From Streptococcus himalayensis (GTDB lineage: Bacteria; Bacillota; Bacilli; Lactobacillales; Streptococcaceae): a stretch of DNA of 64,000 nt. Below the pieces are notes generated by a model, which saw nothing but the letters and a program-made list of their open reading frames with translations, was not told the DNA's origin and made no database searches. Below are positions 1-64,000 of this stretch, piece after piece; position 1 is the stretch's first letter, and each line of letters opens with the position of its first letter. The position numbers were made by a program, and so were the translations under genes. The stretch lies in the NCBI RefSeq assembly GCF_001708305.1, contig NZ_CP016953.1, positions 323,001 to 387,000 of the forward strand, in the 5' to 3' direction.

Positions 1-1
1 T

Positions 2-640
2 GGAGCTAAATGGCTAAAGGATCCCGATAAGATTTACCACATTATCCACAAGGTGCAAGCAGTCCTTGACATTCCCTTGACTGTCAAAATGCGGACTGGC
101 TGGGCAGATACTAGTCTTGCTGTGGAAAATGCCCTTGCCGCAGAAAGCGCTGGTGTTGCGGCTCTCGCTATGCATGGACGAACTCGTGAGCAGATGTATA
201 CAGGAGAAGCCGATCTGGAGACACTGCGCGATGTCGCCCAAGCCTTGACTAAAATTCCTTTCATCGCCAATGGCGATATTCGCTCCGTAGAAGAAGCCAA
301 GCAGCGTATTGAAGAAGTCGGTGCTGACGCTGTCATGGTCGGGCGTGCTGCTATGGGCAATCCTTATATTTTCAACCAAATTAACCATTACCTTGAAACA
401 GGAGAAATTCTTCCAGATTTGAATTTTGGCGATAAGCTGAACATTGCTTTTGAGCACCTGACTCGCTTGGTCAATCTCAAAGGGGAAAGCATTGCTGTGC
501 GCGAATTCCGCGGTCTCGCTCCTCACTATCTCCGCGGAACAGCTGGGGCTGCCAAAATCCGTGGAGCCGTTGCCCGTGCCGAATCTGTGGAAGAAGTTGA
601 AGAACTCTTTAACCAAGCCCGTGAAGCCTATCAAAAATAA
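2..640 (+). CDS. dus: tRNA-dihydrouridine synthase (DusB type), 5' end missing
   Basis: The reading frame is open from base 2, so the gene begins before the window; an internal GTG at 53 is not the start. The visible 212 residues are the C-terminal two thirds of a Dus protein, which reduces uridine to dihydrouridine in the tRNA D-loop using FMN and NADPH. Seen are VKMRTGW in the barrel, AMHGRTREQMYTGEADLE, and the FMN-phosphate segment IANGDIRS followed by GADAVMVGRAAMGNPYIF, then the helical tRNA-binding tail. The catalytic cysteine lies upstream of the window. A strong terminator follows about 55 bp after the stop. Family assignment is firm; the DusB subclass is inferred from the GRAAMGNP signature. 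Confidence 0.9.
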   Translation, partial: GAKWLKDPDKIYHIIHKVQAVLDIPLTVKMRTGWADTSLAVENALAAESAGVAALAMHGRTREQMYTGEADLETLRDVAQALTKIPFIANGDIRSVEEAKQRIEEVGADAVMVGRAAMGNPYIFNQINHYLETGEILPDLNFGDKLNIAFEHLTRLVNLKGESIAVREFRGLAPHYLRGTAGAAKIRGAVARAESVEEVEELFNQAREAYQK

Positions 641-693
641 AGTGCATACTCTCTAAAAATCATAAGAGCATTATCAAAAATTTCCTGCCTACT

Positions 694-736
694 CAAAAAA
701 CCAGAAGTTTCGGCAATAGAACTTCTGGTTTTTTGT
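694..736. terminator. Bidirectional rho-independent terminator
   Basis: An inverted repeat, AAAACCAGAAGTT / AACTTCTGGTTTT with a short loop, has an A-run on the left and a T-run on the right. It lies between the convergent dus and surface-protein genes and can serve both. Confidence 0.85.
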
Positions 737-773
737 TTTGTCAAATGCTCACTGATCAACTTGAGGTGACTGT

Positions 774-3700
774 TTAGTTATCCCCTCTTTTATCGATCAC
801 CATAACTCCAATGAGATTTGGAATTTCTCTTCTCTCAGCTCCCAGCCATTTATAATGGATACCATCAGAGTCTAGTACCACTTGATTCTCTCCAGGTCCG
901 ATATTAAAAGGAGTCATACTGATTGAAATATGCATAGAAACATTGTTTTTATCCATCATATTGTCCCAATGGCCCTTTGAATGTTTCCATTGATCGAATA
1001 ATTTATTAGCAATATATTCTTCAGATACATACTGATACGGACTTTGGGGAGCAAAGGCAGCTAGATTTTCTCCCATATGTCCTCGATACTTAGGATCTGT
1101 AATAATACCTTCATGCCATTTTCGACCGTCTGGACGGGTATGTGCGAGATAGTTTTCCTTGACCTTAAAGCGAATACCACCAGCTGTTTTTAATTCTGTT
1201 GCCCGAGCATCTGCTGGTTTTATCAAATCCACATTGTCAGTCATCAGACGCAAACCTCGTTTTTTACGCTCTTCATTAGTCTTATCAATAATAATCTGAC
1301 TGATCTTTGCTTGATCCAACTGTGATAACAAATAGTCTAAGAGTTGTCCATCGTATGGTGGATTGATTGTTTCTTTTCTTTCCGGAGTCGTCTTCCAAAT
1401 AGCTGTATTATAAAGTTTAATATCCGAATTTCCAGCTAGCTCAAACCGCTTCTCTGCTGGAAGGGCTAAGATTTCTTCAAAAGTAGCGGGTAGCTCTTTA
1501 GCGTATGAATTTCTCCAAGTCTTTTCATACCATTCTTTTCCGGTCGAAGTGCGTTTTGGCTCTGCTGTTCCCACTTCTACGATACGACTCACAGGAGCAA
1601 GCATGAGTTTCTCACCGCGAGGGATTTCCTCTTGTGTCGCTGTCAGTTCTTTACCAGAACCTTGGAGTTGTCCTTTGATGTAAACTTTTTCGTTTACAAC
1701 ATATTTGTACCCATTTTTTCCTTCTTGAATGACCCGGGTTTGACCTTTTGGAAGGCTCGCATTTTCCCGCGTAATGGTCTCAAAGGCGAGGTCTTTTTTA
1801 TGGACATTTTCACGGACAACTCTCCGAGTACCAATTTCTAGGATTCGATGCTGAACTGGTGTTTTGACATAGCTATTGACTTTTTCTTTTTCGAGCACAC
1901 GGCCTTCTGCTGTATGGACACGGTAGACAGTAATTTTTTCACCGTCTTTACCGGCTTGAATTTCCTTGCTTTGTCCTTCAGATAAGTTAGGATTTTCACG
2001 AGTTTCTGTCGTAAATTTCAAAACTTCTTTTTCTTCGACTTGCTTAATCTCCAAGGTACCGACTAAAACCACTTCATCTTGAGCAGACGTCGTGATTTGC
2101 TCCTTGAATTGCTCATGGTCTTTTTGGTCGTGAATCTTGGCACCATTGCGATATGGCACTGCCCAAAGCTCTTCGACTTTCCCTTTTTGTCCTTTTTCCA
2201 AGACTTGCCGTTGACCAAGAAGGATCTGGTCAGATTTTTTCTCAACGACCTTGTAGTCTAACTCTTTTACCAACCGGCGTTCGTCTCGGTACTCTGGGGC
2301 AACGTAGCGACCAACTGCTACCACTTGAGTAATCGGCGCTACCACCAAAGGAGAGCTTCCCTCAATCGGCTTGCGGCTACCTTCAACTTCTACCCCTTCT
2401 CGGAAATCGGCACGATAATAGGTCGTCTCACTACCATTTTTACCTAGAATCACCACGCGTGTCTCACCAACTGGTAGATACGGATCATCGATTTCCTTGG
2501 TGTCAAAGGCTAGGACTTTTTTATCCTCGATAATCTTGGTTGTAGGAAGTGGCCGTGTCCCACGGCGGACACGAATCGGACGGCTATCAGGAAACTCCCC
2601 AGTCGTATAGAGGAGTGGTCGATTTGCTCTCCACTCGTATTCATAGATAGGATTATCTGGGTCTACATTAGCAAACATGCCCTCTGGAAATACTCGGAAG
2701 AAAATATCCGAAGACACAGACCAATCACTATTTATCTCTATGGACCGTATAGATGGTAATTTACTTGAAATGCGTCTCTCAAAAAGTTCTTTTATCATTT
2801 GAAGTTCTTGAGAAGTCAAGTTATTTTTATCTATTACTCGTATCTTGTTCTCTTCACCATTAGGATTTTCTGTTACTAAAGTATCTTTAGGTATTATGAT
2901 TCCAACGTGAAGAGTTCTAGATTTCACATTTTCATTGAAAATTTCATCCACAAAATTTTCAGCAATATTATGATACGATGTGCTATAATTATTCTCTCCA
3001 AATACTTCTTTTGCAGCATTAACCACTACATCTGCAGAGTCTTGATATGCAGAACGAAGTATATTTGCTGCATATTCTTTATCTTTTTCTGTCAGTCCTG
3101 TCGCGAAATATCTACGAACCCAAATTCGAAAATCTTCATGTGTCCCATCTTCTATAACTTCTTCTCCAATATCAAGGTCTGGATCCTCAATATATTCGAC
3201 AGATTTGTAGCGACGAGATTCTAGATAGAGTTTGCCATACCTCTCTCTCCGCCCGAGTTGTGGTAATTCCGACAAGCTCACACTAGCCGCAAGAGCATTA
3301 TCACGCAATTTAGCCATAAATGCAGCTTTATTGTCAACATCTCTGGTAGTACCTGTATCAAAACGTTTGTCTAGTGTAAAGCCAGAAAGACGATCGTCTT
3401 CTGAATTAATTTTTAGACGATCTACTCCTTTTGGCTTGCCATCTGGCCATTCTTCATAGATATTTTCGACTTTTTCTGTCTCGGTTTCATCGATCAGGGT
3501 TCGCTCTGTATTTCCATTACCAGAAACAACTTTATAAACTTTATCATGAATGCCATTTTTTCCAATCGTAATACCTGTTGGAAAGGCAGTCGCAATATAC
3601 GAATCATCAAAATGATTGAGAAGTGGTCCTTCTATTTTTGGTAGAACATAGAACTCTCCATCAGAATCTCTAACAGGAGTCTCAGGATACACCATCGTCG

Positions 3701-5471
3701 GATGCTCTACTATTTTCACAGAGTTATCTGAATTTTGCATTTCAGGATTATCAAGAGCATCATAAAGATAATCATCTAAATCACCAGTAGAAGTAGGAAA
3801 ATTGTCCGCTATTGGACTTACATAATCATCTTCTCCATATTTTATATTTCGTGCATAGGCTTCGATGGTGTGGTTATACTCGTCCACAGTCCGCTCACGC
3901 ACAATCTCGACATCTTTGGTTCCTACTTCGATGATGGTCTTGGTTAACTCATCGGCAATAATTTCATCGGTTGGGCGATCATGGCGAATTGTCGTTTTTC
4001 CACTTCCTTGTTGAATGACCCTGTGCGTACCTTTGTCAAGGTCTGGATTTTCTCTGATTTCCGTATCTGACCCCACTTGGATATCTGAAGCGATGACAGG
4101 TCGGTCCTCTTCTTGAGGGAGTTCTTCTGGAGTTCCTGTTGTCGGCTGAATAGCTGCTTTATTAACCAAGACAACGCGATCCTCAGCTGGTGTTTCTTCT
4201 ACTGGCTCCTCTTCAGATACATTGGTCACAACTCCATTGGTTGTTGTCAAGGAGATTGAGCTTGTAACCTTCCCATCTCGACCTTCTGAGAGGACTTTTT
4301 CATCGCCTGGGCCTACTTCTTCGCTCACGCGGATAACGGTATTGTGCCTGATAGGCGTTGTTTCTGAGACAACTTCCGTCGTCACTACTGGCTCTTCATA
4401 AGTCCCGTACTCAACGATGGCTTCGACTGGCTCTTCAATAACTTCCTCGCGGATCAAACGATGTGCAATCTCTTGTCCATCCAGCAAGGTCACTTCATAA
4501 ACAGCTCGTTTTTGTCCGTCTTTCCCAGCCTGAACGACACGGGTTTCCCCTTTTTTCAGATTTGGATTTTCAATATTTTTAGAAGGATGTGGAATGGAAA
4601 TCAGGTGCTCCCGCTCTTCTTTTACAGAGTTATCCACGAAGGACTGGATACTGGATGCATGAGGTTCCCCAATCACTGGCTCTGGAAGAACCTTGTCATC
4701 CGTGCTACCTAAGTTCTGGACCTTGTCTGGAAGAGTTTGAGTTCCAGTTGGCTTTTCAGTCGGCATTTCCTTAGAAGGATTTGATGTATCTGATGTCATT
4801 GGTACGACATTGGCTTTGTCTGGTTGGACGACCTTAGCAGGTGCTTCGTAGGTTGCTTTTTTTGCTGGGGCATTTGCAATATAGCCTACATAGACAAAGT
4901 TCGGGATTTCTGCTCCTGCTGGCAATTCTGAACCTTTGGATAAGGTAAAGCTTTGGTTATAGCTCGCCAAACGATGACTTTCAACTGCACTCACACTTGG
5001 CAAGGCGTAAGAAGCTCCTAGGCTAGAGAGTACGACCATTGATGTGATGATGGTTTTCTTGCTGGCACCTTTTTTAACCAAACTAATCCCAATCACCAAA
5101 AGACTAACCCCGGCCGCTCCAGTTAAAGCAAGAGACATCTCACTACTTGTTTTTGGAAGTACACCCGAAGTCTGCACAGGACGATAAACCAAATAATAGC
5201 TTTGATCTTCATTCGTCACATTTCGAGGAAGATCACGTACAATCAGCGCTTTCTCTGCATCTGTCAATTCATCTTCAGATACATATTGGTATTGAACCGA
5301 GAATTCTTGCCCCTGACTAACTTCTCCTAATTGATCAGCGGATACTGTCTCTACTGGTCCTGTCAAACCTACTAGGGTTGAACCAACGGCTAGCGACACC
5401 GTTCCGATTGCTAATTTTCGAATGGAAAACTTCATCAGTTGTTTCCATTCAAAACTCTTACGTTTTTTCAT
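774..5471 (-). CDS. Large G5-repeat/CAP-domain surface protein with N-terminal sorting motif
   Basis: 1565 residues. A YSIRK-like signal (FSIRKLAIGTVSLAVGS, about 15-31) is followed by an LPKTS motif at about 105-109 and two hydrophobic segments (about 112-132 and 140-158). This N-terminal layout is known from streptococcal IgA1/Zmp-type zinc metalloproteases. The middle has about six G5-like repeats with the pattern ENPxLxKGxTRVVQxGKxG...EVGT (around 297-360, 470-520, 1010-1080 and three nearer the end). I find no HExxH zinc-protease motif. Instead the C-terminus (about 1390-1520) is a CAP/SCP-PR1 domain: AHTRPDG (His about 1444), GHMGENLAAF (Glu about 1468) and WKHSKGHWDNMM. It is probably exported and wall- or membrane-attached. 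Its role is not known; CAP proteins include adhesins, proteases and lipid binders. Monocistronic, with its own promoter at 5533-5561. Confidence 0.85.
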   Translation of the reverse strand: MKKRKSFEWKQLMKFSIRKLAIGTVSLAVGSTLVGLTGPVETVSADQLGEVSQGQEFSVQYQYVSEDELTDAEKALIVRDLPRNVTNEDQSYYLVYRPVQTSGVLPKTSSEMSLALTGAAGVSLLVIGISLVKKGASKKTIITSMVVLSSLGASYALPSVSAVESHRLASYNQSFTLSKGSELPAGAEIPNFVYVGYIANAPAKKATYEAPAKVVQPDKANVVPMTSDTSNPSKEMPTEKPTGTQTLPDKVQNLGSTDDKVLPEPVIGEPHASSIQSFVDNSVKEEREHLISIPHPSKNIENPNLKKGETRVVQAGKDGQKRAVYEVTLLDGQEIAHRLIREEVIEEPVEAIVEYGTYEEPVVTTEVVSETTPIRHNTVIRVSEEVGPGDEKVLSEGRDGKVTSSISLTTTNGVVTNVSEEEPVEETPAEDRVVLVNKAAIQPTTGTPEELPQEEDRPVIASDIQVGSDTEIRENPDLDKGTHRVIQQGSGKTTIRHDRPTDEIIADELTKTIIEVGTKDVEIVRERTVDEYNHTIEAYARNIKYGEDDYVSPIADNFPTSTGDLDDYLYDALDNPEMQNSDNSVKIVEHPTMVYPETPVRDSDGEFYVLPKIEGPLLNHFDDSYIATAFPTGITIGKNGIHDKVYKVVSGNGNTERTLIDETETEKVENIYEEWPDGKPKGVDRLKINSEDDRLSGFTLDKRFDTGTTRDVDNKAAFMAKLRDNALAASVSLSELPQLGRRERYGKLYLESRRYKSVEYIEDPDLDIGEEVIEDGTHEDFRIWVRRYFATGLTEKDKEYAANILRSAYQDSADVVVNAAKEVFGENNYSTSYHNIAENFVDEIFNENVKSRTLHVGIIIPKDTLVTENPNGEENKIRVIDKNNLTSQELQMIKELFERRISSKLPSIRSIEINSDWSVSSDIFFRVFPEGMFANVDPDNPIYEYEWRANRPLLYTTGEFPDSRPIRVRRGTRPLPTTKIIEDKKVLAFDTKEIDDPYLPVGETRVVILGKNGSETTYYRADFREGVEVEGSRKPIEGSSPLVVAPITQVVAVGRYVAPEYRDERRLVKELDYKVVEKKSDQILLGQRQVLEKGQKGKVEELWAVPYRNGAKIHDQKDHEQFKEQITTSAQDEVVLVGTLEIKQVEEKEVLKFTTETRENPNLSEGQSKEIQAGKDGEKITVYRVHTAEGRVLEKEKVNSYVKTPVQHRILEIGTRRVVRENVHKKDLAFETITRENASLPKGQTRVIQEGKNGYKYVVNEKVYIKGQLQGSGKELTATQEEIPRGEKLMLAPVSRIVEVGTAEPKRTSTGKEWYEKTWRNSYAKELPATFEEILALPAEKRFELAGNSDIKLYNTAIWKTTPERKETINPPYDGQLLDYLLSQLDQAKISQIIIDKTNEERKKRGLRLMTDNVDLIKPADARATELKTAGGIRFKVKENYLAHTRPDGRKWHEGIITDPKYRGHMGENLAAFAPQSPYQYVSEEYIANKLFDQWKHSKGHWDNMMDKNNVSMHISISMTPFNIGPGENQVVLDSDGIHYKWLGAERREIPNLIGVMVIDKRGDN

Positions 5472-5532
5472 CCTATTCTCCTTTAGAGTTTTACTTTTTT
5501 ATAGACTTTAATTTTTCTATAAAATCACCTAT

Positions 5533-5561
5533 ATTGTACCACTCTCACCATAAAAATTCAA
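5533..5561 (-). promoter_or_regulatory. Promoter of the G5/CAP surface-protein gene
   Basis: On the minus strand TTGAAT is separated by exactly 17 bp from TACAAT, about 65 bp upstream of the ATG. About 39 bp further upstream lies a run of ten G/C bases (5600-5609). Confidence 0.7.
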
Positions 5562-5599
5562 TAGATATCTTGCTATTTTGACAAAGTTTTTAAAAATTC

Positions 5600-5609
5600 G
5601 GGGGGGGGG
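5600..5609. repeat. Homopolymeric G10 tract
   Basis: Ten consecutive G on the plus strand in an AT-rich intergenic region, upstream of the -35 of the surface-protein promoter. Homopolymers of this length are prone to slipped-strand length change. Confidence 0.9.
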
Positions 5610-5687
5610 TAAATGTTAGTTTAACAATTATTCTAGACTTAAAAATAATAGGATACATGCATATATGTGTCTATGACCTGTTCTTCT

Positions 5688-5881
5688 TATACCCAATGAA
5701 AATCAAAATTAGCATCTTGATATTTTCTTAGGTGGTTTGGATGTAAACTACCTGTGTTCTATGATTATTCATCTTATTTACTGGAAAAGTATCCTGTTTA
5801 ACTCATTTAGTTCTCTACATTTTTAACCTAAAATAAATACGTTTAAATAAAATGGCTATTTTTGAAATTAAATGAGTATTA
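5688..5881 (+). repeat. BOX-like intergenic repeat, family A
   Basis: It begins TATACCCAATGAAAATCAAAA and contains TTTTCTTAGGTGGTTTGGATGT and later GGCTATTTTTGAAATTAAATGAGTAT. The same unit occurs inverted at 9184-9375 and as both arms of a long inverted repeat at 40855-41147. No coding potential. Confidence 0.7.
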
Positions 5882-5944
5882 TATAGGTTTTTATCTGTTG
5901 TCTACACAGAAAAAGACAGGGCTTGCCCTATCTTTTTGATTGTC

Positions 5945-6075
5945 CTTATACTAAATCTGACTAGGTTCCACAATTGATAATTGTGGAAGGTTGGAAATAG
6001 AGCTAGCGAAATGTTTGCTAGCCTCTTCCACTAGAATGTTGATTTATCAACGTTTTACAAAGCAGACAACTACTG
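5945..6075 (+). repeat. Partial copy of repeat family B
   Basis: It starts CTGACTAGGTTCCACAATTG and folds as TCCACAATT/AATTGTGGA, like the family B copies at 16885-17086 and 44009-44224. The right part has its own small dyads (GCTAGC...GCTAGC, GTTGATTTATCAAC) and is diverged. The 5472-6143 intergenic region otherwise holds only the promoter, the G tract, the family A repeat and the clpC terminator. Confidence 0.5.
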
Positions 6076-6097
6076 CGTCAAACTGTTAAAGCTATAA

Positions 6098-6138
6098 AAG
6101 AAACGAGGCTGGACACTTTTATCTCAGCCTCGTTTTCC
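6098..6138 (-). terminator. Terminator of ctsR-clpC
   Basis: The stem ACGAGGCTG / CAGCCTCGT with flanking A and T runs lies just after the clpC stop. Confidence 0.85.
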
Positions 6139-6143
6139 TATAA

Positions 6144-8579
6144 TTACACTATGTCAAACTTGAGTTTATCGCCTTTGACACCGACTTTCAAGCTCCTTCC
6201 TTCGCCTAGTTCTCCTTTTAGCAGTAACTCTGATAGCGGATCTTCGACTTGGGTTTGGAGGGTTCGTCGCAAGGGTCTGGCCCCCATTTCTGGGTCATAA
6301 CCTTCTTTTGCTAGCCATTTGAGAGCAGATGGTTGGAATTTCAATTCCACATGCTTGTCTCTGAGTGCTGCAATTAATGGACCTACCATGACTTTGACCA
6401 CTTCTTGCATATGTTCACTCGAGAGACTATGGAAAACAACCTTTTCATCAATCCTATTGATAAATTCTGGACGATAGGCTTTTTTCAACTCTTCTAACAT
6501 GCGTTTTTCCATATTGGCATGGTCAAAACGTACATCACGTGCCCCAAATCCAACGGTTTTGTCATCTCGAAGGCTGGTCGCCCCAAGGTTGCTGGTCATG
6601 ATAATCAAGGTATTTGAAAAATCAACCTTGCGTCCCTTGCTATCAGTCAAAACGCCGTCATCCAAGACCTGCAAGAGCACATTGAAAATATCTGGATGAG
6701 CCTTTTCCACCTCATCAAAGAGGAGGACAGAGTAAGGCTTGTTGCGGACCTTCTCTGTCAATTCGCCGCCCTCGTCATAGCCAACATAGCCCGGAGGAGC
6801 CCCGTTCAAACGACTTGCTGCAAATTTTTCCATATATTCACTCATGTCAAAGCGAATGAGAGCTGATTCATCATCAAACAGCAATTCAGCCAAAGCCTTA
6901 GCCAGCTCTGTCTTTCCGACCCCTGTCGGCCCCAGAAACATAAAGGAGCCGATAGGACGCTTGCTGGTTTTCAAGCCGGATTGATTGCGACGAATCGCAC
7001 GGCTAATCGCTGAAATTGCTTCGTCTTGTCCGATGATACGCTTATGCAGTTCTGTTTCCAAATTCAAATATTTCTTGGCATCTGTCTGACTTAACTTTTG
7101 AACAGGAATACCTGATAAACGGCTCAAGGTCGTCAAGATATCCGCCTCTTCCACCTTTAGGGTAAAGGGTTGCGGAGATAGCTCTTTTTTCAATAGGCGA
7201 GACACTTGTTTGAATTGTTGATCCATCACCGCCACATCCAGTTCTGTCAACTCAGACTGGGACATATCCCCCTGTTTTGCTCCCTTATTTTGCACCGTGG
7301 CTGCTGCCTCATCTAGCAAATCAATAGCCGAATCTGGCAAGTGCTTACTGGTCAAATACCGATGGGCATAGGTGACTGCCGTTTCAATCGCTTCATCTGA
7401 AATCACCACCTTGTGATGGGCTTGATAGCTTTCCCGCAATCCCTTCAAAATTCGAATGCTGTCTGCCACACTTGGCTCATCAATGGTGATTTTCGCAAAA
7501 CGACGAGAGAGAGCTGCATCTTTTTCGATATGCTTTTGGTATTCTTCCTGAGTCGTTGCACCAACCGTCCGAAGGGTTCCACGTGCCAAGGCTGGCTTGA
7601 GAATATTTGCCGCGTCCAAGGTCGAATCAATTCCGCTTCCAGACCCCATAATGGTATGCAACTCATCAATAAAGAGAATAACACGGCCGTCTTCTTCGAT
7701 ATCTGTGATGATATTATTCATCCGCTCCTCGAAATCTCCACGGAAACGCGTCCCTGCTACCACATTCATCAAATCTAGCTCGAGTACCCGCATTTTAGCC
7801 ATCTCGTTAGGAACAGATCCACTTGCCACTCGTTGGGCAAGACCTAAAGCCAAAGCTGTTTTTCCAACTCCCGCATCTCCGACCAAGACCGGATTATTTT
7901 TGGTTTTTCGGCTCAGGATTTGAATCATTCGCGAAATCTCTTCGTCACGACCAATGACCGGCTCTAATTGGCCAGTTCTTGCTAGTTCGGTCAAATCACG
8001 GGTATAGTCTTCCAGACCACCGCTTTGCGGTTGTGGCATCCCCATCATATTGGCCATATTTTGCTTGTTTGGATTAGGAGCTTTCTGCAAGTTTCGAATG
8101 GCTTTCCAGGCTTCCTTGTCCCAACCCGCACGTTGGCTCAGATTTTTCCGCAAGTCTGCAATCCGAACAGCCTTATCCGTCTCTTCATAGATAAAACCTG
8201 CCTGCTCTAAAATATGAGCCACAAGACTACCACGATCCAAAAACATCGCTAAAAGGACATGCTCAGTTCCTATACTTTTTGAACGAGTAGCCGAGGCAAT
8301 CTTCTCTGCTGTTGCAAACAATTCCTTCAAGCGATAAGAAAAGGCAAGTTTTCCTGGTTTCGCTTCTTTTTGATAGGCTTTTCCTGTCACAGTATAGGCC
8401 GCTTCTTCCAGATTGTCCACCTCCAGAGGATAATCATTGAGGACCGAGCCTGCTACACTATAGGGATTATTGGCAATCGCGATTAAGACCTGCCAAGACT
8501 CCAGATAGTCCGTTTCAAAATGACTAGCTAACACTTGAGCCGACGCCAAGCTCTGCTCCAAGGCCTTTGAATACTTCAT
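6144..8579 (-). CDS. clpC: ClpC AAA+ unfoldase of the Clp protease
   Basis: 811 residues, a Hsp100 ATPase that unfolds substrates for ClpP. An N-terminal Clp repeat domain (about 1-145) precedes two AAA+ modules: the first with Walker A GDAGVGKTALA and Walker B VILFIDELH, the second with GPTGVGKTELAKAL and a C-terminal D2-small domain ending RPLRRTLQTQVEDPLSE. A short middle domain separates them, as in ClpC rather than ClpB. It follows ctsR with a 3-bp gap and shares its promoter and CtsR operator, so it is a class III heat-shock gene. A strong terminator follows. Confidence 0.95.
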   Translation of the reverse strand: MKYSKALEQSLASAQVLASHFETDYLESWQVLIAIANNPYSVAGSVLNDYPLEVDNLEEAAYTVTGKAYQKEAKPGKLAFSYRLKELFATAEKIASATRSKSIGTEHVLLAMFLDRGSLVAHILEQAGFIYEETDKAVRIADLRKNLSQRAGWDKEAWKAIRNLQKAPNPNKQNMANMMGMPQPQSGGLEDYTRDLTELARTGQLEPVIGRDEEISRMIQILSRKTKNNPVLVGDAGVGKTALALGLAQRVASGSVPNEMAKMRVLELDLMNVVAGTRFRGDFEERMNNIITDIEEDGRVILFIDELHTIMGSGSGIDSTLDAANILKPALARGTLRTVGATTQEEYQKHIEKDAALSRRFAKITIDEPSVADSIRILKGLRESYQAHHKVVISDEAIETAVTYAHRYLTSKHLPDSAIDLLDEAAATVQNKGAKQGDMSQSELTELDVAVMDQQFKQVSRLLKKELSPQPFTLKVEEADILTTLSRLSGIPVQKLSQTDAKKYLNLETELHKRIIGQDEAISAISRAIRRNQSGLKTSKRPIGSFMFLGPTGVGKTELAKALAELLFDDESALIRFDMSEYMEKFAASRLNGAPPGYVGYDEGGELTEKVRNKPYSVLLFDEVEKAHPDIFNVLLQVLDDGVLTDSKGRKVDFSNTLIIMTSNLGATSLRDDKTVGFGARDVRFDHANMEKRMLEELKKAYRPEFINRIDEKVVFHSLSSEHMQEVVKVMVGPLIAALRDKHVELKFQPSALKWLAKEGYDPEMGARPLRRTLQTQVEDPLSELLLKGELGEGRSLKVGVKGDKLKFDIV

Positions 8580-8582
8580 CTT

Positions 8583-9041
8583 CTACATTCCTTTTCTATC
8601 TACTTGTTGTAAAATCCGTTTTAACATCCGTGCCCGAATCTTCTCAGCACCCTCACCTAGAACCATATCCGTCGCTAAAGACAGGAGAAGTTGCCCTTCC
8701 TGATAACTCAAAACTCCTTTTTCAAACAACATTTGAATGACATCTTCGAACACTTGCTGGCTAAGATGTTCGCCAACACTACTAGCCAATTCGCAAATCA
8801 TATCATGATGGTTTGAAAATTCAACCTTGCCAATCCGGATATAGCCACCACCGCCGCGCTTACTCTCGACAATGTAGCCGCGACTTTCTGTGAATCGCGT
8901 CTTTAGGACATAGTTTATCTGGCTTGGAACGACCTGAAAAACATCTGCCAACTCGCTACGCTTTAACTCTGCAATGCCCACTCGTGCAAGCAGGGCTTTG
9001 ATATACTCTTCAATACTATCTGATGTATTTTTCGCTCCCAT
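8583..9041 (-). CDS. ctsR: CtsR, class III heat-shock repressor
   Basis: 152 residues from the ATG at 9041, preceded by AGAAGGGG. The frame is open further upstream to 9113, but that extension would run through the promoter and operator, so I reject it. The N-terminal winged helix (SDSIEEYIKALL...FQVVPSQINYVLKTRFT) is followed by the glycine-rich wing SKRGGGGYIRI, the hallmark DNA-binding and heat-sensing loop of CtsR, and by a C-terminal dimerization domain. It represses clp genes at normal temperature and here autoregulates ctsR-clpC. Confidence 0.95.
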   Translation of the reverse strand: MGAKNTSDSIEEYIKALLARVGIAELKRSELADVFQVVPSQINYVLKTRFTESRGYIVESKRGGGGYIRIGKVEFSNHHDMICELASSVGEHLSQQVFEDVIQMLFEKGVLSYQEGQLLLSLATDMVLGEGAEKIRARMLKRILQQVDRKGM

Positions 9042-9063
9042 AGCCGACCCCTTCTCTACTGAT

Positions 9064-9086
9064 ATTGACCATCTTTGACTATTATA
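9064..9086 (-). promoter_or_regulatory. ctsR-clpC promoter -10 with CtsR operator
   Basis: On the minus strand TATAAT (9081-9086) is followed directly by AGTCAAAGATGGTCAAT (9064-9080). This matches the CtsR tandem heptad consensus RGTCAAA-NNN-RGTCAAN. A weak -35 (TTTTCA) lies 17 bp upstream. Confidence 0.85.
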
Positions 9087-9183
9087 CCCTAAAAGGCAAA
9101 CTTTGAAAAGCAAAAGCCATGCTGATTTTCTTTCCCACCATTTTTAAAGAAGTCCTTAAAACAAAGCTACTCACAGCCTTAAT

Positions 9184-9375
9184 GATACTCCTGTAATTTC
9201 AAAAATAGGCATACGATATGTATTTTTCATTCCCTCATATAATGAAGTTGGCTAAGTAAGTCCAATAGGATGATTTTTTAGCAGAGGAAAAAGACAGCCA
9301 TAAAAAGAGATAATTTATATCCAAACTATCTAAGAAAGCAGGCAAAATGCTACCTTTGATTTTCATTGTGTATTC
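9184..9375 (-). repeat. BOX-like intergenic repeat, family A (inverted copy)
   Basis: Read on the minus strand it starts TACACAATGAAAATCAAAGG, contains CTTTCTTAGATAGTTTGGAT and ends CTATTTTTGAAATTACAGGAGTA, matching the 5688-5881 unit. It fills much of the ctsR-tsf gap. Confidence 0.7.
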
Positions 9376-9527
9376 AATCGAATGATCTAGATGAGGCTGA
9401 ACTGCCTATAAAAATTGTTGGTTTCCGAAAAAATCTAGCATCCCGTTACAACCTTAGTTATTTCCAACATCCTGAAACGAAAGGTACCCCGCATACTTTT
9501 CAAACCATTTACCCCTTCATATCCTAA
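9376..9527 (+). pseudogene. Possible start-less gene remnant
   Basis: Directly after the repeat a frame runs about 50 codons to TAA at 9525-9527, with protein-like composition (e.g. ELPIKIVGFRKNLASRYN and YFQHPETKGTPHTF). It has no start codon or RBS. I do not recognise it and it may be chance. Confidence 0.2.
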
Positions 9528-9548
9528 AAAATAGTTCTAAATCCTCAA

Positions 9549-9578
9549 AAAAATCGAACCCCTAAGAGTTCGATTTTG
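9549..9578 (-). terminator. Terminator of tsf
   Basis: AAATCGAAC / GTTCGATTT hairpin with a T-run on the minus strand, 10 bp after the tsf stop. Confidence 0.85.
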
Positions 9579-9587
9579 CTAGTCGAT

Positions 9588-10628
9588 TTATTTACCAAGA
9601 GCCGCAGCCATTGTTGCAGCAACTTCTGATTCGAAGTCGTTCGCTGCTTTTTCAATTCCTTCACCCACTTCAAAGCGTGCAAATGCTACAACGCTAGCGT
9701 TCACTGAGTCAAGGTAAGCTTCAACTGTCTTGCTGTCATCCATGATGTAGACTTGTGCAAGAAGGGTGTAAGCTTGGTCAACTTTTGTATTGTCAAGCAT
9801 GAAGCGATCCATTTTACCTGGAAGGATTTTATCCCAGATTTTTTCTGGTTTGCCTTCAGCAGCCAATTCTGCTTTGATGTCTTCTTCTGCTTGCGCAATC
9901 ACATCGTCAGACAATTGTGCTTTTGATCCATATTTCAAGAATGGAAGGGCTGGTTTACCAACCATTGCACGGCTTTCATTGTCTTGTTCGATTGCGTGGT
10001 TCAATTGTGCCAATTCATCTTTCACGAATTGCTCATCCAATTCTTTATAAGAAAGAACAGTTGGTTTCATGGCAGCGATATGCATGGATACTTGTTTTGC
10101 AAGCGTTTCATCGCCACCTTCGATGACAGAGATAACACCGATACGTCCGCCATTGTGTTGGTAAGCTCCAAATGCTTGCGCATCTGTTTTTTCAATCAAG
10201 GCAAAACGACGGAAGGAGATTTTTTCTCCGATTGTCGCAGTTGCGTTTACGTAAGCTGCTTCAAGCGTTTCACCTGAAGGCATTGTAAGGGCAAGTGCTT
10301 CTTCGTTGTTAGCTGGTTTACCTGCTGCGATTACTTTAGCTGTTTCGTTTACCAATTCAACGAATTGAGCGTTTTTCGCAACAAAGTCCGTTTCAGCATT
10401 TACTTCAACAACTGCTGCTACATTCCCATCTACGTAAACACCAGTCAAACCTTCTGCTGCTACACGGTCAGCTTTCTTAGCTGCTTTTGCCATCCCTTTT
10501 TCACGAAGCAATTCAATCGCTTTTTCGATGTCCCCATCTACTTCAACAAGGGCTTTCTTCGCGTCCATGACACCAGCACCAGATTTCTCACGCAATTCTT
10601 TTACAAGCTTAGCTGTAATTTCTGCCAT
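9588..10628 (-). CDS. tsf: Translation elongation factor Ts
   Basis: 346 residues, the usual length in streptococci. EF-Ts exchanges GDP for GTP on EF-Tu. The N-terminal UBA-like module ([24 protein letters not shown]) and the conserved core motif [13 protein letters not shown] are clear, followed by the subdivided dimerization core. It lies 81 bp downstream of rpsB, with a terminator-like hairpin between the genes that probably sets the S2:EF-Ts ratio. The ATG is preceded by TAGGAGATC. Confidence 0.97.
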
Positions 10629-10655
10629 TATTAGATCTCCTATTTAGTTTTATTG

Positions 10656-10687
10656 AAAAAAAGGGGAGGGCTGAGCCCGCCCCTTAG
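10656..10687 (-). terminator. Attenuating hairpin between rpsB and tsf
   Basis: On the minus strand GGGGCGGGC-TCA-GCCCTCCCC, with one mismatch, is followed by TTTTTTT. It looks like an intrinsic terminator inside the operon, so partial read-through into tsf is likely. Confidence 0.7.
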
Positions 10688-10709
10688 GTTGTTTTACATG
10701 TTTATATGA

Positions 10710-11492
10710 TTAGTTGTTTTCGCCTTCTACAACTTCAACGATTTCTTCAATAGAAGTTGCTTCTGTTTCAGTAGCTACAAATTCTGCTTCTACTGATTCA
10801 ACGCTATCTTCACCTTGACGACCTTCGATGATTGCGTCAGCCATTTTCGCAGTGATCAATTTAACTGCACGGATTGCATCATCGTTTGCTGGAATGATTA
10901 CATCAATGTCATCTGGATCTGTGTTTGTATCCACCATCGCAACAACTGGAATACCCAATTTTTTCGCTTCTTTCACAGCGATTTGCTCTTTATGTGGATC
11001 CACTACATACATAACATCTGGAATACGTGGCATTTCTTCGATACCACCCAAGAATTTTTCAAGACGAGCACGTTGTTTGTTCAACAATGCTACTTCTTTC
11101 TTAGGAAGAACGTCAAAAATTCCTTCTTCTTCCATGCGTTTGATTTCTTTCAAACGAGCGACACGTTTTTGGATGGTTGCCCAGTTTGTAAGAGTTCCAC
11201 CCAACCAACGGTGGTTGATGTAGTATTGACCTGAACGTTCTGCTTCTTCTTTTACAGCGTCAGCAGCTTGTTTTTTCGTACCAACGAACAAGATAATCGC
11301 ATCGTTTGCAGCTGCATCACGGATAAAGTCGTAGGCTTGATCAGCGTATTTTACAGTTTGTTGAAGGTCAATCACGTGGATTCCGTTACGCTCTGTAAAG
11401 ATGTATTTTGCCATCTTAGGATTCCAGCGGCGAGTTTGGTGACCAAAGTGAACACCAGCCTCAAGAAGTTGTTTCATTGAAATTACTGCCAT
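10710..11492 (-). CDS. rpsB: Ribosomal protein S2
   Basis: 260 residues from the ATG at 11492 with AAGGAGA upstream; the open frame to 11576 is leader and has no RBS. S2 binds the 30S head-body junction and S1. Conserved signatures are [22 protein letters not shown] near the start and the central [19 protein letters not shown]. The C-terminal acidic tail (about 230-260) is typical of Firmicutes. First gene of rpsB-tsf, with a roughly 115-nt leader. Confidence 0.97.
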
Positions 11493-11611
11493 GAGTAATG
11501 TCTCCTTTTTTGTTTTTTCTCCTCTTTTAGATTTCAACTTGCAGGGCGACCAAGCGGCAACAGCTCCACAATTCATCTAAAATGAGTATTTGTTGTTTTT
11601 ACAACCTACTT

Positions 11612-11640
11612 AGTATACCAAAATTTTAGATGATTGACAA
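11612..11640 (-). promoter_or_regulatory. rpsB promoter
   Basis: TTGTCA - 17 bp - TATACT on the minus strand. The transcript would have a 5' leader of about 115 nt, long enough for ribosomal-protein autoregulation, although I see no recognisable fold. Confidence 0.75.
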
Positions 11641-11669
11641 GGGATTTTATACAGAATCTGACATTTTTC

Positions 11670-11708
11670 GATGAAAAACTCTGCTGATTCTTCACCAACA
11701 GAGTTTTG
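11670..11708 (-). terminator. Terminator of pbp1b
   Basis: AAAACTCTG / CAGAGTTTT inverted repeat just beyond the pbp1b stop, with a T-run on the minus strand. Confidence 0.75.
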
Positions 11709-11710
11709 TT

Positions 11711-14038
11711 TTATCGATTTCCTAAAATAGCTGCCCAGGCTTTCTGGTAATCGCTATCTGAACCACCAATTCCAAAGCGATAGCTTGTAGCAGGGGCGCC
11801 ATTTTTTGCCCAATAGCTTGGAACCATCTGACCACTCACACTGATCGTACGTCCATTGATTGTCACCGTTGCTGGTCTATCTCCTGTTGATTTCAAGACA
11901 TCTGTCTTAATGACACTAGGATCTAGGTTAAATTTTTCATTGATGCCCAGAACGCTCGGATCTGCTTGATGAATCGCGTTGACCAAGTTGGCCATAAAAT
12001 TGGCATTGTTATTATAGCCAGTCAGAGGAGCCATGGAGGTATTGTCATCATGCCCAATCCATCCTCCTAAGGTCACTTTAGGAGTTGATAACATCAGCCA
12101 CATATCGCCATTGAACTGGCTCGTTCCTGTTTTTCCAATCCAATCTCCGCCTGCTACTTGACCATTGATTTGCGACAAGCGAGAGCGGAAAGTCGTTGTG
12201 GCACCAGAGGTTAGAACCCCCCGAAGCAACTGCTGCATAATGGTCGCTGTAGCCTTGGAATACACTTGCACAGGATTATCTGTATGCTCATAAATCACAG
12301 TGCCATCTTTTTTGGTGATTTTTGCAACCATATACTTTTCTAGGTAGACTCCATTATTGGCCAAGGTTTGAAATCCGTTGGTATGTTGAGCAACAGAGAC
12401 TTCTACACCGCCCCCCATCGGGAGACTTTCAATACCGTATTCTGCAATATCATACCCCATTTTTTCCATGTATCCACGGACATTTACCCCTTTTTCTCGA
12501 AGCAGCTGGTAGGTCCAGTAAGCTGGAATATTCCAAGATGTATTCAGAGCCTCTTGGAGGTCCATCATGGCTGTTCCTCGGCTATCAACGTGCATAATCG
12601 GCTCCCCACTGGAGAAGTTGGTTGGGTAATTGGAAAGAACGCTGGCACTTCCCATCAAACCTTGATCGATGGCAATTCCATAGGCCAAAATCGGTTTAAT
12701 GGTGGATCCTGGCGAACGGACGGTGTCAAAGGCGTGATTATTTTGATTGGACTGGTAATCTCGTCCACCAATAAATCCAAGAACAGCCCCTGTTCGATTG
12801 TCCATCAACACATTTCCAGTCTCTACAAAACCAGTCCCGTCATTCAAAAGACCACCAAAATTGTCCACAGCATTCTGCATGGCTGTGTGGATATTTTTAT
12901 TGATGGTCGTGGTGACAATATAGCCTCCCTCGCTCAATTCTTTGGCAGCAAGTTCTTGGTAGGCCTTGACCGTCGCATCATTTTTCAAATCCTGCTCAGA
13001 AACCTGATCTCTCTTGATGACATAATCATACATCACTTTTCTGGCTTCTTCCATCGCTGTGAAGTAGAGGTAGTCATGGGTAATCTCTGGAATTCGCTCA
13101 GCTGGTAAAAATTCTTGGCTGAGGTCATAATCCTTGTAAAGATTATATTCTTCTTCTGTTAGAGCACCTGTCCGGTACATATTATAGAGGACATTCTTGG
13201 CTCGCTCTAGTCCCAGTGCCATATTTTCAGGACTTTTCAGGCGACCATCTGCTGCATAAGGAGAATAAACAATCGGACTTTGCGGAAGTCCAGCGATAAA
13301 GGCCGACTGCGGAATGCTCAAGTCCTTGGCTGCCACACCAAAGATTCCTCTAGCAGCCTCCTCTACACCTGCAATATTTTGCCCCTTATTATTCCGACCA
13401 AAGGGGGCAACGTTTAGGTAGGTTGTCAAAATCTCATCTTTTGATAAATAGCGTTCGAGGGCGAGTGCATCCACAATTTCCACTGCCTTGCGTTTAAAAG
13501 TCGGTGCGTCTCCCACCACCTGCTGCTTGATCAATTGCTGCGTGAGGGTCGAGCCTCCACTAGAAGAGCCAATCCCAACCACAGAGCCTAAGGTTGCCCG
13601 GAAAACTGCCTTGGTCACAATTCCATTATGCTCCTTAAAATGCTCATCTTCGGTAGCAATCACTGCTTTTTTAATATTTTCTGAAATATCTTGGCTTTCT
13701 ACTGCAACCCGTAACAAATCGCTATCAATGGCCGAAATCGAACTGCCATCCGCATACTTTAACTCAGAAATCGCTGAAATGTTACGGATTTGCGTGACCA
13801 ATTCTTCCTTATCTGGCACTTTAACATCATCCAAAAGACTAGCCGTATAGCCCAAGGCAATCCCTGTTCCAAATAAGAAACCCAGAAAACCTAAAATAAA
13901 TAGTAAATTAGAAAGGAGTTTCAAGGTTCTCAGACCCACACCTGCAACATCTCCTATGGTCCACTCTTCTTTGGGAATTCTTTCCTTTTTCGGTCGTTTC
14001 TGGAAGTAACCCTTCATACGTTCAATCATCTGTTTCAT
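11711..14038 (-). CDS. pbp1b: Class A penicillin-binding protein 1B
   Basis: 775 residues, a bifunctional peptidoglycan glycosyltransferase/transpeptidase. A short basic cytoplasmic tail and one membrane segment (about 42-65) are followed by the GT51 domain with [24 protein letters not shown] and EYNLYKD. The transpeptidase domain has SPGSTIKP (SxxK nucleophile), TSWN (SxN-like) and KTGTSQF (KTG). No PASTA domain or long Ser/Asn tail is present, so it is PBP1B-like rather than PBP1A. It is divergent from tyrS and monocistronic. Confidence 0.92.
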
Positions 14039-14063
14039 GCTCTTTCACCTCATAGTTAGAACT

Positions 14064-14093
14064 ATTATAGCAAATTTTTAATCTTCCTTACAA
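14064..14093 (-). promoter_or_regulatory. pbp1b promoter
   Basis: TTGTAA - 18 bp - TATAAT with a TGC extension before the -10, 25 bp upstream of the start codon. Confidence 0.7.
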
Positions 14094-14151
14094 ACGAAGG
14101 GCTGAAAATTCAAACTTTTTTAGCAAATCCATCCCTTTCTTCCCCATTTTA

Positions 14152-14160
14152 TGGTACAAT
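14152..14160 (+). promoter_or_regulatory. Extended -10 promoter of tyrS
   Basis: TGGTACAAT lies 34 bp upstream of the tyrS ATG. The leader is too short for a T-box. Confidence 0.55.
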
Positions 14161-14194
14161 GGAATCTAACTATAAACAAAAAAGGAGAAGAGAC

Positions 14195-15451
14195 ATGCAC
14201 ATTTTTGATGAGCTAAAAGAACGTGGCTTGGTTTTTCAAACCACAGATGAAGATGCTTTACGAAAAGCCTTAGAAGAGGGTCAAGTCTCTTATTATTCAG
14301 GCTACGATCCCACTGCCGACAGCCTACATTTAGGACATTTGGTCCCAATCCTTGTCTGCCGCCACTTGCAACTGGCTGGTCACAAACCCTACCCTCTTGT
14401 AGGAGGCGCAACTGGTCTGATTGGAGACCCTTCTTTCAAAGATACCGAACGGAGCTTGCAAACAAAAGATACGGTGGATAGCTGGGTGAAAAGTATCCAA
14501 GCTCAACTAGAACGTTTCCTTGATTTTGAAAATGGGGACAACAAGGCTGTCATGACCAACAACTATGATTGGTTCGCGAGCATCAGTTTTATTGATTTCT
14601 TGCGCGACATCGGCAAATACTTCACGGTCAACTACATGATGAGTAAGGAATCAGTGAAAAAGCGGATTGAAACAGGGATTTCCTACACAGAATTTGCCTA
14701 CCAAATCATGCAAGGCTTTGACTTCTATGAACTCAATCGCTTGCATAATGTCACTCTCCAAATTGGCGGAAGTGACCAGTGGGGCAATATGACTGCCGGA
14801 ACTGAATTACTCCGCCGTAAGGCAGACAAAACTGGCCATGTCATTACTGTTCCACTCATTACTGATGCGACTGGTAAAAAATTCGGAAAATCAGAAGGCA
14901 ATGCCGTTTGGCTCAATGCTGATAAGACTTCACCATACGAAATGTACCAATTTTGGATGAATGTTATGGATGCCGATGCCATTCGTTTCTTGAAAATTTT
15001 CACCTTCTTACCACTTGACGAAATTGAAGAAATCCGAAAACAATTTGAAGCAGCACCTCATGAACGCCTAGCTCAAAAAATCCTTGCCCGTGAAGTGGTG
15101 ACCTTGGTCCACGGTGAAGCAGCTTACAAAGAAGCACTAAACATTACTGAGCAACTGTTTGCAGGAAATATCAAAAACCTTTCTGTCAAAGAACTCAAAC
15201 AAGGACTTCGTGGCGTGCCAAACCACACTGTAACAGCAGAGGATAGCCTCAACATTGTTGAACTCCTTGTGACGGCAGGCGTTGTGAATTCTAAGCGTCA
15301 AGCTCGTGAAGATGTCCAAAATGGAGCGATTTACCTGAACGGAGATCGTGTACAGGATCTTGACTATGCATTGACAGATGCTGACAAACTCGAAAACGAA
15401 TTAACCGTTATCCGCCGTGGTAAGAAAAAATATTTCGTTATTACTTATTAA
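14195..15451 (+). CDS. tyrS: Tyrosyl-tRNA synthetase
   Basis: 418 residues, starting at the ATG at 14195 behind AAAGGAGAAG; the longer frame from 14159 would include the SD. A class I aminoacyl-tRNA synthetase charging tRNA-Tyr. The HIGH-type signature is HLGHL within [14 protein letters not shown], the KMSKS-type motif is KFGKS, and the tyrosine pocket contains YEFAYQ-like and GGSDQWGN segments. A C-terminal S4 domain (about 350-418) contains [18 protein letters not shown]. Unlike many Bacillus tyrS genes there is no room for a T-box. Followed by a terminator and the HIT gene. Confidence 0.97.
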
Positions 15452-15454
15452 CCA

Positions 15455-15484
15455 TAAAAACTGGGACTTGCTCTCAGTTTTTAC
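15455..15484 (+). terminator. Terminator of tyrS
   Basis: AAAAACTG...CAGTTTTT hairpin starting 4 bp after the stop. Confidence 0.75.
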
Positions 15485-15512
15485 TATCTCATCTTAAAAA
15501 GGGGAGCAGAGC

Positions 15513-15902
15513 ATGACGTGTATCTTTTGTCACGATATTTCAGAGGAAGCCATTCTGTATCAAAGCAGACATTTCAAACTAGTTTGGGATATAGACCCCA
15601 TTCAGACAGGACACCTCTTGATAATCAGTAAAGACCATTTTACCAGCCTGTCTGAACTCCCCTTGCCCCTTCTTCATGAGCTAGCAGAGCTAGAGCAAGA
15701 GGTGATCACTCTTATGGAGGAGACACTCCCCATTGACGGTGTTACTCTTCTACGCAATGACAAAAATCTAATGGACGAGGGGACACATTTTCATTCCCAT
15801 CTTATCCCACGGCAAAAAGGAGACGGTTTTTGGGAGCATATCACCCTCCATAAGAGTTCCTACTCCCTTCACATCTTAGAACAAACCATGAGGTCTCGTT
15901 AA
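15513..15902 (+). CDS. HIT-family nucleotide hydrolase/transferase
   Basis: 129 residues. Histidine-triad proteins cleave nucleoside phosphoramidates or dinucleotides. The catalytic triad is seen as THFHSHLIPR (HxHxH), with the N-terminal CIFC pair and the GHLLIISKDHF strand typical of the fold. The RBS is AAAGGGGAGCAGAGC before the ATG. The stop overlaps the start of rlmA by one base (TAATG), so the two are translationally coupled. The substrate cannot be told from sequence. Confidence 0.88.
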   Translation: MTCIFCHDISEEAILYQSRHFKLVWDIDPIQTGHLLIISKDHFTSLSELPLPLLHELAELEQEVITLMEETLPIDGVTLLRNDKNLMDEGTHFHSHLIPRQKGDGFWEHITLHKSSYSLHILEQTMRSR

Positions 15903-16732
15903 TGCTTCCAAATGTTTCACCCTTTGCACATGCCCACCGCCATTTCAGCTGCCCTCTTTGCAAGGAACTTTTAAATCTGCAAGAAAAGAGCCTGATTTGC
16001 CCCAACAGACACTGCTTTGACATCAGTAAGTTTGGTTATGTCAACCTTGCTCCCCATATCAAGCAATCCAAAACCTATGATAAGGAAAATTTCCAACAGC
16101 GGCAATTGGTGCTAGAAGCTGGTTACTACCAGCATATTTTACAAGTGCTTAACGATTTATTGGGCAAGCAAACAGAGCACGAGCATATTCTCGATGTTGG
16201 CTGCGGGGAGGGTTACTATACACGCCATCTACAACAAGCTTTTCCCACTAAAACCTTCTATGCTTTTGACTTATCCAAGCACTCGGTACAATTAGGTGCC
16301 AAGAGTGACAAAGAAAAAGCCATCCGCTGGTTTGTGGCAGACCTTGCCAAACTTCCGCTACAAGAAAATAGCATGGATATGTTATTAGATATCTTCTCTC
16401 CGGCCCACTATCAGGAATTCAAACGTGTCTTAGCTCCCAACGGCAAGCTCATCAAGGTCATTCCCACTAAAGAGCACCTCAAGGAGATTCGCCAGAAAGT
16501 AGGAAAAACGGACTATAACAACCAAGATATCATCGAGCATTTCAGGGAATACTTTGAGATAGAGAGCACTATCTCCGCAACAGCGACCTATCCTCTAACC
16601 GAGGACAGCAAAGTAGCCCTCCTTGCCATGACTCCCCTCCTCTTTCATATAGATAAAACAAGTATGGATTGGTCTGATTTGACAGAGATTACCATTTCCA
16701 GTCAAATTTTGATCGGACGTCAAAAAGGCTAG
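15902..16732 (+). CDS. rlmA: 23S rRNA (guanine-N1-)-methyltransferase RlmA
   Basis: 276 residues. An N-terminal zinc finger (CPLC...CPNRHCF, Cys pairs about 18-21 and 34-38) precedes a Rossmann methyltransferase with SAM motif ILDVGCGEGYY and the IFSPAHYQEFKRVL segment typical of RlmA. In Gram-positives the RlmA(II)/TlrB type methylates G748 of 23S rRNA, which affects telithromycin and tylosin interaction; choosing G748 over G745 is inferred from the taxon. Starts with a one-base overlap with the HIT gene. Confidence 0.88.
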   Translation: MLPNVSPFAHAHRHFSCPLCKELLNLQEKSLICPNRHCFDISKFGYVNLAPHIKQSKTYDKENFQQRQLVLEAGYYQHILQVLNDLLGKQTEHEHILDVGCGEGYYTRHLQQAFPTKTFYAFDLSKHSVQLGAKSDKEKAIRWFVADLAKLPLQENSMDMLLDIFSPAHYQEFKRVLAPNGKLIKVIPTKEHLKEIRQKVGKTDYNNQDIIEHFREYFEIESTISATATYPLTEDSKVALLAMTPLLFHIDKTSMDWSDLTEITISSQILIGRQKG

Positions 16733-16846
16733 AATAGCCATCTTAACTCTCGTTAGGCTTTGATATTTCAACAACTTGACGACCGACAAAGAAATGTAGT
16801 CTGGCTATCCAATCTATCAAACTTCAATAAACGACCCTTCTGATCA

Positions 16847-16884
16847 TAAAAGGTTAGCAAACATCATGTTGCTAACCTTTTTTA
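16847..16884 (+). terminator. Terminator after rlmA
   Basis: AAAGGTTAGCAA / TTGCTAACCTTTTTT perfect hairpin with T-run. It lies about 115 bp after the stop. Confidence 0.85.
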
Positions 16885-17086
16885 GTACTCTATAAACATC
16901 AAAATCTGACTAGGTTCTACAATCGAGAATTGTGGAAGATGAAGCATAAAACTAACCTAACTTGTGCCCTAAAAAACGCAGGGGTAACGGAGATTAGCTG
17001 AGGATTATTTCCAACTTTCAACAATCCACTGGACTGTTGAAGCAAGGTGAGTTAACAAGGTCAGATTTTGATGTTTGACGAGTATA
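16885..17086 (+). repeat. MITE-like repeat, family B
   Basis: About 200 bp with inverted ends (TACTCTATAAACATCAAAATC at the left; GATTTTGATGTTTGACGAGTA at the right). It contains two internal stem-loops: TACAATCGAGAATTGTGGA and CTTTCAACAATCCACTGGACTG...TTGAAG. An inverted copy lies at 44009-44224. Confidence 0.75.
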
Positions 17087-17155
17087 GACTGACAGAAAGA
17101 TTTCTCCATCAAGTCAGTCAAAACAAAAAATCATTCGATGCTCTCAACTTTAAAG

Positions 17156-17284
17156 CTGTATTCACAATATGATGCATTTGAAAGGCGACCTCAGATACTA
17201 ACTTTTCAACATTCTGGGAAGTTAGGTTTGTGAAATTATCGCAAATTAGCTTATTTTAAGGATCCTGCGATGGTGTGAATACAG
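17156..17284. repeat. Inverted repeat flanking about 107 bp of non-coding sequence
   Basis: CTGTATTCACA at 17156-17166 is repeated inverted as TGTGAATACAG at 17274-17284. The rest of 17087-17408 has no gene that I can see. Confidence 0.4.
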
Positions 17285-17408
17285 GTTCTTAGAATGCAAT
17301 GTCTTTGAACTTACAACTGAAATTCAGCCTTTGTCAAAATGTTCTCCGAGAGAGTTTTTTAATTTGCCAACCTTATATATAGTAGTTTTACAAAGTAGAA
17401 TCGAGGAA

Positions 17409-18086
17409 TTAGCGACGGCTAAAAGCTAGAAAGAGTAAACCAAATACCAACAAAAGATAGGCAACAAGGGCTAGAATTCTTTCTACTAAACTATACGCTC
17501 GTCTTTCCCCTCGCACCGGCAGAAACACAGCACAGAGGGCACCTCCTAGTGCTCCCCCCAGATGGCCTCCTAGACTAATTCCCGGCAACAGACTAAAGAG
17601 TAAATTAACCACCAAAAGCGACCGATAGGATTGTCCCAACTGCTGAATATAGGGATTTCTAACCGCATAGCGAAGCATGATAATAGCTCCAAAAATCCCA
17701 AACAGCGAGGTAGAAGCTCCTGCTCCCACCGCATTTGGGGTGAAGAAAAAGACAAACATATTTCCCATGATACCTGCCAACAGATAGAGCAAGAGAAACT
17801 TAATAGAGCCAAAAATATCCTCCGCCTGCCGACCGATAAAATATAAGGTCAGCATATTGAGGAAAAAATGCTCGAAGCCAATGTGGACAAAAATCGCTGA
17901 TACTAGCCGCCATAGCTGACTTGGAAAAGCCAGCATTGCCTGTCCATAAACACCGCCAAAATCAAAAATAGTTTGCGTGCTACTATAAGCAAAGCCTCGC
18001 AACAGTAACATCGCTAAGAACACAAGCGTTGTCAATGCCAGTAAACCGCTGGTCACTGGGTAACGCTTATCCCATAGTTTTTCCAT
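17409..18086 (-). CDS. Rhomboid-family intramembrane serine protease
   Basis: 225 residues with about six membrane helices. The rhomboid signatures are HIGFEHFFLNMLTLYFIG (membrane loop and Asn), the nucleophile motif GAGASTSLFG, and the catalytic histidine in GGHLGGALGG. It cleaves membrane proteins within the bilayer; the substrate is unknown. It overlaps the 3' end of the 5-formyl-THF cyclo-ligase gene by 20 bp, a neighbour pair common in Gram-positives. Confidence 0.92.
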   Translation of the reverse strand: MEKLWDKRYPVTSGLLALTTLVFLAMLLLRGFAYSSTQTIFDFGGVYGQAMLAFPSQLWRLVSAIFVHIGFEHFFLNMLTLYFIGRQAEDIFGSIKFLLLYLLAGIMGNMFVFFFTPNAVGAGASTSLFGIFGAIIMLRYAVRNPYIQQLGQSYRSLLVVNLLFSLLPGISLGGHLGGALGGALCAVFLPVRGERRAYSLVERILALVAYLLLVFGLLFLAFSRR

Positions 18087-18606
18087 ATTTATATACCTTT
18101 CCTATCTGAATATCATGGACCTCAGGCTCAAAATCCCTTTCTTGAAAGCCATAAATCGTACTAACCGTTTTACCCTTATAATCCGCCAAATAGCGGTCAT
18201 AATAGCCACCACCATAGCCAATCCGATACCCCTCTTTCGTAAAGACAACCCCGGGAACATGAATCAAGTCAATCATAGCTGGATCAACCGCAAGCTCGCT
18301 CCGAGGCTCTAATAGACCAAAAGAAGTTTGCACCAGTTGCTCAGGATTATAGTCCACAAAAATCATCCGCCCCTGTGGATAAGTCTTGGGGACTAGCACC
18401 TGCTTTCCATCCTTTAAAGCTGTCGCAATCAGGAAATCTGTTGCCATCTCGTGAGAAAAGGACAGATAAGTGGCAAGCACCTTCGCCTTTTGATAGGCAG
18501 TGCTAGCTAATATTTGCCCAATAAGCCACTCATCTGCCCGCTCCTTTTCAGCACCCGAAAAATCTTTCATCCAGCTCAATACTTCTTGTCTTAATGCGTC
18601 TTTCAT
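18067..18606 (-). CDS. 5-formyltetrahydrofolate cyclo-ligase
   Basis: 179 residues from the ATG at 18606 behind AGGAGGAG; the frame to 18642 would include the RBS. The enzyme converts 5-formyl-THF to 5,10-methenyl-THF with ATP. Family marks are the N-terminal DALRQEVLSWM helix, VPGVVFTKEGYRIGYGGG and YYDRYL. It probably forms a transcription unit with the upstream dapD-dapL genes and the rhomboid gene downstream. Confidence 0.92.
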   Translation of the reverse strand: MKDALRQEVLSWMKDFSGAEKERADEWLIGQILASTAYQKAKVLATYLSFSHEMATDFLIATALKDGKQVLVPKTYPQGRMIFVDYNPEQLVQTSFGLLEPRSELAVDPAMIDLIHVPGVVFTKEGYRIGYGGGYYDRYLADYKGKTVSTIYGFQERDFEPEVHDIQIGKVYKYGKTMG

Positions 18607-18672
18607 CTCTCCTCCTAAAAGGGGAAAAGAGAGAGGGAACATGTCCCACCTCTCCTACATCACTGATATCCC

Positions 18673-19803
18673 CTATTCTTCACTTTTCATCCGTAAAAAT
18701 TTCCCAACTTTTTCGATGGCAAATGGCAAAGCGGCTTCATCTGGCGTCATCTTAGGATGATGGAGAGCATAAGGGCTATCAATCCCTAGCCAAAACATGA
18801 CCCCATCCACCTTATTTAGCAGATAACCAAAGTCTTCTCCTGTCATAGCTGGAAGACAATCAATCAAATCCACGCCTTCTTCCTCCTCAAAGAAGGTCAT
18901 CATTTGATCTGCCAAGCCTGCATGATTTTCCACAGGAAGATAGCCCCCCTGTTTCAGCTCGATTTCGAGCTCCATTCCAAAGGACTGAGCCACACCTTCA
19001 GCAATGATCCGAACCCGCTCTTGGGTCAAGCGATTCATCTCCATAGTCAAGGTTCGGATAGTACCATGTAAAAAGGCTGTTTCTGCGATGACATTATTGG
19101 TCACTCCTGCCTGCATTGCACCAAAGGTCACCACAGCTCCTTCAATGGGATCGACATTGCGACTGACAACGGATTGCACTTGGGTCACAAAATAACTTGC
19201 TGCCACCAAGGCATCATTTGCCTCATGTGGAAAGGCAGCATGCCCTCCCTTGCCCTTAAAGGTCAATTTGACCTCACAAGTCCCTGCAAATAAGGTTCCA
19301 CGATTGGTCGCAATCGCACCGACCTTCAAATCAGGACGGACATGTAAGGCATAAAACTCATCTGGCAACCACTCGCCAAAGGCTCCATCTTCATACATGA
19401 GCATACCCCCAGCTTCGTTTTCCTCAGCTGGCTGAAAGATAAAGAGAAGATGATTCTTTGGCTGTTTTTGCGTCAGTTGCTCCAGCAAACCTAGGGCAAT
19501 CGTCATGTGCATGTCATGGCCACAAGCATGCATGCGTCCTTCGTGCTGACTAGCAAAAGGAAGCCCAGTATCCTCTACAATCGGCAGACCATCAATATCC
19601 GTCCGCCAGCCAATCGTTTTAGTCGGTGCACTTCCTTTAACAAAGACTAAAATTCCCGTTCGCCAAGTTCTGATTTCAACGAAATCAAGGCTCTCTGTTA
19701 AATCCTTAATGACCCGCATGAGATAGGCATGGGTCTTAAATTCTTCTAATCCAATTTCAGGAATCTGATGAAGATCCCGGCGGATTTGGTGAATATCTAG
19801 CAT
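18673..19803 (-). CDS. dapL: N-acetyldiaminopimelate deacetylase (M20 family)
   Basis: 376 residues. An M20 zinc amidohydrolase with metal ligands in [13 protein letters not shown] and [10 protein letters not shown], and a lid/dimerization domain (about 175-290). M20 enzymes are varied, but this gene begins 11 bp after dapD, which supports the acetyl branch of meso-DAP/lysine synthesis (N-acetyl-LL-DAP to LL-DAP). The start is the ATG at 19803 behind AGGTGAGAAG. Confidence 0.88.
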
Positions 19804-19814
19804 CTTCTCACCTA

Positions 19815-20513
19815 TTAAAGCGTCCGTAGAGCGTCTTCTAGAGCTGTTTTTTGCTGGGTCTGTTCATCGATTTCTTTGATAATTCGAGCAGGCACTCCTG
19901 CAACAACCACATTTTCAGGAACATCTTGAGTCACGATGGCACCAGCTGCTACAACTGAACCACTGCCAATCTGCACGCCCTCAATCACGACAGCATTGGC
20001 TCCAATTAAAACATGGTCCCCAACACGCACCGGCTCGGCACTAGCTGGCTCAATAACACCTGCCAAGACTGCTCCAGCACCCACATGACTATTTTTTCCA
20101 ACAATGGCACGACCGCCGAGAATAGCGCCCATATCAATCATGGTTCCGCTACCGATTTCGGCACCAATATTGATGACCGCTCCCATCATAATCACCGCAT
20201 TATCCCCAATTTCCACTTGATCGCGGATAATAGCCCCTGGCTCAATCCGTGCATTGATGGAACGCTTGTCTAGTAAAGGCACGGCAGAATTTCTTGCATC
20301 TTGCTCCACGACATAATCCTTATTCTCCGTCAGTGACACAAGCAAGGGCTCGATATCCGCCCAATCACCAAAAAGGACATTGCCTAATTTGGTCACTGTT
20401 TCAGGTACAGGTTGCGCGAGTTCACCCTCAAAGGTCACTTTCACCGCTGTTTTCTTTTTCGCATCCGCAATAAATTGGATAATTTCTTGTGCTGTCATTT
20501 TCGTTGCTGACAT
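19815..20513 (-). CDS. dapD: Tetrahydrodipicolinate N-acetyltransferase
   Basis: 232 residues, also called dapH. A left-handed beta-helix acyltransferase with hexapeptide repeats across about 85-200 ([59 protein letters not shown]). It acetylates tetrahydrodipicolinate with acetyl-CoA, the first step of the acetylase branch. The ATG at 20513 lies 8 bp after AAGGAG. First gene of the dapD-dapL unit. Confidence 0.92.
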
Positions 20514-20567
20514 GTATGATTCTCCTTCAAACTATCATTTCCTTGCAGTCTTGCAAAGTTATCATCT

Positions 20568-20576
20568 ATTATACCA
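20568..20576 (-). promoter_or_regulatory. Extended -10 promoter of dapD
   Basis: TGGTATAAT on the minus strand, about 55 bp upstream of the start codon. The -35 is weak. Confidence 0.55.
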
Positions 20577-20686
20577 CAAAGACTGGAAAATAGGGGTAAG
20601 AGAAGAAAAATTATCTGAAAAAACTGACAATTTCCCAATAAAATTTGTTATACTAAAGTTCTACTATAAATAGAAGAGGTGAAAAC

Positions 20687-21193
20687 ATGGCAGAATACTG
20701 GGACGCCTACTTGGCAAACGGACAAAAGACAGAGCATATCCTAGAGCGAGGAAAAGCAATTCCACAAGGCCTTTACCACTTGGTCGTCGAATGTATCCTC
20801 GTTCATACGGACGGCAGTATCTTATTCATGCAACGAGACGGCAAGAAAGCCTCCTACCCTCATTACTATGAAGCAACCGCAGGCGGCTCTGCCCTATTTG
20901 GCGAAAGTTCTGAAACAGCTATTCTGCGTGAAATTGCAGAAAAAACCGGTATCCATCTACAGACTGATCAGCTTATCCATTACCACCACTTTGTGGCCCA
21001 TGATGACCAGTGTATCTTTGACCTCTTTTGGGCAAAGGTTGACAATAGAAAAGATACGATTACTCTCCAAGACGGAGAAACAAGCGATTTCATCTGGATA
21101 GCACCAGCAGACCTTCCGAACTTTTTAGAAACCCAACTCGTCATTCCACGGCAAAAGGAGTATGTCGAGCAGTTGTTTTTAGAAAAAGAATAA
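20687..21193 (+). CDS. Nudix hydrolase
   Basis: 168 residues. The Nudix box is GGSALFGESSETAILREIAEKTGI with the second glutamate of the REUxEE core replaced by Lys (REIAEKTG); the other acidic ligands remain. The N-terminal YWDAYLANG segment is common in isopentenyl-diphosphate-isomerase-like Nudix proteins of streptococci, but the substrate cannot be assigned. The RBS is AGAAGAGGTG. Its end overlaps the convergent small membrane-protein gene by 15 bp. Confidence 0.88.
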   Translation: MAEYWDAYLANGQKTEHILERGKAIPQGLYHLVVECILVHTDGSILFMQRDGKKASYPHYYEATAGGSALFGESSETAILREIAEKTGIHLQTDQLIHYHHFVAHDDQCIFDLFWAKVDNRKDTITLQDGETSDFIWIAPADLPNFLETQLVIPRQKEYVEQLFLEKE

Positions 21194-21481
21194 TCCCAAT
21201 ACGAGCAACAGACTGATGAGACCATGGACAACAAAGTGAGACAGGTGAACTTGACCAAAAACAAATTTTCCTACTAAGGGACGAATGAACCAAAGAAGGA
21301 CTAAGCCAGTAATGAACATTCCCTGACTGACAACTCTGGTAAATTGCCCTAGCAAAGCCAGAGACACCAGAGAGACTGGTATTGCATAAACCAGTCGCCA
21401 GAGTGCAGAAATTCGCTCTTTCATCCATAAAGCAGACAAAAATGGCAAGGTAACATACAAGAAAATCAAAAACTGAAACAT
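21179..21481 (-). CDS. Small membrane protein divergent from MerR regulator
   Basis: 100 residues, almost entirely hydrophobic, with three to four predicted helices and a charged patch (WMKERISALWR). A strong RBS (AAGGAGGAAAG) precedes the ATG. I do not recognise the family. It is transcribed divergently from a merR gene and its promoter has the 19-bp spacer of MerR-controlled promoters, so it is the probable MerR target. Possible roles are transport or stress tolerance, unproven. Confidence 0.75.
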   Translation of the reverse strand: MFQFLIFLYVTLPFLSALWMKERISALWRLVYAIPVSLVSLALLGQFTRVVSQGMFITGLVLLWFIRPLVGKFVFGQVHLSHFVVHGLISLLLVLGLFFF

Positions 21482-21501
21482 ATCTTTCCTCCTTCTTCAC
21501 C

Positions 21502-21532
21502 ATTAAAACATGAGGGACTAAGACCCTGTCAA
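21502..21532 (-). promoter_or_regulatory. MerR-type promoter/operator
   Basis: On the minus strand TTGACA (21527-21532) is followed by 19 bp and TTTAAT (21502-21507). An AGGG...CCCT dyad sits in the overlong spacer. This geometry is typical of promoters twisted into activity by MerR-family regulators. Confidence 0.6.
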
Positions 21533-21552
21533 CCCTACTTGAAAGGAGTTCC

Positions 21553-21930
21553 ATGAAAACTGGACAAATCACTCAAACCTACAAGATTAGCCGAGATACC
21601 CTTCGATTTTATATCAAGAAAGGATTGCTCATGCCAACTATCCAAGAAGGTCACTATCGCTGGAGCGAGCAAGATTGTCAAGAACTTGAAAACATTCTCC
21701 AACTGCGAGAACTGGGCCTTTCTATCAAAGCCATTCAACGAATGAAAGAAGTCCATGACACCATGTGTGGCACTAGAGAGCAGTGGATAGAAAACCGTCA
21801 GGTCCTACAAAAGGAAGTAGCTGAACGCAGGAAAATGATTGAGCAACTCGAAGCACAAATCCACAACATGAACGGATTGATCGAGCAACTCGATGAAAAA
21901 TTAGCAGGTCTAGAAAATGAAACTAGGTGA
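21553..21930 (+). CDS. MerR-family transcriptional regulator
   Basis: 125 residues. The N-terminal winged helix (about 5-70) contains ITQTYKISRDTLRFYIKKGL and YRWSEQDCQELENILQLREL, and a long dimerization coiled coil (about 80-122) follows. There is one Cys (in HDTMCGT), so it is not an obvious metal sensor. The start follows GAAAGGAGTTCC. It is divergent from the small membrane-protein gene across a MerR-type promoter. Its 3' end is overlapped on the other strand by a doubtful ORF. Confidence 0.92.
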   Translation: MKTGQITQTYKISRDTLRFYIKKGLLMPTIQEGHYRWSEQDCQELENILQLRELGLSIKAIQRMKEVHDTMCGTREQWIENRQVLQKEVAERRKMIEQLEAQIHNMNGLIEQLDEKLAGLENETR

Positions 21931-22103
21931 GACTTCCTGAAAAAATCGTCAACAGCTGGTTTTAAGTTACTCTTTTCAATAACTTGAAGTTGGTGTCCGG
22001 ATGCTTTTTCTGTAAAGAAGATATCCAATTCTCTCTGAGTTGCTTTATCTAAATTGTCATAACGTTCCTTGCGCCTGATAGCTATTAGATTCTTATTCAC
22101 CAT
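21798..22103 (-). CDS. Doubtful small protein, probably a gene fragment
   Basis: 101 residues behind a very good RBS (GGAGGTAATTA). The first 60 residues (e.g. IAIRRKERYDNLDKATQREL) look like real charged helical protein. The last 40 are antisense to merR and look like read-through after loss of the true 3' end at about 21930. It follows the toxin/immunity remnants on the same strand. I do not recognise it. Confidence 0.4.
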   Translation of the reverse strand: MVNKNLIAIRRKERYDNLDKATQRELDIFFTEKASGHQLQVIEKSNLKPAVDDFFRKSHLVSFSRPANFSSSCSINPFMLWICASSCSIIFLRSATSFCRT

Positions 22104-22120
22104 TAATTACCTCCACTTTA

Positions 22121-22142
22121 AAGAGGGCAGTTTTGCCCTCTT
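22121..22142 (-). terminator. Weak hairpin after the immunity-like gene
   Basis: AAGAGGGC-AAAACT-GCCCTCTT, with only a short T stretch. Confidence 0.45.
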
Positions 22143-22157
22143 AATGACTCATTGTTA

Positions 22158-22361
22158 TCAGAAGTAGAAAAATAAGTCTTTACAAAATTCTTTATCTTCT
22201 TCCGATAAATTTTTATTCTTATACTCATCTAAAACGTAGAGTACTCCTCTAACATTTCTTTCCAGAGCAGCATCTTCCAAAAGTTGCAGCCGAATAACTT
22301 CATCTTCAATATAAATATTGATAATTTTGAATAGTCTTGACCTAACATCACTATATTTCAT
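22158..22361 (-). CDS. Small acidic protein, probable orphan immunity protein
   Basis: 67 residues from the ATG at 22361, preceded by AGGTGATTG; a GTG at 22370 is an alternative. It starts 1 bp after the stop of the toxin pseudogene, the usual toxin-immunity coupling. The sequence is helical and acidic (YVLDEYKNKNLSEEDKEF). I do not recognise a family; immunity is inferred only from position and size. Confidence 0.6.
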   Translation of the reverse strand: MKYSDVRSRLFKIINIYIEDEVIRLQLLEDAALERNVRGVLYVLDEYKNKNLSEEDKEFCKDLFFYF

Positions 22362-22362
22362 A

Positions 22363-23247
22363 TCAATCACCTATCATATCCACTTTATTAAACTTAGTAA
22401 CTGAGTTTGTTTTTAACTGTGAATATCCTCCTTTACCATATTGAGGATAATAAGATGTAATAGGCTCCAATAAATCCCCTGTATCTCCCACTGCCTTAGG
22501 AACATATATGTTATCCATAATTTGCAAAGTATTAAACTCACCTCTTAGCTTAGCATCACTCCAAGTTGGTGATATTTGACATGCATCTTGAACTTGTTTC
22601 GCTGAATCGAACTTAGAAAATCCTATATAGCTTCCCGGTACCTCCATATTACGCATGGTTTGCTCTGCATATTTAGAATCCATATATCAATAACCAGTGG
22701 CTAGTAAAGTGATTCCATCTGGTGTGACATAAAAATCTGTCTCTGGGGCTGTAACATCTTTAACAGGTCGCTTATGAGTGTGACCCAGTTCAAGAACCTC
22801 ACCATATACCTTATTTCCATTGCCATCTACAGCTTCCACTGGAATTCTAGACTTATTAGGTCCAGGGTTAGACATTTGCTGAACAGGTGTCACATCCTTA
22901 CGAGGTTTCGTGACTAGTACATCACCCGATTTCGGCTTGTTCTTAGCTACATCTGCTTTGGCAGATTTCTTACTTGAAACACTACCTGAACCATTGTAAT
23001 GAGATTGAAACCATAGTCTGTCACGACATTCTTTCCCTGTCGCAACAGAGATATCAGTATCGATGTCTGCTTCAACACCAGCCGTAGCAACTTGACGAAC
23101 AGCCTGAGTCCCAATATTCTGGGTGAGATTAGTCGCAACGCCCGCTCCTGCTCCAATAGATTGACCACCAACAAACCCTGTAATAGCTCCAAGTGCTGCG
23201 CCTTTAAGTATAAGACCAATTTCATGGTACAGTCTAGCCTTATTTTT
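22363..23247 (-). pseudogene. C-terminal remnant of a polymorphic toxin, with in-frame stop
   Basis: One reading frame runs from just after a TAG at 23248-23250 to a TGA at 22363-22365, interrupted by a single TGA at 22687-22689. The start shows a glycine-zipper-rich stretch (LKGAALGAITGFVGGQSIG), then a Lys/Ala linker, then a C-terminal domain with FYVTPDGITLLATGY before the stop and YMDSKYAEQTM and GSYIGFSKFDSAKQ after it. This layout resembles C-terminal ends of LXG/type VII-secreted toxins. The N-terminal part is missing and the fragment abuts the rsmE stop. The last domain may be an ADP-ribosyltransferase-like (HYD1) toxin, which is a guess. Confidence 0.7.
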
Positions 23248-23258
23248 CTATGCCTACT

Positions 23259-23999
23259 CTACATCAATTCTCTCAAGATACTAACACTGGTCAGTGCATA
23301 AAGCGGAGCTGTCTCTGCCCGCATAATCCGTGGCCCAAGACCGACCTTGCGGCCACCCTTCCTTTCAAATTGTGCCACTTCATCAGGCGACAAACCACCT
23401 TCAGGACCAAAGATAAAGAGAATTTTTTCGCCATTAGAAAGGCTCGAAAGAACTTCTACCAAGGCCGACCGCTCTCCTTCCTTAGCTGATTCTTCATAGG
23501 CAATCAAAATGCGGTCAAACGAGTCCAATGTTGCAAGAAAATCCGCTTGATGAGTAAACAAGGTGACCTCCGGTACCCTATTACGCTTGCTTTGCTCTGC
23601 TGCTCCTAGGGCAATTTTCTGCAACTTTTCGACCTTTTTGACAAGTTTCTTACTATCCCATTTGACCACGGACCAATCTGCCGGAAAGGCCCAGAGCTGA
23701 CTTGCACCTAACTCTGTCGTTTTCTGGGCAAGAAATTCTAATTTGTCCCCCTTAGGAAAACCGCAGGCAATCGTTACCTCGACCGGTAATTCCACTTGGT
23801 CAGGCAAGTCCTCAAGGAGTTCAAAGCAGTATTCTGCTTCATTGACCACGCGCGCTAAGCGCTTCACTCCATCATCAAAAACCAAGACCACTTGATCACC
23901 TTTTGCCAAGCGCATGACCTGAAACATGTGCTTAATTGTGTCCTTATCTTCAATCGTCACAGGTGAAATTGCTTCACCCTTTACAAAATACTGCTGCAT
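23259..23999 (-). CDS. rsmE: 16S rRNA m3U1498 methyltransferase RsmE
   Basis: 246 residues. A PUA-like N-terminal domain (about 1-70) precedes a SPOUT-fold methyltransferase with the knot motifs LFIFGPEGGLSPDEV and LGPRIMRAETAPLYAL. It methylates U1498 of 16S rRNA. It begins directly after the prmA stop (no gap), a widespread pairing. The toxin remnant begins right after its stop. Confidence 0.95.
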   Translation of the reverse strand: MQQYFVKGEAISPVTIEDKDTIKHMFQVMRLAKGDQVVLVFDDGVKRLARVVNEAEYCFELLEDLPDQVELPVEVTIACGFPKGDKLEFLAQKTTELGASQLWAFPADWSVVKWDSKKLVKKVEKLQKIALGAAEQSKRNRVPEVTLFTHQADFLATLDSFDRILIAYEESAKEGERSALVEVLSSLSNGEKILFIFGPEGGLSPDEVAQFERKGGRKVGLGPRIMRAETAPLYALTSVSILRELM

Positions 24000-24944
24000 C
24001 TAGCCTCCTATGACACCTGAAATATCCTGTGTTTTTTTCAAAACAAGAGCATTCCATTCTCCTTGAGTCATCTGGGTTTCCAAGAAGAAGCCTGCACGAT
24101 AGGCTGCTTCTAATACCATATCCAACTTGTCCGCAATAATCCCACTCATAATCAGATACCCTTCGTCTTTGAGCAAGCGATAAGCGTCATCTGTCAAATA
24201 CACCAGAATATCTGCCAAAATATTGGCTACAATGACATCCGCCTCAAGCTCTACGCCACGGAGTAGATCCCCTGTTTGTACGGTAATATTCTCTGTATTA
24301 GCATTCAAATCAATATTTTCCTGTGCAACCCGTACTGCAACCTCATCAAGGTCATAGGCATGAATCTCACTCGCACCAAGAAGGGAACTCGCAATCGATA
24401 GCACCCCACTTCCTGTTCCAACATCAAGAACACGCTCGCCACCTCGTAACACTTGCTCTAAGGCAAATAAGCTCATCTTGGTCGTCGGATGCGTTCCAGT
24501 CCCAAAGGCCATACCAGGATCGAGCCGAATGACCTTCTCCCCAGCTGTCGCCTCATATTCCGTCCAAGACGGCACAATCGTCAAATCGTGGGTAATCCGT
24601 GCTGGCTCATAATATTTCTTCCAGTTATCAGCCCAGTCTTCCTCTTCCAAGGACTGTTCCTCCAAGCGAACCGTGTTTGGGTCTAAAAAGTCACTAACTT
24701 CTTTCAAGCGCTCAAGGAGGCTCTCCTTGACATCTTCAATTGCAAAATTTTCTGGATAGTAAGCAACAATCGTAATTCGATCTGACTGTTCCTTTTCAGG
24801 TACAATTTCTCCGAACAAGTCCTCCTTGTCCACATAATCTGCCGTATCTTCAATCGCAACTCCCTGCGCTCCCAGCTCAATCAAGAGATTGGATACAATC
24901 TCCTCACCTTCTCGCTCTAGCTCTACCCGTAATTCCTGCCACAT
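24000..24944 (-). CDS. prmA: Ribosomal protein L11 methyltransferase
   Basis: 314 residues. A SAM-dependent methyltransferase with motif [16 protein letters not shown] and the catalytic-loop [11 protein letters not shown], plus the [12 protein letters not shown] substrate segment typical of PrmA. The N-terminal domain (about 1-70) recognises L11. It is followed without a gap by rsmE and lies downstream of the GIY-YIG gene. Confidence 0.95.
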
Positions 24945-24954
24945 AGTCTCTCCT

Positions 24955-25863
24955 TTACTTGCTGATTTCTTGTTCCTCTAGTTCTTTCAAGCTCATACCT
25001 GCTTGATTTTTCCATTCTGTCCGTCCGTTCGCACTCATACCGAGCACAAACATAGCTGCTGTTGAAGCACTATTGAAAAGTTGATTTTGTTGCAAAATAC
25101 CATCTTGAATCACATTCCTTTTCACCAACTCTTCTCTTAGTCCCTTCACCGATTCAGAAAGATGGGGAGCATCAATCAGATCCACCATACTGCCTTTTAA
25201 GACAACAAACCCTTCCGCAGTCCGCTTACAGATCGCTTGAATTTCTTGCTTTGATTTCTTCGTCTTTCGTTTCAAATGAAGTAGTTGCTCATCTTCCTGC
25301 TGTTTTTCAGAAAAGACAGACTCTTTCCGAATAATCGGTACAAATAGCTTATAACCTAATGTTCCAATAATCATCGTCGCATATTCAATAATTTCGTCTA
25401 ACTCCGCTTGCTTCTCTTCTGTCACATGACCTGGATTAGGCTCATTACCATTTTTAACGATAAATCGCCCAGCTTCCTTGGCAAGGTTGGTAAACGAATT
25501 TTCCAAATAGCTAATTTCAGTTGGCCCGAATGAATTGTTTTGCGTTGTCAAAATAATGACATCGTTGAAATAATCAGCATGAGAGTCTCTGGTATGCTCC
25601 TGCACACGTAATAGGACACCCTCCCCATTTTTCCGAGTGGTTGCTTGGCCAATATACGTAATATCTTGTTGGGTCTCATCGTCCTTGCCAAACAAAAAAT
25701 AAATGCCACTTTGTTTCAATTCGTCCCGTTCTTTGAGAGTCGCAAGTTGGATGCGAGGAATTTTATACAAGACTCCTGTCCAATTGGACAAGGTACACTT
25801 CATTCTCCCTGTAACATCTCCATCCATTAGAAAAATATTGATATTTTTACTACGATGATACAT
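24955..25863 (-). CDS. GIY-YIG domain protein with C-terminal DUF4357-like domain
   Basis: 302 residues. The GIY-YIG core is at about 50-90 (SGIYFLFG ... ITYIGQA), with an Arg-containing helix (LLRVQEHTR) and a Glu in [10 protein letters not shown], matching the nuclease active site. A Lys-rich linker leads to a C-terminal domain with [11 protein letters not shown], typical of DUF4357. Such proteins are found as solitary putative endonucleases; the substrate is unknown. The ATG follows the DUF3013 stop after 2 bp. Confidence 0.8.
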
Positions 25864-25865
25864 CT

Positions 25866-26336
25866 CTAATACCTCGGATACGGATGAAAATCCTTTTCTT
25901 GCAAAGCTGCTCTGCCATTTTCAAAAGCTTCTTTATCCCAGACAATCGCAAATTCTTCTGCTTCTTCATCTGCCAAAAAGTCCATTAAATCATCCAATCC
26001 TTTTTCAGCTGTTTCTGCCAAAAATCCGACAAAATAAGCCAAAAACTCACTGGATAAGCCTTTTTTCTGCTCATAAGGAATAGCCGCTAAATACTCCTCT
26101 TCCTGAACGGTTGATTTTAAAGGATTATAAAATAAAACTGCCTCTTCAAAGAAGATATCTTCTGTTGTCCGATTTCCCTCATCATCAACTGTTTCAATAC
26201 CTGCCTGATTTTCCACTTCTAACAGAAAAGCAACCTCCACCGCATGATTTTTCTTATCCCAATTGATTTCAAAATCGTATGGAAAATCCTTCTCCATGGT
26301 CTTATCCAACACATCTAAAAATCCGTACTTACTCAT
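25866..26336 (-). CDS. DUF3013 family protein
   Basis: 156 residues, strongly acidic (DDLMDFLADEEAEEF), soluble and without signal peptide. It matches the conserved streptococcal DUF3013 family often found between rarA and prmA. Function unknown. It is the first gene of the unit leading to rsmE and is divergent from rarA. Confidence 0.75.
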   Translation of the reverse strand: MSKYGFLDVLDKTMEKDFPYDFEINWDKKNHAVEVAFLLEVENQAGIETVDDEGNRTTEDIFFEEAVLFYNPLKSTVQEEEYLAAIPYEQKKGLSSEFLAYFVGFLAETAEKGLDDLMDFLADEEAEEFAIVWDKEAFENGRAALQEKDFHPYPRY

Positions 26337-26421
26337 CTTGCCTCACTTTGCTGTATTTATGATAGAATATATAGATAAGTGTAACACAAAACCAGCCAAA
26401 AAGATAGGAGATGGGAAATCC

Positions 26422-27690
26422 ATGATTGAGAATTTAGCACTGAGCATGCGTCCCAAAACCATTGACCAGATTATTGGCCAAAACCACTTAGTCGGAAAAG
26501 GAAAGATTATCCGCCGGATGGTCGAGGCAAAACGCCTGTCTTCCATGATTTTATATGGACCACCAGGCATTGGAAAAACCAGTATCGCAAGTGCCATCGC
26601 AGGAACCTCAAAATACGCTTTTCGTACCTTCAATGCGACTGTTGACACCAAAAAGCGACTTCAAGAAATTGCAGAAGAGGCAAAATTTTCAGGTGGTCTA
26701 ATCCTACTTCTCGATGAAATTCATCGCTTGGATAAGACCAAACAAGATTTTCTCTTGCCTCTCCTTGAAAACGGCAATCTCATCATGATTGGCGCCACTA
26801 CAGAAAATCCTTTCTTTTCTGTGACTCCTGCCATTCGCAGTCGTGTTCAGATTTTTGAGCTAGAACCACTTTCCAACGACGACATCAAAACAGCCGTTCA
26901 AATGGCTATTACTGATACTGAGCGTGGCTTTGATTTCCCGGTCTCTCTCGATGATGAGGCTCTTGATTTCATTGCAACCAGTACCAATGGAGATTTACGT
27001 TCTGCTTTCAATTCCCTTGAGTTAGCCGTCCTATCCACCCCAGAGAATGAAGAGGGCATCCGCCACATCACACGCGATACCATGGAAAATAGTTTACAAA
27101 AAAGCTATATCACCATGGATAAGAATGGCGACGGACATTACGATGTCCTCTCTGCTCTTCAAAAATCCATCCGTGGGAGTGATGTCAATGCCAGTCTCCA
27201 CTATGCAGCTCGCTTGATTGAAGCTGGTGATTTACCCAGCCTTGCAAGGCGACTCATGGTAATTGCCTACGAAGACATCGGACTTGCCAATCCCGAAGCC
27301 CAAATCCACACGGTAACAGCCCTTGAAGCCGCTCAAAAAATTGGTTTTCCAGAAGCTCGCATTCCCATTGCCAATATTGTCATTGATCTCGCCCTGTCAC
27401 CAAAATCAAACTCCGCTTATCTAGCCATGGATCAAGCAATTGCTGACCTCAAAAAAACAGGGCATCTTCCCATTCCACGTCATCTCCGAGATGGTCATTA
27501 CAAGGGGAGCAAGGAATTGGGCAATGCACAAGATTATCTCTATCCCCATAACTTTCCTGAAAAATGGGTTGACCAGCAGTATCTACCAGATAAATTGCTA
27601 GGGAAAAATTACTTTGAACCCAATCAAACCGGTAAGTATGAGCGCGCCCTCGCTACTACAAAAGAAAAGATTGACCGCTTAAAAAAATAA
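26422..27690 (+). CDS. rarA: Replication-associated recombination protein RarA
   Basis: 422 residues from the ATG at 26422, which follows ATAGGAGATGGG. The upstream frame to 26263 is antisense to DUF3013 and is not used. An AAA+ ATPase related to clamp loaders (MgsA/WRNIP1): Walker A GPPGIGKTSIA, Walker B LILLLDEIHRL, sensor 1 GATTENP, and a C-terminal tetramerization domain. It acts at stalled replication forks. It is followed by the 6S RNA and tRNA-Lys genes. Confidence 0.93.
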   Translation: MIENLALSMRPKTIDQIIGQNHLVGKGKIIRRMVEAKRLSSMILYGPPGIGKTSIASAIAGTSKYAFRTFNATVDTKKRLQEIAEEAKFSGGLILLLDEIHRLDKTKQDFLLPLLENGNLIMIGATTENPFFSVTPAIRSRVQIFELEPLSNDDIKTAVQMAITDTERGFDFPVSLDDEALDFIATSTNGDLRSAFNSLELAVLSTPENEEGIRHITRDTMENSLQKSYITMDKNGDGHYDVLSALQKSIRGSDVNASLHYAARLIEAGDLPSLARRLMVIAYEDIGLANPEAQIHTVTALEAAQKIGFPEARIPIANIVIDLALSPKSNSAYLAMDQAIADLKKTGHLPIPRHLRDGHYKGSKELGNAQDYLYPHNFPEKWVDQQYLPDKLLGKNYFEPNQTGKYERALATTKEKIDRLKK

Positions 27691-27723
27691 TGGTATCGGT
27701 TTCAAAAAAAATGCATTTTTCTC

Positions 27724-27751
27724 TTGAATTTTTTTGAAAATATGGTATTAT
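27724..27751 (+). promoter_or_regulatory. 6S RNA promoter
   Basis: TTGAAT - 16 bp - TATTAT with a TGG extension directly before the -10. It is just upstream of the structured RNA. Confidence 0.7.
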
Positions 27752-27759
27752 ATATACAT

Positions 27760-27955
27760 AGAAACGCTGTGGTGTACGACTTCACACTTAAGTGTTGACC
27801 GACTATTTTTTGTATTACTAGGGAAACAAAAGTCTTCTAACAGCATGCAGGCCGTTACACGCGGAAGCAGCTTCAGTTAGAGCGAGTTGCCCACCTGCTT
27901 AATTGCGCGGGTTCAATACAAATCGTGACAGTCCGGCACCAATACAGCTTTTTCT
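27760..27955 (+). ncRNA. ssrS: 6S RNA
   Basis: About 195 nt without an ORF between rarA and tRNA-Lys. The ends pair (GCTGT..GGTG with CACC..ACAGC), giving the long closing stem, and a large AU-rich central region lies between. It ends in a T-run. A strong promoter lies upstream. 6S RNA mimics an open promoter and sequesters housekeeping RNA polymerase. Identification rests on fold, size and the rarA/tRNA-Lys neighbourhood known in streptococci. Confidence 0.7.
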
Positions 27956-27958
27956 ATT

Positions 27959-28031
27959 GCCTCCTTAGCTCAGCTGGCAGAGCAGCGGACTCTTAATCCG
28001 TGGGTCACAGGTTCGATCCCTGTAGGGGGCA
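27959..28031 (+). tRNA. tRNA-Lys (CTT)
   Basis: 73 nt with full cloverleaf: acceptor GCCTCCT / AGGGGGC (one G-U), D-arm, anticodon loop CTCTTAA (anticodon CTT), T-arm ACAGG-TTCGATC-CCTGT. CCA is not encoded. Confidence 0.95.
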
Positions 28032-28044
28032 TATTTTAGTACTC

Positions 28045-28076
28045 AGAAGCCTTATTCTAAAGGCTTTTTTTCGTTT
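28045..28076 (+). terminator. Terminator after tRNA-Lys
   Basis: AAGCCTT-ATTCT-AAGGCTT followed by a T-run. A second wobble-paired hairpin with a T-run lies at about 28150-28181. Confidence 0.8.
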
Positions 28077-28185
28077 TTGTTCTACTTTTGTTCACAGACT
28101 AGAGACTTACACTCAATCAAAATCAGCTTGAGTCTATCTGTATTTTTTATGATTGGCTAGTTTTTGGCCAGTCTCTTTTTGTTTT

Positions 28186-28223
28186 ACAAAAATCCCTCAT
28201 TGCTATTAGCCAAATGAGGGATT
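28186..28223 (-). terminator. Terminator of ssbB
   Basis: AATCCCTCATT / AATGAGGGATT with a T-run on the minus strand, about 25 bp after the ssbB stop. Confidence 0.8.
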
Positions 28224-28246
28224 AAATCATAGTATATCTCGAAACT

Positions 28247-28642
28247 TTAGAAAGGTAGCTCTTCTTGCTCCAAGACAAGATCTGCTAAATCTTCAGCGAC
28301 ATTGTTTTCACGCATCGCACGTTGTGCTCGACTTTCTAACAATTGGAATCCATTGCAGAGTACTTCTGTGACATAGTGAGTGACTCCGTTCTTATCATAC
28401 TTGCGTGTCCGCAATTCACCATCCAGCGAAATCAAACTTCCTTTCGTGGCATAGCTGGCTAGGGTTTCTGCAAGACGTCCCCAAACTACGACATTTACAA
28501 AATCAGCTTCTCGCTCTCCGTTTTGGTCTTTGTAGCGACGATTAACGGCTACTGTAACACGCGCCACCGATTTGTCATTCGGTGTTTTTTTCAATTCTGG
28601 TGTACTCACCAAACGACCGATTAAAATTACTTTATTATACAT
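28247..28642 (-). CDS. ssbB: Competence-type single-stranded DNA-binding protein SsbB
   Basis: 131 residues, the length of pneumococcal SsbB rather than SsbA (about 155). An OB fold (about 1-105: VILIGRLVSTPELKKTPN, ADFVNVVVWGRLAETLASY) precedes a short tail ending in EEELPF-like acidic residues (QEELPF) that bind partner proteins. It protects incoming single-stranded DNA during transformation. A perfect ComX cin-box (TACGAATA) lies 22 bp upstream of the ATG. The RBS is AGGAGG. Confidence 0.9.
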   Translation of the reverse strand: MYNKVILIGRLVSTPELKKTPNDKSVARVTVAVNRRYKDQNGEREADFVNVVVWGRLAETLASYATKGSLISLDGELRTRKYDKNGVTHYVTEVLCNGFQLLESRAQRAMRENNVAEDLADLVLEQEELPF

Positions 28643-28663
28643 ATCATTTTCCTCCTACTTATC

Positions 28664-28671
28664 TATTCGTA
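28664..28671 (-). promoter_or_regulatory. ComX (SigX) cin-box of ssbB
   Basis: TACGAATA on the minus strand, the consensus late-competence promoter element, with a T-rich stretch just upstream. Confidence 0.9.
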
Positions 28672-28706
28672 GAAGTCGCAAAAAAAGCGGATAATCCCGC
28701 CTTTTC

Positions 28707-29309
28707 GGCTCTATAATTTCTGTAGTGGGTAACTCCACCGCAGAGGTTATAGAGCCGTTTGAGTGTAGAAAAAAAGTTCCATATGATTTACAATGAAAAG
28801 CGACAAAACTATCATTTAGAAAGACTCATATGGAACAAACTCATTTTATCACAAAACTGCTGGAATTTAAAGACCCCACTATCCTATTCGACAAGGAAAC
28901 ACTCGATATAGGAACCCATAAGGAATTGAAGGCATTCTTAGATTAGCTTGCACCGCCTTGCCCTTACTGTCAAGGAAAGATAGGCAAATACGATTTCCAG
29001 CGTGAATCTAAGCTCCCTTTTCTTGATTGTGCTGGCTATAGGATTTTGATTCGTCTCAAAAAGCGTCGTTTCATGTGCAAAGACTGTGGAAAAATCGCTG
29101 TCGCAGAGACGTCACTGATCCCTAAAAATCATCAGATTCCAACCATTGTCAAACAGAAAGTTGCCCAGCTTCTCATCGAGAAAGCATCCATGACTGCTAT
29201 AGCCGACAGACTTTCCATCTCAACATCTACAGTTATTCGAAAACTCAGTGACAAGCGGTTTTACCGCCCTACCTTTCGTATGTATTTGACAAAGAGTCAG
29301 TACTATTAG
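28707..29309 (+). mobile_element. Truncated ISL3-family (IS1167-like) element
   Basis: The left end is GGCTCTATAATTTCTGTAG, with its inverted partner TTATAGAGCC at 28747-28756. Inside is the N-terminal third of the transposase. The right part is missing. It lies about 35 bp behind the ssbB cin-box. Confidence 0.8.
28830..29309 (+). pseudogene. ISL3-type transposase fragment
   Basis: The ATG at 28830 opens a frame with an in-frame TAG at 28944-28946 and continues to a stop at 29307-29309. It shows the zinc finger (CPYCQGKI ... FMCKDCGKIAV) and the HTH region (MTAIADRLSISTSTVIRKL) of IS1167-like transposases. After VIRKL the sequence is unrelated, so the catalytic DDE domain is lost. Confidence 0.85.
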
Positions 29310-29313
29310 ACTA

Positions 29314-29829
29314 TCAGTGCCCTACATCTGAATAAGCGATGTAATACCGAACACCGTCATTTCCTACATAGCTATACCAGTAATCTCCATTTCCTTGCAT
29401 ATACTGATCCCAGTTCACCTCACCAACTGGAAGCGTAAAGCCTGCACTTTTTCCCTTATCCATAGCAGTATAGACAGGAGTATCTTCAAATAAAGGCAAT
29501 GTGCCACCATCCTTTGCTTCATAGCCCCCTTTTCCTGTTTCTTGGGTCTGCTTTGAAGATTGAGCCGCTATTTCTTCAGCTGACGATCCCTCTTGTTCCG
29601 AAGAAGATGCACTTGCTTTCATATCTGTATCTTGGACATCTTCTTTTTTATTTTTCATCATTTCAGATGAGCTAGATTGACTTGATTTTTTATCCTTACT
29701 TTTCGCCATACTCTGCTCAATGCTTGATGAATTCGAAGAATTTGATTCTGTCGCTTTTTGTTCGCAAGCCGTCAATAATAGGGCCACAGAAGCTAATGTC
29801 ACTGCGGATAGGATTGTTTTCTTTGTCAT
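29314..29829 (-). CDS. Lipoprotein with Ser/Lys-rich linker and SH3-like C-terminus
   Basis: 171 residues. The lipobox LLLTAC (Cys about 22) predicts lipid attachment. A Ser/Lys/Glu-rich low-complexity linker (about 25-100) leads to a C-terminal domain (about 105-171: TLPLFEDTPVYTAMDKGKSAG ... DYWYSYVGNDGVRYYIAYS). That domain resembles the SH3b repeats of the CHAP hydrolase two genes away. It may bind cell wall; no catalytic domain. Monocistronic. Confidence 0.75.
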   Translation of the reverse strand: MTKKTILSAVTLASVALLLTACEQKATESNSSNSSSIEQSMAKSKDKKSSQSSSSEMMKNKKEDVQDTDMKASASSSEQEGSSAEEIAAQSSKQTQETGKGGYEAKDGGTLPLFEDTPVYTAMDKGKSAGFTLPVGEVNWDQYMQGNGDYWYSYVGNDGVRYYIAYSDVGH

Positions 29830-30011
29830 GTGTTTTACCTCGCTTTCTTTCCTGTTATTATAATATTAACACCATTATTTGTCGACACATTTTTGAAATA
29901 TTTGTAATTTTTTTGAAATATTTTTAACGAAAGATACTACTTACCCATAGAATGCATTGATAGAAATTTCCTTTCCTAAGCTCATAACACGCTACCAAGC
30001 ACTATCAAATT

Positions 30012-30053
30012 AAAAAATCAGCATGAATCCTGTTCCTTCATGCTGATTGCTTT
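30012..30053 (-). terminator. Terminator of the DUF6287-like lipoprotein gene
   Basis: AATCAGCATGAA / TTCATGCTGATT hairpin with T-run on the minus strand. Confidence 0.85.
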
Positions 30054-30716
30054 TTAATTTGCTCGATAGTAAGGGTGGTTCTCCATGTCCACACCTTGTC
30101 CCATATAAATGGCATCTTGATCTCGTACAATCTTAAAGTAAGAGCTCGCTACGCCTGCTGGTACCACATTCACAGCCCAGGCTGCTGAAGCATTCTCTGA
30201 ATCATCTTCAAATAGAAGTCCGTAAGATCCAATATAGACACCTGCTGTCACGGCATGTCCTTGCATGCTCTCTTGCTTCACTTTTTTATCACCAGGAAAG
30301 CTGGATGAAACGGGACCGTTAGCATCAAAGGTGACAAAATGACCTTCATCGTCTTTCCAAGTTCCTGCAATACTTGAATAGTCCCCATTGAGAAGAGCAT
30401 TGACATCAATCGCACTCGCAGCTGATTGAGTTGCCTCTTCTTTTTTTTCTGCAGCTTCGTTTTCAGCTGATTTGGCAGTTGCTGATTGACTTTCTGTGTT
30501 TGACTTTGTTTCTTCCCCTGATTGGCTCATCGCTGAGCTAGAAGCTTTTGTATTATTTTTATTTGTTTTTGCTGACGTTTTTGTAGAAGATTGCTCTACT
30601 TTTGCTTGACTAGAATCTACTCCACTTGCCCGATTTGTTTGATTAGAGCAAGCTCCAAGAAAAAGTGAAGCTGCTACCAAGACCATCGCTGATTTTGTCA
30701 TCCATTGTTTTTTCAT
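30054..30716 (-). CDS. Lipoprotein, DUF6287-like
   Basis: 220 residues from the ATG at 30716; the in-frame ATG at 30737 lies before the RBS (AAAGGAGAAAACAAC). Lipobox FLGAC (Cys about 23), then a Ser/Thr/Lys/Glu low-complexity linker (about 25-105). A compact C-terminal domain begins LLNGDYSSIAGTWKDDEGH and includes GVYIGSYGLLF and DQDAIYMGQG, resembling streptococcal DUF6287 domains. Function unknown; surface-exposed by inference. Confidence 0.75.
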   Translation of the reverse strand: MKKQWMTKSAMVLVAASLFLGACSNQTNRASGVDSSQAKVEQSSTKTSAKTNKNNTKASSSAMSQSGEETKSNTESQSATAKSAENEAAEKKEEATQSAASAIDVNALLNGDYSSIAGTWKDDEGHFVTFDANGPVSSSFPGDKKVKQESMQGHAVTAGVYIGSYGLLFEDDSENASAAWAVNVVPAGVASSYFKIVRDQDAIYMGQGVDMENHPYYRAN

Positions 30717-30825
30717 GTTGTTTTCTCCTTTTTTCATATTATTTCATCTATCATTATTGTATCATGTAGCAGCACACTTGTCAACACAATTTTGAAATAT
30801 TTGTAACTTTTTGGTAATTTTTCAG

Positions 30826-32220
30826 TTAATTGATTGCGATATAGCGGCGAGCTCCTGAATAGCCAATGTAACTAATCCACTGATGACCGTCACCATCTAG
30901 CACACGATCATAATTGACAGTATCTCCTGCAGTATAGTGTGCTAAGTCTTCTGCAGCCATTCGTGGCTCTGCCTTGATTCCTGCATAACCCGTAAATTGA
31001 TAAGTTCCGCTAGATGGAATAGTCACACGTGCCGGTGTTGTAGCTACTGGTTTTGGAGCTGGTGTTTGAACTTCTTCTACTGCAACATAACGACGCACTC
31101 CTGAAAAGCTCACATAACTAATCCATCTATGTCCGTCCGCCTGCATAACACGATCGTAATTTACGGACTGACCAGCTTCGTATGCTGCCAACTCTGGTGC
31201 GGAAACACGAGGAACATTTTTCACACTTGAGCGTTTGGTAAATTGGTAAACACCACTTGATGCGAGTGTGTTTGTTCCACCTTGTTGGGTTGCTGACGAA
31301 CTCGTTGCCGGTGCTGTAGCTCCGCCTAGGTCTTTAAAGTGGATATAGCCACTAACCGCATTGGCAGGAATAATTCGGGTGTTGTAATGATGACTCGGAT
31401 TTCCATAATTATATTCCTCGATACGGACTTGATTTCCTAAAACCTCAGCGACCCATGTAACGTGACCAGCTCCATAAGCACCACCGACATAAGAATCAAA
31501 CCAAGCCACAGCACCTACTGCTGGCTTCATATCCACTCGAATACCGTTATTACGAGCAATATGACCCCAGGTATTCGCATTCCCATAGCCAGCTGGCAAT
31601 TGATAACCATTCGCAGAGCTTAGACGATAAGCTGTAAATGATGTACATTCACGGTTATACATCAACCACGGATCCACGATTGTATCTGGTGCTGCATTTT
31701 TCAAATAGGCAGGATAGTCATCCCCACGAAATTGGGAGGTCACACCTGCACTACGGAAACCTGCTGAACGGAACGTCGTTGTATCATTATTTGAATTTGC
31801 CTCACGGGTTTCCAACTTTGGTGCCTGAACCAAAGCAGCTTCTCTTGTTTCTGGATTGAAGGCTTGAGCTACTGGTTTTTCCTCATGAACATCCGTATTT
31901 GGAGCAATCGAAACTGTCTGCTCTTCCGTCTTCGTGTCTGTTTTCTCTGTCTGAATCGCTGAACGATCATCCGTCGAAGATGCTACTGAAGTTTCTAGCA
32001 AAGCTGCCTCCAAGGTTTCAGATTTGCTTTCTACTAGATTTGCTACAGGCGTAGCGACTTCTGGTGTTGCAGGTGACACTTGCTCTGTTGGACTTGTGAC
32101 AGAAGTATTTGCAATCTCATCTGCTGAAACTTGAGATGTCATTAATGTAAATGCAGCAAGAGCAGAGGCAGCTAGGAGCGAATATTTTTTAACAGTAGGA
32201 GTAACATTCAATTGTAACAT
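30826..32220 (-). CDS. Secreted CHAP-domain cell-wall hydrolase with two SH3b repeats
   Basis: 464 residues. Signal peptide with cleavage near VSADE (about 34), a Thr/Glu-rich linker (about 40-165), then a CHAP amidase/peptidase domain (about 170-300) with Cys in NRECTSFTAYR, His in GAGHVTWV and the following Glu in RIEEYNYG. Two SH3b wall-binding repeats follow (GVYQFTKRSSVKNVPR..., GTYQFTGYAGIKAEPR...), each ending in ISYxxxSGxRRYxA. It cleaves peptidoglycan cross-bridges or amide bonds, probably in cell separation. It has its own transcription unit next to two lipoproteins. Confidence 0.88.
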   Translation of the reverse strand: MLQLNVTPTVKKYSLLAASALAAFTLMTSQVSADEIANTSVTSPTEQVSPATPEVATPVANLVESKSETLEAALLETSVASSTDDRSAIQTEKTDTKTEEQTVSIAPNTDVHEEKPVAQAFNPETREAALVQAPKLETREANSNNDTTTFRSAGFRSAGVTSQFRGDDYPAYLKNAAPDTIVDPWLMYNRECTSFTAYRLSSANGYQLPAGYGNANTWGHIARNNGIRVDMKPAVGAVAWFDSYVGGAYGAGHVTWVAEVLGNQVRIEEYNYGNPSHHYNTRIIPANAVSGYIHFKDLGGATAPATSSSATQQGGTNTLASSGVYQFTKRSSVKNVPRVSAPELAAYEAGQSVNYDRVMQADGHRWISYVSFSGVRRYVAVEEVQTPAPKPVATTPARVTIPSSGTYQFTGYAGIKAEPRMAAEDLAHYTAGDTVNYDRVLDGDGHQWISYIGYSGARRYIAIN

Positions 32221-32306
32221 AGGGATAACCTTTCAACATTTTTTTCGATTAGATAGGCTCGCGCGCTGCCTGTCTAACTAATTATTCGCAAGTTTTTTAA
32301 AAAATG

Positions 32307-32335
32307 AAAAAAAGAGAGAAAAAATCTCTCCTTCA
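32307..32335 (-). terminator. Terminator of proS
   Basis: GAGAGATTTTTTCTCTC hairpin followed by a T-run on the minus strand, just after the proS stop. Confidence 0.8.
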
Positions 32336-32339
32336 TTCA

Positions 32340-34223
<1,884 letters not shown>

Positions 34224-34229
34224 TCATTC

Positions 34230-35489
34230 TTAGAAGAAGGCACGGATAATATCATTCCAAGTCACCGCTAACATCAAAAAGACCATGATGGCTACTCCTG
34301 CTAGGGTCACATAGCTTTCTGTTTCTCGCTTGAGTGGTTTTCTGCGGATAGCCTCTAGCAGATTGAGAACAATTTTCCCACCGTCAAGGGCTGGAATAGG
34401 GATGAGATTAAAAATTCCAATATTTAGAGACAGCATTGCCAAAAGTCCAATCACACTTTCTAGCCCATTTTGAGCTGCTTGATTGCTGGCTTGGAAAATG
34501 GCAACAGGTCCGCCTAGTTCATTGAGATTGGGACGAAGAACCAGATTTTTCAGAGCACCAAAGATACGGAAACTTGCATTCCAAGCCTCAGTGAACCCTC
34601 CTACAATCATAGAAGGAAAATCAGATTTGAGCGAAGGCATGACACCAATCACGTATCGCTCTCCCTCTTTTTTAGGCTCTATGATGAGTTCTTTTTCTTC
34701 TTTGCTCGTTTTGATAAGAACGGTCAGCTTTAATTCTTTCTTTGCATCCTTGGTCTCACTATCCACCGCTTGCGTCAAATCTTCCCAATTTGAAATTGTA
34801 TGGGAACCAATCTTTAAAATCCTATCATTGGTTTGTACGCCTGCCTGTGCTAAAGCACCATCAGGGACGACCCGCACCTGATTGCTCTCAGGATTTGGCA
34901 CGCCTCCCTGCATGAAGACAAGGAGCATAAAGGCTACAATTCCTAAAATGAAATTATTCATAGGACCGGCAAAGTTGGTTATTAGGCGACCTGCAATACT
35001 TGCATTCTGGTACTGAACGTCCAATGGCGCAATGCGAACCTCCGTACCATCTTGCTCCACAATGGTTGCATCGTGATCGACGGCATAGGTCTTTTCTTCT
35101 TCCAAGACCAAGCCTGTAATTTCTAACTTGTCCTCAAAATCAAACTTCGTCACATTCATAGGTAGGGCTGTTTGATCAACCTTTTTCCCAGAAAGATTGA
35201 TGCGAATTACCTTACCACTTGCATCCAAGGTCAGACTAGCAGGGCTTCCGGTCTTAATCTCCGTAGTATCTTCGCCCCAGCCCGCCATCCGAACATACCC
35301 CCCTAGGGGCAGCATGCGAATCGTATAAGCTGTGCCATCTCGTCCGATATGGGAGAAGATTTTAGGCCCCATCCCAATCGCAAATTCGCGTACAAGAATG
35401 CCTGATTTTTTGGCAAAATAGAAGTGCCCAAATTCATGAATTACCACAATCACACAGAAAATGAGTATAAAGGCTAAAATTCCTTTCAT
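34230..35489 (-). CDS. rseP: Site-2 intramembrane metalloprotease RseP/Eep
   Basis: 419 residues. The M50 zinc motif HEFGH is in the first helix ([18 protein letters not shown]), the second ligand motif is [11 protein letters not shown], and a PDZ domain lies between (about 200-270). Enterococcal Eep and streptococcal relatives trim signal peptides, including pheromone precursors of Rgg/SHP systems, which is relevant to the shp gene at 59.6 kb. Lies between cdsA and proS. Confidence 0.95.
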
Positions 35490-35515
35490 GTAGCTATTAC
35501 CGACCTTTCTATTGG

Positions 35516-36319
35516 TTAAAACAAGCCAAAGAAGTGCATCAGAGGAAAGACAAAGAGTAAACTGTCAAACCGATCTAAAACTCCACCATGTCCAGGAATA
35601 AATTTCCCAGAATCTTTGACTCCAAAATGACGTTTTAGTGAACTTTCTACCAAATCTCCAAACTGACCTGCAAGGCTAAACACCACTGTCAAAAAGAGCA
35701 TGGTCACAAAATGGTGCGGAGCAGCGACACTTCTATCCACCAACATAAAGATAAAGGCTACCAAGACTGCTAGGAAAATCCCCCCCAGACTGCCTTCCAT
35801 CGTTTTATTAGGCGAAACAGTCGGTGCCAGCTTTCTTTTGCCATATCTCCGACCGACTAAGTAAGCTCCGCTATCCGTTGCCCAAACGATAAAAAGAGCG
35901 AGTAAGACCTTGTCAAGCCCTGCAATTCTAGCATCTAACAGGGCATTAAAGCCCATACCGACATACAGACTTGAGGCAATCGGATAAACTGCGTCTTCAA
36001 AACTATAATCCTCATGAAACACCGTAGCTCCCAAGAGGATAAATACAACAATACTATAAGTGATAACATTCCCATCAACTGGTAAAAATTTTAAGTAATT
36101 TTCCAGGGGAAGGGTTAAGACAAAAGCTGCTAACATAGCCAATAAGCCTTCTAAAGTTGCTGTTTTTAGCCCCTTCATCTTGAGCAGTTCATGTACAGCT
36201 CCCATAGCAAGCAAGCCCACTCCTATCTGGAAAACAACGCCCCCTGCCATTAAAATTGGTAGGAAGACAGCCAGAGCTATCCCTCCAAAAATGACCCGTT
36301 TTTTTAAATCCTTGTCCAT
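35516..36319 (-). CDS. cdsA: Phosphatidate cytidylyltransferase
   Basis: 267 residues, with about seven membrane helices. Forms CDP-diacylglycerol from CTP and phosphatidate. The family signature is present near the C-terminus: [20 protein letters not shown] then GVLDRFDS. The RBS is TAGGAGG. It follows uppS by 8 bp in a conserved envelope-lipid operon. Confidence 0.96.
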
Positions 36320-36327
36320 GATTCCTC

Positions 36328-37077
36328 CTAAATCGCTCCAAAGCGACGATTGCGGCGACTATACTCCCTGATAGCCATTTCAAGGGCCTTCTCATCAAAG
36401 TCAGGCCACAAGGTATCCGTGAAATAAAGTTCACTGTAGGCGCTCTGCCAAGGCAAGAAATTACTCAATCGTAACTCTCCACTGGTCCGAATAATCAACT
36501 CCGGATCGCGCAAGACCCTTGGAAGAATGCTGGTCTGTAAATAGTCATCCACCATTTCTTCGCTAATATCCCCAGGATTAAACTTGGCATCCAATACATC
36601 CTGAGCAATCATCCGAATGGCTTGGGTCACTTCTGCTCGACCTCCATAATTCAAAGCAAAATTTAGAATTAGCCCTGTATTCAACTTGGTCAGCTCCTCG
36701 GCCTTACAAAGTGCTTGGTAAGTGGCTTCCGGCAGGCGATTCGTATCTCCAATCATTTGAATTTTCACATTATTTTTGTGTAATTCTGGAACATAACGCT
36801 CGTAAAATTCGACAGGTAAATTCATAATGAATTTGACTTCTTTTTCAGGTCGCTTCCAATTTTCTGTTGAAAAGGCATAAACTGTCAGTGCCTGAACTCC
36901 TAAATTTTTTGCAGCAATTGTCACATTTTGAAGTGCTTCCATGCCTGCCTTATGACCAAATACACGCGGTTGCATCCGCTTTTTTGCCCAACGACCATTT
37001 CCATCCATAATAATCCCGATATGTTTTGGAACTTGTAGGGGAAGGTCTATTTTTTCCTTTTTCTTAAAACCAAACAT
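36328..37077 (-). CDS. uppS: Undecaprenyl diphosphate synthase
   Basis: 249 residues from the ATG at 37077 behind TAGGAAG; the open frame to 37119 is upstream sequence. A cis-prenyltransferase making the C55 lipid carrier for wall polymers. Signatures: IGIIMDGNGRWAKKR (Asp and P-loop), AFSTENWKRP and the C-terminal RTSGELRLSNFLPWQSAYSE. First gene of uppS-cdsA-rseP-proS. Confidence 0.97.
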   Translation of the reverse strand: MFGFKKKEKIDLPLQVPKHIGIIMDGNGRWAKKRMQPRVFGHKAGMEALQNVTIAAKNLGVQALTVYAFSTENWKRPEKEVKFIMNLPVEFYERYVPELHKNNVKIQMIGDTNRLPEATYQALCKAEELTKLNTGLILNFALNYGGRAEVTQAIRMIAQDVLDAKFNPGDISEEMVDDYLQTSILPRVLRDPELIIRTSGELRLSNFLPWQSAYSELYFTDTLWPDFDEKALEMAIREYSRRNRRFGAI

Positions 37078-37195
37078 TTGCTTGCTTCCTAACAACATTT
37101 TATACGCTATCAATCTCAAAATCTCATCAGAAACAAATAGCCAACAAGCTAAAAAAGCATCCTCGATTTCGATTTTTGATGATTATAATCATTTC

Positions 37196-37204
37196 ATTAT
37201 ACCA
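37196..37204 (-). promoter_or_regulatory. Extended -10 promoter upstream of uppS
   Basis: TGGTATAAT on the minus strand, about 120 bp before the uppS start. The rest of 37205-37406 shows nothing I can name. Confidence 0.5.
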
Positions 37205-37406
37205 TAAATCCCAATAAAATACACTTTTCTCCACCTTTCTCCTCACACCTACCTACAAATCTCTAGACTAGTCCCCATTCAAACTGATCTAGCTCCCTCA
37301 AAGCAAGGAAAGAAGTTATTCCTCTAGTTGTTCTCTTCTTTATCTGCAAGCTATCTCCACCATTTTTATCCCTTTGGTAAAATCTTTTTGCCCATCTTCG
37401 ACAAAT

Positions 37407-37442
37407 AAAAAAGGATAGAAATGATTACTCTCTATCCCTTCA
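37407..37442 (-). terminator. Terminator of yajC
   Basis: AAGGGATAG...CTATCCTT hairpin with T-run on the minus strand, overlapping the yajC stop region. Confidence 0.75.
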
Positions 37443-37444
37443 TT

Positions 37445-37777
37445 TTATTCTTCAATTGCAGAATCTGCTTCACTCACTTCATCTGTAGTAACAACTTCAC
37501 TCACCGCTTCTTCTGTGACTGCTGGCTCTGTCAAAACACGCTTAATCGCAATGAGTTCAAACGTTAAATAGACCCCATCCACATCCAAGGTCACTGTCCG
37601 TTTGTCATGGTCCACTTCATCAACCACTCCGTACAGACCTCCGATGGTGACTACTTCCGTTCCTTTTTCAAGCTTGTTCAAACGATTCATATGTTCTTGA
37701 GCTTGTTTCTTTTGATTACGCTGCATAAAGTACATAGACCCCATCAGCACAATTAGCATAATTAATAATGTTGGCAT
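37445..37777 (-). CDS. yajC: Preprotein translocase accessory subunit YajC
   Basis: 110 residues. One N-terminal membrane helix (about 2-17) then the YajC core MYFMQRNQKKQAQEHMNRL and GTEVVTIGGLYGVVDEV. The acidic C-terminal tail is typical. It associates with SecDF/YidC in the membrane. The RBS is AAAGGAGCAA. Confidence 0.92.
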   Translation of the reverse strand: MPTLLIMLIVLMGSMYFMQRNQKKQAQEHMNRLNKLEKGTEVVTIGGLYGVVDEVDHDKRTVTLDVDGVYLTFELIAIKRVLTEPAVTEEAVSEVVTTDEVSEADSAIEE

Positions 37778-37980
37778 GATTTGCTCCTTTTATTCAGATA
37801 AAAATTATTATAACAAATGACAGCTCACTTTTCAAGTTTGAACCTAATTCCCCTAAACTTTAAAGGTCTGTTTCCCCTTTCTGGCTCTGTCCGTTGATGG
37901 CCGGGCTGAAGTAGAAAATCTCATATTTCCTTTAGGAATACCGCTTAGCTATGCCTTGGTATTTGGTATTCGGAAGATGT

Positions 37981-38463
37981 TCACCCTAGTATTCGTTTCG
38001 CCTCATGTCCTGAAAAATCGACAAAACGCAAGAAATCATGATAAGAGATATTAAGGGTTGTCGTATTTACAAAAGGATGAAAGCCAACTGTTAGACTATC
38101 GTCAACTGTTTCATCTACCAAAACCTGTACTTTTTTGTCCGTATCAAAGATTAGACCAAATGGCGTAACTGACCCCGCCTCTACCTGCAATAGGTCTTCC
38201 AAGTCGCTATCGCTCGCAAATGATAGGCGTTTTTCTCCTAGAGCCTCTGCCAATTGCTTGATATTTGCAGTCTTTTCATCAGGGAGAATAAATAGATAAA
38301 ATTGCCGTCCTTTTTTCGTTTTTAACAGAAGATTTTTTACCTGCTGACCAGGCAGACGAATCTCCGTATCTCGCACCGAATAAATCGGCTCATGGTCCAA
38401 TCGCACATACTCAATGTTTAATTCTGCTAGTAATTGATAAATCATCGCTTCTTTTTCTACCAT
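37981..38463 (-). CDS. prdX: Prolyl-tRNA deacylase (PrdX/ProX family)
   Basis: 160 residues, a YbaK-fold protein that hydrolyses mischarged Ala-tRNA-Pro. Seen: YVRLDHEPIYSVRD, VKNLLLKTKKGRQFYLFILP with the conserved Lys, and GSVTPFGLIFD. The RBS GGAGGCGG sets the ATG at 38463. Its presence with a ProS that already contains an editing insertion suggests overlapping proofreading. Confidence 0.85.
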   Translation of the reverse strand: MVEKEAMIYQLLAELNIEYVRLDHEPIYSVRDTEIRLPGQQVKNLLLKTKKGRQFYLFILPDEKTANIKQLAEALGEKRLSFASDSDLEDLLQVEAGSVTPFGLIFDTDKKVQVLVDETVDDSLTVGFHPFVNTTTLNISYHDFLRFVDFSGHEAKRILG

Positions 38464-38617
38464 AAGAAACCGCCTCCATTTTCTTTATTTTATCACAAAA
38501 TAGAAAAAATGGGAAAAAACATAGATTTCTAGAGAAAGATAATCTTGTAAGAAGAAAATTAGGCTCGTTTTTACAATCAAAATTATATTTTTGTACATAT
38601 CATCACTGCTTCATGAG

Positions 38618-38718
38618 CAATATTGCTCGGAAACTCGACTAGATAATTTTAAACCAGCGATATGGATATTTTTGAATGGCTTGTATCTTACAACGGAGTG
38701 CTCCCAAACAAATCTACT
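38618..38718. repeat. MITE-like repeat, family C (degenerate copy)
   Basis: GCTCGGAAACTCGACTAGAT at the left and CCAAACAAATCTACT at the right match the roughly 100-bp unit seen at 41216, 57128 and 58321. Confidence 0.55.
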
Positions 38719-38740
38719 GACCCACCTAGCACATGCCTCA

Positions 38741-38772
38741 CAAAAAGAAGCTGAGTATGAACTCAACTTCTC
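38741..38772 (-). terminator. Terminator of tkt
   Basis: AGAAGTTGAGT-TCAT-ACTCAGCTTCT followed by T-run on the minus strand. Confidence 0.85.
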
Positions 38773-38783
38773 GTGTAAATGTT

Positions 38784-40754
38784 TTACAATCCTTTAACTG
38801 TTTTAACCACATTTTCCACAGTAAAGCCATATTCTTCGATGACTTTGGCTGCTGGTGCAGAAGCTCCAAAGGTATCAATACCAAGTACCGCACCATCTAG
38901 ACCAACATATTTGTACCAGCTTTGAGTGGCACCCATTTCAATGGCTACACGGCGACGGATGGCATTTGGTAGAATTTCTTCCTTATAGGCTGCATCTTGT
39001 GCATCAAAGAGTTCTGTCGAAGGCACGCTGACGACACGAACCTTGATACCTTCTGTTGCCAGGGCTTTCGCAGCACTCACTGCCAAGTTGACTTCTGAAC
39101 CAGAGGCAAGAAGAATGGTATCAAATCCTGCTTCTTCGTAAACAACATAAGCACCTTTTGCCACCTTGTCAAAGTCCGTTCCTTCTTCTACTGTCAGATT
39201 TTGACGAGTGAGAACGAGAGCTGAAGGTGTTGATGTGCTCATCAATGACAAGTACCATGCTGCCTGTGTTTCACGCGCATCGGCTGGACGAAAGACCGTC
39301 AAGTTTGGCATCGCACGAAGTCCTGCCAAGTGCTCAATTGGCTCATGCGTTGGACCATCTTCTCCAACGGCAATCGAATCATGGGTAAAGACATAGGTTA
39401 CTGGAAGTCCTTGAAGGGCTGACAAACGAATCGCTGCCTTCAAATAGTCTGAAAAGACAAAGAAGGTACCGCCATAGACACGAAGTCCACCGTGTGCTGC
39501 CATACCATTCAACACAGTTCCCATCGCAAATTCACGTACACCAAATTGAATATTGCGATTGAGGCGATGAGCGTCGTCTTGCAAGCCATCTTCCTTGATG
39601 TAGGTCATATTTGAATGAGCCAAGTCAGCCGAACCACCCAAGAAAGTTGGAAGAACGTTAGCTGCTGCATTAATCGCATCCTGACTTGAATTACGAGTGG
39701 CTTGCGAGAAGCCTGCTTCATGTGCTGGGAAATCGCTCGGTTTCAACTCTACTGCATCTCGACCTTCAATAATAGCAGTCACTTCTTCTGCCAATTCTGG
39801 ATAGGCTACCTTGTAATCCGCTACCAGCTGCTCCCATGCTACGTAAGCTGCTTGACCACGGTCAGCGACTTTTTCCTTGAAATCTGCATACACTTCTGCT
39901 GGAATCTCAAATGGAGCAAAGTTCCAGTTTAACGCTTTACGAGTGGCTTCTGTCTCTTCTGCTCCGAGTGGGGCGCCATGTACTGCATTTGTCCCCTGTT
40001 TATTTGGAGAACCATATCCGATAATCGTTTTCACTTCGATAAGAGCTGGCTTGCCTGCTGCTTTTGCTGTTTCGATTGCTTGATTAATCGCGACAACATC
40101 CGTCCCATCCGTTACAAGATCGGTATGCCAGCCATAGGCTTCATAGCGGGCACGAACATTTTCTGTAAAGGAATCTTTCGTTTCCCCATCTAAGTTAATA
40201 TCATTTGAATCATAGAGGACAATGAGCTTGTCTAGTTTTTGCAAACCAGCATAAGAAGCCGCTTCGGCAGAGACACCTTCCATCAAATCCCCATCTCCAC
40301 AGATAACGTAGGTATAGTGGTCAAAAAGGTTATATCCTTCTTTATTGTACTTAGCTGCTAGGAAACGCTCTGCTTGGGCAAAACCTGTAGCAGTCGCAAT
40401 TCCCTGTCCAAGAGGACCCGTCGTAATATCCACCCCAGCAGTATGACCATATTCTGGATGGCCTGGTGTTTTAGAACCCCATTGACGGAAATTCTTGATT
40501 TCATCCATGCTTACTTCTTCAAAACCAGATAAGTGAAGAAGAGCATAAAGGAGCATCGAACCGTGTCCTGCTGACAAGACAAAACGGTCACGATTAATCC
40601 AGTTTGGTACTTGAGGATTGATTGCTAGTTGATTGGTAAATAGGCTATAAGCCATTGGTGCAGCCCCCATCACTACCCCTGGGTGGCCTGATTTTGATTT
40701 TTCAATGGCATCAATACCAAGGAAACGAATCGCATTTACTGATAAGTTTGACAT
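38784..40754 (-). CDS. tkt: Transketolase
   Basis: 656 residues from the ATG at 40754 behind AAAGGAG; the longer frame crosses the promoter. A thiamine-diphosphate enzyme moving two-carbon units in the pentose phosphate pathway. ThDP motif GDGDLMEGVSAEAASYAG (Mg binding), catalytic His in GHPEYGH, and the C-terminal pyrimidine/TK-C domains. Monocistronic. Confidence 0.96.
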   Translation of the reverse strand: MSNLSVNAIRFLGIDAIEKSKSGHPGVVMGAAPMAYSLFTNQLAINPQVPNWINRDRFVLSAGHGSMLLYALLHLSGFEEVSMDEIKNFRQWGSKTPGHPEYGHTAGVDITTGPLGQGIATATGFAQAERFLAAKYNKEGYNLFDHYTYVICGDGDLMEGVSAEAASYAGLQKLDKLIVLYDSNDINLDGETKDSFTENVRARYEAYGWHTDLVTDGTDVVAINQAIETAKAAGKPALIEVKTIIGYGSPNKQGTNAVHGAPLGAEETEATRKALNWNFAPFEIPAEVYADFKEKVADRGQAAYVAWEQLVADYKVAYPELAEEVTAIIEGRDAVELKPSDFPAHEAGFSQATRNSSQDAINAAANVLPTFLGGSADLAHSNMTYIKEDGLQDDAHRLNRNIQFGVREFAMGTVLNGMAAHGGLRVYGGTFFVFSDYLKAAIRLSALQGLPVTYVFTHDSIAVGEDGPTHEPIEHLAGLRAMPNLTVFRPADARETQAAWYLSLMSTSTPSALVLTRQNLTVEEGTDFDKVAKGAYVVYEEAGFDTILLASGSEVNLAVSAAKALATEGIKVRVVSVPSTELFDAQDAAYKEEILPNAIRRRVAIEMGATQSWYKYVGLDGAVLGIDTFGASAPAAKVIEEYGFTVENVVKTVKGL

Positions 40755-40782
40755 AAGGTTCTCCTTTTCTGTTCTATCTTCT

Positions 40783-40811
40783 ATTATATGAAAAATATCC
40801 GCATAACGCAA
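40783..40811 (-). promoter_or_regulatory. tkt promoter
   Basis: TTGCGT - 17 bp - TATAAT on the minus strand, about 28 bp before the start codon. Confidence 0.75.
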
Positions 40812-40854
40812 CGCAGAAAAAACAAGATAGAGGTGTCTATATTAGAGCTTATGA

Positions 40855-41147
40855 TACTCTATAAACATCAAAATTAACACTTGTGAAACTTTCTTAGATG
40901 GCTTAGATGTAAATGTCCCCTTTTTATCATTGTTCACTTTATTCATTGAAAAAACATCCTATTTGCCTTATTTAACTAACTTCATTGTATAAATGGCTAT
41001 TTTTGTTTTAAAATAAAGCAGTTTCAGTAAATCAAACAGGATGATTTTTTAGTATATGAAAAGTACAGGCATAAAAAATAGCTAGTTTGCGTTCGAACCA
41101 TCTAAGAAAGTCGCAAAATTGCTAACTTTGGTTTTCATTGAGTATAA
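40855..41147. repeat. Composite long inverted repeat of family A
   Basis: The left arm starts TACTCTATAAACATCAAAATT and contains CTTTCTTAGATGGCTTAGATGT. The right arm, read on the minus strand, starts TACTCAATGAAAACCAAAG and contains CTTTCTTAGATGGTT. The arms align for about 130 bp, so the whole can fold as one long imperfect hairpin. Confidence 0.75.
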
Positions 41148-41215
41148 ATTATCAAACAATGAAGCCTAGCAATCGATTTTATAGTTTGGAATAGCTATAC
41201 AAATGCTTATTTTTA

Positions 41216-41310
41216 TATTAGAGCTGTTCGGAAACTCGATGAGTTATAACTAGATGATTTTTTTAACGGCTTGTGCTTTAAAATGGAGTATTCCTGAACA
41301 AGTCTATTAA
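41216..41310. repeat. MITE-like repeat, family C
   Basis: Starts TATTAGAGCTGTTCGGAAAC and ends CCTGAACAAGTCTATTA; the ends are imperfect inverted repeats. The remaining bases to 41443 show no feature. Confidence 0.65.
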
Positions 41311-41443
41311 ATCCGATTATTGTTCAAGCACGATGAACTTTCTGAAAAAATTAAAGATCTCTATGCCTTATATCTAACTATAAAGCCTTCTCTCTATTCT
41401 CCCATCTTTCATCTTTCAAGCTATTCCACCCCTGCAATCAACA

Positions 41444-42502
41444 CTACTCTCGGAATAAAATAGCCTCGGGAATCCCAATGCCGTACTCTTTTAAATCATA
41501 GTCAGTATGCTCATGTTTGCTCGGATCATAAACAACTAATTTCCCATCTAGACCAAAATAATAACGTCCCTTATGAATAGCATAGGGCAGTAAATAATCT
41601 ACCTCTCCTCTTGGAAACACAATCGGCTGTTGCTCTCCGCTGTCAAGATCTAAAACGGTCCAGACATACCCATCCATTTTTGTCCAATCATGTTCAATCA
41701 AGAGTTTTTTCCCAGACTCATCGACACTTAAACGTCTCGGATAAGAAAGGTCTAACTCAATAACTCCTTCTTCCTGTGTCTTTGTATCATAGGTAAAAAT
41801 ATGGTTGCCACCGATATATTCTCCAGCATCATCCTTGCCTATAATTGTTTCTGCTATATAGAGCCTATCTCCTAGTGCAGCCAGGCTCATATAGCCACCA
41901 ACCGCATCTCCTAAATCAATCTTCTCCTCGATTTCTAAATCTGGTGATAACCGCCAAATCTGATGACGCTGCGTCTGCAAGGTTTCATCTGCTAATAAAC
42001 GTTGATTGACCAGAGCGTAGAGATGACTGCCAAGAAAGGTCATTGAGGAAACACTGCTAGCGTATTCATCATCGACAATTGTCTTTTGCTCCACCTGCTC
42101 TAATTTTTGGTCATATTTGAGAAATTCTAAATACTGACCATCTTTGACACCGTACACATATCTGTCATCAGATATCCAGCTGCTCAATACACCCAACTCC
42201 CTGTTGCGAGTAATTTTGCCCGTCTCCATATCCAGTTGCAGGGCAAGATCCCCTTTTCCTGTCTCTTTAGCTAGATAGGTTTTTCCGTACGGAATAACCG
42301 TATTGCCGACCAAGCCTTTATTTCTGGGTAAGGGATAGGTTGAAGTATCAAATCCTCCTTCTCTTGTCTTAAATGTAGTCAGGGTAGAAGCATGAGAAAT
42401 AGCAAAGTCATAGTCAGCTGGAGGCTTCTGCCAACAGCCTGTCAGAGATAAGCTAAAAATCCCTAAAAACAACAGTTTCCAATGCTTTATGAATGCTTTC
42501 AT
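41444..42502 (-). CDS. Lipoprotein of unknown function, propeller-like
   Basis: 352 residues. Signal with lipobox LSLTGC (Cys about 23). The rest alternates beta-rich blocks with repeated aromatic/Gly-Asp turns (e.g. ISDDRYVYGVKDGQYLEFLK, LAALGDRLYIAETI, GRYYFGLDGKLVVYD), suggesting a beta-propeller sensor or binding protein. I do not recognise a named family. Monocistronic, divergent from the exporter genes. Confidence 0.75.
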   Translation of the reverse strand: MKAFIKHWKLLFLGIFSLSLTGCWQKPPADYDFAISHASTLTTFKTREGGFDTSTYPLPRNKGLVGNTVIPYGKTYLAKETGKGDLALQLDMETGKITRNRELGVLSSWISDDRYVYGVKDGQYLEFLKYDQKLEQVEQKTIVDDEYASSVSSMTFLGSHLYALVNQRLLADETLQTQRHQIWRLSPDLEIEEKIDLGDAVGGYMSLAALGDRLYIAETIIGKDDAGEYIGGNHIFTYDTKTQEEGVIELDLSYPRRLSVDESGKKLLIEHDWTKMDGYVWTVLDLDSGEQQPIVFPRGEVDYLLPYAIHKGRYYFGLDGKLVVYDPSKHEHTDYDLKEYGIGIPEAILFRE

Positions 42503-42644
42503 TTACAACCCTCCTTTTTATTACTAATATTATTATAGCACTTTCTAGAATTTTTATCAGCTATTTCTAGAATTCTCTTGTTTTCCTCCATTTTTTCCTA
42601 AAATTTTTGATATAATAGGCTTATATCAATAAAAGGACAGCACG

Positions 42645-43403
42645 ATGGAAGAATCAAAAGAATTAAATCACATTATTGATGTTGCCATGTTAGCCGGTAC
42701 TATTTTGCTTCAAAGCGGATCAGAAATCCACCGTGTAGAGGATACCATGCTGCGAATTGCCCATGCAAAAGGGATTTTAGATTGCAATATCCTTGCTATG
42801 CCGGCCGCTATTTTCTTCTCGATTGAAAATACCAATATTTCTAGGATGAAACGAATCACCCATTCTTCCTATAATATCGAAAGGGTGTGTCATGTCAACC
42901 AGATTTCACGAAAATTGGTTGCCGGTTCCCTCTCTTTAGAAGAGGCCCTAGAAGCCTTAACTCAGCTAAAGACCAGTGGCTTTCCCTATACCAAACGGCA
43001 AACCATTCTGGCAGCAACTTTCTGTGCTCCTTTTTTCTCGATTATGTTTGGAGGACATTTTTACGATGCCTTGGGAGCTGCTCTCGCAACCTTTTTTGGC
43101 TTTACCTTCTCTCTTTATGTGGACAAATTGATTCGGATTCCATTTGTCACTTCGTTTGCTGGAGCCCTAGTTTTTGGCCTACTAGCTCAACTTTGGGTCC
43201 AATTAACGCCTTTTCACTCCAGTGCAGATTTGATTATCGCTGGTGCGGTCATGCCTTTTGTGCCAGGAATTGCCCTTACCAATGCTGTTCGTGACATCAT
43301 GACCAATCATATCAATTCAGGCATGAGTAAATTGTTTGAGTCTCTCCTGATTACCCTTGCGCTCGGTGCTGGCACTTCTGTTGCCCTTATTTTGGTGAAC
43401 TAA
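42645..43403 (+). CDS. Threonine/serine exporter ThrE, N-terminal (DUF1212) subunit
   Basis: 252 residues. An N-terminal soluble part (about 1-115) with the conserved LLQSGSEIHRVEDTM segment precedes about five membrane helices. In corynebacterial ThrE both halves are fused; here they are split. The promoter is an extended -10 (TGATATAAT, about 42608-42616). The next gene starts 1 bp after this stop, so the two products probably act as one transporter. Confidence 0.88.
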   Translation: MEESKELNHIIDVAMLAGTILLQSGSEIHRVEDTMLRIAHAKGILDCNILAMPAAIFFSIENTNISRMKRITHSSYNIERVCHVNQISRKLVAGSLSLEEALEALTQLKTSGFPYTKRQTILAATFCAPFFSIMFGGHFYDALGAALATFFGFTFSLYVDKLIRIPFVTSFAGALVFGLLAQLWVQLTPFHSSADLIIAGAVMPFVPGIALTNAVRDIMTNHINSGMSKLFESLLITLALGAGTSVALILVN

Positions 43404-43404
43404 T

Positions 43405-43845
43405 ATGTCTTTTGTAACTCTCTTACTCCAAGCAGTGGCTAGCTTTTTTGCCAGCATGTTATTTTTAATCGTCTTAAACATCCAAAAGAAAATGCTCGTC
43501 GTTAGTAGCTTATTAGGCATGCTCGTTTGGCTGCTTTATTTGTTACTGAAAGGCCCGACAAATGTGATTATTGCTACCTTTGTCGCAGCGATTGTCGGAT
43601 CTTGCCTCAGCCAGTTTCTGAGTATCTACTACAAGACTCCCTCTGTTGTTTTTATCTTGGCAACTCTTGCTCCCTTAGTACCTGGTTATCTTTCCTATCG
43701 AACAACTGCCTTTTTTGTGACAGGACAATATGACCACGCCATTGCCAATACGACCTTGATTGTCCTCTTAGCACTGGTCATCTCCATCAGCATGGCTATT
43801 GGTAGCATCGTCTTAAAAGTCTATCAACATTTGAAACACCGCTAA
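43405..43845 (+). CDS. Threonine/serine exporter, C-terminal (DUF3815) subunit
   Basis: 146 residues with four or five membrane helices (FVTLLLQAVASFFASMLFL, NVIIATFVAAIVGSCLSQFL, PLVPGYLSYRTTAFFV, VLLALVISISMAIGSIVL). It matches the second half of ThrE-type exporters and is coupled to the preceding subunit. A terminator follows. Confidence 0.87.
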   Translation: MSFVTLLLQAVASFFASMLFLIVLNIQKKMLVVSSLLGMLVWLLYLLLKGPTNVIIATFVAAIVGSCLSQFLSIYYKTPSVVFILATLAPLVPGYLSYRTTAFFVTGQYDHAIANTTLIVLLALVISISMAIGSIVLKVYQHLKHR

Positions 43846-43852
43846 TATCTGA

Positions 43853-43889
43853 AAAACTGAGCACCGCTAATTGCTCAGTTTATTTTGTT
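43853..43889 (+). terminator. Terminator after the exporter genes
   Basis: AAACTGAGCA / TGCTCAGTTT hairpin followed by a T-rich stretch. Confidence 0.8.
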
Positions 43890-44008
43890 CTTACAGACTC
43901 TATCCTCACGAAAGCATAGAAGAAATTCATGGGTCAACAATCTCCCTTTGCCCCTTCATTCTAGTGAACTGGTTCGGAAATCGTCAATTTTAACACACAA
44001 GCAGTTCA

Positions 44009-44224
44009 TGCTCGTCAAAAACCAAAATCTGACCTTGTTAACTCCCCTTGCTTCAACAATCCAGCGGACTATTGAAGATTGGCGATAAGGATTATGAAAT
44101 AATCTTCAGCATAGCCTCTAGTTCTATCTACGATTTTTAGGACACAAGCTACGCTAGTTTTATCGATCACCTTCCACAATTCTCATTTGTGGAACCTAGT
44201 CAACTTTTGATTTTTATAGAGTGA
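44009..44224 (-). repeat. MITE-like repeat, family B (inverted copy)
   Basis: The minus strand reads TATAAAAATCAAAAGTTGACTAGGTTCCACAAATGAGAATTGTGGAAGG, shares the later CTTCAATAGTCCGC...GAAGCAAGG stem, and ends near GTTTTTGACGAG. It matches 16885-17086. Confidence 0.75.
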
Positions 44225-44281
44225 CAAATCATCGCCTATACCTTAACGTTTAGAATGAACTCTTTCATTTTCCAAACAAGC

Positions 44282-44362
44282 CTAGTGTTTGACTTCGGTT
44301 AATTGCTCAAGCACCTTATCCAAAATCATTTTAATCGCAATGGATTGGGCAGGTATTGTTCA
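44282..44362 (-). pseudogene. Possible 3' end of a lost gene
   Basis: A 26-codon open stretch ends in TAG at 44282-44284, with protein-like IPAQSIAIKMILDKVLEQL and a charged end. It has no start or RBS. The parent gene is not recognised. Confidence 0.25.
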
Positions 44363-44497
44363 AGAAAAGCTAGCTATAGATCTCAAACAGCTGTTCAGAT
44401 ATTTTCTACCTGCCATAGTCTTTTCCCTGTCTTTTCCATGAATTATGATAAAATAGAAGAAGAAATACTTGTAGGTATCAAATGAATTGAGGTAAGT

Positions 44498-45676
44498 ATG
44501 AAGATTGGAATTGATAAGATTGGTTTTGCAACCAGTCAGTTTGTTCTTAAATTGCAAGATTTGGCTGTTGCTAGAAATATTGACCCTGAAAAACTCAGCA
44601 AGGGGCTTTTGCTCAAAGAATTGAGTATCGCACCTTTAACGGAAGACATTGTAACCTTAGGAGCGACAGCCAGTCAATCTATTTTAACAGAAGCAGACAA
44701 GCAAGATATTGAGATGGTCATCCTTGCCACAGAATCTGGGATTGACCAAAGCAAGGCTGGAGCTGTCTTTATCCATGGACTACTAGGAATCCAACCCTTT
44801 GCTCGGAGCTTTGAGATAAAAGAGGCCTGCTATGGAGCAACTGCTGCTCTAGACTATGCTCGGCTTCATGTCGCAAGTCACCCAAATGCCAAAGTTCTCG
44901 TCATTGCAAGCGATATTGCCAAGTATGGCATCGAAACTTCTGGCGAACCGACGCAGGGAGCAGGAGCTCTTGCCATGCTGGTTACAAGCAATCCTCGCAT
45001 CCTCTCTTTTAACGGAGATGCAGTCGCACAAACCCGTGATATTATGGACTTTTGGCGACCAAATTACTCGACAACTCCCTTTGTCAATGGTGTTTACTCA
45101 ACCAAGCAATACCTAGACACTCTCAAAACGACTTGGGCAGAATATCAGAAACGTTTCAATCGCTCACTGGAAGAGTTTTCTGCCGTTTGCTTTCATCTAC
45201 CCTATCCTAAACTCGCTTTAAAAGGGCTTCAAAAACTGTTGACTAAGGAATTATCCGAAGAAAAACGCAGTCAACTCACCTATAATTTTGAGCAATCCAT
45301 TCGTTATAGTCAGAAAGTGGGAAACATCTACACTGGTTCTCTGTATTTGGGGCTTCTTTCCTTGCTGGAAAATCAACCACAGCTGGTAGCTGGCGAGAAA
45401 ATTGCTCTATTTAGCTATGGCAGTGGAGCAGTTGCTGAATTCTTTAGCATGACCTTGGTAGAAGGATTTGAAAAGCACCTTCGTACAGATCGATTGCAAG
45501 AATTGGACACTCGAACTCCAGTTCGTGTAGCAGAATACGAGGACTTGTTCTTTGCTGAAGCCATTCTTGATGAAACAGGGTCTGCTATCTTTTCAAACTA
45601 CGATAATCAAACCTATGCCCTCACTGAAATCAGAGAACATGAGCGTGTTTATCATGCTGTGGAGGACCAAGCATGA
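44498..45676 (+). CDS. mvaS: Hydroxymethylglutaryl-CoA synthase
   Basis: 392 residues. It condenses acetyl-CoA with acetoacetyl-CoA in the mevalonate route to isoprenoids. The catalytic Cys is in EIKEACYGATAALDYARLH, with the general base Glu in VILATESGIDQ and the His in CFHLPYPKL. An extended -10 (TGATAAAAT) lies at about 44446-44454. It overlaps mvaA by 4 bp (ATGA). Confidence 0.96.
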   Translation: MKIGIDKIGFATSQFVLKLQDLAVARNIDPEKLSKGLLLKELSIAPLTEDIVTLGATASQSILTEADKQDIEMVILATESGIDQSKAGAVFIHGLLGIQPFARSFEIKEACYGATAALDYARLHVASHPNAKVLVIASDIAKYGIETSGEPTQGAGALAMLVTSNPRILSFNGDAVAQTRDIMDFWRPNYSTTPFVNGVYSTKQYLDTLKTTWAEYQKRFNRSLEEFSAVCFHLPYPKLALKGLQKLLTKELSEEKRSQLTYNFEQSIRYSQKVGNIYTGSLYLGLLSLLENQPQLVAGEKIALFSYGSGAVAEFFSMTLVEGFEKHLRTDRLQELDTRTPVRVAEYEDLFFAEAILDETGSAIFSNYDNQTYALTEIREHERVYHAVEDQA

Positions 45677-46941
45677 AAATCTCTTGGTCTCGCTTTTCCA
45701 AAAAATCCATTGCCGAACGTATCGCCCATTTACGAAAATACCAATTATTACAGGAAACAGAGCAACAACTCCTAGAACAAGCTGAAACGCTTTCTCCTGC
45801 TATTGCAGATCAGATGAGCGAAAATGTCATTGGAACCTTTGCTCTTCCGTATTCCATCGTTCCAGATGTCTTAGTTGATGGAACTCTCTACCAAGTACCT
45901 TTTGTGACTGAAGAACCTTCTGTCGTTGCAGCTGCTAGCTTTGCTAGTAAAATCATCAAGCAATCTGGCGGTTTTCAGACTCAGATTCACAATCGAGAGA
46001 TGATTGGTCAGGTTGCCCTCTACGATGTCCCCCAACACGAGAAAGCTATGTCCGCTATTTTAGCTGCTAAAGATGATTTACTAAACCTTGCCGACCAAGC
46101 TCATCCTTCTATGAAGATGCGTGGAGGGGGTGCAAAGGATATTCGTGTAGAAACAAAAGATGAGTTTCTCATCGTCTATCTAATGGTTGACACACAAGAG
46201 GCCATGGGAGCCAATGTTCTAAATACCATGCTAGAAGCTCTCAGCCCTACTCTAGCAACACTTAGTCAAGGCAAGGTCCTCATGTCCATCTTGTCAAATT
46301 ATGCCACAGAAGCCTTGGTCTCTGCCAGCTGTCAGATTGACCTTAGATTTCTTAGTAGAAAATCAGACGAAGCTGGGGAGATTGCACAAAAAATCGCTCT
46401 GGCTAGTAAGCTAGCTCAGGTCGATCCTTATCGTGCTAGTACCCACAATAAAGGCATTTTCAATGGAATTGACGCTCTGGTCTTAGCGACTGGAAATGAC
46501 TGGCGAGCTATTCAAGCAGGCGCTCATACCTATGCTAGTCGGACAGGGCACTATCAAGGCTTGACAACTTGGAACTTTGACAAAGAAAAGCAAGTGCTAG
46601 AAGGTCAAATTACCCTGCCCCTATCGATTGCTACCAAAGGCGGATCAATTGGCTTAAATCCTGGTAGTCGTGTCAGTTTTGACTTACTCGGTCAGCCAAA
46701 TGCAAAAGAATTGGCCTCTGTCATTGCATCGATTGGTCTAGCCCAAAATTTCGCTGCTCTCAAGGCCTTGGTCAGTACTGGTATCCAAGAAGGTCACATG
46801 AAACTTCAAGCCAAATCTCTGGCTCTCATCGCTGGTGCTACTGAGACAGAAGTTCCTTTCCTGGTCAAAGCCTTACTCGAGAACAAACGTTTTACGCTCG
46901 ATACTGCCAAAGCCATTTTAAAAGAATTACGGACTGATTAA
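45673..46941 (+). CDS. mvaA: Hydroxymethylglutaryl-CoA reductase (class II)
   Basis: 422 residues. It reduces HMG-CoA to mevalonate. Class II features: GTFALPYSIVPDVLVDG (substrate segment), GQVALYDVP, and the cofactor domain with MVDTQEAMGANVLN. The catalytic Lys region is in HNKGIFNGIDA and the Asp in GNDWRAIQAG. Coupled to mvaS by a 4-bp overlap; together they feed undecaprenyl phosphate synthesis. Confidence 0.96.
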   Translation: MKISWSRFSKKSIAERIAHLRKYQLLQETEQQLLEQAETLSPAIADQMSENVIGTFALPYSIVPDVLVDGTLYQVPFVTEEPSVVAAASFASKIIKQSGGFQTQIHNREMIGQVALYDVPQHEKAMSAILAAKDDLLNLADQAHPSMKMRGGGAKDIRVETKDEFLIVYLMVDTQEAMGANVLNTMLEALSPTLATLSQGKVLMSILSNYATEALVSASCQIDLRFLSRKSDEAGEIAQKIALASKLAQVDPYRASTHNKGIFNGIDALVLATGNDWRAIQAGAHTYASRTGHYQGLTTWNFDKEKQVLEGQITLPLSIATKGGSIGLNPGSRVSFDLLGQPNAKELASVIASIGLAQNFAALKALVSTGIQEGHMKLQAKSLALIAGATETEVPFLVKALLENKRFTLDTAKAILKELRTD

Positions 46942-46982
46942 AAAAATCGTTTGAGAAGAAACACTCAAACGATTTTTTATTA
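46941..46982. terminator. Bidirectional terminator between mvaA and glpF
   Basis: AAATCGTTTGAG / CTCAAACGATTT with A- and T-runs on either side; it serves two convergent units. Confidence 0.9.
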
Positions 46983-47684
46983 AAACATGTGGAATACAAG
47001 GACTGCAAGAATTGCACCGACGATTGGGCCCACAACTGGAATCCAAGCGTAGCCCCAGTCAGAGTCCCCTTTGTACTTGAAAGGAAGTAGTGCATGTAAG
47101 AAGCGAGGTCCAAGGTCACGCGCTGGGTTAATCGCATACCCTGTCGTTCCACCAAGAGAAAGACCTATTCCCACAACGAGTGTTCCCACACAGAGCGTTC
47201 CCAAGCCTGCTGGCATATCGTACAAGCCAAAAGACAAAATCGCTAACATTAACACAAAGGTTCCAATCATCTCGCTGATAAAGTTTGTAAGAGTGTTGCG
47301 AATGGCTGGACCTGTTGCAAAAGTCCCCAACACTGCGGCAGTATCTTCTGTTACATCATAGTGCGGTTTGTATTGGATATAGACTAAGAGAGAACCCAGC
47401 ATAGCTCCTGCAAATTGAGCCAAGATATAAGGAACCACAGAACCCCATGGAAGCGTTCCATTAACCGCCATCCCAATAGTCACTGCAGGATTGAGATGGG
47501 CAGGTCCGAGGTTGCCTGAGATAAAGGCTGCTATCGCAACAGCAATCCCCCAACCAAGCGTAATCACGATCCAACCTGCATTGTTATTTTTTGTTTTTGA
47601 GAGGACAACCCCTGCTACTACTCCGTTTCCTAGGAGCACCAAAAGGGCCGTTCCTAAAAATTCTCCAAATACTTCTGTCATCAT
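46980..47684 (-). CDS. glpF: Glycerol facilitator (aquaglyceroporin)
   Basis: 234 residues with six helices and two NPA-type half-helices: HLNPAVTIGMAV and INPARDLGPRF. The Arg and Asp of the second motif favour glycerol over water. Last gene of glpK-glpO-glpF; it starts 13 bp after glpO behind GGAGATAACAG. Confidence 0.96.
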   Translation of the reverse strand: MMTEVFGEFLGTALLVLLGNGVVAGVVLSKTKNNNAGWIVITLGWGIAVAIAAFISGNLGPAHLNPAVTIGMAVNGTLPWGSVVPYILAQFAGAMLGSLLVYIQYKPHYDVTEDTAAVLGTFATGPAIRNTLTNFISEMIGTFVLMLAILSFGLYDMPAGLGTLCVGTLVVGIGLSLGGTTGYAINPARDLGPRFLHALLPFKYKGDSDWGYAWIPVVGPIVGAILAVLVFHMF

Positions 47685-47697
47685 CTACTGTTATCTC

Positions 47698-49527
47698 CTA
47701 TTCTTTTTCTTTTAAATCCGCTAAATCATTTTTAGCAAGAGCTGTTTTTAGTTCTTGTTCCTGGTGATTGCGCTCTACTTCATCCCATTCATAGTAAGCA
47801 GCCATTTCCGCTAATACAGGATCAATCAAGTCATCTAAGCTATCTCGCATAAAGAGAACATGATTGGTTCTGCGAAGGAGGAAATCAACAGGACTAAGGG
47901 CTAATTCATAGCCCATCGCATAGTGAAGCGAGAGCGTTTCAGCCAAGCTCAATCCGTCTGCCTGTTTGACCGTGCGTGCCAAGGCAAAGACTTTCGGTGC
48001 GTTAGATCCATAGAGATTGGCCAAATACATAGCCTCTTCCAAGCTCAATCCACCCAAGACACCCAGCTGAGCATAGGCTTCCAACTCAGAAGCTACATTG
48101 GATGGGTTTAATTCCCCACCAGAAACTGGATAAGTCTTCGAATTGATTAATTTAAAGCTACGACCATACTCATCTGCCAGGATAGCAAGGATTTTTTGCA
48201 TAGCTCCTTCAGCCATTTTCCGGAAATCTGTGATTTTTCCTCCTGCCAAAGTCAAAAGGCCATTGTCATCTCTCTCCAGGCTGCTTCCACGAGAGACTGC
48301 AGATGGATCAAGCACTTTTTCAGACGTACTTGATTCCAAATGAGCTACAGCAGTTTCGACATCATCCCGTGTTTTTTCTTCTCTGAGATAATCCTGCACA
48401 GTTGTAATGAGGTGCTCAAAGCTGTCATCGCTAATCTTTCCGCTATTACCCCCATTGTAGTCCGAGGCACTATTTCCAGAGAGTAGCGGACGAAGCCCTG
48501 CCCAGCTACTTTCGATGTCCTCGATTGTCAAGTGAGCATTAGGGAAACGATTGTTCACAATTTCCAATAAGTAGTCCACATCTTCTTGTGTCACAGTTGG
48601 ATTTTTCAAATCTCCCTTGTAATCAGTGTCCGTCGTTCCAAAATAGGTCTTATTTTCACGCGGAAGAACAAAAATCATCCGACCGTCTGCCTTCCCTGTG
48701 TCAAAATAAACAGGCTGAGAGACTTTCAAGCGACTTTGGTCCACCACCAAATGAACACCCTTAGTTGGTCGCATTTGAGAGATTTTTTTGCCAGTATTTG
48801 AAAAATTACGGACTTCATCGCTCCAAGGACCTGTGGTATTCATCACCACACGAGCACGGATGTCAAAGGATTCATTGGTCAATAAATCTCGCGCGATTAC
48901 GCCGACAACCTTCCCATCTTCAAAAAGGAAATCCTCTGCCTTAACATGGCTGGCAATTAAAGCCCCGTCGCGATTGGCCCGTTTGATATTTTCAATCACC
49001 AAACGGGCATCGTTATTGCGAAAATCAAGATATACTCCGCCACCGACTAAGCCTTCCCTTTTTAGGTCAGGTTCACGTTCCAATACTTCTTCTTTCGTCA
49101 AGACCTTATTAGCCAACTCTGTGTTATGAATCCCTGCCAACAAGTCATACAAATCCATCGCCACTTTCAAACGAAACAGACTGAAAGTTGAACCTTCTTC
49201 CTCATAGACAGGAAGAAGCATTGGATCGGGTTTAGGAATATGAGGAGCAATTTGTTGCACTACTGCCCGCTCTGTCACGGTATCAGACACGACTTCTACG
49301 TCAAATTGCTTGAGGTAGCGAAGACCTCCGTGAACGAGCTTGGTCGAACGACTACTCGTTCCCTCTGCAAAATCTTGCATTTCGATTAGAGCTGTATCCA
49401 AGCCACTGGCTGCAGCTTGCAAGGCTACACCAGCACCGGTAATCCCACCCCCGATAATCAACAAGTCCAATTGACGGTCCTGCATTTTTTGAATCGCGAG
49501 TTCTCGTGTACGTTTTGAAAATTCCAT
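47698..49527 (-). CDS. glpO: Alpha-glycerophosphate oxidase
   Basis: 609 residues. A FAD enzyme oxidising glycerol 3-phosphate with O2 to DHAP and H2O2. The dinucleotide fold is LLIIGGGITGAGVALQAA, and RSTKLVHGGLRYLKQ is the FAD/substrate motif. The length, about 50 residues more than aerobic GlpD, fits the streptococcal GlpO insert. It lies between glpK and glpF with 12-13 bp gaps. H2O2 production by this route is a known virulence trait in several streptococci. Confidence 0.95.
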   Translation of the reverse strand: MEFSKRTRELAIQKMQDRQLDLLIIGGGITGAGVALQAAASGLDTALIEMQDFAEGTSSRSTKLVHGGLRYLKQFDVEVVSDTVTERAVVQQIAPHIPKPDPMLLPVYEEEGSTFSLFRLKVAMDLYDLLAGIHNTELANKVLTKEEVLEREPDLKREGLVGGGVYLDFRNNDARLVIENIKRANRDGALIASHVKAEDFLFEDGKVVGVIARDLLTNESFDIRARVVMNTTGPWSDEVRNFSNTGKKISQMRPTKGVHLVVDQSRLKVSQPVYFDTGKADGRMIFVLPRENKTYFGTTDTDYKGDLKNPTVTQEDVDYLLEIVNNRFPNAHLTIEDIESSWAGLRPLLSGNSASDYNGGNSGKISDDSFEHLITTVQDYLREEKTRDDVETAVAHLESSTSEKVLDPSAVSRGSSLERDDNGLLTLAGGKITDFRKMAEGAMQKILAILADEYGRSFKLINSKTYPVSGGELNPSNVASELEAYAQLGVLGGLSLEEAMYLANLYGSNAPKVFALARTVKQADGLSLAETLSLHYAMGYELALSPVDFLLRRTNHVLFMRDSLDDLIDPVLAEMAAYYEWDEVERNHQEQELKTALAKNDLADLKEKE

Positions 49528-49539
49528 TATTTTCTCCCC

Positions 49540-51107
<1,568 letters not shown>

Positions 51108-51217
51108 CACAATAAACTCTTTAAAATCCTATCAAGTTTTTCAAAATTTCTAAAAAGTTTGATAGAATTTCACAAACTTTCTGCCACAAAGAAAACAGCT
51201 AAGAAGTTACTCAAGTC

Positions 51218-52639
51218 CTAGCTGGTTTCTTTTACGATTTTTTGGATGAAATGAGCAATAGCTTCCATATCCTTTCTTGAAAGCATCCCTTTTATCCGAT
51301 AGAGAAAAGGCGAAGTATAGCTCATCTCTGTACTGTTGGTAATGACACAGTCATAAGTCTCCCCTGCCTGGTAAGGTTCAAAATGAATCAAGCGATTATT
51401 TCCTAAATAGTGAGACAGGGCACTGACCATCACCTCATACTGCATACTACTACCTGCCATATCCATCCCTAACAGGATATGATGACTCACCTTTTCTGTC
51501 ACAAAACAAATGAGCTGTAAAAATTCGCCTTCTACTTGCTGCCTAAGAGTCATCGACTTGATGTCCACTAAAGTGGTTAATTGCTCTGCCAAGGGAAATT
51601 CTCGCTCAGACATCAAGGGACGAAGCATCCGCTTCATTTCCAAGCTATCATAGGGAGTACTGGCTATGCCTCCATGGAAAAAATAGATTTTTCCAAAAGA
51701 CTGGCTCAAAACGTAGGTCATCTGTTCGTGCAACTCTTCGCCAAAAACACCTGATTCTTTTAGCAATCGAATGCCCTTGGTGGTTAGTTCCATGACCGGG
51801 CCACCAAAACCAAGAATATACTCCATTGTGGATACGGGAAGCAAGGACGTGCTTACTAAAAAGGCAAATAAACAGCCCACATCTTCCTGACGTGCTTCAA
51901 AAATAGAGGGAGCCAGCAGCTGCAATCGTTGATAAAAGCGATTGTCTTGATACGGAAATAGTAGCTTTTCTAGCGCCTTCATCTCTTGCACATCTACTGT
52001 TTTTCGCTGTTCACTGATGTAAAACCAAAGAGCCAATTCCTTGGTTTGATGATGGTTAAACGAAGCACCAGATAAACGCTCTAGCACATCCATCTCTCTT
52101 TGGCTACGCCCTTCTAGCTGAAGTTTGTCCCTTTGCTGGGCTGTCCAAGTTTTTCTAAACAATTCATAGTAAAAATAGCGGATATGATGTTCCTGCCCTT
52201 TTAGACGACCATTTGAAATACTGAGTTGAAACTCTGCCAGTACTTGATTGAGCAAAGATAAGTGCCTATTTAAGGTCGCTTCACTAATCAGTAATTTTTG
52301 AGATAGGGATTGGATAGAAAAATGCCCATGATGAAACACATGGCATAAAATCTGGTATTTCACTGATGTTTCTAGAAAAACTGAAACCAGCGATTCCCAA
52401 GATAATGCAGCTCCCATTTCTAAAAATAATTTTTCTTCTTGATAGAAAATCGAAAAATCAAGGTGCCTATCCTCTGCAAACTCATTTAAGGTCTCTGTAT
52501 ATTTCAAAAGCGTGGCTCGTGACAGTCCTGTTTCTTGACCAACCTCTTTGAGCATGATTGGCTTCTCTTGATGAGCCAGTAGGGAGAGGAGCAAATATTG
52601 CCCAGCTTCTGCCTTCTCCATAATATCCCCTAGTTGCAT
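51218..52639 (-). CDS. Mga-like helix-turn-helix transcriptional regulator
   Basis: 473 residues. The N-terminal region has two HTH units (LKEVGQETGLSRATLLKYTETL and IQSLSQKLLISEATLNRHLSLL), as in Mga/AtxA-type regulators, followed by a long helical domain and a C-terminal PTS EIIB-like region. A strong RBS (AGGGAGGAGGAAGC) supports the ATG at 52639. It lies directly upstream of glpK on the same strand, so control of glycerol metabolism is plausible but unproven. Confidence 0.8.
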   Translation of the reverse strand: MQLGDIMEKAEAGQYLLLSLLAHQEKPIMLKEVGQETGLSRATLLKYTETLNEFAEDRHLDFSIFYQEEKLFLEMGAALSWESLVSVFLETSVKYQILCHVFHHGHFSIQSLSQKLLISEATLNRHLSLLNQVLAEFQLSISNGRLKGQEHHIRYFYYELFRKTWTAQQRDKLQLEGRSQREMDVLERLSGASFNHHQTKELALWFYISEQRKTVDVQEMKALEKLLFPYQDNRFYQRLQLLAPSIFEARQEDVGCLFAFLVSTSLLPVSTMEYILGFGGPVMELTTKGIRLLKESGVFGEELHEQMTYVLSQSFGKIYFFHGGIASTPYDSLEMKRMLRPLMSEREFPLAEQLTTLVDIKSMTLRQQVEGEFLQLICFVTEKVSHHILLGMDMAGSSMQYEVMVSALSHYLGNNRLIHFEPYQAGETYDCVITNSTEMSYTSPFLYRIKGMLSRKDMEAIAHFIQKIVKETS

Positions 52640-52942
52640 GCTTCCTCCTCCCTATGACCTCACCCTTTTCATACATCTCAAGAGCCAGATTTAGAACTCA
52701 TTCATTCCTAAAATCAAAAGTTATTTTCGTGAAGTGTCATCACTTTCTCACAAATATTATACTACAATCAAGACTAAAAAACCTTGTTGACGTTTTCAAA
52801 TGCAACTTAGAGCAAAATCATGTAACGAAGGCTAAGCAGATTGATAAAGTCTCTTTAATCACTTCCTCTTTCCCAGTTAGCCCACAAGTTCTAGTCACAC
52901 TTTACCGTCGAAACTCTACGGTTTAGCAAGCCTTCTTCACAG

Positions 52943-52977
52943 AAAAAAGGGCAGATTAGAAATCCACCCTTTTGCTA
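52943..52977 (-). terminator. Relic terminator of an older pgk copy
   Basis: AAAAGGGTGGATTTCTAATCTGCCCTTTT followed by T on the minus strand. It lies just beyond the pgk 3' relic at 53024-53062. Confidence 0.6.
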
Positions 52978-53023
52978 GCATTTTGCCTTCTTTATCTCTA
53001 AAACGATGATTTTGCAGAGATGA

Positions 53024-53062
53024 TTATTTTTCAGTAAGAGCTGAAAGTCCTGGCAATACTTT
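53024..53062 (-). pseudogene. Relic of a divergent pgk 3' end
   Basis: The minus strand encodes [12 protein letters not shown] followed by TAA, exactly the last 12 residues of the intact pgk, but with about seven synonymous codon changes and none that alter the protein. No rest of the gene is present. Confidence 0.85.
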
Positions 53063-53148
53063 AGATTTTCTAGTTCGCTAAGCCTCACAGAAACTCTACG
53101 CGATGCACAGAAAAGGGAGTGGGACAAACTGCTCAAACTATAAAAATA

Positions 53149-53182
53149 AGGAGGCCAGGGACTTTTGTCCCAGCCTCTTTTC
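53149..53182 (-). terminator. Terminator of pgk
   Basis: GAGGCTGGGACAAAAGTCCC(T)GGCCTC hairpin with flanking A/T, about 20 bp after the pgk stop. Confidence 0.8.
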
Positions 53183-53203
53183 TAGCCTTCCATCATGAGA
53201 AGA

Positions 53204-54403
53204 TTATTTTTCTGTTAATGCAGACAAGCCTGGCAACACTTTACCTTCTAACAATTCCATTGAAGCTCCACCACCTGTAGAGATCCATGAGAATTTGTCT
53301 GCACGACCAAGGTTGATGGCTGCTGCAGCTGAGTCACCACCACCGATGATTGATTTCACTTCTGGCTGTTTAACAATCGCATCCATCACACCGATTGTTC
53401 CAGCTTGGAAGTCAGGATTTTCAAAGACACCCATAGGTCCGTTCCAAACAACTGTTTTCGCACCTGTAAGAGCTTCGTCAAATTTAGCAATTGATTTTGG
53501 ACCGATGTCAAGACCAAGGAAGCCTTCAGAAACTGCTTCAGCATCTGTATCACGGACTTCTGTGTAGTCAGCAAAAGCATTTGCTTCTTTTGAGTCAACT
53601 GGCAAAATCAATTTCCCATTTGCTTTTTCAAGAAGAGCTTTCGCTACATCTAATTTATCTTCTTCCACAAGTGAATTTCCGATTTCAATCCCTTGTGCTT
53701 TGTAGAATGTGTAAGTCATCCCTCCACCGATAAGGACTTTATCAGCTTTTTCAAGAAGGTTTTCAATGACACCAATCTTATCAGAAACTTTTGAACCACC
53801 AAGAATTGCCACAAATGGACGAACTGGATTTTCAACTGCTTCTTGGATATAGGCAATTTCATTTTCAAGGAGGAAACCTGCAACTGCTTTTTCAACGTTT
53901 GCTGAGATACCTACGTTTGAAGCGTGTGCGCGGTGAGCTGTACCAAAGGCATCGTTAACAAAGATGCCATCTCCAAGAGAAGCCCAGTATTGGCCAAGTT
54001 CTGCATCATTTTTTGACTCTTTCTTGCCGTCAACATCTTCAAAACGAGTGTTTTCAACCAAAAGAACTTGTCCATCTTCAAGCGCATTGATTGCTGCTTC
54101 CAATTCTGCTCCACGAGTTGCTCCTGGAATGAAGACAACATCTTGACCTAATTTTTCTGCCAAGTTCGCAGCAACTGGTGCAAGCGATTTGCCTTCTTTA
54201 TCCGCTTCTTCTTTCACACGACCAAGGTGAGAGAAGAGCACCGCACGTCCACCTTGCTCAAGGATATACTTGATAGTAGGAAGGGCTGCTGAAATACGGT
54301 TGTCATTTGTAATCACGCCATCTTTCAAAGGAACGTTAAAGTCAACACGGACAAGGACTTTCTTGCCTTTCAAGTCAACGTCTTTTACAGTAAGTTTTGC
54401 CAT
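53204..54403 (-). CDS. pgk: Phosphoglycerate kinase
   Basis: 399 residues from the ATG at 54403; the frame to 54442 is upstream sequence. Glycolytic enzyme making ATP from 1,3-bisphosphoglycerate. Signatures: [14 protein letters not shown], the hinge, and the nucleotide segment [15 protein letters not shown]. Separate from gapA, each with a terminator. A second, divergent copy of its last 12 codons lies downstream. Confidence 0.97.
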
Positions 54404-54507
54404 TTTACAAAAACTCCTCTTCTTTATTTTATACTCTCTCATTATACCATATTTTGGAAATTAAAGGAAAGATTTCACAAGAAAAATCGAAAGAAATTTT
54501 CTGAACA

Positions 54508-54533
54508 CAAAAAGAGAGGGAATTCCCTCTCTT
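54508..54533 (-). terminator. Terminator of gapA
   Basis: AAGAGAGGG-AATT-CCCTCTCTT followed by T-run on the minus strand. Confidence 0.85.
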
Positions 54534-54544
54534 CAATCGCTCAA

Positions 54545-55555
54545 TTATTTTGCAATTTTTGCAAAGTACTCAAGTGTACGAACCAATTGAGCTGTGTATG
54601 ACATTTCGTTATCATACCAAGATACAACTTTCACCAATTGTTTGCCGTCAACATCAAGAACTTTTGTTTGAGTTGCGTCAAACAATGAACCGTAAGCCAT
54701 ACCTACGATATCTGAAGAAACGATTGGATCTTCAGTGTAGCCGTATGAATCGTTTGCAGCAGCTTTCATTGCAGCATTTACTTCATCAACTGTTACATTT
54801 TTCTCAAGAACAGTTACCAATTCAGTTACTGATCCTGTTGGTGTAGGGATACGTTGAGCAGCTCCGTCCAATTTACCGTTCAATTCTGGGATTACAAGAC
54901 CGATAGCTTTTGCAGCACCAGTTGAGTTAGGAACAATGTTTGCTGCACCAGCACGAGCACGGCGAAGGTCACCACCACGGTGTGGTCCGTCAAGGATCAT
55001 TTGGTCACCAGTGTAAGCGTGGATAGTTGTCATCAAACCTTGAACAACACCAAAGTTGTCTTGAAGTGCTTTAGCCATTGGAGCCAAGCAGTTTGTAGTA
55101 CATGATGCACCAGAGATAACTGTTTCAGTACCATCAAGAATTTCATGGTTTGTGTTGAATACAACTGTTTTCACATCGTTTCCACCAGGTGCAGTGATGA
55201 CAACTTTCTTAGCACCGTTAGCATGGATGTGTTGCTCAGCTTTTTCTTTAGATGCAAAGAAACCAGTTGCTTCAAGAACGATGTCTACACCGTCAGTAGC
55301 CCAGTCAATGTTTCCTGGTTCGCGTTCAGCAGAAACTTTAACGAATTTACCGTTAACTTCGAATCCACCCTCTTTAACTTCTACAGTACCGTCGAAACGA
55401 CCTTGAGTTGTGTCGTATTTCAACAAGTGTGCAAGCATAACTGGATCTGTAAGGTCGTTGATACGAGTAACTTCAACACCTTCTACGTTTTGGATACGAC
55501 GGAATGCAAGACGTCCGATACGACCGAAACCGTTAATACCAACTTTAACTACCAT
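54545..55555 (-). CDS. gapA: Glyceraldehyde-3-phosphate dehydrogenase
   Basis: 336 residues from the ATG at 55555 behind AGGAGG; the longer frame crosses the promoter. NAD-binding start [17 protein letters not shown], catalytic Cys in [15 protein letters not shown], and the C-terminal [20 protein letters not shown]. It carries out the oxidative step of glycolysis and in streptococci also occurs on the surface. Strong codon bias indicates high expression. Confidence 0.98.
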
Positions 55556-55643
55556 CTGTGATTTCCTCCTTAATTGAAAATCAAAAAATTTTTTATGTGA
55601 AAAGAGTAACTTGATAGGATACAAATCATCTTTCAACATTCCT

Positions 55644-55672
55644 ATTATATAACTATTTAAGAAAAAATGCAA
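55644..55672 (-). promoter_or_regulatory. gapA promoter
   Basis: TTGCAT - 17 bp - TATAAT on the minus strand, about 90 bp before the start codon. Confidence 0.8.
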
Positions 55673-55918
55673 GCAATTTCATTAGAATTAAGAATTTTGT
55701 CATCCGTTTTCTGAAAAATTCCTAACTGACTTCTGCTTGTAGAAGGAGAGAAATACCTAGAGTTAAGAGAGGCACCAAACACTTGAAGAATAGAAATGTT
55801 AGACAGAACATCCAAAATAGAGTTTATCCTAAAGTTCCGAAATGGCAACTACTCCTTTATCCAAAGCTAACTCGATCTTTTCAACCAGATAGATTATACA
55901 TACAACAAAAAGCTAAGT

Positions 55919-56590
55919 TTATCTCATCGTTATCTGCAACATGGTCACAAAACTATTCCAAGCAATGTGAAGTAGAATCGGATAATAAATCGACTTGGTT
56001 TTCCGACACAAGCCAGCAAATAGCAGACCACCTCCAAAATAAACCACGAAACTAGACACACTCCAACCATGCTGTAACACATGAATCAAGCTAAACAAGG
56101 CTGAGGAAATCAAGACATCCAAATGATACTTCTGAAAGGATTGAAGGCTTGCCATGAGCAATCCACGGTAGAGCAACTCCTCACAAATCGGACCGACAAG
56201 GCTCATAGTTAAAATGAATTGTATAAAAAAGGCAGTTCCTGATAGATCCTGAAAGAGTAGTTCTCCTCTCGCTTGATTCTCTGGCAAAGGCAAAAAGAGG
56301 ACAGTCAAGTACCACCAGAAATACATGAGCACAAAAGTCCCCACCGTAACTCTTAGATAACTCCATTTCCACTCAAATCGGCGAAAGATTTCACCTTCTC
56401 CCATCAGATATAGCAAGACAACCGCTCCGACTCCTTGAATAGCGGTCAATAAAAGCCACACGGTAAAATAACCCGTGGCAGGTAAAGACCGAATAAACGT
56501 CAAAGCCATAACCTCTTGCACCCCAAACTGAGAAAAGAAAAGCAAGAAAATGATTAAACTGTAAATCCATACTTGCCTGCACTTAGACAT
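55919..56590 (-). CDS. CPBP (CAAX/Abi) membrane protease, cassette 1
   Basis: 223 residues from the ATG at 56590 behind AGGAGGGATATTT. Seven or so membrane helices. The CPBP active-site motifs are CEELLYRG (EExxxR), SLIHVLQHG (first His motif) and LLHIAWNSF (second). Such proteins near bacteriocin genes act as self-immunity or as processing proteases. It lies 140 bp downstream of a GG-leader peptide gene, the same pairing as in two neighbouring cassettes. Confidence 0.9.
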   Translation of the reverse strand: MSKCRQVWIYSLIIFLLFFSQFGVQEVMALTFIRSLPATGYFTVWLLLTAIQGVGAVVLLYLMGEGEIFRRFEWKWSYLRVTVGTFVLMYFWWYLTVLFLPLPENQARGELLFQDLSGTAFFIQFILTMSLVGPICEELLYRGLLMASLQSFQKYHLDVLISSALFSLIHVLQHGWSVSSFVVYFGGGLLFAGLCRKTKSIYYPILLHIAWNSFVTMLQITMR

Positions 56591-56730
56591 AAATATCCCT
56601 CCTAGATTAAAGATAATATAACAAAAAAGGAGAGAGCCTCGCTTAAAATGATTTATAATTTTGCGGTGAAACTCTACTCCCCTATTGAGCAATATTTTTT
56701 AGATGTCAACCCTAACTCTACAAGCTATAT

Positions 56731-56949
56731 TTACGGCTTTTTATAATAACTACTAGGAATATTGCCCCACCAGCCTAGACCATTATACATAGAGCTATAA
56801 TAATTGGGTACAGGGCCACTTACGCCATAACCCATAATGGAAGGACCTCCACCTCCATACGGATTAGGAATGGGTTGATACCCTCCCTCAACTTCCATCA
56901 ATTCCTCTGCTGTCAACTCCATAACTGCTGCGTTTTTTAAATTAAGCAT
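56731..56949 (-). CDS. Double-glycine leader peptide, cassette 1 (bacteriocin/RiPP-like)
   Basis: 72 residues with RBS AAAGGAGAAACG. The leader ends MELTAEELMEVEGG, a typical export leader for C39-peptidase ABC transporters. The mature part (about 48 residues) is rich in Pro, Gly and Tyr: YQPIPNPYGGGG, then GYGVSGPVPNYYSS, WWGN and a KKP tail. It has no Cys, so it is not a lanthipeptide. The first 35 residues are identical to the peptide of cassette 3. Novel as far as I can tell. Confidence 0.8.
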   Translation of the reverse strand: MLNLKNAAVMELTAEELMEVEGGYQPIPNPYGGGGPSIMGYGVSGPVPNYYSSMYNGLGWWGNIPSSYYKKP

Positions 56950-57020
56950 AACGTTTCTCCTTTATGTATTTTATAATTCATCATTCCTAGCTAGCATACG
57001 GATGTATAAATTACATCCTC

Positions 57021-57102
57021 AGTATAACACTTAAATAGAGAAAATCTAAAAAATCGCATATTTGATATTTTTTCGTTCAAAAATTTCTTATTTGCGATTT
57101 TT
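57021..57102 (-). promoter_or_regulatory. Peptide-1 promoter with Rgg-type dyad
   Basis: On the minus strand an extended -10 (TGTTATACT, -10 at 57021-57026) is preceded by an imperfect inverted repeat AAAAATCGCAAATA...TATGCGATTTTTT (about 57049-57102). Almost identical to the region upstream of peptide 3. Confidence 0.65.
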
Positions 57103-57127
57103 AGTGTTCAGACCTTTTTGCGAATAT

Positions 57128-57232
57128 AATAGGCCTATTCGAAAACTCGACGAGGTAATTTTAAACCAAGTGTATAAATGAGTTTTTAACCTGCTGTGCC
57201 TCAAAATTGAATGTTTCTGAACAAGTCTAATA
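57128..57232. repeat. MITE-like repeat, family C
   Basis: AATAGGCCTATTCGAAAACTC at the left and CTGAACAAGTCTAATA at the right are imperfect inverted repeats. A nearly identical copy is at 58321-58426. Confidence 0.7.
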
Positions 57233-57242
57233 AAAAGCGAGT

Positions 57243-57938
57243 TTATCGAAACGTAAAATAAAACCAATTATAAATAAATATCCAAACAGGAGTCAGAAAA
57301 ATCCCTAAATTCCAACATGCATGTAAACAGATTGTCCACTTCAAACTATTAGAAAAACGGTAAAACCCTCCCATAATCAAGCCAAATAAACTATAAAATA
57401 GAAAAGTATTGAAATGTGGAGTTCCTAAGATTATATGCCCCACTCCAAATAGTGCTGCCGAAAAAATTACATCTAAATAATAAGGAGAATGTTTAAAAAA
57501 TTGATTCATCACATACCCTCTATGGAAAAATTCTTCTAATATCGGAGTTACGACAACTAAAATAAATCCGTTTCCTAGAGTATACAACCATTCAACACCA
57601 TAAGAAGAAATCTTTCGATAAAGTGTGGCATTCATACCTTGAATATAGGGGATTGGAAAGAAGCGATTTCGAAACCAAATCATCACATACATCATTAGAA
57701 GTGCGACGATAAATACCAGCAAATCTTTCCGACGCCATCTCCCCTTTTTCCAAATCAAACTCTGAGTGTCCTCATCTAAAAGACGATAACTAACTACTGA
57801 TAAGAAAATTAATTGAACCGAAACAAGTAAACTAACGGAGTCCAGACCTGTTTTCATCCAAATAGCTAAAAAAAGAGCGAGGCGTTCTGGAACCAAAATC
57901 ACCATCAACCCTAATAGAACTACTATAATTTTTTTCAT
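57243..57938 (-). CDS. CPBP membrane protease, cassette 2
   Basis: 231 residues if it starts at the ATG at 57938. The frame is open to 57986 with two other ATGs but no good RBS (only GGTTGA), so the start is uncertain and coupling to the peptide-2 stop at 57955 is likely. Many membrane helices. CPBP motifs EEFFHRG, GVGHIILG and HACWNLG. Partner of the peptide immediately upstream. Confidence 0.85.
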   Translation of the reverse strand: MKKIIVVLLGLMVILVPERLALFLAIWMKTGLDSVSLLVSVQLIFLSVVSYRLLDEDTQSLIWKKGRWRRKDLLVFIVALLMMYVMIWFRNRFFPIPYIQGMNATLYRKISSYGVEWLYTLGNGFILVVVTPILEEFFHRGYVMNQFFKHSPYYLDVIFSAALFGVGHIILGTPHFNTFLFYSLFGLIMGGFYRFSNSLKWTICLHACWNLGIFLTPVWIFIYNWFYFTFR

Positions 57939-57954
57939 ATATTCAACCGTTTTA

Positions 57955-58143
57955 TTAACCAACTCTAATACCATGTGCCCAAGCATTCATTCTTGCAGCC
58001 ATAGAAATTGGACTATAAAATTCTGACATATACGGAGGTGGAGGAAATTCTCCATCGTAAATACTATACCATGCTCCTGCTCCATCTATATTCATCATTT
58101 CTTCATCGGTCAATACGATAAAGTTATTTTTATTTGTTTCCAT
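57955..58143 (-). CDS. Leader-type secreted peptide, cassette 2
   Basis: 62 residues with RBS AAGGAGAAAG. The leader-like part ends FIVLTDEEMMNIDGAG, with GA instead of GG at the expected cleavage site. The rest is Pro/Tyr/Met-rich (EFPPPPYMSEFYSP, MNAWAHG). Its core is unrelated to peptides 1 and 3, but it sits behind a related promoter region and before a CPBP gene. Confidence 0.75.
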   Translation of the reverse strand: METNKNNFIVLTDEEMMNIDGAGAWYSIYDGEFPPPPYMSEFYSPISMAARMNAWAHGIRVG

Positions 58144-58214
58144 AATCTTTCTCCTTTATGTATTTTATAATTCATCATTCCTAGCTAACATACGGATCCA
58201 TAAATTACACTCTC

Positions 58215-58296
58215 AGAATAACACTTGAATAGAAAAAATCTAAAAAATCGCATATTTGATATGTTTTCATTCAAAAATTTCTTATTTACGATTTTT
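58215..58296 (-). promoter_or_regulatory. Peptide-2 promoter with diverged Rgg-type dyad
   Basis: Same layout as for peptides 1 and 3, but the -10 is TATTCT (58215-58220) and one operator arm has a substitution (TTTACGATT for TTTGCGATT). Confidence 0.6.
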
Positions 58297-58320
58297 AGTG
58301 TTTAGAGCTTTTTGCGAATA

Positions 58321-58426
58321 TAATAGGCCTATTCGAAAACTCGACAAGGTAATTTTAAACCAAGTGTCTAAATGAGTTTTTGACCTGTTATGCTTCAAAA
58401 TTTAAGGTTTCTGAACAAGTCTAATA
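58321..58426. repeat. MITE-like repeat, family C
   Basis: Nearly identical to 57128-57232 and in the same position relative to the upstream dyad, so the repeat was duplicated with the cassette. Confidence 0.7.
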
Positions 58427-58471
58427 AAAAGCGAGAGATATTTCATCAAACTAGCAACTAAATCTCTTTCA

Positions 58472-59116
58472 CTATGCAAAAAAGAGCATAATAATCCTTA
58501 AAAATAGATTATAAGACATATGACTAACAATACTGTAATAAACAGAACCTGTCTTTTTAAAAACCCAGACCAGAATCCAACCTATTCCGAAATAACGGAT
58601 GAAATCAGTCCAGAGAAATCCATGCTGTAAAACATGAATCAAGCTGAATAAGCTCGCCGACACAAACCTATCTAAAAAAGGAATCGGGCATGATTTAAAA
58701 TTAAATAGTATAAGCCCTCGAAAAACTAATTCCTCTGTAATCGGAGCGATAATCGCTGCATAAACAAAAAATAAAGCTGTTAAATCATCTTGATTCAGTT
58801 GATTTAAGGCCTCTTGATTACGAGTCACGGGCATCACCAAGGAAGTCAGGAAAGACCAAACTAAAATCAATCCAAAAGCTCCAAGTAACACCCCTAGAAA
58901 TCGCCATTTCCATTTCGGTTTTTTCAGAGCTTCATGCTTATATAAAAAATATCCTGCCAATAGGCCATGAATTGCTACTAGACTATATCCGACAAAATAA
59001 TAAACTACATCAGATAAATTAGACAATATCGGTAAACTGAAGATAAACGGTATTCCACACTGATAAGAAAAAAGGAGAATCACCATAAAACTCCAATTTC
59101 GAATTTGATTTTTCAC
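58472..59116 (-). CDS. CPBP membrane protease, cassette 3
   Basis: 214 residues. The GTG at 59116 behind a strong AAGGAGG is chosen over ATG 59170, which would overlap the peptide gene by 32 bp and has no RBS. Membrane helices throughout, with motifs EELVFRGL, SLIHVLQHG and SHMSYNLF. Closer to the cassette 1 protease than to that of cassette 2. Confidence 0.88.
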   Translation of the reverse strand: MKNQIRNWSFMVILLFSYQCGIPFIFSLPILSNLSDVVYYFVGYSLVAIHGLLAGYFLYKHEALKKPKWKWRFLGVLLGAFGLILVWSFLTSLVMPVTRNQEALNQLNQDDLTALFFVYAAIIAPITEELVFRGLILFNFKSCPIPFLDRFVSASLFSLIHVLQHGFLWTDFIRYFGIGWILVWVFKKTGSVYYSIVSHMSYNLFLRIIMLFFA

Positions 59117-59138
59117 AGATAATCCTCCTTGAAATATT

Positions 59139-59360
59139 TTAAGGTCGCTTCTTCCCAAATAAAGCTCCACCGAGATCTACTGCCCAACTCCATGGACTTC
59201 GATTAGGAGATAGATTGCTACCTGCCCAACCTGGATAAACCCCTATAGAGCCTAGGCCTCCACCTCCATACGGATTAGGAATGGGTTGATACCCTCCCTC
59301 AACTTCCATCAATTCCTCTGCAGTCAACTCCATAACTGCTGCATTTTTTAAATTAAGCAT
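59139..59360 (-). CDS. Double-glycine leader peptide, cassette 3 (bacteriocin/RiPP-like)
   Basis: 73 residues with RBS AAAGGAGAAACG. The first 35 residues, through the GG site and YQPIPNPYGGGG, are identical to peptide 1. The core then differs (GVYPGWAGSNLSP, SPWSWAVDLGGALFGKK). No Cys. Together with peptide 1 this shows a conserved leader and variable core. It is the cassette nearest to shp and rgg. Confidence 0.8.
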   Translation of the reverse strand: MLNLKNAAVMELTAEELMEVEGGYQPIPNPYGGGGLGSIGVYPGWAGSNLSPNRSPWSWAVDLGGALFGKKRP

Positions 59361-59431
59361 AACGTTTCTCCTTTATGTATTTTATAATTCATCATTCCTA
59401 GCTAGCATACGGATGTATAAATTACATCCTC

Positions 59432-59541
59432 AGTATAACACTTAAATAGAGAAAATCTAAAAAATCGCATATTTGATATTTTTTCGTTCAAAAATTTCTT
59501 ATTTGCGATTTTTAGTGTTCAGAGCTTTTTGCGAATATAAT
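59432..59541. promoter_or_regulatory. Divergent peptide-3/shp control region with Rgg-type dyad
   Basis: Minus-strand extended -10 TGTTATACT (59432-59437) for the peptide; plus-strand TATAAT (59536-59541) 29 bp before the shp ATG. An inverted repeat AAAAATCGCA...TGCGATTTTT (about 59459-59513) lies between. Both promoters lack a good -35, as expected for activator dependence. Confidence 0.65.
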
Positions 59542-59570
59542 AAATATAACGTTTATATTGGAGGTTTTAT

Positions 59571-59651
59571 ATGAATAAACGATTAGTCTATATACTTTTT
59601 GATATAGTTGCTGTTATTATTATCTACTTTCCACTATTTCCTCAAAGTTAA
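59571..59651 (+). CDS. shp: SHP-like short hydrophobic pheromone precursor
   Basis: 26 codons behind a perfect RBS (GGAGGTTTTAT). It encodes a basic start (MNKR) followed by a hydrophobic end, DIVAVIIIYFPLFPQS, the form of Rgg-associated SHP pheromones, which are trimmed (by Eep) from a conserved acidic residue and re-imported by the oligopeptide permease. It is convergent with rgg and overlaps its 3' end by 18 bp. The control region is shared with peptide 3. The mature peptide is not predicted with confidence. Confidence 0.65.
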   Translation: MNKRLVYILFDIVAVIIIYFPLFPQS

Positions 59652-60496
59652 CTCATATTGAGTTAACTTCATTCTTAATAATGCAACTAGTTGCTCATTA
59701 TTAAGAAGCTCCAGAGATTGAATAAAATTTTCAATCTCTTTTTTATTTTTTCCATTTCTTTCTATAAAGTCCTTAACATATACTAAAAATTTCAGAAGAA
59801 TTTGTTCAAAAACGTCGTATGGAGTTAAAATATCTTCTAATTCTTTCTTAAAAATGGGTATATAGTCTAATTTTTTACGTTCTATCATCTCGGAGATTAA
59901 ATTTAGTAATATATTTTTAATGTATAAAGTATTCTGTAGTAAATTGCGAAATTCTTCTGATTTTCCGAGTAATTCCTGTCCCAAAAAGAGCAAATCTTGA
60001 TCCGTGAAAAATGGCATGGTATTGCAGAAAAGATAGAGTTCAAACCACGTCCAAGACTCAATAGCATAGAGATATTCCGTGATAAACACCTTATCATCAT
60101 CGAGTAACGGATAACTAGGGTCTAGCGAATGTAAGGCACTCTTGATCACAATGCCATTTAATCTAGCATAGCGATTGTGCTCATCTTGCTCTAATGTTTC
60201 TAATAATAATTTTAAAAAATCCATCTCCTGATGGGCGAAAGCCGCAACAATTTTTCTACCCATGCGGATATGTTTGGCTTCCCTATATCCATTTAATTTA
60301 TGAGCAAATTCATCAAAGGTCATATTGATGCCATCAATGGCTAAGAGCAAGCGGTCTGCAGAAAGCATAGACTGTCCTAACTCAAACTTAGATAGTTGAG
60401 AAGCCGTTAACGCTCCTTGGCAACTTCTTTTTGCTTAACTCCTCGTGCAAGTCGTAACTCCTTGTAAAATTCACCCAATTCTATTTTTTCTGCCAT
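59634..60496 (-). pseudogene. Rgg-family regulator with a one-base frameshift
   Basis: The ATG at 60496 (RBS AGGTGA) opens the HTH domain: MAEKIELGEFYKELRLARG then VKQKEVAKE, ending at TAA. The frame resumes as ALTASQLSKFELGQSMLSAD and continues as a full Rgg helical repeat domain (about 240 residues). Restoring one G in GCCAAGGAGCG (plus-strand 60415-60416) rejoins the frames. Rgg proteins bind SHP peptides and activate adjacent promoters. The break may be real or a sequencing error. Confidence 0.88.
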
Positions 60497-60726
60497 TAAA
60501 TCACCTCTCAGTCAATAGTTAGCTCTATTTTTATTCGCTACGAACTCTGAAAGTAGGAAAGTTAAAGAAAAATCACGTCTTCAATTACATACCTTCATTT
60601 CTTGCCAAAATAGCGTCATCTTTTCTCCTGTTCAATTCTCTACTTTTCATGCTCATCCTTGTCTTCTACACTGTTTTACTTGCTATATTATATCATAGAT
60701 AAGATGGCATTTTCAAAAAAATTTTG

Positions 60727-60752
60727 CTAAAAAGAAGCCTTTCGGCTCCTCT
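60727..60752 (-). terminator. Terminator of tsaB-rimI-tsaD
   Basis: AGGAGCC-GAAA-GGCTTCT followed by T-run on the minus strand. The rest of 60497-60726 shows no feature. Confidence 0.75.
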
Positions 60753-60756
60753 GTTT

Positions 60757-61770
60757 TCATAATTCCATGCTATCAAAAGCAAGGCTTGGTTTAGCATTGA
60801 GGGAAAGGTCAGCGAAATTCTCCTTATTCCATTCACTGACACTGGCATAGGCAATCATTCCTGCATTGTCCCCGCATAGACGCAACGGTGGTATCACGAT
60901 TTCAACATCCTGAATGTCCCGTGCCAGTCTTTCTCGTAAGCCTTGGTTCGCTGCGACACCCCCAGCAACAACTAAGGTTTTGACTGGGTATTTTTCCAGT
61001 GCTTTTTTAGTCTTGGCGAGCAAAATATCTAAAACCGCTGCTTGAAAACTAGCGGAAAGATGCTTATTATCAAGCATTTCACCTCGTTGCTCGGCATTAT
61101 GATAGAGGTTGATAAAGGCTGACTTGAGCCCAGAAAAGGAAAATTCCAGATTGTCTTCTTTAATCATCGCACGCGGAAAATTGTAGATGTCCTCTCCCTG
61201 ATGAGCTAGTTCATCAATTTCACGCCCTGCTGGGTAAGACAGCCCCATGACACGACCAACCTTGTCATAAGCCTCACCGACCGCATCATCACGTGTCTCC
61301 CCAACAATCTTGTAGTCACCTGCTTCTGAAACGTAGACCAGCTCCGTGTGTCCACCACTGACCAAAAGGGCAAGAAGAGGAAATTCTAAGTTTTTGACAC
61401 TCTGAGCCGCCATCAAATGCCCCGCCATGTGGTTGACAGGAATCAAGGGAATGCTGTGTGCCCAAGCAAAGCTCTTGGCCGCAGCAAGTCCTACAAGGAG
61501 TGCTCCTACAAGACCTGGACCGTAGGTCACAGCGACCGCCGTTACATCGCTCTCGTCAATCCCAGCCTGAACCAAGGCCTCCTCGATACAAGCCGTAATG
61601 ACCTCCACATGATGGCGACTGGCCACTTCTGGAACCACTCCTCCAAAACGCTTATGGCTCTCGATTTGGCTAGCAATCACATTGGACAATAGTTCTGTTT
61701 CATTTTTCATCACTGCAACACTAGTTTCGTCACAGGATGTCTCAAAAGCTAATATATATCTATCTTTCAT
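60757..61770 (-). CDS. tsaD: tRNA threonylcarbamoyladenosine transferase TsaD
   Basis: 337 residues. ASKHA-fold protein that transfers threonylcarbamoyl to A37 of ANN-reading tRNAs. Seen: [12 protein letters not shown], metal-binding VNHMAGHL, and [13 protein letters not shown]. It overlaps the end of rimI by 11 bp. TsaB, its activating partner, is two genes upstream. Confidence 0.97.
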
Positions 61771-62200
61771 TCGGTTCTCTCTTCATGATAATCGCGTCTT
61801 CCATCGGCGCGTGATAATAATTTTTCCGTCTGGCGATTGGGGTAAACTCTTCCTTTTGGTAAAATCGCAGAGCTGGGCTATTCGATGCTCGCACTTCTAG
61901 AAAAATTTCCTTCTGCTGAGGGAGCATCGAAAATAACTGCCTAGCAAGCCCTCGCCCCTGATAAGCTTTTCGGACTGCAATGTGCAAGATTTCTACTTCA
62001 AAATCCGACTCCTGTATCGCAAGAAAACCCACTACACGTGCATTTTCCAAGGCAATCGTGTACTGCGTCAAAGGATTTTCTAAATCACTGGCAATCTGCT
62101 CCACTGTCCACGGACTCACATCGTAGACATCTAGAAGCAAGTCGTGGATTTTCCCTGCCCAGTCTCCTTGCTGTCCGTCTAAAATCTGTAGCTCAATCAT
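61760..62200 (-). CDS. rimI: Ribosomal-protein-alanine N-acetyltransferase RimI
   Basis: 146 residues from the ATG at 62200, which overlaps the tsaB stop (ATGA). GNAT acetyltransferase: the acetyl-CoA motif is [14 protein letters not shown], and [16 protein letters not shown] is the C-terminal motif B. RimI acetylates S18 in E. coli; the Gram-positive substrate is less certain. Between tsaB and tsaD, the usual order. Confidence 0.9.
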
Positions 62201-62880
62201 AGGCGTTTGATGTAGGATTGACCGTCTTCTGTGTGGTCTTTGAGCCAATTTTCCTCTGCCTCAACTCGTTTGAGATAGTTGGGTACAAAATCATGGATAC
62301 TAACAGGAGGCAGCTCCAAGCCCAATCGACCAAGATGATAAGCATTTGGCAAGGTTTCCTGCCAACTAGCCTTTGGAAGACTTGCCTTAATCTGCTCTAC
62401 AAAACCCGTCACTTCTCCAACAAAGGTCACTGTCGTTGCTTTCTTTGCTCGCTCCAGCACTTCTTCAAAAGAGAGATGAGCCTCTGGTGCCACTGCACGA
62501 CAATTTTCATAAAATCCTGCATATACATGGTTTCGTCTTGCGTCCATGATTGGAACTACCAAGCCAGCCACTTCTTCTGGAATGAGTGCTTGCAGGCTTG
62601 ACACCCCAACAAGGTCAATTTTCAAGGTGTGAGCCAAGGTTTTTGCCGTTGCCACGGCCATTCGTAAACCTGTATAGCTCCCCGGTCCCTCAGCTACCAC
62701 GATACGCTCCAAATCCTTGGGCATCAAATCCAAGCTAGTCATCAAAAACTCAATAGCTGGCATTAGGGTTATACTGTGATTTTTCTTGATAGTCAAGGTC
62801 ATCTCTGCCAAAAGCCTTGTATCGTCTAAAATCGCTAAGGCTAAGGCCTGACTTGATGTGTCAATACTTAAAACTTTCAT
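62197..62880 (-). CDS. tsaB: TsaB, partner of TsaD
   Basis: 227 residues. Inactive TsaD-like ASKHA protein: MKVLSIDTSSQALALAIL and VVAEGPGSYTGLRMAVATAK. Two ATGs in tandem (62883, 62880); the second gives better spacing to AAGGAAAG. First gene of tsaB-rimI-tsaD. Confidence 0.95.
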   Translation of the reverse strand: MKVLSIDTSSQALALAILDDTRLLAEMTLTIKKNHSITLMPAIEFLMTSLDLMPKDLERIVVAEGPGSYTGLRMAVATAKTLAHTLKIDLVGVSSLQALIPEEVAGLVVPIMDARRNHVYAGFYENCRAVAPEAHLSFEEVLERAKKATTVTFVGEVTGFVEQIKASLPKASWQETLPNAYHLGRLGLELPPVSIHDFVPNYLKRVEAEENWLKDHTEDGQSYIKRL

Positions 62881-62897
62881 CATTCAACTTTCCTTAC

Positions 62898-62927
62898 TTG
62901 ATTCTCCCTCTTATTTTATGATATAAT
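62898..62927 (+). promoter_or_regulatory. Promoter of rpoY-rnjA
   Basis: TTGATT - 18 bp - TATAAT with TGA extension, about 120 bp before rpoY. Confidence 0.7.
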
Positions 62928-63047
62928 TGACATAATTGCAACGAATCAAGGTCAATCTATTACCCAGAAAACAAAATAATTTGCTGCCTCTAAGAAAAAC
63001 AGGGGCGATTTTCTGATAGTTTGATCATGAAGATGAAAGGAAATGAA

Positions 63048-63278
63048 ATGATTTACAAAGTTTTTTACCAAGAAACAAAAGACCGTAGCCCACGTCGTGA
63101 AAACACACGCTCACTTTACATGGAAGTAACAGCAGAAAACGAATTGGAGGGCCGCATCAAGGTCCGCCAGCTAGTCGAAGAGCACACAAACTACAATATC
63201 GAATTTATCGAGCTATTGTCTGATAAGCACCTCGAGTACGAAAAGCAATCGGGCAACTTTGAATTGACGGAGTTTTAA
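63048..63278 (+). CDS. rpoY: RNA polymerase epsilon subunit
   Basis: 76 residues from the ATG at 63048 behind GAAAGGAAATG; the frame from 63021 is upstream sequence. The small RpoY (DUF1447) subunit: [19 protein letters not shown], then [18 protein letters not shown]. It protects Gram-positive RNA polymerase and may resemble phage Gp2. It is 2 bp before rnjA, a highly conserved pairing. Confidence 0.93.
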
Positions 63279-63280
63279 CC

Positions 63281-64000
63281 ATGTCTTACACCTTAAAATC
63301 TGAAGAAGTAGGGGTATTTGCCATCGGTGGACTCGGTGAAATCGGAAAAAACACCTACGGAATTGAATACCAAGATGAGATTATCATCGTGGATGCTGGG
63401 ATTAAGTTCCCAGAAGATGACCTCTTAGGCATTGATTATGTCATCCCTGATTACTCTTATATCGTGGAAAATATTGACCGCGTGAAAGGGGTTCTCATCA
63501 CGCACGGTCACGAGGACCACATTGGAGGAATTCCTTTCCTTCTCAAACAAGCCAACGTCCCAATTTATGCAGGTCCTTTGGCACTTGCCCTTATCCGTGG
63601 CAAGTTAGAAGAACACGGTCTTCTACGGGATGCAAAACTCTACGAAATCAATCAAAACACGGAATTAACATTTAAAAACCTCAAAGCAACCTTCTTCCGC
63701 ACAACTCACTCGATTCCTGAGCCTCTAGGGATTGTGATCCACACTCCTCAAGGAAAGATTGTCTGCACGGGAGATTTCAAGTTTGACTTCACACCAGTAG
63801 GTGAGCCAGCAGACCTTCATCGTATGGCCGCGCTTGGGGAGGAAGGCGTTCTTGCCCTCCTTTCTGACTCGACCAATGCCGAAGTGCCAACCTTTACCAA
63901 TTCTGAAAAAGTCGTTGGCCAGTCTATCCTGAAAATTATCGAGGGTATCAAGGGTCGGATTATCTTTGCCTCCTTTGCTTCCAATATCTTCCGTCTCCAG
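63281..64000 (+). CDS. rnjA: Ribonuclease J1, 3' end beyond the window
   Basis: 240 codons are visible without a stop. Metallo-beta-lactamase/beta-CASP RNase that performs 5'-3' exonucleolytic and endonucleolytic decay. Zinc motif [22 protein letters not shown] and [11 protein letters not shown] are present. It starts 2 bp after rpoY. The C-terminal part lies outside the window. Confidence 0.96.

What the first reader, a model, noticed from the sequence alone, without database searches (positions are those of the whole stretch)
55919..60496. Rgg/SHP-linked array of three leader peptides, each paired with a CPBP protease
Three tandem units [leader peptide + CPBP membrane protease] lie behind near-identical control regions, next to an SHP-like gene and an rgg gene. 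The peptides are Cys-free, unusually Pro/Tyr/Gly-rich and resemble no class I-II bacteriocin or known Rgg-linked RiPP I can name. No exporter, radical-SAM or LanM gene is in the island, so export probably uses a ComAB/BlpAB-type transporter elsewhere. Each CPBP could be self-immunity or a maturation protease specific to its peptide.
Basis: partly seen in the sequence, partly recalled or inferred. Interest (0 to 1): 0.92.

Follow-up and report, generated by a model that had tools for sequence, protein, structure and literature searches.

The report
Expanded VP1 peptide and CPBP array
A Streptococcus carries three small secreted-peptide genes, each with its own membrane protein of the CPBP family, behind three copies of one switch; comparison with relatives suggests that the membrane proteins protect against the peptides, which would recast a known 'signal peptide' family (VP1) as possible weapons.

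Summary
The array is real: three [double-glycine-type peptide + CPBP] units, each behind a copy of one operator, beside an shp gene and an rgg gene. It is not an unknown system but an enlarged, divergent form of the Rgg144/SHP144/VP1 locus (same place after tsaD, same convergent shp, same operator). Peptides A and C have VP1-type leaders; unit B resembles a briC/blp-type cassette behind the VP1 operator.

Comparison partly answers the CPBP question. In 24 non-redundant pairs the peptide core tracks its partner CPBP (Mantel r 0.70; 0.75 given Rgg and TsaD); leaders do not track the CPBP. Among 44 tsaD-linked loci, 22 have peptide and CPBP, 11 CPBP only, 10 neither, and one peptide only, where the contig ends. 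CPBPs of peptide-less loci look conserved, and 14 of 14 unpaired CPBPs of 224-225 aa follow remnants of cores of the matching type. That fits self-immunity better than maturation; a receptor stays possible. A few other loci carry ThiF- or RamC-type genes at the same operator, so the site looks like a swap-in slot. No activity was tested.

The parts
60407..60496 (-). first piece of rgg (29 aa, start of the HTH), out of frame with the rest
   Evidence: ORF list; weak HTH matches below cut-off; resembles the start of intact relatives
59634..60368 (-). second piece of rgg (Rgg_C domain)
   Evidence: PF21259 133.8 bits, TIGR01716 170.7 bits; 56-60% identical to Rgg of relatives
59571..59651 (+). 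shp-like gene (26 aa), overlaps the 3' end of rgg on the other strand
   Evidence: same geometry as shp of relatives; no family match
59460..59513 (-). operator A: imperfect palindrome with half-site TATCAAATATGCGATTTT
59139..59360 (-). peptide A (73 aa), VP1-type leader, Gly-Gly
58472..59170 (-). CPBP A (likely start near 59116)
   Evidence: PF02517 68.9 bits; motifs and tree
58326..58435 (.). dispersed repeat-like element upstream of operator B
58243..58296 (-). operator B
57955..58143 (-). peptide B (62 aa), other leader, Gly-Ala; core resembles one core found at the accA-nusB (briC) position
57243..57986 (-). CPBP B (likely start near 57938), groups with briC-position and blp-type CPBPs
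   Evidence: PF02517 60.8 bits; tree
57132..57241 (.). dispersed repeat-like element upstream of operator C
57049..57102 (-). operator C
56731..56949 (-). peptide C (72 aa), VP1-type leader, Gly-Gly
55919..56692 (-). CPBP C (likely start near 56590)
   Evidence: PF02517 76.7 bits; motifs and tree

Best explanation
An enlarged, divergent Rgg144/SHP144/VP1 locus. In relatives with an intact regulator, imported SHP would activate Rgg, which acts at a palindromic operator between shp and a double-glycine peptide gene. Here the operator block is present three times, each in front of a different core-CPBP pair, so one switch would drive three peptides. Transporters elsewhere in the genome would cut the leader and export the core, and each CPBP would protect the cell against its partner core. 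SHOWN by sequence: the array, the three operators, leader-type sequences, two C39 transporters in the genome, core-CPBP covariation, and CPBPs kept without peptides in relatives. INFERRED: Rgg binding at this operator, export, antibacterial action, immunity. In this strain the rgg frame is interrupted, so the array may be silent or under another Rgg.
For: Locus identity: tsaD-rgg-shp-peptide-CPBP order and shared operator; published Rgg144/VP1/CAAX linkage (PMC5913232 and PMC12647141, passages). CPBP role: core tracks partner CPBP, r 0.72 in 28 pairs and 0.70, or 0.75 given Rgg and TsaD, in 24 pairs; leader against CPBP r -0.04. Of 44 tsaD-linked loci 22 have both, 11 CPBP only, 1 peptide only (contig end), 10 neither. 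Median dN/dS 0.16-0.22 for CPBPs of the 11 peptide-less loci. Core remnants before 14 of 14 unpaired 224-225-aa CPBPs. CAAX proteases of the blp region are treated as immunity genes in PMC4517551 and PMC4860687 (passages).
Against: No killing or protection was tested, and the papers seen describe VP1 and BriC as biofilm and colonization peptides. Receptor-ligand coevolution would also give covariation and CPBP-only loci. 10 of the 11 CPBP-only loci lack shp with nearly the same junction, so they may stem from one event. 22 of 37 unpaired CPBPs show no clear core remnant and one 222-aa CPBP breaks the length rule. Leader tracks core weakly (r 0.20, p 0.003). CPBPs A and C are only 33-41% identical to their nearest VP1-locus relatives. 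The rgg is interrupted.
Confidence: 0.55

Rival explanations
1. Ligand and receptor: the cores are pheromones and each CPBP is the membrane receptor or signal-relay protease of its own core; the array is a set of private channels. CPBP-only loci would be listeners.
For: VP1 and BriC are described as signalling peptides with several alleles and no known receptor (PMC7595303, passages). Core-CPBP covariation is what pherotypes would show.
Against: Some peptide-less loci keep up to four CPBPs of different lengths, easier to see as a stock of immunities. CPBPs of blp regions are treated as immunity genes. No downstream partner of such a receptor is visible in the locus.
Confidence: 0.22
2. Maturation: each CPBP trims or otherwise processes its own peptide after or during export.
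For: One CPBP directly behind each peptide; CPBPs are proteases; covariation with the core.
Against: 11 of 44 loci keep CPBPs without any detected peptide, with low dN/dS; the C39 transporters should already remove the leader (family knowledge).
Confidence: 0.13
3. In this strain the array is silent and on its way to decay, because the regulator is broken. This does not exclude the other readings for the family.
For: Interrupted rgg; relatives with decayed cores.
Against: Shp, three operators, three peptides and three CPBPs are all open or intact. Four other Rgg_C proteins over cut-off and one below are in the genome. The lesion could be recent or a sequencing error.
Confidence: 0.3

Closest known systems
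Rgg144/SHP144/VP1 locus of S. pneumoniae and relatives (SPD_0144-0148; NF033772)
   Same: Place after tsaD, Rgg type, convergent shp, operator, VP1-type leaders of A and C, CPBP behind the peptide
   Different: Three live units, where the 34 fetched loci and the 44 named ones show at most two detected peptides (one two-hit locus is a split peptide and one a leaderless core); peptides far below the VP1 model's cut-off; interrupted rgg; unit B is not VP1-like
BriC and its downstream CPBP-type gene at the accA-nusB position
   Same: CPBP B groups with CPBPs there (support 0.97) and core B resembles one core found there, shuffle p 0.001
   Different: Other genomic site and operator; no labelled briC sequence was available to align
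blp bacteriocin-immunity region (CAAX proteases BlpY/PncO, PncP, BlpG)
   Same: GG peptides with CPBP genes treated as immunity genes; immunity genes outnumber peptides (PMC4517551, PMC4860687, passages)
   Different: Two-component control and a dedicated transporter there; Rgg/SHP operator and no transporter here
rtg locus (RtgR/RtgS with several GG peptides)
   Same: Rgg-type regulator and hydrophobic pheromone in control of several GG peptides (PMC7595303, passage)
   Different: rtg has its own ABC transporter; not compared by sequence here

Membership tests
VP1 (NF033772) | score over the curated cut-off of 85 bits | tested here: not met
   A 27.5, C 25.7 bits, B no match
VP1 (NF033772) | VP1-type leader and start | tested here: met
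   A and C match a profile of VP1-locus peptides at E 1e-8; B does not
Rgg144/SHP144/VP1 locus | place after tsaD, rgg with convergent shp | tested here: met
Rgg144/SHP144/VP1 locus | shared operator before the peptide | tested here: met
   three perfect half-sites; half-site with at most one mismatch in 44 of 44 tsaD-linked loci; aligned in 16 of 17 other upstream regions, not in L114's first peptide
Rgg144/SHP144/VP1 locus | intact Rgg regulator | tested here: not met
   two pieces in different frames
VP1 (function) | biofilm and colonization effects | not testable with these tools
   needs experiment
BriC | place downstream of accA | tested here: not met
   unit B lies in the rgg-gapA interval of the window
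BriC | core and CPBP kinship for unit B | tested here: inconclusive
   CPBP clade support 0.97; core shuffle p from 0.001 to 0.20 over seven cores, three of them near-identical; no labelled briC aligned
Class IIc bacteriocin (PF10439) | score over the gathering cut-off of 27.1 bits | tested here: not met
   C 17.8, A 15.4 bits, B none
CPBP (PF02517) | score over cut-off and catalytic motifs | tested here: met
   60.8-76.7 bits, EExxxRG and histidines
Bacteriocin with CPBP immunity | antibacterial activity relieved by the partner CPBP | not testable with these tools
   only genomic signs:

The most novel reading that the evidence does not exclude
The Rgg144/SHP site is a swap-in slot for competing peptide systems: [GG peptide + CPBP] cassettes, ThiF-type or RamC-type genes behind one operator. 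VP1, and by kinship of the cassettes perhaps BriC, are narrow-range weapons with private CPBP immunity whose biofilm effects are secondary; strains that keep Rgg, operator and CPBPs but have lost peptide and shp are protected non-producers that could still react to neighbours' SHP.
Probability: 0.4. Interest if true: 0.8.

Novelty: new variant of a known kind. Interest (0 to 1): 0.62.

Why it matters
VP1 is listed as a pneumococcal peptide of more than 90% of strains with unknown transporter and receptor (PMC7595303, passages), and the CPBP genes behind it had no settled role in the passages I read. Covariation of core and CPBP, and CPBPs that outlive the peptide, turn this into a specific, cheap question: does a partner CPBP protect against its core? 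A natural array with three cores and three CPBPs under one operator is a good object for a cross-protection matrix.

Tried and rejected
Unknown RiPP class: rejected, because the locus is syntenic with the VP1 locus and has its operator. RNA element in the control region: no Rfam match up to E 0.5. Relatives of peptides A and B in the 5.8-billion-protein search: only the window's own peptides; the tool needs shared 5-residue words and similar length, so this is weak evidence of absence. Peptide C was searched only against 59 related genomes (itself, A, and one hit in G029). A labelled briC to align: none found after accA in the two genomes titled S. pneumoniae behind L126 and L129. Consensus promoter scan: 16 found against 18.4 expected by chance, so only the -10 shared with relatives is used. 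Pattern-based pairing missed peptides in L108, L124, L132 and L150; a profile search corrected the counts. shp calls in relatives rest on a simple rule and may miss some. The dN/dS figures use ungapped pairs of equal length with dS between 0.02 and 1. Structure prediction and fold search were not used. The species of the window was not identified.
Full report
WHAT IS THERE. Region 55919-60496 holds, leftwards from rgg, three units of a short peptide gene and a CPBP gene, all on the minus strand, and a short hydrophobic-peptide gene on the plus strand that overlaps the 3' end of rgg. The CPBPs belong to PF02517 well above cut-off and keep the EExxxRG and histidine motifs. Leaders end in Gly-Gly (A, C) or Gly-Ala (B). 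A and C are 99.0% identical in DNA over 289 nt, which cover operator, leader and first core residues, and then part; their CPBPs are 35% identical. A and B share 92.4% over 185 nt, up to about the start codon; their CPBPs are 23% identical. So one control block stands before three different core-CPBP pairs. The half-site TATCAAATATGCGATTTT occurs three times in the window against 0.01 expected and has no other perfect copy in the genome.

THE REGULATOR. The rgg frame is interrupted: a 29-aa piece with the start of the HTH (60407-60496) and the 244-aa Rgg_C piece (59634-60368) lie in different frames. Relatives have intact copies. A real lesion and a sequencing error cannot be told apart here. 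The genome has four other Rgg_C proteins over the cut-off and one below, so another Rgg could act; this is a guess.

WHICH SYSTEM. NCBIfam's 'peptide pheromone VP1' (NF033772) matches A and C at E 3e-6 and 1e-5, far below its cut-off, and not B. It matches 36 of 284 Streptococcus genomes at E 0.01, 17 over the cut-off, and none of 14 control genomes. I fetched larger stretches for 34 of the 36, all but G000 and G121; two of these (L064, L065) are not VP1 loci. Most of the rest show tsaD, rgg, a VP1-type peptide and one or more CPBPs. A scan of named genomes with an Rgg alignment gave 52 loci, 44 with tsaD beside rgg; the other eight (L151-L158, S. parasanguinis and the like, Rgg 44-45% identical) showed neither tsaD, operator, peptide nor CPBP and were left out of the counts. 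Where shp was found there, it overlaps or lies at the rgg 3' end, as in L129, titled S. pneumoniae, whose product ends SEWVIVFPFLINR, like SHP144 as listed in PMC13361665 (passage). The operator with a -10 of the type TGTTATACT is shared by the window's three copies (B deviates in the -10) and 16 of 17 other upstream regions; L114's first peptide is the exception. The half-site, with at most one mismatch, is found in 44 of 44 tsaD-linked loci. In print this is the Rgg144/SHP144/VP1 locus: Rgg144 raises VP1 and SPD_0145-0147, the table naming SPD0145-0148 CAAX proteases (PMC5913232, passages); vp1 (spv_0145) and spv_0146-0148 (vpoBCD/azlC) are listed as one locus (PMC12647141, passage). The primary VP1 paper is not held.

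UNIT B. CPBP B groups with CPBPs from between accA and nusB and from a blp-like region, support 0.97, while CPBPs A and C group with the VP1-locus CPBPs, support 0.75. The accA-nusB site fits the published place of briC, 159 bp after accA (PMC8265628, passage; 155 nt in L088). Against seven cores found there, core B gave shuffle p of 0.001, 0.001, 0.0025 (three near-identical cores), 0.005, 0.009, 0.05 and 0.20; against VP1 cores the best p was 0.23 (not corrected for the number of tests). Unit B thus looks like a briC/blp-type cassette behind the VP1 operator, but no labelled briC was aligned.

WHAT THE CPBP DOES. First, covariation. In 28 VP1-locus pairs from the 34 fetched stretches (26 of them gave a pair), core identity follows partner-CPBP identity (Mantel r 0.72, p 1e-4) and leader identity does not (r -0.04, p 0.68); leader follows core weakly (r 0.20, p 0.003). 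For 24 non-redundant pairs (26 of the 28 had both rgg and tsaD; two duplicates removed) r is 0.70, and 0.75 after control for Rgg and TsaD identity; core against Rgg gives 0.01, core against TsaD 0.14 (p 0.03), CPBP against Rgg 0.12 (p 0.06), CPBP against TsaD -0.14. Core and CPBP travel together although leader and core are one gene. Second, presence. Of 44 loci, 22 have vp1 and CPBP, one has vp1 only (L139, contig ends about 700 nt after vp1), 11 CPBP only, ten neither (L141 near a contig end); Fisher p 3.8e-4 without L139 and L141. These loci are related, and 10 of the 11 CPBP-only loci also lack a detected shp with nearly the same junction, so events are fewer than loci. The 27 CPBPs of the 11 loci have median pairwise dN/dS of 0.16-0.22 by length group. 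Third, remnants. One search listed 41 unpaired CPBPs; four (L108, L124, L132, L150) have a peptide that my pattern missed, leaving 37. All 14 of 224-225 aa follow a core remnant of type A or A2 (E from 1e-17 to 5e-3), the types that go with 224-225-aa CPBPs in live units; A and A2 are not told apart by this. One 222-aa CPBP (L142) also follows such a remnant. The other 22 (221, 222 or 238 aa) show none (one at E 1.1), which serves as an internal control but also means that most unpaired CPBPs have no visible former partner. Peptides are lost and CPBPs stay, as expected of immunity genes; papers treat CAAX proteases of the blp region so (PMC4517551, PMC4860687, passages). A dedicated maturase should not persist alone. 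A receptor kept by listeners would look similar and is not excluded.

EXPORT. The island has no transporter. The genome has two C39-peptidase ABC transporters: one beside a 466-aa ORF (L174, partner not tested), one beside an HlyD-type protein in a blp-like region with GG peptides and a CPBP (L175). Which one exports the cores is unknown.

A SWAP-IN SITE. Of the ten loci with neither vp1 nor CPBP, L128 and L129 carry a 320-aa ThiF-type ORF (PF00899, E 5e-37, tested for L129 only) and a 412-aa ORF without a Pfam match that looks like a transporter by eye; L114 carries a similar pair besides two vp1 units. L147 carries a RamC_N-type protein (PF25816, E 3e-30), a kind of enzyme that makes lanthipeptides (family knowledge); L149 and, in two ORFs, L134 carry similar sequence, not tested against Pfam. 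L118 and L127 carry a small ORF with a signal-like start; L111, L136 and L141 show no such cargo (L141 only). So the switch serves different cargo in different strains.

HOW LIKELY. I take the array as an enlarged VP1-type locus with near certainty; immunity as the CPBP role 0.55, receptor 0.22, maturation 0.13. No activity, expression or export was tested. Searches of the held library showed me no paper that calls VP1 a bacteriocin or its CPBPs immunity proteins, but the library holds openly licensed papers only, and I saw listings and passages, no whole text.

Noticed in passing
L129 7908-10621, L128 8455-10621, L114 8465-10631: ThiF-type protein plus a 412-aa membrane-like protein at the Rgg144 site, in L129 behind a short ORF (7908-8072) ending in SAVPYSFQGHRLGGR: possibly a microcin-C-like cassette (recalled likeness; only the L129 ThiF match is from a call).
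   Followed up: partly
L147 8356-10281, L149 8416-10350, L134 8356-10280: RamC_N/kinase-type protein at the same site (Pfam for L147 only); in L134 it is split in two ORFs; a 40-aa ORF in L147 (8115-8237) with a Ser/Thr/Cys-rich end could be its precursor.
   Followed up: partly
window 57132-57241 and 58326-58435: About 110-bp element upstream of operators B and C but not A, with partial copies elsewhere in the genome at 75-90% identity (five matches, two of them in this window near 41251 and 38627); ends look like inverted repeats by eye, so perhaps a MITE.
   Followed up: partly
L088, L089 (between accA and nusB): Two tandem [GG peptide + CPBP] units at the position published for briC; many other genomes keep CPBPs there with no peptide found by a simple pattern.
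   Followed up: partly
L175 6268-7401 (own genome, blp-like region): Two paralogous GG-type peptides with Pro-rich C-termini (..CYEYGPAYPAPVLPCR) directly before a CPBP (PF02517).
   Followed up: no
L056/L114 and L050/L112: Loci with short extra Rgg_C fragments (76 aa) downstream among the VP1 units, a sign of repeated rearrangement.
   Followed up: no
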